Virus record (IMG/VR): IMGVR_UViG_3300042301_000370
Location: 1 to 37,057 of that record
Length of the DNA: 37,057 bases
Origin: a virus
Reading direction: 5' to 3' (one strand)
The notes beneath the pieces are model-generated. The model was not told where the DNA came from and did no database searches. It saw only the letters and a program-made list of their open reading frames with translations. Below are positions 1 through 37,057 of this stretch, in pieces. The stretch's first letter is position 1. Each line of letters begins with the position of its first letter. The translations under genes and the position numbers were made by a program.

Positions 1-1331
1 AAACAGCTACTGCATCTCGCAACACGCTTACCAACGCTAAAAACGCTTTAAACGCCATGACTGGCCCAGAGCGTGAGCTTGCCTTGAACCGCGCTAACTT
101 AGGCAAGTCTGTGGCTGAATATGAAGCCCAAGCAGGTAAGTTAGGTAAAGAAGCGGCGACCAAAGTACAAGAAGTGCGTGATTTGATCAGCGCAGGTAAT
201 GCAGCAGAAGCCTACGCTAAGTTGCAAGTTATCAAACAAGGCTTGCCAACAAGCACTGCTCGCTACACTTACGCTAATGAGTTGGCTGAAAAAGCCTTTG
301 GCGAATGGTCTGACAAAGCAGCGCAGGCATCCTTAGACCTTGGTCAAGGCGCTCGTTTTGCAGGTGATGCAGCTAAGACCTTGCGTAACTACGGTATCAA
401 ACCTATTGAAGGCGCGCCGTTGGTACAAAATATTATGGGTATAGCTGACAACCCAGCGTTTGCGGGCAATGATGTGTTGGCAGGCGCAGTGCGTAACGTA
501 GCCGACGACATCGCTAAGTGGACTAGCTCAGGCGGTGTGGTTGATGCTAGAGCTTTGGACGCTATTCGTAAGAACTCTGTCAACGCAGCGATTGAGAAGT
601 TACGCCCAGGCTTAGACGCAACGTCACAGAAGAAGTTGGCTGCAAGCGTGTTGTCTGACATCAAGCCATTATTGATCGACGCGATTGAAGGTGCAGGCGG
701 TACAGGCTACCGTAAATACTTAGAGAATTACACTAAGGGTATGCAAAACATCGGTCAGACCAAGTTGGGCGCGCAAGCAATGGACTTGTACAAGAAGTCA
801 CCGCAACAGTTTGTTGACTTGGTTGAAGGCAATTCACCAGAAATGGTTGAAAAAGTCTTTGGTTCTGGCAATTACGACATTGCTGTTGAAATGAGCAAAG
901 ACGCCTTGAAAACACTCAAGGGTGCGGCTCAACAAGTTAAAACAGGTGCTGAAGTAGCTAAACAGGCCACAGCAGGTGAGCAAGCCTTGGTTGAGCTAAT
1001 GAAGGACAACGTTTCAACATTAAAGTTGCCTAACGTATTTAGCGTGGTAGCGACAACAACCAACAAAGCTTTGGACATTCTTGAAAAGAAAGTCGGTAAA
1101 GCAACTATGGCTAAGTTGACTGAAGCGGCTAAAACATCTAAGAGCTTTGATGATTTATTAAACACTTTGCCTGCATCTGAGCGCAACATTGTTCTTAAAA
1201 CTATCCGTGACCCAAGTCAATGGAAAATATCTAAAGAAGTTGCTAAAGCAAGTGAAAAAGCAAGAGGTGGCGTTGTTGCAGGTGCTAACGCGTTATCAGA
1301 GGACAAAAACCAAAACGCATTGGCTCGATAA
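1..1331 (+). CDS. Large ejection/internal virion protein, 3' part (continues from 36066)
   Basis: This is the C-terminal part of a 731-aa protein whose first codons lie at 36066-37057. The reading frame is open at base 1, and bases 1-127 repeat 36931-37057 in the same frame, so the ATG at 57 is an internal methionine and not the start. The visible part is rich in Ala, Lys and Gly and is predicted to be mostly helical, with no Cys and no enzyme motif I can recognise. By position, last of three large genes after the gp4/gp10-like connectors, it corresponds to the largest DNA-ejection protein of P22-like phages (gp16 position). That role is inferred from gene order, size and composition, not from sequence identity. 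The stop overlaps the next start (TAATG). Confidence 0.75.
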   Translation, partial: TATASRNTLTNAKNALNAMTGPERELALNRANLGKSVAEYEAQAGKLGKEAATKVQEVRDLISAGNAAEAYAKLQVIKQGLPTSTARYTYANELAEKAFGEWSDKAAQASLDLGQGARFAGDAAKTLRNYGIKPIEGAPLVQNIMGIADNPAFAGNDVLAGAVRNVADDIAKWTSSGGVVDARALDAIRKNSVNAAIEKLRPGLDATSQKKLAASVLSDIKPLLIDAIEGAGGTGYRKYLENYTKGMQNIGQTKLGAQAMDLYKKSPQQFVDLVEGNSPEMVEKVFGSGNYDIAVEMSKDALKTLKGAAQQVKTGAEVAKQATAGEQALVELMKDNVSTLKLPNVFSVVATTTNKALDILEKKVGKATMAKLTEAAKTSKSFDDLLNTLPASERNIVLKTIRDPSQWKISKEVAKASEKARGGVVAGANALSEDKNQNALAR

Positions 1332-1582
1332 TGGATCAGGCGTTAATTAACTGGGTATTTGCTGGTGCTGGCGCAGCTTTTGGATGGGTGCTTAAAGTGG
1401 TGTGGGACGCCATTCAGGAACTTAAGCGCGACTTGCGTGAAATTGAAAAAGACGTTGTGCGTCGTGATGATTTTAAAGATGTCATCAAAGAAATCAAAGA
1501 CGACATGAAAGACGGCTTTAGCAAAATTGACAACACCTTGGGTGTACTTTTTAAAAAGATTGACCACCTAAACGAGAAATGA
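1331..1582 (+). CDS. Small membrane protein with coiled coil (lysis region)
   Basis: An 83-aa protein with one hydrophobic segment near the N-terminus (about residues 6-26, Gly/Ala-rich) followed by a highly charged heptad-like helix full of Lys, Asp and Glu. This layout resembles XhlA/haemolysin-type or other phage lysis accessory proteins, but I see no family-defining motif. It starts on TAATG with the ejection-protein gene and overlaps the next gene by ATGA, so it is translationally coupled into the lysis block. A membrane-anchored coiled-coil role in lysis or virion assembly is inference. Confidence 0.75.
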   Translation: MDQALINWVFAGAGAAFGWVLKVVWDAIQELKRDLREIEKDVVRRDDFKDVIKEIKDDMKDGFSKIDNTLGVLFKKIDHLNEK

Positions 1583-2160
1583 AAGACTTACTGCCACAAA
1601 TCCTAGCCTATGTCAGCAGTCCGTTTAGGCTGTTTGCGGTGGTATTGATGGCAGTTCTGACGTTTGCAGGCTACTTTGTTTGGCAGAACCAAGGCTTGAT
1701 GCTTGATGCTTACACCAAGTCCAAACAACTACCTTCCATGAACACTGCTCGGTATGATGACGCAGCCAAGGTAATATTTAAAGGTACAAACGCTGACATG
1801 GTTGTTATCTTTTCAGTCAACCCCTTGCTTGGCACTCGCATTGTAGAGCGAGCATATTTACCCGATAAACGGTACAAAGAGTTTGATGGCTACGACGTAG
1901 GTCTTTTTACTTCTAATATAGCCAACAATAACGACATCATTAAATTGATGGCTAATGAAATACCTTGTAGCGAATACAAAACAGCGCAGTCCGAAATAGG
2001 CCTATGGTACAAATCCGTAGGTATTAACTACACTTGCCGCATATCTGTACCGCCTGACACAAACAAGTTTATTGGTCAAATAACCGTTGGTTGGAAAACA
2101 ACCCCTGAAGCCCCCCAAGCTATGTTAACCATAGCAAGTTCAATGTTAATGAGGAAATAG
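1579..2160 (+). CDS. Membrane-anchored hypothetical protein
   Basis: A 193-aa protein with one N-terminal transmembrane helix (about residues 17-37) and a soluble domain of about 150 residues containing two Cys (in IPCSEY and YTCRI) that could pair in the periplasm. With N-in topology the domain would be periplasmic. I do not recognise the family. It sits between a small membrane protein and the holin, and starts inside the preceding stop (ATGA), which suggests a host-envelope or lysis-related function. It carries no lipobox, so it is not an obvious spanin. Confidence 0.75.
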   Translation: MKDLLPQILAYVSSPFRLFAVVLMAVLTFAGYFVWQNQGLMLDAYTKSKQLPSMNTARYDDAAKVIFKGTNADMVVIFSVNPLLGTRIVERAYLPDKRYKEFDGYDVGLFTSNIANNNDIIKLMANEIPCSEYKTAQSEIGLWYKSVGINYTCRISVPPDTNKFIGQITVGWKTTPEAPQAMLTIASSMLMRK

Positions 2161-2161
2161 T

Positions 2162-2566
2162 ATGTTACCTATTGCAGCCTTACTAGATGTTGGCATGAAA
2201 GTGCTAGACAAGTTTGTCCCGGATCCTGAAGCCAAAGCCAAGGCGCAAGCTGAGTTGCTGAAGATGCAGCAAGAAGGTCGATTAGCTGAATTACAAGCTG
2301 ATACTGTAGAAATGCAAGAACTGACTAAGCGACAAGAGGCTGACATGAGGTCAGATTCTTGGCTATCTAAGAACATTCGCCCTATGACGCTTATCTTTAT
2401 TTTGGCTGGTTACTTTACCTTTGCCATGATGTCAGCGTTTGATATTGAAACTAATCGCGCTTATGTTGAGTTGTTAGGTCAATGGGGTATGTTGATTATG
2501 TCGTTCTATTTTGGTGGCCGTACACTTGAGAAAATCATTGATATGAAGGGTAAAAAAGATGCTTGA
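2162..2566 (+). CDS. Holin, 3TM-type
   Basis: A 134-aa protein. Its N-terminal half is a charged helix rich in Ala, Glu, Gln and Lys, with a PDPEAKAKAQAELL stretch typical of the 3TM holin family. The C-terminal half holds two clear hydrophobic segments (about residues 75-97 and 105-122) preceded by the WLSKNIRP motif. The family makes lesions in the inner membrane that release the endolysin. A good ribosome binding site (GAGGAAA) lies before the ATG, and the gene overlaps the endolysin by 8 bases, the usual lysis-cassette arrangement. The family call is from memory of the pattern. Confidence 0.8.
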   Translation: MLPIAALLDVGMKVLDKFVPDPEAKAKAQAELLKMQQEGRLAELQADTVEMQELTKRQEADMRSDSWLSKNIRPMTLIFILAGYFTFAMMSAFDIETNRAYVELLGQWGMLIMSFYFGGRTLEKIIDMKGKKDA

Positions 2567-3092
2567 GAACTTAGACCGCGCTTTGGCGCACACTCTCAAA
2601 GAAGAAGGTGGCTACGTCAATCATCCATCTGATCCAGGCGGTATGACTAATTTGGGCGTGACCAAGCGGGTTTGGGAAGAATGGGTGGGGCATCCTGTTG
2701 ACGAAAAGCAAATGAGAGCCCTCGTCGCAGCCGACGTGACCCCACTATATCAGAGGAAGTATTGGAACGCTACTCGTTGTTCTGATTTGCCTGCCGGCTT
2801 GGATTTGTGCGTGTTTGACACCGCAGTCAACTCTGGCCCAGGGCGAGCCATCAAGCTATTGCAAACATACGTAGGTGTGGCAGCAGATGGCGCTATCGGC
2901 GACAAAACCTTGGCTGCTATCAATCAGTTTAAGAACCAAGCCTTGATTGACTTAATCAACGGGTATTGTGACAGCCGCCAAGCCTTCTTAGCTGGCTTGC
3001 CTACGTTTGCTACCTTCGGTAAAGGTTGGACTGCTCGCGTTGATCGGTTGAGGTCTGAAGCTGTAGAGTTGGCAGGGCAATCACGCCCTTGA
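2559..3092 (+). CDS. Endolysin, GH108 N-acetylmuramidase
   Basis: A 177-aa protein with the glycoside hydrolase 108 signature near the N-terminus: EEGGYVNHPSDPGG followed by TNLGVT, where the first Glu pair (residues 15-16) holds the expected catalytic acid. The second half (ADGAIGDKTLAAI) matches the peptidoglycan-binding domain that follows in this family. It cleaves the glycan backbone of the cell wall at the end of infection. No signal peptide or SAR segment is visible, so export depends on the holin just upstream. It is the last gene of the late operon and converges on the minus-strand cassette with only about 30 bases between them. Confidence 0.92.
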   Translation: MLENLDRALAHTLKEEGGYVNHPSDPGGMTNLGVTKRVWEEWVGHPVDEKQMRALVAADVTPLYQRKYWNATRCSDLPAGLDLCVFDTAVNSGPGRAIKLLQTYVGVAADGAIGDKTLAAINQFKNQALIDLINGYCDSRQAFLAGLPTFATFGKGWTARVDRLRSEAVELAGQSRP

Positions 3093-3123
3093 CGGCATTC
3101 GCCATCGCAAGGTGGACAAGTTC

Positions 3124-3288
3124 TCATTTTGAATCCAATCTACAAGTAAATTGCGCCTTAACTATCTCCATGACTGCTTGGTAAGATAGTTGGGCGTGAC
3201 GCCCATGCTTGTGACCTGTACCGTAGGCAAACACCACGCTCACGATAAAGGCCACTGCGTACAGGGTAACGATGGCAGGCTTGCTCAT
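3124..3288 (-). CDS. Small single-pass membrane protein
   Basis: A 54-aa ORF reading from the ATG at 3288 to a TGA at 3124-3126. Residues about 4-22 form a hydrophobic helix, followed by a His/Lys-rich stretch (GHKHGRHAQ) and one Cys. The start overlaps the stop of the preceding gene by ATGA, like most genes in this cassette, which supports it being real. It is the last gene of the leftward operon and lies back to back with the endolysin end. Function unknown; a membrane or lysis-accessory role is only a guess. Confidence 0.6.
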   Translation of the reverse strand: MSKPAIVTLYAVAFIVSVVFAYGTGHKHGRHAQLSYQAVMEIVKAQFTCRLDSK

Positions 3289-3506
3289 TTTTTCTTCAGC
3301 ACCTTGGGTTGATTCTGTCTGAGGATTTCCACAGGCACGTCTAGGCGTTTGACTTGGTTGTCCTTATGGCAACACCACTTGGCACCCATCTTTTCAATTA
3401 TGTCTTTAGCATCGCCATCTATGACCGCGGGCATAAAGTCTAAAACGGCGTTAAAACGCCCTGCGCTAATCATTTGTTTCACGAGCTCTCTGTCGCTGTT
3501 CTTCAC
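3285..3506 (-). CDS. Hypothetical small protein, GTG start
   Basis: A 73-aa protein with no family I recognise. It contains a CC pair followed by H (WCCHKDN), a helical N-terminal half and a very basic C-terminus ending in KKK. The start is GTG, chosen because a near-perfect AAGGAG sequence lies 6 bases upstream. Its 5' end overlaps the 3' end of the zinc-ribbon ORF by 41 bases in another frame, and its stop overlaps the next start by ATGA. Confidence 0.65.
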   Translation of the reverse strand: MKNSDRELVKQMISAGRFNAVLDFMPAVIDGDAKDIIEKMGAKWCCHKDNQVKRLDVPVEILRQNQPKVLKKK

Positions 3507-3630
3507 GTTCTCTCCTTAATTCATTGCACTTAAAACAAATCCACTTGTATGTGAGGCCATCCGGGCTGGTGATTCTCCGCCCCGTTTGGTTGTAGCTGCT
3601 CAGTTGGCAGTTGCTGCAAATTCTGTTCAT
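3466..3630 (-). CDS. Overlapping zinc-ribbon protein
   Basis: A 54-aa ORF that shares DNA with both neighbours: 101 bases with the end of the gene at 3530-3766 and 41 bases with the start of the gene at 3285-3506, in a different frame. It begins MNRICSNC and has a second CFKC knuckle about 26 residues later, a CxxC...CxxC pair typical of a zinc ribbon, followed by a highly charged Arg/Glu helix. A random out-of-frame ORF would rarely give two well-spaced CxxC pairs, so I think it is real. The ribosome binding site is weak (GAAAG). Function unknown; nucleic-acid or protein binding would fit the fold. Confidence 0.6.
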   Translation of the reverse strand: MNRICSNCQLSSYNQTGRRITSPDGLTYKWICFKCNELRREREEQRQRARETND

Positions 3631-3766
3631 GCGGTGTTTCTTTCAATAAAGTTCTGTATGCGTCAATGGCGACGCGTAAATCGTTGCGTAAATGCAGCAT
3701 CTCTTGGGTGCTGTCACTAGCAAACTTTACCAAATTTGCATGGCTCCAAGTACTAAAATCGGTCAT
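3530..3766 (-). CDS. Hypothetical small phage protein
   Basis: A 78-aa protein. The first 40 residues (containing WSHANLVKFA) form a probable helix and resemble small proteins seen next to phage replication genes. The last 35 are Gln/Asn/Pro-rich and low in structure, exactly where the DNA also codes the zinc-ribbon protein in another frame. The start overlaps the preceding stop by ATGA. The disordered tail may be a by-product of the overlap. No function can be assigned. Confidence 0.65.
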   Translation of the reverse strand: MTDFSTWSHANLVKFASDSTQEMLHLRNDLRVAIDAYRTLLKETPHEQNLQQLPTEQLQPNGAENHQPGWPHIQVDLF

Positions 3767-3957
3767 GGCTGGGCTGCTTCTTTCATAATTTCAATACGTT
3801 CACGGGATGCTCGCACAATCGTATAGCGTTGGTGCAGGCGTTGTAGGACAGAAGCACGGCGCTCGCCAGTGCGTTCTTCGTTGAGCATGGCTACTAGCTC
3901 ATCTTCGGTGAGTTGCGTCAGCACATCATTTAGTGCGCGCCAGCTTAATCTTTTCAC
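3763..3957 (-). CDS. Hypothetical small helical protein
   Basis: A 64-aa charged helical protein with an LTEDELVAMLNEERTGERR segment followed by LHQRY. I associate this pattern with small conserved phage proteins of unknown function near replication genes, from memory only. It overlaps the upstream coiled-coil gene by 32 bases and the downstream gene by ATGA. No enzymatic motif, membrane segment or metal site is visible. Confidence 0.65.
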   Translation of the reverse strand: MKRLSWRALNDVLTQLTEDELVAMLNEERTGERRASVLQRLHQRYTIVRASRERIEIMKEAAQP

Positions 3958-4099
3958 GGATAATCCTTTCGTTCAGTTGTACGACCTTGTTAACGGCTCG
4001 CTCATGGGCGCGCTTGGCAGACGTAGCAAACCTAGCACGGATGGTGGCTTCAGCTTTAGCAGCCTTTAGTTGTGTTCTTAAACTTAACAGTTTGCTCAT
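3926..4099 (-). CDS. Small basic coiled-coil protein
   Basis: A 57-aa ORF from the ATG at 4099, preceded by an AAAGGAAG ribosome binding site 5 bases away. The product is Lys/Arg/Ala-rich and a single probable helix throughout, with few hydrophobic core residues. It overlaps the upstream gene by 44 bases and the downstream gene by 32 bases, in keeping with the compressed cassette. A nucleic-acid-binding or adaptor helix is possible, but nothing in the sequence proves it. Confidence 0.55.
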   Translation of the reverse strand: MSKLLSLRTQLKAAKAEATIRARFATSAKRAHERAVNKVVQLNERIIREKIKLARTK

Positions 4100-4226
4100 G
4101 TAACTTCCTTTCTAATATTTCAATCTCTAAAACCAAGTCACGGATCATGTGTGCGATGTTCGTGTCTGGTGCGTATTCGTCAATGTCATCAGCCATCTGT
4201 TTGGCTTTTTCAATTAAGTTGCTCAT
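4056..4226 (-). CDS. Small acidic helical protein
   Basis: A 56-aa ORF starting at 4226, where its ATG overlaps the TGA of the helicase gene (ATGA). The N-terminal two thirds are acidic (ADDIDEYAPD), then a leucine-rich coiled-coil-like stretch (LVLEIEILERKL). It could pair with the basic helical protein encoded next, whose ribosome binding site lies inside this gene, but that is speculation. Family unknown. Confidence 0.55.
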   Translation of the reverse strand: MSNLIEKAKQMADDIDEYAPDTNIAHMIRDLVLEIEILERKLHEQTVKFKNTTKGC

Positions 4227-5557
4227 TTCAGTTCCTCTAGTGCTATGTCAGATATGGCCCTTTTATCCTTCAGGGCGCCCCAAATGCGTTCATCTATGGT
4301 TTTGTTAGCCATCAATAGATAAACCCAAACGTTGTGCGTCTGCCCTGATCGGTGCAAGCGCCCAACGGTTTGTTCGTACAGTTCCAAGCTCCAAGGCAGG
4401 GAAACAAACACCATTTTGCAACCGCCATGCTGTAAGTTCAAGCCATGCCCTGCTGACTTAGGGTGAATCAATAGCAGTTCAATCTTGCCATCATTCCAAC
4501 GCTCAATGGCCTTGGTGTCGTTAATCGTCTGAGCGTGAGGATACCTGCGCTTGAGTTCAGCCAGTTCTTCTACGTAGTTGTAGACGATGATGGTGTTGGC
4601 GTGTTGGTTCTCCTCAATCAACTCGTCTAGCAAGTCAAACTTATGGTAACTGAACCACAGGGGCGTATTGGATACGTTGAACTTGCCTGGCGTGTCCGAT
4701 GCAGTCGTTTCGGTGTTGTAAACGAAACCTGATGACATCTGCTGTAGCTTGCCTGTTACCACACCTGCGTTAACGGCTGTAATCTGCTCAGTGCCAAACT
4801 CCACCACAAAGTCCTTCTTCATCTTTTCGTAGGGTGCTCGGTCATCTAGGTCGCACTTCATCTCAACTACATGGCATGGTGGCAGCTTGTCCTTGTATTC
4901 GCCTGCGTCTAACAGGAATGTTGCTGGTTTGATCTGTTTCATAACCGCCTCTAGTGAACCTACACGTGGCGCCCATTCGCCAAAGTCCTTGTTAACAAGA
5001 ACGAAATACTGCTGCATAAATGCGCCCTTGGCACGGCCTAACAAACTTTGATCCACAATCTTGCACTGACCAAACACATCCTCAAGACCGTTGCTAGTGA
5101 ACGAACCAGTCAAGCCCCAACGCACCTTAATCTTGTCAATCACTTTAGACAGGGCTTTAAAGCGCAGTCCTGATGAGTTCTTGAGCCTTGTCAGTTCGTC
5201 AAACACGATGCCATCAAAGTTCAAGTCTTGCGTAGCCAACCACTGTATGTTGTCGTAGTTAGTCACTACCACAGGCATATCAGACATGAGGGCGTGTAGG
5301 CGTTGCGCTGGCGTACCAACTGCAACGGCTAACGGCATACCATCCGCCCATTTAGGTTGCTCTACAGGCCACACGTCGGTGCAGACGCGCTTAGGGGCTA
5401 ACACTAGCCAACGCTTAACGATGCCACAGCGCAACATATCGGACATAGCCGTAAGGGTAATAGCCGTCTTGCCTGCGCCCACAGGCGCAAGAATCATGGC
5501 GCGGTCATGCTCGTACAAGAAGTCGGCAGCCTTCTCTTGGTAATCACGTAATTTCAT
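4223..5557 (-). CDS. SNF2-like superfamily 2 DNA helicase/translocase
   Basis: A 444-aa two-lobed SF2 ATPase. The Q-motif-like start is MKLRDYQEKAADFL, Walker A is APVGAGKTA (residues 24-32), the Walker B variant is FDELTRLKN (119-127, DELT in place of DEAH), a VTNYDNI segment lies between, and the second lobe ends with SAGHGLNLQ and motif VI QTVGRLHRSGQ (396-406). These are the features of the small SNF2-type helicases found with VRR-NUC nucleases in phage replication modules. It should move on duplex DNA using ATP, for example remodelling forks or recombination intermediates. Its start overlaps the methyltransferase stop by ATGA. Confidence 0.92.
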   Translation of the reverse strand: MKLRDYQEKAADFLYEHDRAMILAPVGAGKTAITLTAMSDMLRCGIVKRWLVLAPKRVCTDVWPVEQPKWADGMPLAVAVGTPAQRLHALMSDMPVVVTNYDNIQWLATQDLNFDGIVFDELTRLKNSSGLRFKALSKVIDKIKVRWGLTGSFTSNGLEDVFGQCKIVDQSLLGRAKGAFMQQYFVLVNKDFGEWAPRVGSLEAVMKQIKPATFLLDAGEYKDKLPPCHVVEMKCDLDDRAPYEKMKKDFVVEFGTEQITAVNAGVVTGKLQQMSSGFVYNTETTASDTPGKFNVSNTPLWFSYHKFDLLDELIEENQHANTIIVYNYVEELAELKRRYPHAQTINDTKAIERWNDGKIELLLIHPKSAGHGLNLQHGGCKMVFVSLPWSLELYEQTVGRLHRSGQTHNVWVYLLMANKTIDERIWGALKDKRAISDIALEELK

Positions 5558-6774
5558 AGCTTATCAACCATATCAATACCATCACCAATCCACTGCATCA
5601 CAGGCACAGCCATTGAGTTACCAAGGGCTTTGTAGCGCAAGCTGTCAGGCGATAGGTCTTTCTTGCGCCAAGGCACGTTGGTGTATCCGTCAGGAAAGCC
5701 TTGCAAGCGTTCGCATTCAATCGGTGTCAAACGACGCACTTTGGTGTCATAGAACAAGTGTTGATCTTGTAAAGTTGACAGCGTAAACGCTTGCTCATCT
5801 TGACCAAGGTAACCTTTACCACCGCCTTCACAGCCGCCACGTACTTTGAATGTGTGCGCTACAGCATGACGGTCAATCGTGTTCAAAGTAAAACTAACTT
5901 CTTCGTTGATGCCATCACCTTGTGGCCCGTTGTGGTCTTGACGACCAATCATAGAGCCTTGGATGCCATACGCTTCAACCAACGGTACGTTGCCACCACC
6001 TGTACCCCAACGACTTGTCACGGTCTGACACGTGTCGCCCATCTCTTTAACACGGCTGTCAGCAGGATGAGTTTCGTAAACTTTCTGCGTTAAGAAGGTT
6101 TCGCTTCCGCCACCGAGGACTCCACCGCTTGCCTTAAGGGTTCCTCCAATATCTCCTTGCTTATATTGAGCAAGGCTACTTTCAAAGAAAGCGGTAGGCT
6201 CTTTCCCCGACGCTCTGCTCGGCGCAGTATCCCTGCGCAAGCTACCGCGCTCAAATAATACTGCTGCGGGAGGGCGCCAATCTCCAAGGTATCCGACAAC
6301 AAAGACACGACGGCGTCGCTGTGCCACTCCGAAGTACTGAGCGTCAAGCACTCGGTAGGCGAACCCATACCCGAGTTGAGCCAACGCCCCGAGGAAGGAG
6401 CCAAAGTCCCGTCCTCCTGAACTTGACAAGACACCTGGGACGTTTTCCCAGACGAACCACTTGGGTCTAAAGTGGTCAAGCATTCCGCAATAGACGAGCG
6501 CCAAGTTACCACGTGGGTCATCCATTCCTTTCCTGAGTCCTGCGACTGAGAAGGACTGACAAGGGGTTCCTCCAACGATAAGGTCAACTGATCCATCTAA
6601 ACTCCAATCTTTATATTTAGTCATGTCACCATAGTTAGTGACGTCGGGGTAATGATGCGCTAAGACAGCGCTAGGGAACGGCTCAATCTCGCTGTAACCC
6701 GCAGGTTTCCAACCTAAATCGTGCCATGCAACGGTTGCGGCTTCAATGCCACTGCAAACTGATAAGTATTTCAA
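5554..6774 (-). CDS. DNA C5-cytosine methyltransferase (orphan)
   Basis: A 406-aa C5-cytosine methyltransferase with motif I (CSGIEAATVAW), the catalytic GGTPCQSFS loop (Cys72), the motif VI WENVPG, motif VIII QRRRRVF and the C-terminal RYKALGNSMAVPV helix. The variable region between about 165 and 370 should recognise the target. It transfers methyl groups to cytosines in duplex DNA and, with no restriction enzyme nearby, probably protects phage DNA from host restriction. The start is TTG at 6774, overlapping the upstream TGA (TTGA); this is the only start that keeps motif I. Residues about 60-228 are also coded in another frame by the nested ORF. Confidence 0.93.
   Translation of the reverse strand: MKYLSVCSGIEAATVAWHDLGWKPAGYSEIEPFPSAVLAHHYPDVTNYGDMTKYKDWSLDGSVDLIVGGTPCQSFSVAGLRKGMDDPRGNLALVYCGMLDHFRPKWFVWENVPGVLSSSGGRDFGSFLGALAQLGYGFAYRVLDAQYFGVAQRRRRVFVVGYLGDWRPPAAVLFERGSLRRDTAPSRASGKEPTAFFESSLAQYKQGDIGGTLKASGGVLGGGSETFLTQKVYETHPADSRVKEMGDTCQTVTSRWGTGGGNVPLVEAYGIQGSMIGRQDHNGPQGDGINEEVSFTLNTIDRHAVAHTFKVRGGCEGGGKGYLGQDEQAFTLSTLQDQHLFYDTKVRRLTPIECERLQGFPDGYTNVPWRKKDLSPDSLRYKALGNSMAVPVMQWIGDGIDMVDKL
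6090..6596 (-). CDS. Nested overlapping ORF inside the methyltransferase gene
   Basis: A 168-codon ORF on the same strand as the methyltransferase but in another frame, lying entirely inside it. Its ATG at 6596 has a GGAG 5 bases upstream (GGAGTTTAGATG). The product is Ser-rich at the N-terminus and ends with a basic helical block, ACAGILRRAERRGKSLP (residues 118-135). I recall this block in phage proteins annotated as hypothetical near DNA methylases, but I could not check that here. If the memory is right, both frames are under selection. Alternatively the ORF is only a chance opening imposed by the methyltransferase codons. Function unknown. Confidence 0.55.
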   Translation of the reverse strand: MDQLTLSLEEPLVSPSQSQDSGKEWMTHVVTWRSSIAECLTTLDPSGSSGKTSQVSCQVQEDGTLAPSSGRWLNSGMGSPTECLTLSTSEWHSDAVVSLLSDTLEIGALPQQYYLSAVACAGILRRAERRGKSLPLSLKVALLNISKEILEEPLRQAVESSVAEAKPS

Positions 6775-6929
6775 AATGGTGCCTCTCCAACGATGTCAAA
6801 TAGGTTAGGTTTTACTTTGCGTGGAAGCACGACTAATGACCAATCATGTTGCATAAATGCAACAGCTTCAGCACGGGTGTGGAAGATACGCAGGGCTTGG
6901 CCTGTTTCATCTTTAACGAGGTAGCGCAT
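6771..6929 (-). CDS. Hypothetical 52-aa protein
   Basis: A small protein starting MRYLVKDETGQALRIFHTRAE and continuing with HDWSLVVLPRK. A longer frame exists upstream, but the ATG at 6929 is preferred because the upstream part only overlaps the nuclease gene in antiphase and the protein-like sequence begins here. It overlaps the nuclease gene by 17 bases and the methyltransferase start by TTGA, so it is probably translated by coupling. The pattern suggests a small alpha/beta fold; function unknown. Confidence 0.65.
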   Translation of the reverse strand: MRYLVKDETGQALRIFHTRAEAVAFMQHDWSLVVLPRKVKPNLFDIVGEAPF

Positions 6930-7194
6930 TGTCCATCCAAGTATCAACGTGTTCTTTTGACCACAAGCAAGCGTAGTTTTGATGCAGTGACTTAAGATTG
7001 TGAGCATGAACTTGTTGCAGCGCACTCAACTTACCACCTTCAGTTTTAAGTTCTACAAACCATGTCACACCGCCTGGCAAACAAGCGATGCGGTCTGTGA
7101 CACCCCGCTGGGTGGGGCTTCGGAACTTATAGGTGATGCCACCTAGCCGTTGCACGGCCCAGATAAAATATTTCTCTACTTCTTTTTCTAACAT
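6913..7194 (-). CDS. VRR-NUC domain nuclease
   Basis: A 93-aa single-domain protein. The core GVTDRIACLPGGVTWFVELK shows the PD-(D/E)xK catalytic set (Asp34, Glu48-x-Lys50), followed by GGKLSALQ with the conserved Gln, as in VRR-NUC nucleases. Such stand-alone domains act as structure-specific DNA nucleases, probably on replication or recombination intermediates, and often accompany an SNF2-like helicase as here. The ATG at 7194 is chosen over one 87 bases upstream because an AGGAG site lies 8 bases before it and the upstream part covers the promoter. First gene of the leftward operon. Confidence 0.88.
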   Translation of the reverse strand: MLEKEVEKYFIWAVQRLGGITYKFRSPTQRGVTDRIACLPGGVTWFVELKTEGGKLSALQQVHAHNLKSLHQNYACLWSKEHVDTWMDNALPR

Positions 7195-7220
7195 AGTGTA
7201 TTCTCCTGTTTGTGTAACAG

Positions 7221-7250
7221 AATATACCACAGTAAAAAAGTTTTGCACAA
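7221..7250 (-). promoter_or_regulatory. Leftward promoter of the nuclease-methyltransferase-helicase operon
   Basis: On the minus strand, TTGTGC (7245-7250), an 18-base spacer and TATATT (7221-7226) preceded by TGG, an extended -10. The expected start of transcription, near 7214, leaves a short leader containing the AGGAG of the nuclease gene. Its -35 box shares bases with the -35 of the rightward promoter. Confidence 0.5.
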
Positions 7251-7271
7251 TAATTATTTCTGTGATACAGT
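7243..7271 (+). promoter_or_regulatory. Rightward promoter of the replication operon
   Basis: TTGCAC (7243-7248), a 17-base spacer and TACAGT (7266-7271) preceded by TGA, an extended -10. The start of transcription would fall near 7278, 26 bases before the ATG at 7304. The same element (TTGCAC, then TGATACA plus C or G plus T) recurs in front of the terminase gene. Confidence 0.5.
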
Positions 7272-7303
7272 GGAATCTCAATCAATAAAGTAAAGGAAAT
7301 TAA

Positions 7304-8440
7304 ATGACAGTCGTAACAGCCCACAGCCGAGTTGTCGGCGGTTCAACAGCCAAGCGTGTGATTGCTTGTCCAGGCTCAGTTGCTCTATGCGACACAGTGC
7401 CACCAAAGCCAAGTAGCAAATACGCTGACGAAGGCACCCTATTACATAACATCATTTCTGAAGTGCTTGAAACAAATAAAGCGCCTATTGATTTCTTAGG
7501 CACTAAGTACAACGACGTGGTGTTCACCAAAGAATTATTAGAGGACAAGCTGTTCCCAGCCTTGGACTTGTTAGACGAAGTAGACCCTAAGAAGGAGATG
7601 GAATATGCAACTGAAACTCGCGTTGGCTTTGGCGATTTTCTTCCTGATGTGTTTGGTAGTACCGATCTCCTTGGTCGTATTGGGACAAGAGCTATCGTCT
7701 TGGATTGGAAGTTTGGTTCAGGCGTAGCCGTTGACGCTGAAGAAAACCAACAGTTGATGTTCTATGCAGCCGCAGCTATGCGTACCAAAGAGTCGCAGTG
7801 GGTGTTTGAAGGTGCGACTGAGATTGAGTGCATCATTGTGCAACCGCCTGAAATCAAGCGTTGGATAACAACACCCGAGCGCATCAAAGCGTTTGAGAAT
7901 GAACTCAAGATGGCCGTACAGATTGCACAAAAGCCTGACGCACCGTTGAGCCATGGCGAGCACTGCCGTTGGTGTGCCGCCAAGCCTGTCTGTCCTAAAA
8001 TGACAGGTGCAGTAGACCGCGCTTTAAAAGCACAGATTGAAGCGTTAGACGTGGTGCACATTGGTGGCTATCTTAAGAACGCGGATATGTTAGAGCAGTG
8101 GATTACAGACCTACGCGCCCTAGCACATCAAGTATTAGAATCTGGCAAAGAAGTGCCAGGTTGGAAGTTGGTTGCTAAACGCGCCACACGTCAATGGGTG
8201 GATGAGGAATTGGCAGCCAAAGCACTAGCTCAGGATATGAGCCAAGACGAGTTGTATACTAAAAAATTATTGTCGCCTGCTCAAGCAGAAAAGATACTTA
8301 AGAAGGCGAAAAAAGAATTACCCGCTAGTCACGTAGTTGCGATTAGCTCAGGTAGTACGTTGGCACCCGTGGATGATCCACGCCCAGCGGTGTTGCAAAT
8401 CGGGCAGCAGTTGACCGCAGCCCTCTCTAAACTTCAATAA
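7304..8440 (+). CDS. Cas4/RecB-like nuclease, DUF2800 family
   Basis: A 378-aa protein of the PD-(D/E)xK nuclease superfamily. It shows the D-x-K core (VLDWKFG, Asp134 and Lys136), the downstream QLMFYA motif, and four Cys placed as in Cas4/AddB iron-sulfur nucleases: Cys22 near the N-terminus (IACPGS) and Cys221, Cys224 and Cys230 (CRWCAAKPVC). DUF2800 proteins sit at the head of phage operons with a ssDNA-binding protein and DNA polymerase I, as here, and are thought to process DNA ends. The ATG has AAGGA 6 bases upstream. It is the first gene of the replication operon. The iron-sulfur cluster is inferred from the Cys pattern. Confidence 0.85.
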   Translation: MTVVTAHSRVVGGSTAKRVIACPGSVALCDTVPPKPSSKYADEGTLLHNIISEVLETNKAPIDFLGTKYNDVVFTKELLEDKLFPALDLLDEVDPKKEMEYATETRVGFGDFLPDVFGSTDLLGRIGTRAIVLDWKFGSGVAVDAEENQQLMFYAAAAMRTKESQWVFEGATEIECIIVQPPEIKRWITTPERIKAFENELKMAVQIAQKPDAPLSHGEHCRWCAAKPVCPKMTGAVDRALKAQIEALDVVHIGGYLKNADMLEQWITDLRALAHQVLESGKEVPGWKLVAKRATRQWVDEELAAKALAQDMSQDELYTKKLLSPAQAEKILKKAKKELPASHVVAISSGSTLAPVDDPRPAVLQIGQQLTAALSKLQ

Positions 8441-8451
8441 AGGAATCAATC

Positions 8452-9108
8452 ATGTCAAATTTAGTAACTTTCGGTTCAGGTAATCTACCTTCAGTAGCAT
8501 CATTAACAACAGCCTTGCGTTCTATCGAAACTGAAATCGGCCCTGCTGGCGTCGTTATCATCAAGATGGATAAGACAGGTCACTGGGTGTTCGGTGCAGA
8601 CCAAACAGAAATCGAGGACGACGCTCTTTGGGCGGTCAATCCATTCTCATTCGTGCATGGCTTCATTGCATGGGGTGATGGTGAAGTTCTTGGTGAAAAG
8701 ATGGTGTCTGTATCACAACCTTTGCCTGAGCTAGACGCTGCTCCACCTAACGCTAAAAAAGGTTGGGAAGCACAGGTTGGTCTTTCAATGAAGTGCATCT
8801 CAGGTGAAGATAAGGGCATGGAAGCGCGCTATACAACCACGTCTGTGGGTGGTAAGCGTTCTGTTCAAGCCTTGGCTGTGGCCATCGCTACGCAAGTAGA
8901 GAAGGATCAAACCAAGCCAGTACCAGTGGTGCTACTCAAGAAAGAACACTACACGCACAAGTCCTACGGTCGCATTTACACACCAGTGTTCGACATCCAA
9001 GAATGGGTGACGATGGATGTGGAAGCTGCACCTGCGGATGCGCCTAAGATTGAAGCACCGCAAGCTGAAGAAGCTGCGCCTGCATCAACACGTCGCCGTC
9101 GTAGCTAA
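8452..9108 (+). CDS. Putative single-stranded DNA-binding protein
   Basis: A 218-aa soluble protein with a beta-rich body and a low-complexity tail rich in Ala, Glu and Pro that ends in an Arg-rich patch (TRRRRS). No standard OB-fold motif can be read off with confidence. The assignment rests on position: in phage modules a ssDNA-binding protein usually lies between DUF2800 and DNA polymerase I. It starts 12 bases after the nuclease gene with an AAGGAA site. An alternative is an unrelated replication accessory factor. Confidence 0.6.
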   Translation: MSNLVTFGSGNLPSVASLTTALRSIETEIGPAGVVIIKMDKTGHWVFGADQTEIEDDALWAVNPFSFVHGFIAWGDGEVLGEKMVSVSQPLPELDAAPPNAKKGWEAQVGLSMKCISGEDKGMEARYTTTSVGGKRSVQALAVAIATQVEKDQTKPVPVVLLKKEHYTHKSYGRIYTPVFDIQEWVTMDVEAAPADAPKIEAPQAEEAAPASTRRRRS

Positions 9109-9140
9109 AGAATAGGGGTGAAAGCGGATGCTAACAAACT

Positions 9141-9170
9141 AGGATTGCCCTTATATACAAGGATTGCCCT
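9141..9170 (+). repeat. Duplicated 11-bp AGGATTGCCCT before the polymerase start
   Basis: AGGATTGCCCT occurs at 9141-9151 and again at 9160-9170. The second copy provides the AAGGA ribosome binding site of the polymerase ATG at 9171. The first copy is a decoy or remnant. It could be a small duplication or a translational control site. Confidence 0.6.
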
Positions 9171-11150
9171 ATGTTAGACGCAGCGAGTAGCCCCACCTAC
9201 ACTATGACAATACTTTGGTTAGACTTTGAAACCCGTAGCCGTTGCGACTTACCTAGTCGTGGCGTTTACAACTACGCTCAAGACGGTAGCACCGATGTGC
9301 TCTGTATGAGCTATGCCTTTGACGATGAGGATGTCCAGACTTGGACACCTGATCAACCTTTTCCTGAGCGAGTACGTAACCACAAGGGTCAAATCAGGGC
9401 GCATAACGCAGCCTTTGAGCGACTCATCTTCTGGTACGTGCTCCAAATTAATTATGACTTAGAGCAGTTTTACTGCACCGCAACGCAAGCCCGTGCTAAT
9501 TGCGCGCCTGGCTCGCTTGACGACGTGGGTCGTTTCGCTTCGGTGTCCATGAAGAAGGATCACCGTGGCTCACAGTTGATACGCCTACTATCCATTCCCA
9601 AGGCTGATGGCACGTTTAACACCGACCCTGACCTGATGGCTGAGATGGTTGCCTACTGCGAGCAAGATGTGCGAGCCATGCGAGCCATCTCATTGGCCAT
9701 GCGTGAGCTATCCAACGAGGAGTTGCTTGATTACCACGTCAGCGAGCGCATCAATGACCGCGGTGTGCTGTTAGATAAACCCTTGGCCGAGTCTGCTATT
9801 AAGTACGCTAGCGCTGAGTTAGATGAAATACAAAGCTTAGTGGCTGAGATTACCCAAGGCGAGATTACTTCGGTGCGTAGCCCACGCATGAGAGAGTGGG
9901 TCTTAGCCCGTGTGGGTGAGCAAGCTAAAAAGCTGATGGAGAATTACAAAGATGGAGAGAAAAAATATTCAATCGACAAAACAGTTCGAGCTAACTTACT
10001 TATTCTTGCTGATGAAAACCCCGATGAAATACCGGCGGAAGTTGCAGATGTTATCCAATGTGCGGACGACCTATGGGCGTCTAGTGTTGCAAAATTCAAG
10101 AGATTAGCGGAGTTATCAGATGAAGAAGATGCAAGGGTTAGAGGAGCTTTTGTCTTTGCTGGCGGTAGCGCCACTGGACGTGCTTCAAGCTATGGAGCGC
10201 AGGTACACAACTTTACACGTAAATGTGCAAAAGATCCCGACGCTGTTAGACACGCCATGGTGCGAGGACACCAAATCGTTCCGACCTACGGACGACGCGT
10301 TACGGATGTCCTTAAAGGAATGCTACGACCTGCCCTCATACCCGAACGGGGAAAATCATTAGTCGTTGCTGACTGGGCGGCCATCGAAGCTAGGGTAAAC
10401 CCTTGGCTATCGAACTGCGACGCAGGTGAGCGTAAGCTAGAGTTGTTCCGCCAAGGCGAGGATGTCTACAAGGTCAACGCTTCTGCGACCTTCCACGTGC
10501 CTGTTGAGGCTGTCAATGGTGATCAACGTCAGATCGGTAAGGTGCAAGAACTTGCTTGCGGATTCGCAGGTGGTGTGGGTGCTTTCGCAGCCATGGGTCG
10601 TGCTTATGGCATCTTGTTGCCTGAAGCTGAAGCCAAGCGCATGGTCAACGGCTGGCGCCTGGCTAACTCATGGGCGGTTCCGTACTGGCAGGCTCTTGAG
10701 AGCGCCTACACAAGGGCGATGCGTAATAAAGGTCATGAGTTCAGCGCAGGTCGTGTGACCTATTTGTTTGATGGTTTACACCTATGGTATGCACTTCCTA
10801 GTGGGCGCGTGTTATGCTATCCCTTCGCCAAATTAGACGCAGACGGAGTAACTTATGCCAAAGCTTCATGGAAGCCAGCAGCAGACGCAAAAGAATGGCC
10901 TAGAGCTAGATTATGGAAAGGATTGGCTTGTGAGAACATCACTCAAGCCGTGGCTAATGACCTGTTACGCTACAGTCTGCGCCATCTCGATGATGTGGTC
11001 TTACACGTCCACGACGAAATCGTCATAGAAACATCTGACCCTGAAGCAGTAACCAAGGAGATGGAACGCGTCATGTGTTCTACGCCTGAATGGGCTGTAG
11101 GCATCCCGTTAAATATTGAAGTACAAACAATGACACGTTACGGTAAATAA
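9171..11150 (+). CDS. DNA polymerase, family A with 3'-5' exonuclease
   Basis: A 659-aa phage polymerase. The exonuclease has LWLDFET (Asp18, Glu20), RAHNAAFE and YCEQD (Asp166). The polymerase has motif A ADWAAIEAR (Asp401), motif B RQIGKVQELACGF (Arg453, Lys457) and motif C HVHDE (Asp615). In the O-helix the residue four after the Lys (E. coli Phe762) is Leu461, and the one eight after (Tyr766) is Phe465. It replicates the phage genome together with the primase-helicase encoded next. The ATG at 9171 has AAGGA at 7 bases; a second ATG at 9204 sits closer to the exonuclease and cannot be excluded. There is no 5'-3' exonuclease domain. Confidence 0.94.
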   Translation: MLDAASSPTYTMTILWLDFETRSRCDLPSRGVYNYAQDGSTDVLCMSYAFDDEDVQTWTPDQPFPERVRNHKGQIRAHNAAFERLIFWYVLQINYDLEQFYCTATQARANCAPGSLDDVGRFASVSMKKDHRGSQLIRLLSIPKADGTFNTDPDLMAEMVAYCEQDVRAMRAISLAMRELSNEELLDYHVSERINDRGVLLDKPLAESAIKYASAELDEIQSLVAEITQGEITSVRSPRMREWVLARVGEQAKKLMENYKDGEKKYSIDKTVRANLLILADENPDEIPAEVADVIQCADDLWASSVAKFKRLAELSDEEDARVRGAFVFAGGSATGRASSYGAQVHNFTRKCAKDPDAVRHAMVRGHQIVPTYGRRVTDVLKGMLRPALIPERGKSLVVADWAAIEARVNPWLSNCDAGERKLELFRQGEDVYKVNASATFHVPVEAVNGDQRQIGKVQELACGFAGGVGAFAAMGRAYGILLPEAEAKRMVNGWRLANSWAVPYWQALESAYTRAMRNKGHEFSAGRVTYLFDGLHLWYALPSGRVLCYPFAKLDADGVTYAKASWKPAADAKEWPRARLWKGLACENITQAVANDLLRYSLRHLDDVVLHVHDEIVIETSDPEAVTKEMERVMCSTPEWAVGIPLNIEVQTMTRYGK

Positions 11151-11178
11151 AAAAAATCCCCTAGCGGAAACTAGGGGA
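11151..11178 (-). terminator. Hairpin with A-tract, terminator-like on the minus strand
   Basis: CCCCTAG (11158-11164), loop CGGAAA, CTAGGGG (11171-11177) is a perfect 7-bp stem right after the polymerase stop. The T-run needed for termination lies on the minus strand (the plus strand has an A-run at 11149-11156), so it would stop antisense transcription entering the polymerase gene. On the plus strand it may act as an RNA stabiliser or processing site between polymerase and primase. Confidence 0.55.
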
Positions 11179-11198
11179 CTCAACAGAAAGGTACAACG

Positions 11199-13511
11199 AT
11201 GATTAGCTTTACGGAATATATCACAAAATTAGCACCAGAGGGTGAAACTGCCCTGTTTGTGCGTCAAAAACCACAACTGAAGGACGGTGAGCTACAGTTC
11301 CATGCCGATGGCGCTGTCAAATGCACATGGCCTGCTTACCTGCCGACCACCAAGATGAAGGCCACTGAGTCATGGTATGGCAACACAGGCTCGTTCATCA
11401 TTGACCGCTTCGAGGATGGGCGCGTGTCCGCTTCGGCTGCCAACTGCGAGTATGTTCTCGTGATGATGCTAGACGACGTGGGCGACCCTGCCAAAACAAC
11501 CAAGGTGCCTGAGCTACCGCCCACATGGATTATGGAAACGTCAGAGGGTTCGTTCCAATGGGGTTACGCCTTCTCTGAGCAGCCGACCAAGGGTGACTAC
11601 ACCGCAGCCATCAAAGCCATCGCTGAGGCTGGCTATTGCGACAAGGGCGCTACTAACGCCGTGCGTAACTTCCGTCTGCCAGGCTCTGTGAACCTCAAGC
11701 CGAACAAGAACGGCTGGGCTGCCAAACTCGTGGAGTTCCACCCTGAGCGTGAATACACCTTAGAACAGATCTGCGAAGCGCTTGATGTCGTGCCTGCTGA
11801 GGGCGACACCACAGCCAACGCGCCTATTCGTCTTGCTGATACAGGCAAGGATTCAGTCGTGTCATGGATGAACGATAACGGCATGGTGTTGTCTGCACCG
11901 AATGGCGAAGGCTGGATGGGTGTTATCTGCCCTAACCATGCCGAGCATACCGACGGCAACCCTGAAGCACGTTACAAGCCATTGGATCGTTCATTCTGTT
12001 GCTTGCACAGTCACTGTGTTGATTTTGACTCTAATACGTTCTTGAAGTGGGTTGCTGAGAACGGTGGCCCTGAGGTTCATCATGGTTTGCGTGATGAGCT
12101 ATTGGCTGCGGTGATGGAGCAAACGCTTTCTAAGTTAACACCAACTGAAATGTTTACTGATGATGCTGAGGCGCGCATTGCTGAAGTAGAGCGCAAAGAG
12201 TTGGGTCGCATTCAAAAGTCTGAGTGGTATGAGCGCTTCGCCTATATCCAAGACGATGAGGCTTACTTTGATTTGCAAGACAGACGTGAGATTAGTCGCA
12301 ATACGTTTAACGCTCTGTTCCGTCATATTGAGTGCCGTTCTATTCATAGCCAACAGCGCATCCTGCCATCCATCTGTTTTGATGAGAACCGCCAGGCAAT
12401 GGGCGCCAAAGCTTTGGTTGGTATTACCTACGCAGCAGGGGATAATATGTTGGTTGCCCGCGATGGCGATGTGTACGGCAACCGTTGGCGTGATGCTCGC
12501 CCTGAGTTAGATGATGAGCCTATGGGTGACGTGTCCATGTGGCTTGACCATTGTAAAACTTTGGTGCCAGATGAAGCTGAGTTGAATCACCTGTTCGATA
12601 TGATGGCGTTCAAGGTGCAACACCCTGAAATTAAGATTAACCATGCTGTTTTACACGCAGGTGATGAAGGCAGTGGTAAAGACACCTTTTGGGCGCCGTT
12701 CATCTGGGCAGTCTGTGGGCCACACCTTAAAAACAGGGGCATCATGGACAACGACTCTGTTAATAGTCAATGGGGCTATCAACTCGAGTCGGAAGTCCTG
12801 TTGATCAACGAATTAAAAGAACCTGACGCAAAAGAACGCAGAGCGTTGGCTAACAAACTCAAGCCAATCATCGCAGCGCCTCCGGAAATGCTACCTATCA
12901 ACCGTAAGGGTCTACACCCCTATCAAATGGTGAATCGCCTGTTCGTGTTGGCATTTTCAAATGACCCTGTTCCAATTTCATTGGCTAGTCAAGACCGCCG
13001 TTGGTTCTGTGTTTGGTCGACTGCGCCTCGAATGGATCCGTCTGTCGCTCAAAAAATGTGGGCTTGGTATAAGTCGGGCGGGTTTCAATCAATCGCTAAG
13101 TGGTTTTACGCTCGTGACGTGTCTAAGTTCAACCCGTCTGCGCCTCCAATGTGGACTGAGTTCAAAGCCAACTTAGTCGAACACGGTATGAGCATGGCAG
13201 AAAGCTATTTAGTTGAGATGTTGAAGAACAGAACGGGCGAATTTTCGCGCGGTGTCATCGGCTCGCCTTTCCACTCGCTCTGTGATCGATTGGCGGGTCA
13301 AGCCCCTAGTGGTGTGAAAGTCCCTCAGGCTGCCCTACTTCATGCGTTAAAAGAAGCGGGTTGGATTGATTGCGGGCGCCTTGCTTCGCATGATTTCCCA
13401 AGCAAGAAGCATATATTCGCATCGCCTGAGATTTACGAAACCGCAAAGAAATCAGATATTAGGCGCATGGTTGAAGAAAATCCACCGCCTAAAATGGTTC
13501 TTGTTAAGTAA
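11199..13511 (+). CDS. DNA primase-helicase (DUF5906-type)
   Basis: A 770-aa replication protein. The N-terminal part resembles archaeo-eukaryotic-type primase regions of phage proteins. A zinc-binding patch follows at about 243-280 (CPNH, then CCLHSHC), and then a superfamily 3-like helicase with Walker A GDEGSGKDT (488-496), Walker B LLINELKEP (534-542) and the RRWFCVWS segment of DUF5906 proteins. It should unwind the fork and make primers for the family A polymerase upstream. A ribosome binding site (GAAAGG) precedes the ATG. It is the last gene of the rightward replication operon and ends on a strong terminator. Confidence 0.88.
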   Translation: MISFTEYITKLAPEGETALFVRQKPQLKDGELQFHADGAVKCTWPAYLPTTKMKATESWYGNTGSFIIDRFEDGRVSASAANCEYVLVMMLDDVGDPAKTTKVPELPPTWIMETSEGSFQWGYAFSEQPTKGDYTAAIKAIAEAGYCDKGATNAVRNFRLPGSVNLKPNKNGWAAKLVEFHPEREYTLEQICEALDVVPAEGDTTANAPIRLADTGKDSVVSWMNDNGMVLSAPNGEGWMGVICPNHAEHTDGNPEARYKPLDRSFCCLHSHCVDFDSNTFLKWVAENGGPEVHHGLRDELLAAVMEQTLSKLTPTEMFTDDAEARIAEVERKELGRIQKSEWYERFAYIQDDEAYFDLQDRREISRNTFNALFRHIECRSIHSQQRILPSICFDENRQAMGAKALVGITYAAGDNMLVARDGDVYGNRWRDARPELDDEPMGDVSMWLDHCKTLVPDEAELNHLFDMMAFKVQHPEIKINHAVLHAGDEGSGKDTFWAPFIWAVCGPHLKNRGIMDNDSVNSQWGYQLESEVLLINELKEPDAKERRALANKLKPIIAAPPEMLPINRKGLHPYQMVNRLFVLAFSNDPVPISLASQDRRWFCVWSTAPRMDPSVAQKMWAWYKSGGFQSIAKWFYARDVSKFNPSAPPMWTEFKANLVEHGMSMAESYLVEMLKNRTGEFSRGVIGSPFHSLCDRLAGQAPSGVKVPQAALLHALKEAGWIDCGRLASHDFPSKKHIFASPEIYETAKKSDIRRMVEENPPPKMVLVK

Positions 13512-13513
13512 AG

Positions 13514-13540
13514 AAAAAGCCCCGATTAAGGGGCTTTTTT
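13514..13540. terminator. Bidirectional intrinsic terminator
   Basis: AAAAAGCCCC (13514-13523), loop GATTAA, GGGGCTTTTTT (13530-13540). It has a GC stem with T-runs on both strands. It ends the replication operon on the plus strand and the small-gene cluster arriving on the minus strand. Confidence 0.9.
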
Positions 13541-13541
13541 A

Positions 13542-13604
13542 TTAGAGGTCTAAAAGTGCGACCAAAAGAGCGCCTACCATTAGGGCGCAGACGGCTAGGA
13601 GCAT
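13542..13604 (-). CDS. Possible 20-aa hydrophobic micropeptide
   Basis: An ORF of 20 codons, MLLAVCALMVGALLVALLDL, forming one hydrophobic helix. It begins inside the last codons of the upstream gene and has AAGGGGG 6 bases before its ATG. It ends two bases before the terminator. The ribosome binding site and pure hydrophobic composition argue for a real membrane micropeptide, but the length makes chance plausible. Confidence 0.35.
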   Translation of the reverse strand: MLLAVCALMVGALLVALLDL

Positions 13605-13795
13605 GATTGACCCCCTTGCGCTTGCCAATCTGCTAAATCGTCCTCAGCCTGATACTTTGCGTCTGATACCTGCTCAACGTGGGCGGGTTGTCCTGTGGCG
13701 TGTTGATAAATTAAAGCGTGTTTGAGGGCTGCGCTTGGGCTATCGTGTGCGCTGATGAGCGTATTATGTATGCTAAATACTTGATATATGTTCAT
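13595..13795 (-). CDS. Hypothetical small protein
   Basis: A 66-aa protein starting MNIYQVFSIHN with a C-terminal helix (DAKYQAEDDLADWQ). A longer frame begins at 13855, but the ATG at 13795 is chosen because GGAGGAG lies just upstream and overlaps the preceding stop by ATGA. The pattern, an N-terminal beta hairpin and then a helix with Ala-His residues, is like small host-takeover proteins of unknown function. No motif is recognised. Confidence 0.65.
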   Translation of the reverse strand: MNIYQVFSIHNTLISAHDSPSAALKHALIYQHATGQPAHVEQVSDAKYQAEDDLADWQAQGGQSCS

Positions 13796-13899
13796 AGCTC
13801 CTCCACTTTGGCGGTGCCTGCGAGCTTGCGAGCGTGTGCCAGGGAGCAAGCCCAAATTATTTTGGAGCCTGTTTTATTGGTGATTTTGTATCGGTTCAT
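13792..13899 (-). CDS. Hypothetical 35-aa protein
   Basis: A tiny ORF starting MNRYKITNKTGSKIIWA and ending in KVEEL. Both its start and its stop overlap neighbours by ATGA, the same coupling used throughout this cluster, and its last codons contain the strong GGAGGAG of the next gene. It has the look of a short beta-hairpin plus helix with basic charge. Function unknown. Confidence 0.55.
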   Translation of the reverse strand: MNRYKITNKTGSKIIWACSLAHARKLAGTAKVEEL

Positions 13900-14060
13900 T
13901 TGGACTCCCTCCAATCTTTACAGGCTCGGCTGCTAAGGTAATAACGCGCGTATGGATCACTTAAACGGTATTCTTTCACCATTAAACGCGCTTCTTTATA
14001 TGTTGGGAACTCGTCCACGGTTTCTAAATAGTTGGCATCTTTACGTTGGATATATGTCAT
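13896..14060 (-). CDS. Hypothetical 54-aa protein
   Basis: A small protein starting MTYIQRKDANYLETVDEF with a helix KEARLMVKEYR and the end SSRACKDWRESK. The frame is open further upstream, but the ATG at 14060 overlaps the previous stop by ATGA and has GGAGG about 10 bases before it. The combination of a short strand pair and YKEARLMVKEYR resembles small phage proteins with a sheet-helix fold. No function can be given. Confidence 0.6.
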   Translation of the reverse strand: MTYIQRKDANYLETVDEFPTYKEARLMVKEYRLSDPYARYYLSSRACKDWRESK

Positions 14061-14509
14061 TCTGCTACATCCTCCAAAGTTGCAACAAACGCAAGGGCGC
14101 ATCGTTTGGCCAATTCGTTGGCATTGATTCGGTCTAATTTGCCATCATCATATTGCGCGTAAATATCGTTAATTGATTGGTGTAAGTCCTCCAATATATA
14201 TGGCTCGCTCACTTCTATTTCTTCGTTCTTTTGGTAGCCCTTGGCGATAATGTAACCTTCACACCATGCTTGGATGGTGTCGCGCTTGAAATCGTGTTGA
14301 GTGGTGCTCGTTTCGATGTAATCACCATCGATCCACGTGCCACCGTTCGACAGGTTAAAACACCACTTTTCCCCGTTTTGGGGGATGTCATTAGGCTTGC
14401 TTTCATCCGCGCACATAATCGTGAACTCGAGATTGTATTCAGGAAAATAGACGCTCAGATGCTCGCACCCTCCGCCTGTGTATTGTTCTTCAATTTTGCA
14501 TATTGTCAT
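14057..14509 (-). CDS. Hypothetical acidic protein, 150 aa
   Basis: A 150-aa soluble protein with four Cys in the N-terminal 85 residues, a Gly/Trp-rich middle (NGGTWIDGDYIE) and an acidic helical C-terminal part ending in LEDVAE. No transmembrane segment or known catalytic motif is visible. It overlaps the next gene by ATGA and follows the 101-aa gene by 13 bases. It is probably an early host-interaction or replication accessory protein, by position only. Confidence 0.7.
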   Translation of the reverse strand: MTICKIEEQYTGGGCEHLSVYFPEYNLEFTIMCADESKPNDIPQNGEKWCFNLSNGGTWIDGDYIETSTTQHDFKRDTIQAWCEGYIIAKGYQKNEEIEVSEPYILEDLHQSINDIYAQYDDGKLDRINANELAKRCALAFVATLEDVAE

Positions 14510-14522
14510 TTGGCTGCGCCCC

Positions 14523-14828
14523 TTAATTGATTAGTTGACCATCTAAAAACGTCTGACCTTTGCGGGTCGTAACGTTGGCGCCCAATGCGCGCAATCTGCT
14601 CTTAGTTGTTGGCGTTTGCCATTGCGCCAACGTGCGAGCGTTGACCTCTAATGAGGCTGATTCGTGCCAATAATCAGCGATATGGTTCCCATGCAAATAC
14701 ACTTGAGAACGAGAACCAAAAGGATTTCCCGATTCGTTGGCGCTGATAAAAAACACGCTTGTGTTGTCTTTTCTAAAGTCACGTTTTGCGTGAACTGCCG
14801 ACAACATCTCTTTTTCAATTTTTCTCAT
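14523..14828 (-). CDS. Hypothetical 101-aa protein
   Basis: Starts MRKIEKEMLSAVHAKRDF, chosen over an upstream in-frame ATG because GGGAGGG stands 8 bases before it and the upstream part is coded by the small membrane-protein gene in another frame. The body (NPFGSRSQVYLHGNHIADYW) is beta-rich, and the C-terminus ends with TTRKGQTFLDGQLIN. I recall similar small phage proteins of unknown function but cannot name the family. It is basic overall, so contact with nucleic acid is possible. Confidence 0.65.
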   Translation of the reverse strand: MRKIEKEMLSAVHAKRDFRKDNTSVFFISANESGNPFGSRSQVYLHGNHIADYWHESASLEVNARTLAQWQTPTTKSRLRALGANVTTRKGQTFLDGQLIN

Positions 14829-14829
14829 G

Positions 14830-14934
14830 TTAAAACCCTCCCGTTCTGTAGATATAAACAAGCGCCAAACTAGCACCGCCAACCAAGCCAAACAAACAAG
14901 CCAATACAACGTCTTTAAATGTAGTTTTTTTCAT
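14830..14934 (-). CDS. 34-aa single-pass membrane protein
   Basis: An ORF from the ATG at 14934 with GAGG 5 bases upstream. After a basic start (MKKTTFKDVV) it has one hydrophobic helix (LACLFGLVGGASLALVYIY) and a short tail. Its stop lies one base before the next gene and its final codons carry that gene's ribosome binding site. It is probably a phage membrane micropeptide; function unknown. Confidence 0.55.
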   Translation of the reverse strand: MKKTTFKDVVLACLFGLVGGASLALVYIYRTGGF

Positions 14935-14943
14935 AATCACCTC

Positions 14944-15270
14944 TTAAAAGTTTTGGAAAATCACTTTGCTTTCACTAGTTACACCAACTAGCAAAGTATT
15001 CTTTTCTAAATAATCTAGGACTTGGATGTCGATGTTGCGCTCATAGTCAACGTCTAAATTAAACGCATCGATTACATCGTGAATAGACATCTCGGAATAT
15101 TCGCAACAGATTGCGATAGGGTCGAACTCTATTTCCTCGTTCATATCTTCTTCAAACAATTCAAAATGATCAAACAAGAACCCTTGACCCTCATAAGAGA
15201 AGTTATCAGGGCGGACTTGATTCATTTGGAAGCGGAACATATCTTTAGTTAACGTTTGTTTCATGGTCAT
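14944..15270 (-). CDS. Acidic protein, possible DNA mimic or antirestriction factor
   Basis: A 108-aa protein in which about a quarter of the residues are Asp or Glu, clustered in the middle (FEEDMNEEIEFDP), with a FDPIAICCEYSE motif. I associate that motif with small phage and plasmid proteins of unknown function. It is the first gene of the leftward small-gene cluster, with a good promoter just upstream, so it is likely made early. High acidity and early position suit a DNA mimic that blocks a host nuclease, but this is inference. AAAGG precedes the first of two nearby ATGs (15270 and 15264). Confidence 0.7.
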   Translation of the reverse strand: MTMKQTLTKDMFRFQMNQVRPDNFSYEGQGFLFDHFELFEEDMNEEIEFDPIAICCEYSEMSIHDVIDAFNLDVDYERNIDIQVLDYLEKNTLLVGVTSESKVIFQNF

Positions 15271-15314
15271 TTAGCCTTTACTTTAGATTAGTTGATTTAC
15301 CGAACTACGGGGTT

Positions 15315-15343
15315 AGTGTAACAAGATTTATTGCACTTAACAA
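15315..15343 (-). promoter_or_regulatory. Leftward promoter of the small-gene cluster
   Basis: On the minus strand TTGTTA (15338-15343), a 17-base spacer, then TACACT (15315-15320). The expected start near 15308 gives a leader of about 38 bases before the ATG at 15270. The -10 box is identical to that of the terminase promoter. Confidence 0.5.
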
Positions 15344-15391
15344 GGCAATTGCAATAAATGTTGTTGCACATTGTGAGAAAAATGGATTTTT

Positions 15392-15806
15392 TAGGGTCAA
15401 ATTGTCAAAAGTAGGGTCAAGATTTTGGAAGGGTTGACACATACGAGAGGCGTTACCAGGTAAAGCGAAAAAGGTTTTTAGGGTCAAATTGTCATTATTT
15501 AGTTAATAGCTTAATAAATAGAAGATAGGTATTTGTGAGGAATGTATACGAGCTCGGTATATCGATTTTAATTTGATGACAATTTGACAATTTGACCCTA
15601 CTTTTTCGCCCGCTGTTTGTTGTCCCTGAAAAAAGTTAAGTCCCTTTTTTGCGTAGATGATGACTTTAAAACTAATGACAATTTGACCCTACTTTTTTCT
15701 CGATGACAATTTGACCCTACTTTTTAGCGCGTGACAATTTGACCCATGTTTGAGGGCGCCCAATCATCGATCCAAAAACCGATGACAATGTGACAATGTG
15801 ACCCTA
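15392..15806. repeat. Iteron array, consensus GACAATTTGACCCTA, in two opposed arms
   Basis: Reverse copies lie at 15392-15406 and 15479-15493, with a half copy at 15412-15420. Forward copies lie at 15586-15600 (with a tandem GACAATTTGAC at 15578), 15677-15691, 15705-15719, 15733-15747 (last two bases differ) and 15792-15806 (GACAATGTGACCCTA, with a tandem GACAATGTGAC at 15784). Three forward copies are spaced exactly 28 bp. The arms point at an AT-rich core. Most copies run on into CTTTTT or AAAAA. This looks like an initiator or regulator binding array. Confidence 0.85.
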
Positions 15807-15925
15807 AAAAAACCGTATGACCGCAAAGCCTTACCGCATAAGGGCGCCCGCCTTTTGCAACCCGCAAAGCCCCACGGCACAAAGGCGCAACGCCTGGCAG
15901 CCAAAAAGCATTTTTCTGAAAGGCC

Positions 15926-15945
15926 ACCCCCAGGGGTCCGGGGGT
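15926..15945. other. GC-rich dyad, candidate packaging (cos/pac) site
   Basis: ACCCCC (15926-15931) and GGGGGT (15940-15945) form an inverted repeat around AGGGGTCC, with an inner CCCCAGGGG. It is the most G/C-dense spot in the region and lies about 120 bases before the terminase small subunit. Position and symmetry fit a terminase recognition or cut site; nothing proves it. Confidence 0.3.
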
Positions 15946-16030
15946 ATGGGTCAATTTGGCTAGGTGCTCTCGTGAACAAATTTTTTATTTTTTAGAAATA
16001 ACTTTACAGTCCACCCAAAATAACTTTACA

Positions 16031-16060
16031 TTGCACACGCAGTAAAAAGTTTGATACACT
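16031..16060 (+). promoter_or_regulatory. Late promoter in front of the terminase genes
   Basis: TTGCAC (16031-16036), an 18-base spacer, then TACACT (16055-16060) preceded by TGA. The start of transcription would fall at about 16067, the A of the terminase ATG. Just upstream, AAATAACTTTACA occurs twice (15996-16008 and 16018-16030), exactly 22 bp apart, which suits an activator bound on one face of the helix. Confidence 0.5.
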
Positions 16061-16066
16061 CACACC

Positions 16067-16534
16067 ATGTTTCATTCCATACCCTATGAACCTCGTAAGC
16101 TCGAAGCCACAGAGGGACGGCTCGAAGCTATATACGCCGCAGCCAAGATTGGCTTGAAAGGTGACGCCCTCGCTTTAGCTGCGGGAATGTTGCCCACTGA
16201 ATACAGACAATTGACTCAGTTTGATCCCGTCGCGGAAATGGCAGAACTCAAAGGCCGCGCTGATGGCGAGCGTGAAATGTCGCAAGTGCTCCACGCCGCG
16301 GCGCTCAACGGTGACGCTAAAGCAGCCCTTGAAATCTTGAAGCACCAGCACGGCTGGGTGGCTAAACAACAAATTAACGTTGAAGTTGATCAGCGCATCT
16401 CTATCACGCAGGCGTTAGAAGATGCACAAAAACGCGTGATTGACGCCATCGACATAACAGACATTACACCTAAACTTGAGAATGATTCTCAACAGCAGAT
16501 GATTCACGTGGAACAACAACAAAAGGCTGCCTAA
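16067..16534 (+). CDS. Terminase small subunit
   Basis: A 155-aa protein directly upstream of the large subunit. Residues about 20-50 (YAAAKIGLKGDALALAAGM) look like a helix-turn-helix for DNA recognition, and the rest is helical with an acidic, Gln-rich tail (HVEQQQK). It would bind the packaging site and deliver DNA to the large subunit. No ribosome binding site precedes the ATG; instead a promoter -10 box ends 6 bases before it, so the message may be leaderless. Sequence identity to a named family is not visible, so the call rests on position, size and fold pattern. Confidence 0.8.
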   Translation: MFHSIPYEPRKLEATEGRLEAIYAAAKIGLKGDALALAAGMLPTEYRQLTQFDPVAEMAELKGRADGEREMSQVLHAAALNGDAKAALEILKHQHGWVAKQQINVEVDQRISITQALEDAQKRVIDAIDITDITPKLENDSQQQMIHVEQQQKAA

Positions 16535-18061
16535 GTGCAAGAACCCATCTACTCGGCAAAAGACGAACAAGAACTAATGAGCAGGTTGTGGTCGCCTGCG
16601 CTCAAAGATAACCCACTAGCTTGGGTGATGTATACCTTTCCGTGGGGGCAAAAAGGCACGCCACTCGAACACTTCGTTGGGCCACGCAAATGGCAAAAAG
16701 AGGTCTTGACGCAACTCGGCGAGCACATCAAAGAGAACAATGGACTGGTTGACTTCAACACTTTTAGGATGGCAACCTCATCTGGCCGTGGTATTGGTAA
16801 GTCAGCCCTAGTCAGTTGGATAGTCATTTGGATGTTAACCACCCGCATCGGGTCGTCGACCATTGTGTCTGCTAACAGCGAATCGCAGCTACGGTCTATC
16901 ACCTGGGCGGAGATTACCAAGTGGTTATCAATGTCCATCAACAGCCATTGGTTTGAGGTATCAGCCACAAGAGTGATGCCAGCCAAGTGGATTACGGAAC
17001 TGGTTGAACGTGACCTCAAGATGGGTACAAGATATTGGGGTGCGGAAGGTCGACTCTGGTCGGCTGAGAATCCTGACGCTTACGCGGGCGTGCATAACTT
17101 CGCGGGTGTATTATTGGTATTTGACGAGGCGTCTGGTATTGACGACTCGATATGGTCAGTCGCCGCGGGTTTCTTCACGGAGAACACGCCAAACAGATTC
17201 TGGTTGGCATTCTCGAACCCGCGGCGCAATTCTGGGTATTTCTACGAAACCTTCCACGGTAAGCGGGACTTTTGGAAAAACAAGATTGTAGACGCCCGAA
17301 CCGTAGAAGGCACGGACAAAGCGGTGTATCAGTCAATCATTGACGAATACGGCTCAGACTCAAGCCAAGCGCACGTTGAGGTCTATGGTCAATTCCCGAA
17401 CGCATCGGATGATCAGTTCATCTCTAGCTTGGTGGTAGACGAAGCCATGCAACGTGAGAAGTACAAAGACCTGTCCGCGCCCATCGTCATCGGTGTCGAT
17501 CCAGCCCGATTCGGGTCTGACTCTACTGTTATTGCAGTGCGTCAAGGGCGCGACATCATTGAGATTAAGAAGTACAAAGGTGACGACACCATGGAAACAG
17601 TGGGTCGTATTATTGAAGCCATTGAAGAATACAAGCCAGCACTGGTCAACATCGACGAAGGTGGTCTGGGCGCAGGTGTGGTGGATCGCCTCAAGGAACA
17701 GCGGTACAAAATCAGAGGTGTGAACTTCGCAAACCGAGCCAAGAACCCGATGATGTATGGCAACAAACGTGCTGAGATGTGGGGTGACATGAGGGACTGG
17801 CTACGCAGTGCGGCCATACCATCCGACCGCTACCTTAAAACCGACCTCATCAGTCCACTGATGAAACCCGACAGCAAGGGGTCAATCTTCTTGGAAAGCA
17901 AAAAAGACATGAAAGCTAGAGGTCTAGCGTCACCCGACGCAGCCGATGCTATCGCTTTGACGTTTGCCTACCCTGTGGCATCAAGGCAGTATGTTGACAA
18001 GTCACCGCGCCGTGGCTATTCTAGTATGCAATCAGTATCTAACTCATGGATGGGATCGTAA
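16535..18061 (+). CDS. terL: Terminase large subunit
   Basis: A 508-aa packaging motor. The ATPase has Walker A SSGRGIGKSAL (about residues 82-92) and Walker B LLVFDEASG (Asp197, Glu198). The RNase H-like nuclease has IGVDPARFGSDS (Asp322), VNIDEGGLGAGV and the SPDAADAIALTF end motif. It pumps DNA into the prohead through the portal and cuts it. The start is GTG immediately after the small subunit stop, with AAAGG about 8 bases before it. The order small subunit, large subunit, portal, scaffold, coat is that of P22-like phages. Confidence 0.95.
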   Translation: MQEPIYSAKDEQELMSRLWSPALKDNPLAWVMYTFPWGQKGTPLEHFVGPRKWQKEVLTQLGEHIKENNGLVDFNTFRMATSSGRGIGKSALVSWIVIWMLTTRIGSSTIVSANSESQLRSITWAEITKWLSMSINSHWFEVSATRVMPAKWITELVERDLKMGTRYWGAEGRLWSAENPDAYAGVHNFAGVLLVFDEASGIDDSIWSVAAGFFTENTPNRFWLAFSNPRRNSGYFYETFHGKRDFWKNKIVDARTVEGTDKAVYQSIIDEYGSDSSQAHVEVYGQFPNASDDQFISSLVVDEAMQREKYKDLSAPIVIGVDPARFGSDSTVIAVRQGRDIIEIKKYKGDDTMETVGRIIEAIEEYKPALVNIDEGGLGAGVVDRLKEQRYKIRGVNFANRAKNPMMYGNKRAEMWGDMRDWLRSAAIPSDRYLKTDLISPLMKPDSKGSIFLESKKDMKARGLASPDAADAIALTFAYPVASRQYVDKSPRRGYSSMQSVSNSWMGS

Positions 18062-18348
18062 TGGCCACTAAAAAACATGACAAACCGATACCCCGCACGA
18101 CCACGGGTAAAGGTGCGAACTACAAACCCACCGAAAAAGGTGCTGGTATGACTGCCAAAGGAAGGGCTGAGTACAATGCAAAAAATAACGCAAATCTTAA
18201 ACCGCCTGCTCCAAATCCTAAGACTAAAGCCGACGCAGGCCGTAAAGCCAGCTTCTGCGCCAGAATGTCAGGAGTTGTTGCAAAAGCCAAAGGCGACGCC
18301 CCGCGCGCGAAAGCCGCGCTCAAAAGTTGGAACTGTGGAAAAAAGTAA
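18061..18348 (+). CDS. Small basic protein, DUF6321-like
   Basis: A 95-aa very basic protein. An in-frame ATG exists at 18046, but the start at 18061 (TAATG with the terminase stop) is preferred. It has a Lys/Gly/Thr-rich flexible N-terminus and a C-terminal motif SFCARMSGV followed by PRAKAALKSWNCGKK. I recognise this end, with its two Cys, from a small phage family (DUF6321, from memory). Its position between terminase and portal suggests a packaging or virion-associated DNA-binding role, which is inference. Confidence 0.75.
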   Translation: MATKKHDKPIPRTTTGKGANYKPTEKGAGMTAKGRAEYNAKNNANLKPPAPNPKTKADAGRKASFCARMSGVVAKAKGDAPRAKAALKSWNCGKK

Positions 18349-18358
18349 GGAGAAGAAA

Positions 18359-18523
18359 GTGGCAACTAAACCAGGACTATACGCAAACATTCACGCTAAA
18401 CGCGAACGCATCAAAGCCGGCAGTGGCGAGAAGATGAGAAAGCCAGGCACAGCCGGAGCACCGACTGCCAAAGCGTTCAAAGAATCTGCTAAAACAGCCA
18501 AGCCAGCTAAGAAAGGTAAATGA
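18359..18523 (+). CDS. Small basic hypothetical protein, GTG start
   Basis: A 54-aa Lys/Ala-rich protein (MATKPGLYANIHAKRERIKA with GTG read as Met). The GTG at 18359 is chosen because AAGGAG lies 6 bases upstream, and the longer frame from 18176 overlaps the previous gene. The GLYANIHAKRERI and KPGTAGAPTAKAF segments recur in small phage virion-region genes as far as I recall. It is highly positive and probably unstructured when not bound to DNA or protein. Confidence 0.7.
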   Translation: MATKPGLYANIHAKRERIKAGSGEKMRKPGTAGAPTAKAFKESAKTAKPAKKGK

Positions 18524-18666
18524 TGCCGTTGAAAAAATCCGCAAGCAAAGAGGCGTTTCGCAAGAACATCAAAGCCGAAGTGCAATCAGGCAAACCAGTC
18601 AAGCAAGCAGTGGCAATCGCCTACTCAGTCAAGCGTGAAGCTAGTAAAGGTAAAAGCAAAAAATGA
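18520..18666 (+). CDS. Small basic protein, DUF6496-like
   Basis: A 48-aa ORF starting in the previous stop (ATGATG; either ATG may serve). The sequence EAFRKNIKAEV and KQAVAIAYSVKREA matches the pattern of a small phage family I know as DUF6496, in which a helix pair carries the KQAVAIA motif. It is third in a row of three small Lys-rich proteins between terminase and the co-chaperonin. The grouping suggests a shared role in packaging or DNA condensation, not shown. Confidence 0.65.
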   Translation: MMPLKKSASKEAFRKNIKAEVQSGKPVKQAVAIAYSVKREASKGKSKK

Positions 18667-18935
18667 TGCGTCCGTTAAGTAATTGTGTTTTAATTCGTCA
18701 AGACATAGAAAAGCTATCATCTTTAATAGTTTTACCCCAAAACAAATTATTTAGCGGTATCATTGTGGCTGCAGGCGAAGGCAAAAAACTACCGAAAGGT
18801 GGCATTGAGCCTATGAACGTCAAAGTCGGCGACCACGTGCTATTCGGTGAATATTCAGGCCAAAAGGTCACAGTGGACGGCGAAGAACTATTGATGATGC
18901 GCGAACCAGACGTGATCGGGATATTAGATGAGTGA
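18663..18935 (+). CDS. GroES-like co-chaperonin
   Basis: A 90-aa protein with the full Cpn10 pattern: an N-terminal RPLSNCVLIR strand, a mobile loop with the IVL tripeptide (residues 22-24) that contacts GroEL in the bacterial protein, a GIIVAAGEGKK turn, VKVGDHVLFGEYSG, and VDGEELLMMREPDVIGIL. It is slightly shorter than host GroES (about 95-97 aa). It likely replaces or tunes host GroES on GroEL to fold the coat or other large virion proteins, as T4 gp31 does. It overlaps the portal gene by 8 bases and lies in the late operon, which ties it to head assembly. Confidence 0.9.
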   Translation: MMRPLSNCVLIRQDIEKLSSLIVLPQNKLFSGIIVAAGEGKKLPKGGIEPMNVKVGDHVLFGEYSGQKVTVDGEELLMMREPDVIGILDE

Positions 18936-21171
18936 TCCAACAGGCATAAACAAAGCAGGTCAAGTAGCCAACGTAGGCAGTAATCCTACTGGTCCAGATG
19001 ATCACCGCGACAAACTCGCTGAAATGCGCCACCGCTACAAGATGGCGTTAGGTGCTTACTCTGACAGCCGTGAAGATGAACTTGATGACTTGCGGTTTAT
19101 GGCAGGCTCGCCAGACAACCAATGGCAGTGGCCAGCAGACGTATTGCAAACCCGCGGTTCAGTCCAAGGTCAAACCATCAACGCGCGCCCATGCCTGACA
19201 ATTAACAAACTGCCGCAACACGTTCGTATGGTTACAAACGAACAGCGTCAGAACAGACCAAGTGGTAAGGTCATTCCAGCAGACGACAACGCAGACGTAC
19301 AAGTTGCAGCTATCTATGACGGCATGGTTCGTCATATTGAGTATATGTCAGACGCTGACGTAGCCTACGACACAGCCTGCGAAAACCAAGTAACGTATGG
19401 TGAAGGCTACATCCGCATCCTAACGGAATACTGTGATGAGAACAGCTTTGACCAAGACCTACGCATTGGTCGTGTACGTAACAGCTTCAGTGTTTACATG
19501 GATCCAATGGCTCAAGACCCAACGGGCGCGGATGCTGAGTTTTGCTTTATTACAGAAGATTTAACCAAAGAAGAATATGAGCGTGAGTACCCTAACGCGG
19601 CGCCCCTCAGTTCTATGTTGGCAAGCGGTGTGGGCGACCAGTACCTTAGCCAGTGGTTAGATGAGAACACAGTGCGTATTGCTGAATATTTTTACTACAC
19701 GCACAAAAAAGAAACATTGAACTTGTACCCAGGCAACAACTCATTCTTTGAGGGTACACCTGAAGATAAAGACATGAAGCGCATGGGTGTGAAACCTATC
19801 CGCAGTCGCCAAGTAGACCGCAAAAAAGTCATGTGGATGAAAACCAACGGCTTTGAAGTCTTGCAAGAGCAAGAGTGGGCTGGTAAGTGGATTCCTGTGG
19901 TACGCGTGATTGGTAACGAGTTTGAAGTTGAAGGTCAAATTTACATCTCTGGCTTGGTACGTAATGCTAAAGATGCACAGCGTATGTATAACTATTGGAC
20001 TAGCCAAGAAGCTGAGATGTTGGCTTTGGCGCCCAAAGCACCGTTTATTGGTTATGGCGGTCAGTTTGAAGGCTATGAAATGCAGTGGAAAACTGCCAAC
20101 ACGACCAACTGGCCGTATTTGGAAGTTAACCCTGACGTAACAGATGGCGCAGGTGCAGTATTGCCGTTGCCACAACGTGCTGCCCCACCGCTACCACAGA
20201 CAGGCTTGATTCAAGCCAAGATGGGGGCGAGTGAGGACATCAAATCAACCACAGGTCAGTACGATGCAAGCCTTGGAGTTGGTGGTAATGAACGCTCAGG
20301 CCGTGCTATTTTGGCTCGTGAAAAGCAGGGCGACACAGGCACTTATCATTACGTAGACAACTTGGCACGCGCCATCCGTCACATCACACGTCAATTAGTG
20401 GATATGATTCCTAAGATTTACGATACAGAGCGTATTGCTCGTATTGTGGGTATTGATGGCGAAGTGGACATGGTAAAAATCAACCCAGAACAGCCAGAAC
20501 CAGTCAAAGAGATTCGTGATGTTGACACAGGCATCTTGATTGAGAAGATTTACAACCCAGGTGTTGGTAGATACGACGTGGTTGTGACCACTGGCCCAAG
20601 TTACATGACCAAACGTCAAGAGTCTATGGACGCAATGAGTCAAATTCTGCAAGGCAACCCTCAGTTGTGGGCTGTTGCAGGTGATTTATTCGTTAAAAAC
20701 ATGGATTGGCCTGGTGCTCAAGAGTTGGCAGCACGTTTGGCTAAGACGATTGATCCGAAATTGCTTGAAAATGGCGATAAAGACCCTGCGTTGCAGGCTG
20801 CTGAACAGCAAATTCAAGCCATGGGTCAAGAAATGGAACAAATGTACGCTATGATGCAGAATTTCCAGAAATCTGTGGAAGTTCAAGACCTAGAACGTAA
20901 GAATTTTGAAGCTGAAATCAAGGCATATCAAGCTGAAACACAGCGAATCAGCGCAGTTCAAGCAGGTATGACACCTGAGCAGATTCAAGACATTGTAATG
21001 GGTACCATTGCAGCAGCTTTGGACACTGGCGATTTAGTTGGCCAAGAGTTAGAGCGTCAATCAATGGAAATGCCTCAAGAAATGTCGATGGAAGGTCAAG
21101 TACCACCTGAAATGATGGGTCAAGAGATGCAAATGGAAGGTCAAGTACCGCCAGAAGGAATGTCACAATGA
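18928..21171 (+). CDS. Portal protein, P22-type
   Basis: A 747-aa protein with the P22-like portal pattern: an N-terminal EMRHRYKMALGAYSDSRE helix, a PCLTINKLPQHVRMVTNEQRQNR region and a long helical C-terminal part (from about residue 610) that would form the barrel. The last 40 residues are Met, Gln and Glu-rich with a repeated EGQVPPE (two copies), an unusual tail for the barrel tip. The protein forms the dodecameric gate for DNA at one capsid vertex, binding the terminase during packaging and the tail afterwards. Family call from pattern and gene order. Confidence 0.92.
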   Translation: MSDPTGINKAGQVANVGSNPTGPDDHRDKLAEMRHRYKMALGAYSDSREDELDDLRFMAGSPDNQWQWPADVLQTRGSVQGQTINARPCLTINKLPQHVRMVTNEQRQNRPSGKVIPADDNADVQVAAIYDGMVRHIEYMSDADVAYDTACENQVTYGEGYIRILTEYCDENSFDQDLRIGRVRNSFSVYMDPMAQDPTGADAEFCFITEDLTKEEYEREYPNAAPLSSMLASGVGDQYLSQWLDENTVRIAEYFYYTHKKETLNLYPGNNSFFEGTPEDKDMKRMGVKPIRSRQVDRKKVMWMKTNGFEVLQEQEWAGKWIPVVRVIGNEFEVEGQIYISGLVRNAKDAQRMYNYWTSQEAEMLALAPKAPFIGYGGQFEGYEMQWKTANTTNWPYLEVNPDVTDGAGAVLPLPQRAAPPLPQTGLIQAKMGASEDIKSTTGQYDASLGVGGNERSGRAILAREKQGDTGTYHYVDNLARAIRHITRQLVDMIPKIYDTERIARIVGIDGEVDMVKINPEQPEPVKEIRDVDTGILIEKIYNPGVGRYDVVVTTGPSYMTKRQESMDAMSQILQGNPQLWAVAGDLFVKNMDWPGAQELAARLAKTIDPKLLENGDKDPALQAAEQQIQAMGQEMEQMYAMMQNFQKSVEVQDLERKNFEAEIKAYQAETQRISAVQAGMTPEQIQDIVMGTIAAALDTGDLVGQELERQSMEMPQEMSMEGQVPPEMMGQEMQMEGQVPPEGMSQ

Positions 21172-21533
21172 AAAAATGTGCTGACTTTATAGGGATGTTG
21201 TTTTTAGCTCGTGATGTGACTCATTCAGCACATTTGAACACCCGCAGCTATGCAAAACACAAGGCTTTACAGAAGTTTTACGACAATATTATTGATTTGG
21301 CTGATGGTTTTGCAGAAGCATACCAAGGTCGCTACGGTTTGATTGGCCCAATCAGCTTGATGTCTGCAAAAAAGACAGGTAACGTGGTTGAGTTTTTAGA
21401 AGATCAGCTTGCTGAACTAGAAGCCATGAGATACGATGTATGCGACAAGACAGATAGCCCATTGCAAAATTTAATTGATGGCATTATTGAGTTGTATTTA
21501 TCAACCCTTTACAAGCTTAAATTCTTAGCATGA
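21168..21533 (+). CDS. Hypothetical protein, DUF5856-like
   Basis: A 121-aa all-helical protein with His and Glu residues at helix positions (FYDNIIDLADGFAEAYQGRYG) and a second helix pair around FLEDQLAEL. The pattern resembles a small phage family (DUF5856, from memory) with a ferritin- or Dps-like helix bundle look. It overlaps the portal stop by ATGA and the next start by ATGA. Whether it binds metal, joins the virion or acts on the host is unknown. Confidence 0.75.
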   Translation: MKKCADFIGMLFLARDVTHSAHLNTRSYAKHKALQKFYDNIIDLADGFAEAYQGRYGLIGPISLMSAKKTGNVVEFLEDQLAELEAMRYDVCDKTDSPLQNLIDGIIELYLSTLYKLKFLA

Positions 21534-23020
21534 CGGTAAAAGTAACCCATTCAACTGCCGCGGATAGTAGCTTTAGCGCTACTGGTGTAGCAGCTTGGGA
21601 AGCCGATCACACGCTTGCGGGCGTAGGGACGATGGCAGAACAAAATGCCAATAACGTCAATATTACAGGCGGGTCAATTAGTGGGGTGACAGTTGCGGGT
21701 GTAGTGACAAACGTAACAGGCACAGCACCGATTGCGTCTAGTGGTGGTACAACCCCTGCTATTAGCATACCTAAAGCAACAACATCCGTAGATGGTTACT
21801 TGTCAGCTACTGATTGGACAACTTTTAACAATAAACTATCTACGGCAGTGACATCTGCTACAGCAGGCACAGGAATGTCTGTTTCAGCGTCAACTGGGCC
21901 AGTAACCTTTACCAACACAGCGCCCGACCAAGTGGTTGCCTTAACGGGCGCAGGGACTACTGTAGTTACGGGGGTTTACCCTAACTTCACTATTACTTCT
22001 AACGATGAATTCGACGGTGATGTTGTTGGCCCAGCTTCAGCAACAGATAACGCAATTGCGCGTTTTGATAGCACTACTGGTAAATTAATTCAAAACTCAG
22101 TAGTTACTGTAAGCGACACAGGCGCAATTGCTGGCGCAACGACTATTACAGACCTAGATTACCTAGACTTTGACACTACTTATGCAACAACGCTTGGTGC
22201 TGGTCAATTAGGTTGGAACGGTAACGACACGCTTGGTTTAGGCATGATTGGCGGTAATGTCGTGCAACACATTGGCGAAGATACATTCTTTTATGTAAAA
22301 GCTAGTGCCAACATTACTAAAGGCCAGTTATGTATGTTTACTGGTGCAGTAGGATCAAGTGGTGTATTGACTGCTGCTCCAGCTACTGCCATCCCATTTG
22401 CTGAAGCAATTATTGGTGTTGCTGCCGAAAATATTGCTAACAACGCATTTGGTTTGATTCAAAACACAGGCACATTAAAAGGTGTAGACACTTCAGCATT
22501 CTTAGATGGTGACGTTCTTTATTACAACTCTGCCGTAACTGGCGGTTTTACCAAGGTTTTTCCAACGAGTGGCTCTATTGTTATTGCTGCTGCGGTAGCT
22601 AAATCAGGCTCAGGCGGTTCAGGCATTCTGACAATTCGTGTTTCATTCCAAACAAGGGTTACTGCTGGCACAGCAATGTCTGTAACTCAAGGCAACGATG
22701 TGGTGACGGTCACAAATACTGCCCCTGACCAAGTTGTTAGCTTAACTGGTGCTGGAACGACATCAATTAGCGGAACGTACCCTAATTTTACTGTTACAAG
22801 TAATGACCAATACGATGGTACAGTTACTAGTGTTAGTGGTACAGGAACAGTGTCAGGAATATCTTTATCAGGTACAGTAACGTCTAGCGGCAGTTTAAGT
22901 TTGGGGGGTAGTTTAGATTTATCTAGCCCACCAACCATCGGTAGCGTGACACCTAACGATATTACTGGGGCGACAATTACAGCCGCTAAATTTGTAGGTG
23001 TTGCAGGAGGTAATTTTTAA
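21530..23020 (+). CDS. Fibre-like virion protein with internal duplication
   Basis: A 496-aa Ser/Thr/Gly-rich beta protein. Residues about 112-165 and 379-430 are diverged copies of one module (each with TNTAPDQVV and a PNFT turn, then TSNDEFDG or TSNDQYDG). Residues about 63-103 (TAPIASSGGTTP, then ATDWTTFNNK) recur in the tail fibre gene at 29705. The central part has a KGQLCMFTGAVGSS segment seen in phage fibre or decoration proteins. It ends in VAGGNF. A fibre gene between portal and scaffold is out of the usual place, so it may be a head or collar fibre. No C-terminal chaperone domain is present. Confidence 0.75.
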   Translation: MTVKVTHSTAADSSFSATGVAAWEADHTLAGVGTMAEQNANNVNITGGSISGVTVAGVVTNVTGTAPIASSGGTTPAISIPKATTSVDGYLSATDWTTFNNKLSTAVTSATAGTGMSVSASTGPVTFTNTAPDQVVALTGAGTTVVTGVYPNFTITSNDEFDGDVVGPASATDNAIARFDSTTGKLIQNSVVTVSDTGAIAGATTITDLDYLDFDTTYATTLGAGQLGWNGNDTLGLGMIGGNVVQHIGEDTFFYVKASANITKGQLCMFTGAVGSSGVLTAAPATAIPFAEAIIGVAAENIANNAFGLIQNTGTLKGVDTSAFLDGDVLYYNSAVTGGFTKVFPTSGSIVIAAAVAKSGSGGSGILTIRVSFQTRVTAGTAMSVTQGNDVVTVTNTAPDQVVSLTGAGTTSISGTYPNFTVTSNDQYDGTVTSVSGTGTVSGISLSGTVTSSGSLSLGGSLDLSSPPTIGSVTPNDITGATITAAKFVGVAGGNF

Positions 23021-23136
23021 TGGATAACTTTTTTAATGGAAAATTCTTTGCAGGTGGCTTTTTTGGGTCTATCATAGAAGCTGCTGAACAACTTTATGTA
23101 AAACTTCGGTCATTTACCGAGCGTGGGAGATTTTAA
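23020..23136 (+). CDS. 38-aa Phe/Gly-rich protein
   Basis: A tiny ORF whose ATG overlaps the previous stop (TAATG) and whose TAA overlaps the next ATG, so it fills the gap exactly. It begins MDNFFNGKFFAGGFFG and ends LRSFTERGRF. The Phe-Gly repeats are striking, and the perfect head-to-tail packing argues for a real gene. It could be a short capsid-associated or membrane-active peptide; no family is recognised with certainty. Confidence 0.55.
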   Translation: MDNFFNGKFFAGGFFGSIIEAAEQLYVKLRSFTERGRF

Positions 23137-23441
23137 TGGCTATTAATTTAAAAGCGATAACGGTTTGTATCGGTTATCAACAAATCACTAGCTTGAGCTC
23201 TGCTCAAAGCTTAACAGTACCTTTGCTAGACAAAACAGGTCTTAATCAAAAGCCTACGTTTGCTTTGATTACTCCTGAAACACAAGGTGTTCGTTGGCGT
23301 GATGACGGTACGGCTCCAACATCAACAGTTGGTATGCCTTTGGCGGCTGGCGTGACTTTACAGTACGACGGCGATTTAAATAAAATTCAATTTATTGAGC
23401 AAACTGGTTCAGCCAAGCTCAATATTTCATACTACGCGTAA
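23136..23441 (+). CDS. Conserved small virion-region protein
   Basis: A 101-aa beta-rich protein containing FALITPETQGVRWRDDGTAP and PLAAGVTLQYDGDLNKIQFIEQTGSAKLNISYY. I have seen this pattern in many phage head regions, always as an uncharacterised small beta-sandwich-like protein. Its size and location between portal and scaffold make a head decoration or fibre-base role plausible, but this is inference. It starts in the stop of the preceding micro-ORF. Confidence 0.78.
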   Translation: MAINLKAITVCIGYQQITSLSSAQSLTVPLLDKTGLNQKPTFALITPETQGVRWRDDGTAPTSTVGMPLAAGVTLQYDGDLNKIQFIEQTGSAKLNISYYA

Positions 23442-23450
23442 GGATTAGCT

Positions 23451-23948
23451 ATGGATCTTTCTAACGGCTCAGGTGGTATCGACTCAAGCAAGTTGGTCGA
23501 ATATTTCTCTACTCAATTTTTAAAAGACCTTGGTCAAATGGCCGTATTGCGTGACGAATTGGCAAAACGCCAGGGCGCACTATCAGCCGTTGAAGATGCT
23601 AACAAACTTCGCGCAGATGCTGAAGCTTATGCTGAAAGCAGAAAAGCTGAAACAGACATTAATTTAGCAGAAGCTAAAGCAGCTAATGATGCGTCTAAAG
23701 TGCTAAAAGTCGCGCTAGACGCACGTGAAGCCGAGCTAAATACTCGTGAAGGTCAACTTGATAAAGACACAGTTGCATTGGCTAAAGCTGTAGACGCACA
23801 CAAACAAGCTGTATCAGATGCAGAAGTATCTTTACAGAACGCTCAAAATGAATTAAAAATAGCACAAGATAAGTTAGCTGCTGATCAAGCAGCGTTAGAT
23901 GCACGTGTTAAGGCATTCCAAGACAAGGTTGCATCTATTAACGTATAA
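23451..23948 (+). CDS. Long coiled-coil protein in the head region
   Basis: A 165-aa protein that is almost entirely one helix after residue 20, with heptad-like Ala/Leu spacing and many Lys, Asp and Glu (AREAELNTREGQLDKD). No Cys, no Trp. It precedes the scaffold gene, so it may be a second scaffold-like or core protein, or an assembly adaptor. It has an AAGGA site before its ATG. The 50 bases to the next gene hold no clear terminator. Confidence 0.75.
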   Translation: MDLSNGSGGIDSSKLVEYFSTQFLKDLGQMAVLRDELAKRQGALSAVEDANKLRADAEAYAESRKAETDINLAEAKAANDASKVLKVALDAREAELNTREGQLDKDTVALAKAVDAHKQAVSDAEVSLQNAQNELKIAQDKLAADQAALDARVKAFQDKVASINV

Positions 23949-23998
23949 ATTTTAAACCGTACTGATGCGGTTCATCAGGGTTTCTAAGGAAACAAAAA

Positions 23999-24784
23999 AT
24001 GGACGAAAGTCAAGAAGTAGTACCAGCGGAAGTACCCGCGCCGGAACTGGAAGCAACGGCTGCACCAGACACCGAAGTAGTAGCGCCGGAAGAAACGCCA
24101 GTTGAGCAGGCCGCTAAGACCTTCACACAAGAAGAATTAGACGCTGCGATTGGCAAAAGGCTCGCAAGAGAGCAACGTAAGTGGGAAAGAGAACAGGCTG
24201 CAAAGCAAGCAGAAATGCAAGCCAAGCAAGCGGTTACAGTGGAACTCCCGCCAGCGGATAGCATGGATCCTGAGCAGTATGCTGAGTTATTGGCAGAACG
24301 CAAGGCTCAAGAGCTAATCGCAAGGCGTGAAGAAGCTAGACAGCAAGCCGAACTCCTTGAGGCATTTCACGAACGTGAAGAAGAAGCTAGAAATAAATAT
24401 GATGACTTTGAACAAGTCGCATACAACCCTAAACTTCCAATCACAGACGCGATGGCTCAAACGATTCAACAGTCCGAAGTTGGGCCAGATATTGCCTATT
24501 ATTTAGGTAGTAACCCCAAGGAAGCTGAACGTATTTCTCGTTTATCTGCGCTTATGCAGGCAAAAGAAATTGGAAAGATTGAAAGCAAACTTGCTGACAA
24601 TCCGCCCGTAAAGAAAACCTCGAATGCTCCGGCGCCTATTGCTCCGGTGACGGCTAGAACCTCTGGTTCACCTGCATACGATACTACTGATCCACGCTCG
24701 CTTAAAAGCATGAGCACATCAGAATGGATTGAAGCAGAACGCCAACGCCAGATCAAGAAGTACGAAGCTCAGAGAAACCGCTAA
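23999..24784 (+). CDS. Scaffolding protein
   Basis: A 261-aa protein lying directly before the coat gene. It has an acidic, Pro/Glu/Ala-rich disordered start, a long charged coiled coil (about residues 45-125, TQEELDAAIGKRLAREQRKW), a helical middle and a basic C-terminal helix (EWIEAERQRQIKKYEAQ). This is the classic layout of phage scaffold proteins, whose basic C-terminus binds the coat protein and which leave the prohead before packaging. AAGGAAAC precedes the ATG. Identification is by position and composition. Confidence 0.85.
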   Translation: MDESQEVVPAEVPAPELEATAAPDTEVVAPEETPVEQAAKTFTQEELDAAIGKRLAREQRKWEREQAAKQAEMQAKQAVTVELPPADSMDPEQYAELLAERKAQELIARREEARQQAELLEAFHEREEEARNKYDDFEQVAYNPKLPITDAMAQTIQQSEVGPDIAYYLGSNPKEAERISRLSALMQAKEIGKIESKLADNPPVKKTSNAPAPIAPVTARTSGSPAYDTTDPRSLKSMSTSEWIEAERQRQIKKYEAQRNR

Positions 24785-24805
24785 CCCATTTTTTGAAAGA
24801 ATAAT

Positions 24806-26008
24806 ATGTCAAACTCAATCTTAACCATTGACATGATTACTCGTAAGGCCCTAGAAATCCTCGAGAACAATCTTGTCTTAACTCGTAACGTAAACCGTCA
24901 ATATGACGACTCTTTCGCTGTAGAAGGCGCTAAAATTGGTTCTACATTGCGTATCCGTTTACCGGATCGTGCTTTAGTAACTGACGGCGCAGCTTTGCAA
25001 GTTCAGTCAGACAACGAGCAATTCACAACTTTGGCTGTTGCTAACCAAAAGCACATCGGCGTGAACTTTACATCTGCTGAATTGACAATGCAGTTAGACG
25101 ACTTTGCAGAGCGTGTTTTGAAACCACGTATCTCTCAATTGGCTTCTTCTATCGACGCTGACGTAGCTAACGCTTACAAAGCAATCGGTAACTCAGTTGG
25201 TACACCTGGCACAACTCCTTCTACTTCATTGGTGCTGTTACAAGCTCAACAGAAGTTGAACGAAAACGCTGCTGTTATGTCACCACGTTACGCTACTGTT
25301 AACCCAGCAGCTAACGCTGGCTTAGTTGAAGGCATGAAAGGTTTGTTTAACCCAACAGACACTATCAGCAAGCAATTTAAGAACGGCATGATGGGTATGG
25401 GCGTTTTAGGCTTTGACGAAGTAAATATGTCACAGTCTATCAAGCAACATACAAACGGCGACTGGGGTACAGGTATCACTGTAACTTCAACTGTAACTAC
25501 TGAAGGCGCAACAACTCTTGGTATCAGCTTCACAGGCTCAAGCAAGACTTGGAACGTTGGTGACGTATTTACAATCGCTGATGTATACGCTGTTAACCCA
25601 CAGACACGTGAATCAACTGGCTCACTACAACAGTTCACTGTAACTGCTGCTGCGACTGGTTCTTCAACAGCTACATTGTCTATCAGCCCTGCGTTGTACT
25701 CTGCTGGTCAAGCTTTGGCCACAGTAGCTGCATTGCCTATCGCTGGTAAGACAGTAACTATGTTGGGTTCTGCTCTTGGTCAGTACGCTCAGAACTTGGT
25801 ATACCACAAAGATGCAATCACTTTCGCGACTGCTGACTTGTTGATGCCACAGGGCGTAGACATGGCTTCACGTCAAGTTCACAACGGTATCTCAATGCGT
25901 ATTGTTCGCCAATACGACATTAACAACGACCGTTTGCCTTGCCGTATTGACGTGTTGTATGGCTACAGCACAATCCGTCCACAGATGGCCTGCCGTATTT
26001 GGGGCTAA
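24806..26008 (+). CDS. Major capsid protein, P22 gp5-type
   Basis: A 400-aa coat protein, near the length of P22 gp5 (430). The N-terminal part (LEILENNLVLTRNVNRQYDDSF and VNFTSAELTMQLDDFAERVL) and C-terminal part (YGYSTIRPQMACRI) match the P22-type coat pattern. The Ser/Thr-rich beta segment at about 215-300 would be the inserted domain. It forms the icosahedral shell. Codons are strongly biased to a few choices (for example GCT, ACT, AAC), as expected of the most abundant protein. The ribosome binding site is weak (GAAAGAA), odd for a coat gene. A hairpin terminator follows. Confidence 0.93.
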   Translation: MSNSILTIDMITRKALEILENNLVLTRNVNRQYDDSFAVEGAKIGSTLRIRLPDRALVTDGAALQVQSDNEQFTTLAVANQKHIGVNFTSAELTMQLDDFAERVLKPRISQLASSIDADVANAYKAIGNSVGTPGTTPSTSLVLLQAQQKLNENAAVMSPRYATVNPAANAGLVEGMKGLFNPTDTISKQFKNGMMGMGVLGFDEVNMSQSIKQHTNGDWGTGITVTSTVTTEGATTLGISFTGSSKTWNVGDVFTIADVYAVNPQTRESTGSLQQFTVTAAATGSSTATLSISPALYSAGQALATVAALPIAGKTVTMLGSALGQYAQNLVYHKDAITFATADLLMPQGVDMASRQVHNGISMRIVRQYDINNDRLPCRIDVLYGYSTIRPQMACRIWG

Positions 26009-26015
26009 TCTAACT

Positions 26016-26040
26016 GCTCCCGCGCAAGCGGGGGCTTTTT
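26016..26040 (+). terminator. Hairpin terminator after the coat gene
   Basis: GCTCCCGC (26016-26023), loop GCAA, GCGGGGGC (26028-26035) with one G-T pair, then TTTTT. It is a good intrinsic terminator; some read-through must feed the connector genes unless another promoter exists. Confidence 0.8.
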
Positions 26041-26065
26041 AACTTATTCGTAAAGGAAATTCATC

Positions 26066-26464
26066 ATGGCTCTACCAAATGGTGCAGGTGGTTATCAATT
26101 AGGCGACGGTAACGTCGGTGAAGCTCAGTTGAGCATTCAAGGCGCTCCAACGCTATTGTCTGCTGACGTAACAGTTACTGCTGCTCAGTTAGCTAACGGT
26201 CTATTCACAGTAGACTCTGCTGCTGACATCACAGCAACTCTACCGACTGTAACAGTTCTTGAAGCTGGTATCAGCAGCGCAGAGAAGCCTAATAGCTCAT
26301 TCGACTTCGCAGTTGTTAACGTTGACGCTTCATACCAAGTGACTTTTGCAGTTGGTACAGGTTGGACAATCGTTGGCAATGCAGTTGTTCTTGAAGCTAC
26401 TTCAGCCCAGTTCCGCGCCCGTAAAACAGGCGTAGGTACATGGACTTTGTATCGTATTGCTTAA
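26066..26464 (+). CDS. Small beta protein after the coat gene, possible decoration protein
   Basis: A 132-aa protein rich in Ala, Val, Thr and Gly, with alternating strands (TVTAAQLANGLFTVDS, FAVGTGWTIVG) and no Cys or Trp cluster. It stands alone between two hairpins and has an excellent AAAGGAAA site, so it is probably made in high amount. Position and composition fit a capsid decoration or head-fibre protein. No family is recognised with confidence. Confidence 0.72.
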   Translation: MALPNGAGGYQLGDGNVGEAQLSIQGAPTLLSADVTVTAAQLANGLFTVDSAADITATLPTVTVLEAGISSAEKPNSSFDFAVVNVDASYQVTFAVGTGWTIVGNAVVLEATSAQFRARKTGVGTWTLYRIA

Positions 26465-26472
26465 TGTAATAT

Positions 26473-26495
26473 GCCCCGCTTCGGCGGGGTCTTTA
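26473..26495 (+). terminator. UUCG hairpin terminator
   Basis: CCCCGC (26474-26479), TTCG loop, GCGGGG (26484-26489), flanked by a G-T pair and followed by CTTTAT. It has a very stable tetraloop and a short T-run, so it is a moderate terminator or RNA end stabiliser. Confidence 0.7.
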
Positions 26496-26508
26496 TAAAG
26501 GAAACAGC

Positions 26509-26790
26509 ATGGCTAACAACACTAAACCTATTGGTGTAGCGTATTCAGATCCATTGCTAGACGGCGCTCGTTTTGTGCCAGAAGTTGCTGCTAACACAGC
26601 TGCTTTGACCACAATTACTTCCACCGCTCCTGGCACTGCTGACTACGCTATTCAAGACCTGACAGACACAGGTGGTTTTGGTTTTGCGACTAAAGATGAA
26701 GGCAACACTGTCCTCGCCGTTATCGCTAACCTACAAGCCCGTGTATCACAGCTTGAAACTAAACTAGCAGTTTACGGTTTACTACCATAA
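26509..26790 (+). CDS. Hypothetical small virion-region protein
   Basis: A 93-aa protein with an extended N-terminal half (YSDPLLDGARFVPEVAANTAAL) and a C-terminal coiled-coil helix (VLAVIANLQARVSQLETKL) that could form a trimer. It has an AAAGGAAAC site and sits between two hairpins, like the preceding gene. A trimeric fibre base or decoration subunit would fit, as inference. Family unknown. Confidence 0.7.
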   Translation: MANNTKPIGVAYSDPLLDGARFVPEVAANTAALTTITSTAPGTADYAIQDLTDTGGFGFATKDEGNTVLAVIANLQARVSQLETKLAVYGLLP

Positions 26791-26792
26791 AA

Positions 26793-26812
26793 ATAGGGGC
26801 TTCGGCCCCTAT
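26793..26812. terminator. UUCG hairpin, third in the coat-region series
   Basis: ATAGGGGC (26793-26800), TTCG loop, GCCCCTAT (26805-26812) is a perfect 8-bp stem. The plus strand lacks a T-run after it, while the minus strand has TTTTT, so it may be an RNA processing or stability element in place of a plus-strand terminator. Confidence 0.6.
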
Positions 26813-26827
26813 CTAAATAAAGAAAAT

Positions 26828-27037
26828 ATGCCACTTATCTATCTACAACATCCATTGCACGGCGAAAAAATCGCTACTATGGAATTAGAAGCAGAAAATG
26901 ATGAACAAAATGGCTGGACACGATATACTATCGACACGCCAACTGAATCAGTTGAAGTGGTCGAAGAACAGCTAGAGCCTGTCGTCGAAGAAGTTGTCAA
27001 CACACTTAAACCAAAGACACGACGTAAATCAGTATAA
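26828..27037 (+). CDS. Hypothetical small acidic protein
   Basis: A 69-aa protein with an N-terminal strand segment (MPLIYLQHPLHGEKIATME), an acidic middle rich in Glu and Val (EVVEEQLEPVVEEVV) and a basic end (KPKTRRK). It lies just before the gp4-like gene, where several P22-like phages carry a small head-completion or accessory protein. That placement is the only clue to role. RBS is AAGAAAAT, weak. Confidence 0.65.
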   Translation: MPLIYLQHPLHGEKIATMELEAENDEQNGWTRYTIDTPTESVEVVEEQLEPVVEEVVNTLKPKTRRKSV

Positions 27038-27047
27038 GGAGTAAGCC

Positions 27048-27758
27048 ATGACCACGGCGAATGACCAAATTAACGGCGCGTTGCGCTTACTAGGTGTATT
27101 AGCCGAGGGTGAAACGCCTTCCGCAGCAACATCACAAGATGCTTTGACTGCGCTCAATCAAATGATTGACTCATGGAATACTGAGCGTTTATCTGTCTAC
27201 GCAACCATAGACCAAGTAAAAACTTGGCTACCTAATTTAATATCTAACACGCTAGGCCCTACCGGTACGCTTGTTGGACAACGCCCTATTTTGATTGATG
27301 ATGCAACATACTTCCGTGATCCGTCTAACAACATCTCGTTTGGTATCAAGCTCATCAACCAACAACAATACAACGGTATTGCTGTTAAAACAGTAACATC
27401 CACGTATCCGCAGGTGATGTGGGTCAATATGACCTACCCTGACGTTGAAGTGTACGTGTACCCAGTGCCTACTAAGCCTCTTGAGTTCCACTTTGTGTCG
27501 GTTGAGCCAATTACTAACGTATCTAGCTTGTCAACTAACATCACCATGCCGCCTGGCTACTTGAGAGCTTTTAAATACAACTTGGCGCTTGAGATTGCAG
27601 CCGAGTTCGGTATTAACCCTAACCCACAGGTGTCACGCATTGCGATGACATCTAAGCGTAACTTGAAGCGCATTAACAACCCTGACGACATCATGGCGTT
27701 GCCATACAGCTTGGTAGCAACTCGTCAGCGCTTCAACATTTACAGCGGTAACTACTAA
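27048..27758 (+). CDS. Head completion/tail adaptor protein, P22 gp4-like
   Basis: A 236-aa protein with the gp4-type N-terminal helical pattern (INGALRLLGVLAEGETPSA, ALTALNQMIDSWNTERL) and a C-terminal helix with FKYNLALEIAAEFG. In P22, gp4 binds under the portal after packaging and starts the tail. The portal, gp4 and gp10 order is kept here, although with the coat genes in between. AAGGAG precedes the ATG, and its stop overlaps the next start (TAATG). Good pattern match from memory; alignment would settle it. Confidence 0.85.
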   Translation: MTTANDQINGALRLLGVLAEGETPSAATSQDALTALNQMIDSWNTERLSVYATIDQVKTWLPNLISNTLGPTGTLVGQRPILIDDATYFRDPSNNISFGIKLINQQQYNGIAVKTVTSTYPQVMWVNMTYPDVEVYVYPVPTKPLEFHFVSVEPITNVSSLSTNITMPPGYLRAFKYNLALEIAAEFGINPNPQVSRIAMTSKRNLKRINNPDDIMALPYSLVATRQRFNIYSGNY

Positions 27759-29197
27759 TGCAGACGCCTATCTTAGGACAGGCGTACGTCGCTCGCAGTG
27801 TTAACGCGGCGGATAACCGCATGGTCAACTTATACCCTGAAGCAATCCCTAACGAAGGTCAAACTGCAGGGTGGTTGCAACGCGCCCCTGGCTTGCGTTT
27901 GTTAGCAACCATTGGTAACGGCCCGATTCGTGGTTTGTGGGACTTTCAGCCTGACTCTACAACAGCCTTTGTGGTTTCAGGCGATAGACTATACAAGATT
28001 GACGCAAGCTACAACGCAACGTTTTTAGGTGTTGTGACAGGCACTGGGCCAGTTAGCATGGCCGATAACGGTACGCAATTGTTTATCGCAGCTAATGGCC
28101 CAAGTTACATTTACAACAACACAACCAATGTGTTTGCTCAGATTACCGACGTAGATTTTCCAGGCGCGGTGACTGTGGCTTACCTAGATGGTTATTTTGT
28201 ATTTAACGAGCCGAACAGCCAAAAGGTGTGGGTTACTAGCTTGTTAGACGGCTTGTCTGTTGATCCTTTGGATTTTGCTAGTGCAGAAGGCTCACCTGAC
28301 TTATTAACATCATTAATAGTCAGCAACCGTGAAGTTTGGTTGCTTGGTACTAACTCAATTGAAGTATGGTACGACGCAGGTACACCCGACTTCCCTTTAG
28401 CACGTATTCAAGGAGCATCTAACGAGATTGGTTGCGCTGCGCCATACTCAGTAGCCAAAGCAGACAACAGCGTGTTTTGGCTAGGTTCTGACACACGTGG
28501 TAGGGGTGTTATTTATAGATCTAACGGCTACACTGGCGTCCGTGCTTCCAACCACTCAGTTGAATGGCAAATACAGAACTACGGCAACATTAGCGACGCA
28601 GTAGCTTACACCTATCAGCAAGACGGCCATACTTTCTACGTAATTAACTTTCCAAGTGCAGGTAAAACGTGGGTTTACGACATCACTACGCAATCATGGC
28701 ATGAGAGAGCAGGTTGGTCTAATGGCGATTTTGTACGCCATCGTAGCAACTGTCAAATGAGTTTTAACAACGAAATTATCGTAGGCGACTACGAAAACGG
28801 CAACATTTACGCTTTTGACCTAGATGTTAATAGCGACAACGGTGCAATCCAAAAGTGGCTTAGGTCATGGAGAGCGTTACCATCAGGTACAAACAACCTT
28901 AAGCGTACGGCTCAACATAGTCTACAACTTAATTGTGAAACGGGCGTCGGCTTAAATTTAGGCCAAGGCAGCGACCCCGAGGCAATGTTGCGTTGGTCAG
29001 ATGACGGCGGTCATACGTGGTCTAACGAACATTGGACTAAGATGGGTAAGATTGGTCAATACGGCTACCGCGCGTTTTGGCGTCGTCTTGGTATGACTTT
29101 AAAGTTGCGTGACCGCGTGTATGAGGTATCAGGTACAGACCCAGTGAAAATTGCAATTGTTGGTGCTGAACTCATCATTGATGGGACAAACGCGTAA
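27758..29197 (+). CDS. Packaged DNA stabilisation/tail hub protein, P22 gp10-like
   Basis: A 479-aa protein starting MQTPILGQAYVARSVNAAD and continuing NRMVNLYPEA, the typical start of gp10-family stabilisation proteins, followed by blade-like repeats (GLWDFQPDSTTAFVVSGDRLYKI) of a beta-propeller type and a C-terminal beta region. In P22, gp10 closes the tail tube below gp4 and carries the needle and spikes. The gene overlaps both neighbours by the TAATG arrangement. Length agrees with the family (about 470). Confidence 0.9.
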   Translation: MQTPILGQAYVARSVNAADNRMVNLYPEAIPNEGQTAGWLQRAPGLRLLATIGNGPIRGLWDFQPDSTTAFVVSGDRLYKIDASYNATFLGVVTGTGPVSMADNGTQLFIAANGPSYIYNNTTNVFAQITDVDFPGAVTVAYLDGYFVFNEPNSQKVWVTSLLDGLSVDPLDFASAEGSPDLLTSLIVSNREVWLLGTNSIEVWYDAGTPDFPLARIQGASNEIGCAAPYSVAKADNSVFWLGSDTRGRGVIYRSNGYTGVRASNHSVEWQIQNYGNISDAVAYTYQQDGHTFYVINFPSAGKTWVYDITTQSWHERAGWSNGDFVRHRSNCQMSFNNEIIVGDYENGNIYAFDLDVNSDNGAIQKWLRSWRALPSGTNNLKRTAQHSLQLNCETGVGLNLGQGSDPEAMLRWSDDGGHTWSNEHWTKMGKIGQYGYRAFWRRLGMTLKLRDRVYEVSGTDPVKIAIVGAELIIDGTNA

Positions 29198-29649
29198 TGG
29201 CTAGTCCATTAAATATTACCAAAATACCTGCACCGCGGGTAGCTATTATTGACCCTAATACTGGATTAATCTCACGTGAATGGTATCGTTTTTTATTAAA
29301 TTTGTTTGATTTGACTGGCGCAGGTACTAACGCGGTTTCTTTAGATGAACTGCAAATAGGCCCTCCTAACGTAACGATTGATCAAATAAATCAAAACATA
29401 AATAAAGATAAGTTTGTTGATCTTGCACCGCAATACCAAGATTTATCAGGTTTAATTAAAAACTTGTTTTATGAAGCTCAGTTAGGCTACCAACGCCAAG
29501 AAATCGGCACTATTGCGCCGCAAAACGCTGAAAATGTTTCTATTACTGGTGGGCGTATTGATGGAACGCCAATCGGCGATACAACGACAAGTTCAGGTAA
29601 ATTTACAACGTTAAATGCTACAGGCGGAATTGGCGGCGGTACTTTCTAA
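29197..29649 (+). CDS. Tail-associated protein (fibre adaptor or needle candidate)
   Basis: A 150-aa protein. The N-terminal segment NTGLISREWYRFLLNLF is a pattern I know from small tail proteins of podoviruses next to the gp10-like gene. The C-terminal part (QNAENVSITGGRIDGTPIG, then SGKFTTLNATGG) is a fibre-type repeat, and the chain ends GGGTF, echoing the GGNF end of the fibre-like protein at 21530. The helix-then-fibre layout would suit an adaptor that joins a fibre to the tail hub, or a short needle. Position equals that of P22 gp26. Confidence 0.75.
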   Translation: MASPLNITKIPAPRVAIIDPNTGLISREWYRFLLNLFDLTGAGTNAVSLDELQIGPPNVTIDQINQNINKDKFVDLAPQYQDLSGLIKNLFYEAQLGYQRQEIGTIAPQNAENVSITGGRIDGTPIGDTTTSSGKFTTLNATGGIGGGTF

Positions 29650-29704
29650 AAAAGTGACAAACATGATAAAAAAACATACAATCGTTCAAAATTAAGGAAC
29701 TACC

Positions 29705-31303
29705 ATGCCACAAAGCGGATATACCCCTATTCAGATATACTCCAGTTCATCTGCTGGTAATACCCCGTCGGCTGGAAATTTAACTAATGACACTAAAGGC
29801 GCTGAATTAGCAATTAATATTGCGGACGGCAAATTATTTTATAAAGACGCGTCTAACGTAGTGCAAGTGCTTGCTAATGCTTCATGGTCGGGTACAGTAA
29901 CTAGTGTCGGTGCTACAGCGCCAATTGCATCTTCTGGCGGTACAACACCTACAATTAGCATTAGCCAGGCTACAACAAGTACAAACGGGTATTTATCTAG
30001 TACAGACTGGAACACTTTTAACAATAAACAACCAGCACTTGTTAGCGGCACTAACCTCAAAACTGTAAGTGGAACAAGTTTATTAGGGTCTGGTGATTTA
30101 GGTACCATAGGCGCTACATACGGCGGTACAGGTCAATCAAGCTATACAACTGGCGATCTATTGTACGCATCTAGTAGCACAGCACTAGCTAAATTAGCTG
30201 ATGTAGCAACTGGAAACGCATTGATTTCAGGTGGTGTCGGCGCGGCGCCTTATTGGGGTAAGATTGATCTTACAACCCATGTATCTGGCACATTACCTGT
30301 TGGAAACGGCGGTACAGGTCAAGCCAGCACTTTAACTCAATACGGTTTGGTGTACGCTGCAACTACAACTGCAATGGGCAGCACTGCAGCGGGTACATCA
30401 TCACAAGTATTGATTGGCAACGCATCTGGCGCGCCGACTTGGTCTGGTACACCGTCAATTACATCAATTAATGCTGGCAACATGAAACTTTCTGGCAACA
30501 CGCTAGAAAGTACTAACACCAACGGTAGCATAAATATTACGCCAAATGGAACTGGCGACGTTGTTCAATCTCAATCATCTAATACAAGATACTGGAATAT
30601 TGCAACAACACACCCAGGTTATCTAGGTTACGGCGGTATTGTAGAACTTGGAATAACAACCAACCAATACGGCAACATTGGCGCACAAATTCGACCTAGA
30701 GCATACGGAAACGTTAACGAACAAAAAATAGGACTATCATTTTTTGTTCAAGCTGGCGCTTCAGCGTCGGCTACACCACGTATGCACATTACTGAAGGCG
30801 GCGTAATAATGCCTGCCGTTGATGGAACGCAAAACATTGGTACAAATTCGTTTTATGATGGATCGTCTAGCGTCAATATGCGCTGGAATACCATCTACGC
30901 AACAAACGGAACCATCAACACATCTGATGGGCGAGAAAAAACTGATATACAAGAGTCAGATTTAGGTTTAGCTTTTATTCAATCTTTACAGCCTGTATCG
31001 TATCGTTGGATTTCGCCAGACCCAGCAGTAGCTTGGGTAAAAAATGAAGATGGCGGTGTCGAAAAAATTGAAACGCCAAAAGCAAAAGGTCGTAAACATT
31101 ACGGTCTAATTGCTCAACAGTTAGCCCAAGCAGCGTTAGCAAATAATGTAGACTTAGATGATTTTGCCATTTATATTGAAGGCGACCCAAAAAACCCTGA
31201 ATCGTCAAAAGGATTGCGTTACCACGAATTGATTTCACCGATGATTAAAGCAATTCAAGAGCTAAAAGCAGAATTTGACGAATATAAAAAATTACATCCA
31301 TGA
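29705..31303 (+). CDS. Tail fibre with self-cleaving S74 chaperone domain
   Basis: A 532-aa trimeric fibre-type protein. The start (GYTPIQIYSSSS) is followed by fibre repeats with YGGTGQSSY and GNGGTGQAS turns. Residues about 260-406 match the second spike gene, and from Ser407 (TSDGREKTDI) runs a 126-aa intramolecular chaperone of the endosialidase type, peptidase S74. The domain helps trimer folding and cuts itself off before the Ser of the SDxR motif. The product should bind a host surface sugar or protein. AAGGAAC lies before the ATG. Confidence 0.92.
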   Translation: MPQSGYTPIQIYSSSSAGNTPSAGNLTNDTKGAELAINIADGKLFYKDASNVVQVLANASWSGTVTSVGATAPIASSGGTTPTISISQATTSTNGYLSSTDWNTFNNKQPALVSGTNLKTVSGTSLLGSGDLGTIGATYGGTGQSSYTTGDLLYASSSTALAKLADVATGNALISGGVGAAPYWGKIDLTTHVSGTLPVGNGGTGQASTLTQYGLVYAATTTAMGSTAAGTSSQVLIGNASGAPTWSGTPSITSINAGNMKLSGNTLESTNTNGSINITPNGTGDVVQSQSSNTRYWNIATTHPGYLGYGGIVELGITTNQYGNIGAQIRPRAYGNVNEQKIGLSFFVQAGASASATPRMHITEGGVIMPAVDGTQNIGTNSFYDGSSSVNMRWNTIYATNGTINTSDGREKTDIQESDLGLAFIQSLQPVSYRWISPDPAVAWVKNEDGGVEKIETPKAKGRKHYGLIAQQLAQAALANNVDLDDFAIYIEGDPKNPESSKGLRYHELISPMIKAIQELKAEFDEYKKLHP

Positions 31304-31314
31304 AAGGATATTAA

Positions 31315-33381
31315 ATGAGCGTATCTTTAAGCTTAGTAGCTGGTGCTGGTTGGCAGTTTTTTGATGATAGTGGGTCGCCATTAAGCGGCGGCTTGATATA
31401 CACTTATTTAGCTGGCACTACTACACCCGCTACAACATACACTAGCTCTACAGGTTTAGTAGCTAACAGCAATCCGATTGTATTAAATTCGGCAGGCAGA
31501 GTACCGTATGAAATTTGGCTAACTTCTACTGTTGCCTACAAATTTGTATTAAAAGATTCTAACGATGTATTGATAGGAACTTACGATAATATTAAAGGCT
31601 CTGATGGGGATTTAGAAATATTTAAAGCTTCATTAGCTTCTAGCGCTGGGTCAACTTTAGTAGGAACTACATACGCAGGGTCTGGCGTTACAAGAACCGT
31701 TGCTGCGAAATTGTACGACACTGTTTCAGCTAAAGATTTTGGTTTTGCCACAACTAATACTGCCGCGCAAAACAAAACAGCTTTAGAAGCCGCTATCGCC
31801 GCGTCGGATGTTATTTATATCCCAACTGGAAACTATCCAATTACAGGGCCGATAGACGTAACTAATAAACAAATTCACGGCGCAGGTATGGGGGAAACTA
31901 CCCTCACCATGACTGGCACAAACACTCAAACAACTTTGTTTTACAACAATAAAACATCGTCAGCGTCGTGGGGCACTGGTGGTAGTTTGATGTTAACTAA
32001 CATGACTTTGCAAGGGAATTGGGATGGTAGCACCGCACTAACACCTAGCAGTTGGGATGACACCGCCGCTGCTGTTAAATTTGCTTCTGGTACAAGTATC
32101 AGAATAAATGATATTCAAGTAAATTATTGGTACGGCCACGGTATTTCATTCTATCGTCTTGGCTATTCTTATTTCCGCAACTGCAATGTTGCCGCATCAG
32201 CTTACAACGGAATGCACTTTGAAGCCCCTAATGGCGGCGATGCAATTACATCAACTTGGGTGACTAACGCAACTATTAACAGTAACGGACGCGGTGTTGG
32301 AAGTCATGGCAACGTATATGTTAAAAACGGCGTCGGCTTTTGGGTTGAAAACATAACTTTTGAAGATAGCTATTGTGGTCTATATATTGATGGTAACGAC
32401 AATCGCAACGTTACAGTGATAACTTGTCATTGCGAATCTTGTCCGTCAGGAATTATTAATTATAACGGCGCTGGAACAAATACTTGTTTAATTGATTGTT
32501 TTGCAGATGCTGCAATTAGCCGTTCACAACCGCAATTTCAAACTATGATTGCTTTTGGTAACAGTGGGGGTGCGTTAAATGCTATTGAACAGACATGGAC
32601 TTGGGGAAACGTGGCGACAAATAACACCGCGGGTATTCAAGTTAATACTGGGGCAGGGGACGCGTATTTAATTGCGCGTAGTGGTCATCCAGGCTATTTT
32701 GGCAATTCAACTGCATACTTATCGCCTAGCATTACCACTAACCAATACGGCGACAAAGGCCCTCGTATGCTTGCTAAAGCGTTTGGTAACAATAACGAAG
32801 ATAAAATTGGTATAAGTTGGACAACTAGAGTAGGTGCATCGGATGCCAATACAGAGCAGCTAATACTTACTAGCACTGGTGTTTTGATGCCAGCAGTTGA
32901 TGGCACACAAGATTTTGGTTCTTTAAGTTTTTATAACGGTACATCAAATGTTCCTTTCCGTTGGAAAGACATCTGCGCCACTAACGGCACTATTCAAACA
33001 TCAGATGAGCGTGAAAAAACAGACATCGCTGCCACTACGCTTGGTTTAAGTTTTATAAAAGATTTACACCCAGTGTCATATAAATGGAAAAATGCGGGTG
33101 TGGAATACACCGATGAATATGATGCCGAAGGAAATTTTGTTAAAGTTAACCAAACACAAAAAGCAGGTAAACGTGATCACCAAGGTTTAATTGCTCAAGA
33201 AGTTGCGCAGGTATTGGAAAAACACGGTTTAAGTACAGACAAGTTTGCTGGATTTATTCATGCAGACCCTAGCAATCCTGAGTCACCTATGGGTTTGCGT
33301 TACGCCGAGTTTATTGCGCCTTTGATTAAAGCAGTGCAAGAATTATCTGCAGAGATAGATATTTTGAAAGGTAATAAATGA
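31315..33381 (+). CDS. Tailspike with beta-helix and S74 chaperone domain
   Basis: A 688-aa spike. Residues 1-100 (GAGWQFFDDSGSPLSGGLIY) are the attachment domain common in podovirus spikes. From about residue 140 (SAKDFGF...TGNYPITGPIDV) a right-handed pectate-lyase-like beta-helix begins, probably a polysaccharide depolymerase. The C-terminal 230 residues are a paralogue of those in the preceding gene, ending in the S74 domain from Ser563 (TSDEREKTDI), again 126 aa. It would degrade or bind a host capsule or O-antigen. AAAGGA precedes the ATG, 11 bases after the previous stop. Confidence 0.92.
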   Translation: MSVSLSLVAGAGWQFFDDSGSPLSGGLIYTYLAGTTTPATTYTSSTGLVANSNPIVLNSAGRVPYEIWLTSTVAYKFVLKDSNDVLIGTYDNIKGSDGDLEIFKASLASSAGSTLVGTTYAGSGVTRTVAAKLYDTVSAKDFGFATTNTAAQNKTALEAAIAASDVIYIPTGNYPITGPIDVTNKQIHGAGMGETTLTMTGTNTQTTLFYNNKTSSASWGTGGSLMLTNMTLQGNWDGSTALTPSSWDDTAAAVKFASGTSIRINDIQVNYWYGHGISFYRLGYSYFRNCNVAASAYNGMHFEAPNGGDAITSTWVTNATINSNGRGVGSHGNVYVKNGVGFWVENITFEDSYCGLYIDGNDNRNVTVITCHCESCPSGIINYNGAGTNTCLIDCFADAAISRSQPQFQTMIAFGNSGGALNAIEQTWTWGNVATNNTAGIQVNTGAGDAYLIARSGHPGYFGNSTAYLSPSITTNQYGDKGPRMLAKAFGNNNEDKIGISWTTRVGASDANTEQLILTSTGVLMPAVDGTQDFGSLSFYNGTSNVPFRWKDICATNGTIQTSDEREKTDIAATTLGLSFIKDLHPVSYKWKNAGVEYTDEYDAEGNFVKVNQTQKAGKRDHQGLIAQEVAQVLEKHGLSTDKFAGFIHADPSNPESPMGLRYAEFIAPLIKAVQELSAEIDILKGNK

Positions 33382-33716
33382 CAATTACAGCAAAAGTTCT
33401 CGTACCAGCAAAAATTGTTGAAGCGACGCAACAAACTCAATATACGGCCGCTAACGTTACGACCATCATTGATAAGTTCACTGCAACAAATTACAGCGCG
33501 GCGGCGGCGTCAATTAGCGTTAATTTAGTTACGACCGCTGGAGCGGCTGGCGACTTGAACTTAATAACTAAAACCAAGACGCTACAACCATCTGAGGTGT
33601 ATACCTTTCCTGAGTTGGTAGGCCAAATTTTGATGCCAGGTGATTTTATCTCAACGATTGCAGGGGCAGCAGCATCTATCAATATGCGCGTGTCTGGGCG
33701 TGAGATTACAAGCTAA
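33378..33716 (+). CDS. Hypothetical small tail-region protein
   Basis: A 112-aa beta-rich protein (TAANVTTIIDKFTATNYS, VSINLV-like strand, then LQPSEVYTFPELVGQIL) without Cys or Trp. It overlaps the spike stop by ATGA and meets the cupin-like gene at TAATG. Similar small Thr/Ala-rich proteins occur in podovirus tail regions, as I recall, without known function. It might be a virion decoration or an assembly factor. Confidence 0.7.
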   Translation: MTITAKVLVPAKIVEATQQTQYTAANVTTIIDKFTATNYSAAAASISVNLVTTAGAAGDLNLITKTKTLQPSEVYTFPELVGQILMPGDFISTIAGAAASINMRVSGREITS

Positions 33717-34225
33717 TGAAACAAACTAACGTGACTTACGACATCACACCATTTGCCAACATGGGCCTGGCAACGGTTGAAGTCACGAAAGAAAAGATTG
33801 TTGCGTTGCAAGACGAATTGCTTAAGATGGAGCAAGCGGACATTGTGACCGAGCACACATTTACGCCAGGCGTTTACGAGCGTAAGATTATCGTACCGCC
33901 GTGGTGTGTTTTAACAGGTGCACCGCACAAAACAGCCTACAAAGTTAGGCTTGAAAAGGGTACAATCGCTGTAAACATTGGTACAGAAGTAAAGATTTTG
34001 ACTGCGCCGCTAGAGTTTGACGCAAGCGCAGGTGAACAACGCGTAGGGCGAGTGTTTGAAGATGAAGTCGTTTGGGTAGATATTTACGAAAATTTAGATG
34101 ATTGTACGGATATTCCTACACTAGAAGATCGTTTATATGTTGTGCCTGAATGTGGTTTGGGGTCTAATAGAGTAAAAACGTTAGCTGCACCTGAAACGCA
34201 GCTTATGATAGAAGGAGAAGCATAA
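33716..34225 (+). CDS. Cupin-like protein in the tail region
   Basis: A 169-aa protein whose middle (FTPGVYERKIIVPPWCVLTG, VRLEKGTIAVNIGTEVKIL, APLEFDASAGEQRVGRVFED) reads like a double-stranded beta-barrel with the alternating strands and Gly-Pro turns of phage cupins. Only some metal-ligand His of enzymatic cupins are present, so a structural or binding role is as likely as catalysis. The N-terminal helix (KEKIVALQDELLKME) could be an oligomerisation or attachment segment. Function unknown; virion-associated by position. Confidence 0.75.
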   Translation: MKQTNVTYDITPFANMGLATVEVTKEKIVALQDELLKMEQADIVTEHTFTPGVYERKIIVPPWCVLTGAPHKTAYKVRLEKGTIAVNIGTEVKILTAPLEFDASAGEQRVGRVFEDEVVWVDIYENLDDCTDIPTLEDRLYVVPECGLGSNRVKTLAAPETQLMIEGEA

Positions 34226-34935
34226 TGGCCGGATTCGTAGCAGCAGCCGTTGTAGGTAGCGCCCTTATAGGATCGCAAGCCTCTAAATCAGCGGCCAAAA
34301 CACAGGCAAGCGCATCGGCGGCGGCGACAGACGCGCAACGAGATATTTTTGAGCGTCAAGTTGAGCTCCAAACGCCTTACCGAGAGACCGGCGAAGAAGC
34401 ACTTAATCGCTTACGCGTAGGCACTAGAGCAGGCGGTGAGTTTGACAAAGCGTTTTCTGAAACAAAATTCACGGCGGATCCAGGCTATGCGTTCCGTCTA
34501 TCTGAAGGTATGAAAGCCCTAGATCGTACAGCCGCGGCTCGTGGTGGTTTATTGTCAGGATCAACTCTTAAAGGCGCGCAACGCTACGGTCAAGACTTAG
34601 CATCACAAGAATATCAAAATGCGTTCAATCGTTATTATGCTGAACGTACTAACAGACTACAGCCATTGCAATCATTGGCAGGTGTTGGTCAAACGTCTGC
34701 TAATACTTTGACAAGCGCAGCAGGTACGTTAGGTAGTCAAATTGGCTCTAACATCATCGGTGCAGGCAACGCTGCCGCTGCAGGTCAAGTAGGCTCGGCT
34801 AACGCTATTGCGCAAGGCGTTGGTCAAGGTATTAACTTTTACCAAGGTCAGCAATACTTAAACAGATTACCTAACTACAATGCTCCTACTATGTATGGCC
34901 CACCAAGCTCTGCAATGATGCCTTACGAAGGATAA
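34225..34935 (+). CDS. DNA ejection protein, gp7 position
   Basis: A 236-aa protein with an Ala/Gly-rich hydrophobic start (GFVAAAVVGSALIGSQASKSA), a helix (RDIFERQVELQTPYRETGEEALNRL) and the FTADPGYAFRLSEG, ALDRTAAARGGLLSGS region common in phage DNA-transfer proteins. The C-terminal third is Gly/Ala/Gln-rich (SQIGSNIIGAGNAAAA). In P22 the smallest of the three ejection proteins, gp7, lies in this place and leaves the virion with DNA to cross the envelope. RBS is GAAGGAGAAG. Confidence 0.82.
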   Translation: MAGFVAAAVVGSALIGSQASKSAAKTQASASAAATDAQRDIFERQVELQTPYRETGEEALNRLRVGTRAGGEFDKAFSETKFTADPGYAFRLSEGMKALDRTAAARGGLLSGSTLKGAQRYGQDLASQEYQNAFNRYYAERTNRLQPLQSLAGVGQTSANTLTSAAGTLGSQIGSNIIGAGNAAAAGQVGSANAIAQGVGQGINFYQGQQYLNRLPNYNAPTMYGPPSSAMMPYEG

Positions 34936-34938
34936 TAT

Positions 34939-36069
34939 ATGGCTACTATTGACCCAAGCATCGCTCTAGGCGTAAAGCCTGTACAAATTGAAGATCCAAT
35001 CAATCGTTTTGCACGTCAACAAGAGTTGAACGTCAACATGATGAAAGCACAGGAGATGAATCAGGCAGTCCAAGATAGAAACTTACTTAGACAGCTAGAC
35101 CCTTCATCTAAAGATTACATATCTCAAGTAGGCCGTATCAATCCTAAACTAGCGTTAGAGTTGCAAGAAGGTCGACTTAAAACTAAAAAAACAGGTTTAG
35201 AGATTGACGAAAAACAATTAGCGTTGCACCGCGAACGTGTAGCTGATTTGGCGTTTAATCCTTCTGACAATAACGTATTGGCTCATCTTGAAGATGGCGT
35301 GCTAAAAGGTAACATTACACCTGAGCAAGCCAAACAACAATGGGCGCAAGTAGGCGCAATGAACCCTGATCAACGTAAACAATACTTTACGCAAATGGGC
35401 GTCAACGCTGAAAAACGTCTAAGCGACCTTACAACGCGCCGGGGTCAAGACATCACCGCTGCTACAACACGCCGTGGTCAAGATTTGCAATACGACCCAG
35501 ATTTGCAAGCTAAGATTGCTGGTGCTAAGAAGCGTGCTGAAGGTGAAGTGGCTCGTGAAGTTCAAGGTCAAGTTGACGTTGTGGCTAACCGCAAAGCTTT
35601 GGCTACCGCAGGTTACGATGCTGCAACTGGTAAAGACGACATTTCAGAACTTATCAAGAAGTCTACTGGTAGCTACCTTGGTAAAGCGATTGACATCGGT
35701 GAACGTGTATATGGTGGTTCTAACGAAGGTTCAAGAGCCTTACAAACCCTTACACAAAAAGCCAACGCAATTACATTCGGTTTGCTTAACGGTAAATTGG
35801 GTGCGGGTATTTCTAAGTCCGACGCTGAGTTGGTCGCAAGCTTAGTTGGTCAATTAGGTGACGGCACGTTGCCAGTTGCTGATCGTTTAGCTGCTTGGGA
35901 AAGCGCCAAAAACAATATGGTTCGTTTAGGTATGATTGAAGCACCTAAAGCACCTGCAAACAACGTCAATGTCCCTGGCGTAGGCACGCAAGTTAATACG
36001 CCTGGTAGTGGTGCAGCCCCTGCGGCTAAACCTACACTTGACTCAATCTTCGGAACATCTAAAAAATGA
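34939..36069 (+). CDS. DNA ejection protein, gp20 position
   Basis: A 376-aa mainly helical protein rich in Gln, Lys and Asp. It starts with an amphipathic region (INRFARQQELNVNMMKAQEMNQ), has a repeated charged motif TTRRGQDI, TTRRGQDL at about 167-183, and ends in a Pro/Gly/Ala-rich tail. No catalytic motif is visible. It sits second of three proteins that match the order of the P22 ejection set and ends by ATGA overlap with the third. Role by context: delivered into the cell with DNA. Confidence 0.78.
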   Translation: MATIDPSIALGVKPVQIEDPINRFARQQELNVNMMKAQEMNQAVQDRNLLRQLDPSSKDYISQVGRINPKLALELQEGRLKTKKTGLEIDEKQLALHRERVADLAFNPSDNNVLAHLEDGVLKGNITPEQAKQQWAQVGAMNPDQRKQYFTQMGVNAEKRLSDLTTRRGQDITAATTRRGQDLQYDPDLQAKIAGAKKRAEGEVAREVQGQVDVVANRKALATAGYDAATGKDDISELIKKSTGSYLGKAIDIGERVYGGSNEGSRALQTLTQKANAITFGLLNGKLGAGISKSDAELVASLVGQLGDGTLPVADRLAAWESAKNNMVRLGMIEAPKAPANNVNVPGVGTQVNTPGSGAAPAAKPTLDSIFGTSKK

Positions 36070-37057
36070 CGACTATTCAGGAACAAATCGCTCAAGCTAA
36101 AGCCGCAGGATATGATGACGCCGCGATCACTAAGCACTTAAGTGGTTTGCCTGAATACAGCGGTAAAGTCAAAACAGCCTTAGACGCAGGGTATCAACCT
36201 AGCGACATCTTAGGCTATCTAGCTCCTATGACGGTCACTGCAAAACGTGAAAACGTTGCTGCAGAACGTGCGCCCTCATGGGCTAAAGATTACCCGAACG
36301 CTTACGACACGCTTGTAAAAGCACGTAAGATTGCCGGACCAACGATTGAAATGCTAGGCACTGCAGGCGGTGCTATTTTAGGTGGCGGAGCAGGTACAGT
36401 TGCTGGCCCAATTGGTACAGCCACAGGCGGTGTAGCTGGTGCAGGTTTAGGATATGGCATAGCTAAAGAAGCGTTAGAACAAGCCGACGTTTATCTTGGT
36501 TTAAAAGCACCTCGCACTACACAACAGTTAGTTACTGAGCCAGCACGTAATATTTTAGAAGGTGCAACGTATGAGGCTGGTGGCCGCGTAGTCGCCCCTG
36601 TAATTGCCAAAGGCCTTCAAACAGCAGGCACCACAGTGTCAAACGTGTTGGGTAAGGTTGCTGACATTCGTAACATCCCAGGTCAAAAAGCCGCTAAGAT
36701 TGCCCGCGAGTCGATTGGCGGTGGTGAGCTAGACGACGTTATCAACGCTTTGCGTAATTCCAAGCCAGGTCAAACACCTGCACAAGCCTTGGCAGATGCA
36801 GGTCTTAATCAACCAACAACCCAAGCGTTGTTAAAACGTGCGGCTGAACGTGATCCTAAATTCTTTACAGATTTACTAAACACGCAAGATTTTGCAACTG
36901 TTAACAAACTAAGCCAGTTGGCAGGCGGCGAAACAGCTACTGCATCTCGCAACACGCTTACCAACGCTAAAAACGCTTTAAACGCCATGACTGGCCCAGA
37001 GCGTGAGCTTGCCTTGAACCGCGCTAACTTAGGCAAGTCTGTGGCTGAATATGAAGC
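36066..37057 (+). CDS. Large ejection/internal virion protein, 5' part (continues at base 1)
   Basis: Begins at the ATG at 36066 (MTTIQEQIAQAKAAGYD), overlapping the previous stop by ATGA, and stays open to the window edge. It then continues in frame at base 1 to 1331, giving 731 aa in all. Residues about 96-135 (LGTAGGAILGGGAG then GPIGTATGG) form a glycine-zipper hydrophobic stretch that could insert in membrane, as is common in proteins that build the DNA channel during ejection. The short repeats near the start (ALDAGYQPSDIL) resemble those of phage proteins with DNA-transfer roles. P22 gp16 position; identity not proven. Confidence 0.8.
   Translation, partial: MTTIQEQIAQAKAAGYDDAAITKHLSGLPEYSGKVKTALDAGYQPSDILGYLAPMTVTAKRENVAAERAPSWAKDYPNAYDTLVKARKIAGPTIEMLGTAGGAILGGGAGTVAGPIGTATGGVAGAGLGYGIAKEALEQADVYLGLKAPRTTQQLVTEPARNILEGATYEAGGRVVAPVIAKGLQTAGTTVSNVLGKVADIRNIPGQKAAKIARESIGGGELDDVINALRNSKPGQTPAQALADAGLNQPTTQALLKRAAERDPKFFTDLLNTQDFATVNKLSQLAGGETATASRNTLTNAKNALNAMTGPERELALNRANLGKSVAEYE
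36931..37057 (+). repeat. Terminal direct repeat of bases 1-127
   Basis: These 127 bases are identical to bases 1-127. They lie inside one gene and keep its frame, so they reflect circular closure of the contig and are not natural terminal repeats. Confidence 0.97.

Follow-up and report, generated by a model that had tools for sequence, protein, structure and literature searches.

A conserved +1-frame open reading frame inside phage C5 cytosine methyltransferase genes is very probably a second gene selected as protein

The question raised by this locus is whether one stretch of phage DNA encodes two selected proteins at once and, if so, what the second of them might do. The window, meaning the whole stretch of DNA analysed here, is a 37,057-base IMG/VR virus record from a tailed phage, in which a P22-like portal, a terminase, a family A DNA polymerase, a DUF2800/PD-(D/E)XK protein and an SNF2-type helicase were recognised. 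A C5 cytosine-specific DNA methyltransferase (406 aa, TTG start; PF00145, E 2.1e-53) is encoded on the minus strand at positions 5554 to 6774, with the helicase directly downstream and the other replication genes starting upstream on the opposite strand. Fully within this gene, at offset +1 and spanning methylase codons 60-228, lies a reading frame of 168 codons plus stop (6090 to 6596, minus strand), exactly where the first-pass annotation had placed it. Its ATG (6594 to 6596) is preceded by an in-frame TAG codon and, 5 nt upstream, by the Shine-Dalgarno-like GGAG at 6602 to 6605 (both minus strand), and the basic block ACAGILRRAERRGKSLP described by that annotation is present in its product.

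We assessed whether such a frame could arise by chance. Across 400 shuffles of synonymous codons within the window methylase gene, a null in which the protein sequence and codon usage of the methylase are preserved and codon context is ignored, the longest +1 frame averaged 80 codons compared to the 168 observed, and no shuffle produced one of 168 codons. Over methylase codons 60-200, the window contains no +1 stop where 4.1 were expected, while its +2 frame contains 10 against 7.7 expected from shuffles. The same +1 region was free of stops in 49 of 49 close relatives (down to about 51% methylase identity, and not fully independent of one another), for which shuffles expect about 2-8, and the frequent stops that the first-pass annotation had named as an argument against the gene are therefore not found. 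Among lineages below 70% identity, 22 of 25 were open in the +1 frame versus 0.5 expected; the remaining three were the most divergent (P1, a Pseudomonas phage and a Sinorhizobium phage), and in these the nested frame starts later. It was noted that most of the relatives and lineages were retrieved through the methylase alone, so the openness does not reflect how the sequences were chosen, and that silent sites outside the overlap are near saturation (0.68 to 0.69 different), so that the open frame is not explained by inheritance. The +2 frame of the relatives carries stops as the null predicts. In ordinary C5 methylases from the same bacteria, +1 stop counts were at the null level, and the nested motif was found in none of the ordinary C5 methylases of the same genomes. 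A chance reading frame was rejected on the basis of the shuffles and the 49 open relatives.

The offset of the two frames allows selection on each to be separated. Because methylase codon position 3 is nested codon position 2, changes that are silent in the methylase always alter a nested amino acid. In a codon alignment of 49 sequences, the difference at fourfold-degenerate sites was 0.68 for methylase codons 1-55, 0.33 for codons 61-200 and 0.69 after codon 330, with minima inside the overlap of 0.18 (codons 121-140) and 0.09 (codons 181-200), and the synonymous suppression in the host frame was confined to the overlap. By these measures both frames are constrained over motifs IV-VIII. At codons 178-205, corresponding to nested residues 119-146, methylase-frame pN/pS was 1.39 and nested-frame pN/pS 0.37; outside this segment the methylase values were 0.20-0.52 (0.82 in the neutral tail) and those of the nested frame mostly above 1. 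From this pattern, constraint between motif VIII and the target-recognition domain acts on the nested frame rather than on that of the methylase. Given the methylase residues, the nested residues had a mean entropy of 1.14 bits compared to 2.01 expected. Invariant nested residues were L40, W72, L100, L104, E105, A119, C120, G122, I123, R126, A127, K132, P135 and L138, and the selected positions within residues 2-98 include Q3, F6, E10, L40, V55, S56, G63, P67, G70, R71, W72, S75-G78, L84, L86 and E90. The residue-level signal stops near residue 146, and the tail of residues 147-168 (6093 to 6158, minus strand) displays no sign of selection in either frame by pN/pS or entropy. Together, the open frame, fourfold suppression, entropy and pN/pS bear out the earlier proposal that two selected proteins are encoded by the same DNA over this interval. 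Carry-over of methylase constraint was rejected by the fourfold, entropy and pN/pS results along with the ordinary-methylase control. On this comparative evidence, the nested +1 frame is very probably a real overlapping gene that is selected as protein, a confidence that applies to the existence of the gene and not to its role.

We then characterized how the protein may be started and what it may look like. Most relatives possess an in-frame stop a few codons upstream of the nested start, followed by AGGAG and then by TTG or ATG, and AGGAG is situated 7-10 nt before the TTG or ATG in 38 of 49 relatives. The codons that make up the Shine-Dalgarno sequence AAGGAG are strongly enriched, with AAG used for 40 of 46 lysines (background 0.34) and GAG for 37 of 43 glutamates (background 0.38). 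An own start and ribosome-binding site are thus present in the window's clade, and at least there the nested protein is most likely initiated independently. The start is uncertain in P1-like and Firmicutes phages because the N-terminal half shows little synonymous suppression. In the AlphaFold model of the full-length product the N-terminus was poorly predicted (mean pLDDT 56), and the N-terminal part, represented in the window by residues 2-98 (6303 to 6593, minus strand), is probably largely disordered even as some of its positions are selected. A 56-residue C-terminal construct was modelled with a mean pLDDT of 83, about 93 in the core, and with helices at 3-10, 21-34 and 40-51. The C-terminal part, which is rich in conserved arginine and lysine, is predicted to form a basic three-helix domain, whose conserved core in the window (residues 97-146; 6159 to 6308, minus strand; nested frame the constrained one) reads LLSDxLE...YYLSxxACxGILRRAExRGKxLPxxLxxAL. 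Searches of Pfam, NCBIfam and PDB folds with the nested product returned no credible match giving a function; PDB fold matches such as sigma-factor domain 2 (Z 4.0, 5.7 A) were rejected as too weak. The N-terminus carries a selected Q-L-x-F peptide, with Q3, L4 and F6 conserved beyond the methylase constraint, that resembles sliding-clamp binding motifs of the QL[SD]LF type but varies at position 5.

The distribution of the nested gene extends well beyond the window's clade. A tblastn search with the nested protein matched 140 phage records and 529 records of plasmids, most of the plasmid records coming from Escherichia and bearing, like P1, a Dam-family methylase annotation. All 267 hits of the nested profile (265 loci) and all 8 domain hits in 398 Pseudomonadota genomes fell in the +1 frame of a C5 methylase, and no standalone copy outside a methylase was found among the 265 loci or the 8 hits in those genomes. 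The first-pass annotation had linked the basic block to uncharacterised phage proteins near methylases; its sharing by many phages stands, while "near" needs amending, as every located copy lies inside a methylase in the +1 frame. That annotation had also counted a lack of homologues outside overlapping methylases against the gene, and such homologues are indeed lacking as far as was searched, yet this absence does not refute the gene because the selection is frame-specific. The core LSx(V/I)LE...KYYLSxKACxGILRRAEKRGKxLPxxLxxAL was encountered in the +1 frame of methylases from phages of Proteobacteria, Firmicutes and Mycobacterium. Fourfold differences were 0.11, 0.04 and 0.16 over residues 201-260 of P1-like Dmt, compared to about 0.4-0.6 across most of the other conserved parts, and 0.14, 0.00 and 0.15 in Firmicutes phages, compared to 0.40-0.85 elsewhere. 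By these comparisons synonymous suppression recurs independently in these two distant groups, and in both it is strong only over the C-terminal domain. In divergent genes, at least 85 codons upstream of the domain were open in 17 of 17 cases versus 3.6 expected.

In phage P1 the nested frame is found inside dmt (NC_005856, 66710-67198; L005:2719-3207), with a strongly constrained C-terminal domain and an N-terminal half that is hardly constrained. The dmt gene of another P1 isolate (OP279344, L338) measures 3042 nt, compared to 2265 nt in reference P1, and so contains extra sequence. According to PMC12707154, P1 needs dmt only when the host is Dam-negative, and PMC9024508 reports two Dmt peptides from a P1 virion preparation; the passages of these two papers considered here make no mention of a nested frame.

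Nested out-of-frame genes are known in phages, including Rz1 within Rz and E within D of phiX174. The present case resembles both in that a second protein is encoded on the same strand, in another frame of a longer gene and from its own start. It differs in that the host gene is a DNA methyltransferase, the product has a predicted basic three-helix domain with no assigned role, the gene is found across phages of several bacterial phyla, and it is unannotated in nearly all records examined. Some annotated copies were nevertheless recovered. The family phrog_16143 (139 aa, labelled 'DNA methyltransferase') was matched by 44 of 46 nested proteins (best E 2.5e-15), although the profile match stops before the GILRRA block; its label suits the host gene and not the product, of which some annotated copies therefore exist. 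Mycobacterium phage Thibault gp104 (81 aa, hypothetical) has been annotated as a CDS, lies in the +1 frame of the phage's methylase and shares the C-terminal domain at about 40% identity, but it is short and lies behind the HNH-gene insertion that interrupts the Thibault methylase (L266). The 521-aa annotated methylase A0A8S5LZA8 in UniProt (Podoviridae sp. ctDgT26) carries the nested domain at 60% identity in a single chain, and may reflect a record that was joined or frameshifted, or else a genuine fusion. In Bacteroides phage BT638P6, the own frame of dmt reads LRDILQTGVPEKYYLSDK after motif VIII (L274:2500-2605), which resembles the nested domain. The match is weak (E 0.4), the pattern occurred in no ordinary methylase checked, and a scan for relatives found none; the segment is a possible clue to the origin of the nested domain.

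A second family of +1-frame reading frames, characterized by WPTP repeats, was found in the C5 methylases of epsilon15, Klebsiella and Rhodobacter phages, and its loci (L300-L305, L278, L282) also include Edwardsiella, Aeromonas and Salmonella phages and one bacterial genome. These frames are open for 250-394 codons (shuffle P from <0.002 to 0.04 per gene), and third-position change in the methylase is reduced in the target-recognition region. The proteins of this family, which corresponds to phrog_1008, likewise occupy the +1 frame of C5 methylases, though of other ones, and they differ in being longer, in their WPTP repeats and in a LNPxxxRWLMGxPxxW end. Weak matches to phrog_1008 were obtained for 18 of 46 nested proteins (best E 3.4e-6); that of the window protein covers residues 2-95 only, and this protein contains no WPTP repeats. 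Common ancestry of the WPTP and GILRRA families is possible. It is conceivable, at somewhat under an even chance, that phage C5 methyltransferase genes are a general home of +1-frame partner genes, with the two families as offshoots, or as recurrent inventions, of a companion arrangement that draws enzyme and partner from the same bases of a single mRNA.

With regard to mechanism, the +1 frame of the phage-type C5 methyltransferase gene very probably encodes a second protein of about 145-170 aa, whose translation most likely starts independently, at a TTG or ATG inside the methylase gene that has a Shine-Dalgarno site of its own. This protein would cooperate with the methylase, both being translated from one mRNA, and would act as a small subunit that binds DNA or a partner and directs or controls the modification of phage DNA, and the obligate nesting would coordinate production of both. 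The proposed role as a methylase partner is put forward tentatively, and we consider it a candidate that could well prove wrong. The frame could instead be a passenger of methylase conservation or a DNA or RNA element, given that methylase motifs IV-VIII constrain the same DNA and that GC-rich genes can give rise to +1 frames; this is hardly credible when nulls that retain the methylase protein and codon usage still fail to account for it, when methylase codon position 3 is the least variable, a frame-specific pattern of another reading frame, and when neither the +2 frame nor ordinary methylases depart from expectation. It is also quite improbable that the domain is the C-terminus of a frameshifted methylase, produced by programmed frameshifting after motif VIII. 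The suppression restricted to the C-terminal domain in P1-like and Firmicutes phages and the domain-containing ctDgT26 methylase in BFVD (521 aa, 60% identity) would suit such a product, but in the window's clade selection extends over the entire N-terminal half, which opens with a conserved Shine-Dalgarno site and start, and the frame upstream of the domain is open in divergent clades as well.

Two further roles take the nested protein as real. It may be a small, basic companion of the methylase that blocks a host defence as the methylase itself shields restriction sites, a role that its position hidden beside a modification enzyme would suit, as would the link between phage orphan methylases and both anti-restriction and the replication cycle drawn in PMC12707154. 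This anti-defence role appears unlikely, since the product matches no fold or family and one domain shared across phages of many phyla suits a defence-specific inhibitor less. A little less likely again is a replication adaptor, in which the N-terminal QL[TDSN][FLIM]-like peptide would bind the host sliding clamp and tether the protein, perhaps with the methylase, to new phage DNA. The conservation of Q3, L4 and F6, members reading MQLSIF, MQISMF or MQLTMF, and the replication genes neighbouring the window methylase are consistent with such tethering, whereas S or W frequently occupies the fifth position, and in Firmicutes phages and some others the motif has weakened or disappeared.

No earlier description of an overlapping gene inside DNA methyltransferases was found in the open-access literature, to which our search was largely confined. 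If the nested frame is translated, annotation of well-studied phages, among them P1 with its copy inside dmt, and of hundreds of phage and phage-plasmid records has missed a selected gene. Deleting a methylase gene of this kind would then have eliminated two proteins, and the resulting knock-out phenotypes would need to be re-read. As an example of two proteins encoded on the same bases, the nested gene would be unusually old and widespread, and suited to the study of how overlapping genes originate and persist.

Follow-up and report, generated by a model that had tools for sequence, protein, structure and literature searches.

What is the repeat-rich interval in front of the terminase small subunit gene (terS) of this virus for, and which protein reads its repeats? 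The interval occupies positions 15392-15806 of the window, by which we mean the whole 37,057-bp record analysed here, and is placed between a small leftward gene (14944-15270) and terS, whose start is 260 bp downstream. The record has a 127-bp terminal overlap, which indicates a circular or circularly permuted phage genome. Replication of this phage very probably starts at the array, and we consider it highly likely that the iterons are bound by the C-terminal winged helix of the primase-helicase, with the wing at residues 728-736 setting the sequence that is read.

The original prediction described at least seven full copies plus tandem and partial ones, three of them spaced by 28 bp, around an AT-rich core of about 80 bp. 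These features are confirmed: five exact and two near-exact 15-mers occur together with tandem half-copies and one partial copy, the 28-bp spacing holds at 15677/15705/15733, and the core measures 82 bp (Table 1). Its AT content compares with 53.5% for the genome, and only 0.2% of same-size stretches are equally AT-rich. A motif search of the window allowing up to three mismatches returned eight matches, all inside the array; shuffled sequences had 0.78 on average and never more than 4, a comparison that excludes a chance origin of the repeats. The two arms are mirrored, the left on the minus strand and the right on the plus strand. Copies had been described as pointing inward; the mirror symmetry holds, but copies read as GACAATTTGACCCTA (5' to 3') point outward in both arms, with the GACAA end facing the core. 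The direction of the arrow depends on which strand is read. Program-made open reading frames of 60-76 aa overlap the array.

Table 1. Positions in the window of the array, the neighbouring terS gene and the proposed initiator.
Feature	Position	Strand	Basis
Primase-helicase proposed as initiator, 770 aa (RepB_primase/AEP N-terminal, DUF5906/SF3 helicase, C-terminal winged helix)	11199..13511	+	
Predicted C-terminal winged-helix domain, residues 665-741	13191..13421	+	structure model
Wing segment LASHDFPSK, residues 728-736, variable residues track class	13380..13406	+	column score, wing rule
Iteron copy L1, left arm, exact	15392..15406	-	motif search
Partial iteron TAGGGTCAA, left arm	15412..15420	-	repeat search
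Iteron copy L2, left arm, exact, 87 bp from L1	15479..15493	-	motif search
AT-rich core, 82 bp, 73% AT, candidate duplex-opening region	15495..15576	.	composition
CGATTTTAA, CGAyTTwAA-like element by inner edge of right arm	15563..15571	+	seen in alignments
Tandem iteron, 8-bp step, core-proximal right arm: half-copy 15578-15592 and exact copy 15586-15600	15578..15600	+	
Iteron copy, right arm, exact	15677..15691	+	motif search
Iteron copy, right arm, exact, 28 bp after 15677 copy	15705..15719	+	motif search
Iteron copy, right arm, 2 mismatches, 28 bp after 15705 copy	15733..15747	+	motif search
Tandem iteron GACAATGTGACAATGTGACCCTA, outer right arm: half-copy 15784, copy 15792 (1 mismatch)	15784..15806	+	
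Terminase small subunit gene, position marker downstream of array, not tracking iterons	16067..16534	+	

Relatives were gathered by their helicase (47 loci) and by TerS (80 loci); at least 599 contig stretches contain a TerS relative. We searched up to 1,300 bp upstream of terS in 115 regions for repeats de novo, and most of these regions yielded an array. Scores ranged from 3.4 to 13.7, nearly always exceeding 4, compared with mostly 1.8-2.8 for shuffled sequences. The position upstream of terS is kept, despite a wholesale difference in iteron sequence that separates at least five classes: class A, to which the window belongs (TGACAATTTGAC, tandem step 8 bp), classes B (ACATGACTnACA), C (ACATTGTCCACA) and D (AAATGACCCAAA), each with a tandem step of mostly 9 bp, and class E (ACAATGACYCAC, 10 bp). 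Some rarer iteron forms exist besides these. All copies within one array share a class, so the copies change in concert. The two-arm form was recovered by the automatic detector in 81 of the 115 arrays, with a core of 73-121 bp (median 93 bp, median AT 63%), and was not obtained with it in the other 34; copy orientation in this analysis was as expected in both the left (184 vs 20) and the right arm (448 vs 87). In alignments, the CGAyTTwAA-like element that flanks the right arm on its core side is seen again in the cores of several iteron classes, and it may be a class-independent part of the origin. That relatives keep the array in place despite its change of sequence gives good support to the view that iterons of the initiator type surround an AT-rich core here. 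Loss of the repeats in close relatives, which had been named as evidence against it, is seen for the letters (L011 and L013, terS 88% identical, are without the motif) and not for the array, a different one being in place.

Array detection upstream of terS gave a clear array neither in L046 nor in L066 or L152, where it was absent or odd, and the call in L051 is a simple tandem repeat. Unusual helicase wings accompany unrecognised arrays in L046 (LASAEHST), L051 (LSAAGYAT) and L152 (LASREFQT), which are possible further classes or lost arrays. A search of named phages with the DNA of the array region gave MW202483 as the sole match, via terS; this phage carries the repeat GTTTACATAAAC upstream of terS. 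No comparable array was seen near the helicase gene in the stretches read from Vibrio phages 1.021.A and MZH0603 (27-28% identity) and from MW202496.

Array class tracks the primase-helicase and not TerS, TerL or the DNA polymerase. The correlation between difference in iteron class and protein distance is 0.51 for the helicase, 0.19 for TerS and 0.21 for TerL, and the partial correlation with iteron class is 0.52 for the helicase given TerS and -0.21 for TerS given the helicase. Phages with class E arrays have helicases about 62% identical to that of the window and polymerases about 75-80% identical. We scored alignment columns in a way that rewards identity in distant same-class helicases and difference between near relatives of unlike class. 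The top helicase columns are 734 (1.68) and 729 (1.64-1.67), with 733, 732 and 731 among the best seven, compared with a mean of 0.07 (sd 0.22) over all 770 columns. The best column elsewhere reached 0.23 in TerS, 0.40 in TerL and 0.82 in the polymerase, for which only 19 sequences were available. When classes were permuted within helicase lineages (60 permutations), the maximum over the 770 columns was 0.82. Co-variation in sequence therefore identifies the primase-helicase as the probable reader of the repeats. The phage had been credited with no obvious Rep initiator, a statement that does not stand, as iteron type tracks its own primase-helicase at the C-terminal wing.

Within residues 728-734 the wing reads L-A-S-x-D-[FY]-[PMK] in class A, L-M-[SA]-R-x-Y-[TP] in class B, x-K-S-R-[ED]-[FY]-D in class C, V-A-S-G-D-[FC]-[QP] in class D and L-K-S-R-A-[HN]-T in class E; L113 and L150 agree in having another wing, ASRD[YH]TT, together with another iteron, TGCTTACA. 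A wing rule using residues 728, 729 and 734, with D732 added for class A, gives the right class for all 76 classified arrays, the same 76 loci on which it was fitted. On a helicase-body tree built from residues 1-690, which exclude the wing, array class changes 13-14 times, compared with 27 times on the TerS tree. Sisters of unlike class include the window (A) and L013 (B), L044 (A) and L041 with L043 (B), and L030 (C) and L039 (B), and L120 (C) is nested in a D clade beside L117. Pairs on non-shared branches agree throughout (class C with D734 in 7 of 7, class B with M729 in 6 of 6, class A in 5 of 5), so that exact co-variation of wing and iteron is a repeated event.

Predictions for unexamined arrays or helicases were right in nine of nine cases, eight of them written beforehand and the ninth (L155) not. 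All five loci predicted to be class C were found to be so (L018, L032, L036, L042 and L052), and both predicted class B loci (L012 and L040) had B copies in arrays truncated where the contig stops. From the class A array of L002 an A wing was predicted, and the wing reads LASHDYPSKK. L155, from a metagenome-assembled Rhodoferax bin and 61% identical, combines K729/D734 with a class C array of 10 copies. Predictions had also been made for L010, L028, L038, L045 and L049, on whose contigs no array was found. Several of the loci predicted to be class C have near relatives in the training set, and C is the class met most often, so that these predictions are not wholly independent of that set. The most stringent case seems to be L042, because its 72% identity to the window (a grouping by that identity, not by the helicase tree) places it with L041, L043 and L044, whose arrays are B and A.

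How such switches arise is suggested by near pairs of unlike class. The DNA of L030 and L039 is alike through most of the helicase gene, drops in identity from about nt 2,000 (residue ~670) and recovers at terS, the low-identity stretch spanning the accessory genes and the array; in L117/L120 the drop begins earlier. This pattern suggests that a single exchange can carry both the winged helix and the array, and part of the wing-iteron co-variation is therefore linkage, given apparent block swaps in several near pairs. Swaps running from about helicase residue 670 through the array would also suit an origin or regulatory site whose reader is a small accessory protein from a gene in the helicase-terS interval, with the wing hitchhiking in the recombination block, but we regard this as improbable. 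Linkage alone is insufficient, because distant same-class phages share the wing and not the remaining C-terminus (across distant lineages, only wing residues within the helicase track class, and neighbouring C-terminal residues do not), and because the genes between helicase and terS show no matching pattern of sharing. No small-ORF family occurs in more than 40 of the 85 helicase-terS intervals and none tracks iteron class; families with a window member have none in another class A phage among these intervals. The suggestion that the binder may be a small early protein or a host factor is not supported: the primase-helicase wing tracks the iterons as no small interval gene does.

The location of the array between a leftward gene and terS could also point to a cluster of operators for divergent transcription, bound by the helicase or another protein, with the origin elsewhere. 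GC skew, which had been proposed as a check, has no extremum at the array and a detrended minimum at 7516, as an origin elsewhere might have; we take it as neither for nor against an origin at the array. We give operators little credence, as promoter-like matches number four against a mean of 2.7 (sd 1.7) in shuffles, and the mirrored arms, the conserved AT-rich spacer and the helicase as tracking protein fit an origin better. Sigma-70 promoters, considered as features in their own right, were rejected as not clearly above shuffles, three of the four matches coming from the array's own repeats. No structured RNA or tRNA was found in the window. A pac/cos packaging site bound by the small terminase subunit, which the location directly upstream of terS in the relatives examined and the terminal overlap would fit, is very improbable, since L061 has a class B array with a TerS 95% identical to that of the window, and since neither the TerS columns nor the number of class changes on the TerS tree are in its favour. 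Co-variation likewise led us to reject TerS as reader of the repeats, as the site sequence does not follow it.

DUF5906 was found in the primase-helicase of the window and in all 61 aligned members. We modelled the C-terminal part from 57 sequences (mean pLDDT 73.6, and 82-89 across most of the winged helix) and the full-length helicase (mean pLDDT 68.9), both models being of middling confidence. The C-terminal model has helix 665-677, strand 686-688, helices 691-701 and 710-720, strand 723-728, loop 729-736 and strand 737-741, a predicted a-b-a-a-b-wing-b fold in which residues 729-736 form the b2-b3 wing. In the model, the wing of the predicted winged helix coincides exactly with the variable segment. 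The N-terminal part of the full model matches cyanophage S-2L PrimPol and RepB', and its middle and C-terminal part matches NrS-1, the SaPI5 primase-helicase and the poxvirus D5/E5 helicases, with an alignment to the SaPI5 protein (7om0/7ola) over residues 426-738 at a Z of about 11. The matches listed for the winged-helix model are mostly winged-helix proteins, none above Z 6.5, and the P4 origin-binding domain is absent among them; Foldseek with this model alone gave no match under E 0.001. A profile search of PDB sequences returned only NrS-1 at a meaningful score and no SaPI protein. Among 20 window proteins scanned, replication and early genes included, none has a Rep_3, RepA_N or other plasmid Rep Pfam domain.

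We propose that copies of the primase-helicase would bind the iterons through the C-terminal winged helix, the wing loop at 728-736 setting specificity. The mirrored arms would gather two groups of protomers in opposite orientation, which would melt the AT-rich core and be loaded as helicase rings, after which the AEP domain would prime and the phage's own family-A polymerase would extend. Binding of both arms, core opening and loading in two orientations, which the mirrored arms suit, are proposed by analogy with SaPI Rep and Cch2 (PMC7581432); physical iteron binding, core melting, the loading of two hexamers and bidirectional replication are inferred.

The best reading by comparison is a self-loading AEP primase/SF3 helicase that would work like SaPI Rep or P4 alpha. 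In SaPI Rep and SCCmec Cch2, the C-terminal domain binds iterons downstream of their genes (PMC7581432). Our system resembles these and SaPI5 Pri-Rep in that a helicase C-terminal domain would read iterons 3' of its gene, here by co-variation only, and resembles SaPI5 in the fusion of helicase to AEP primase. It differs from SaPI and SCC in belonging to free phages rather than islands, and in an array that is about 1.9 kb downstream, beside terS, with accessory genes between; in the relatives examined the helicase-terS interval is about 1.6-4.7 kb, also with accessory genes inside and the array downstream of the helicase. Phage P4 alpha, whose winged-helix origin-binding domain acts at ori repeats (Yeo et al. 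2002, as cited in PMC4234260), likewise unites primase, helicase and C-terminal winged helix (here predicted) in one protein, but its primase is of the Toprim type (PMC4234260) and not AEP/RepB-like as here. The domain order AEP, SF3 and C-terminal winged helix is shared with pRN1 ORF904-type proteins, for which the authors found no iterons and proposed assembly on a stem-loop (PMC4234260); unlike in pRN1, an iteron array here tracks the winged helix. NrS-1 phage primase-polymerase is the best match of the helicase part in both sequence and structure, and the account available to us describes an 8-nt recognition sequence in two copies, proposed as origin, and no iteron array (PMC7102993).

Coupled change has precedents in unrelated systems. 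Iteron letters and a short Rep segment (IRD) change together in geminiviruses at constant origin layout, and block recombination can move both partners at once, as here, although Rep is an unrelated rolling-circle protein of ssDNA plant viruses that uses an N-terminal domain (PMC2974675). DNA-binding domain and origin also co-vary, and were swapped more than once, in PLE satellite RepA_N-origin modules and the ICP1 nuclease Odn (PMC8263062); there, RepA_N lacks a helicase and two modules are found in five satellites, whereas the phages described here have at least five classes and have switched about 14 times. Helicase-read iteron origins (SaPI, SCC, P4) and coupled domain-iteron switching (geminiviruses, PMC2974675; PLE, PMC8263062) are thus already known. 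What appears to be new is an AEP-SF3-winged-helix initiator system in a large phage group, where specificity lies in the wing, falls into at least five classes and has switched about 14 times; the literature searched, in which few subscription journals were covered, contained no account of such a system.

For a large and mostly uncultivated phage group, an initiator, its specificity-setting residues and its origin could thereby be named from sequence alone. The many natural switches resemble replicated swap experiments, make origin recognition by AEP-SF3-winged-helix proteins directly testable, and bear on the stem-loop proposal for such proteins (PMC4234260). They also raise the question of what drives such frequent origin change in phages. 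We suggest tentatively, and with more doubt than conviction, that the classes form orthogonal replication groups, that wing-iteron swapping is adaptive (through satellite escape, origin-targeting defences or co-infection interference), and that the pairs amount to a readable recognition code of helicase-initiators.

Several further features were observed in the window and its relatives. The DnaA-box consensus is TTATCCACA, and the class C iterons (TTGTCCACA; L017, L021, L042 and other class C loci) are one base off it, so that host DnaA might bind class C arrays. Both Manatee Spring phage records have a small protein annotated as 'dnaa protein helix-turn-helix' (L009:7083-7379 and L141:3143-3610). 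Between the leftward small gene and the array, an imperfect inverted repeat (15316-15369; 23-nt arms, 87% complementary, 8-nt spacer) may act as an operator or form a hairpin. To the right of the array are two 27-nt copies (CCGCAAAGCC...; 15821-15888) that are 81% alike and 41 bp apart, and a 22-nt direct repeat (AAATAACTTTACA...; 15996-16039) just 5' of terS is a candidate regulatory or TerS-binding site. A C-5 cytosine methylase gene on the minus strand (5554-6774) contains a 168-aa open frame on the same strand (6090-6596), which is possibly overprinted or spurious.
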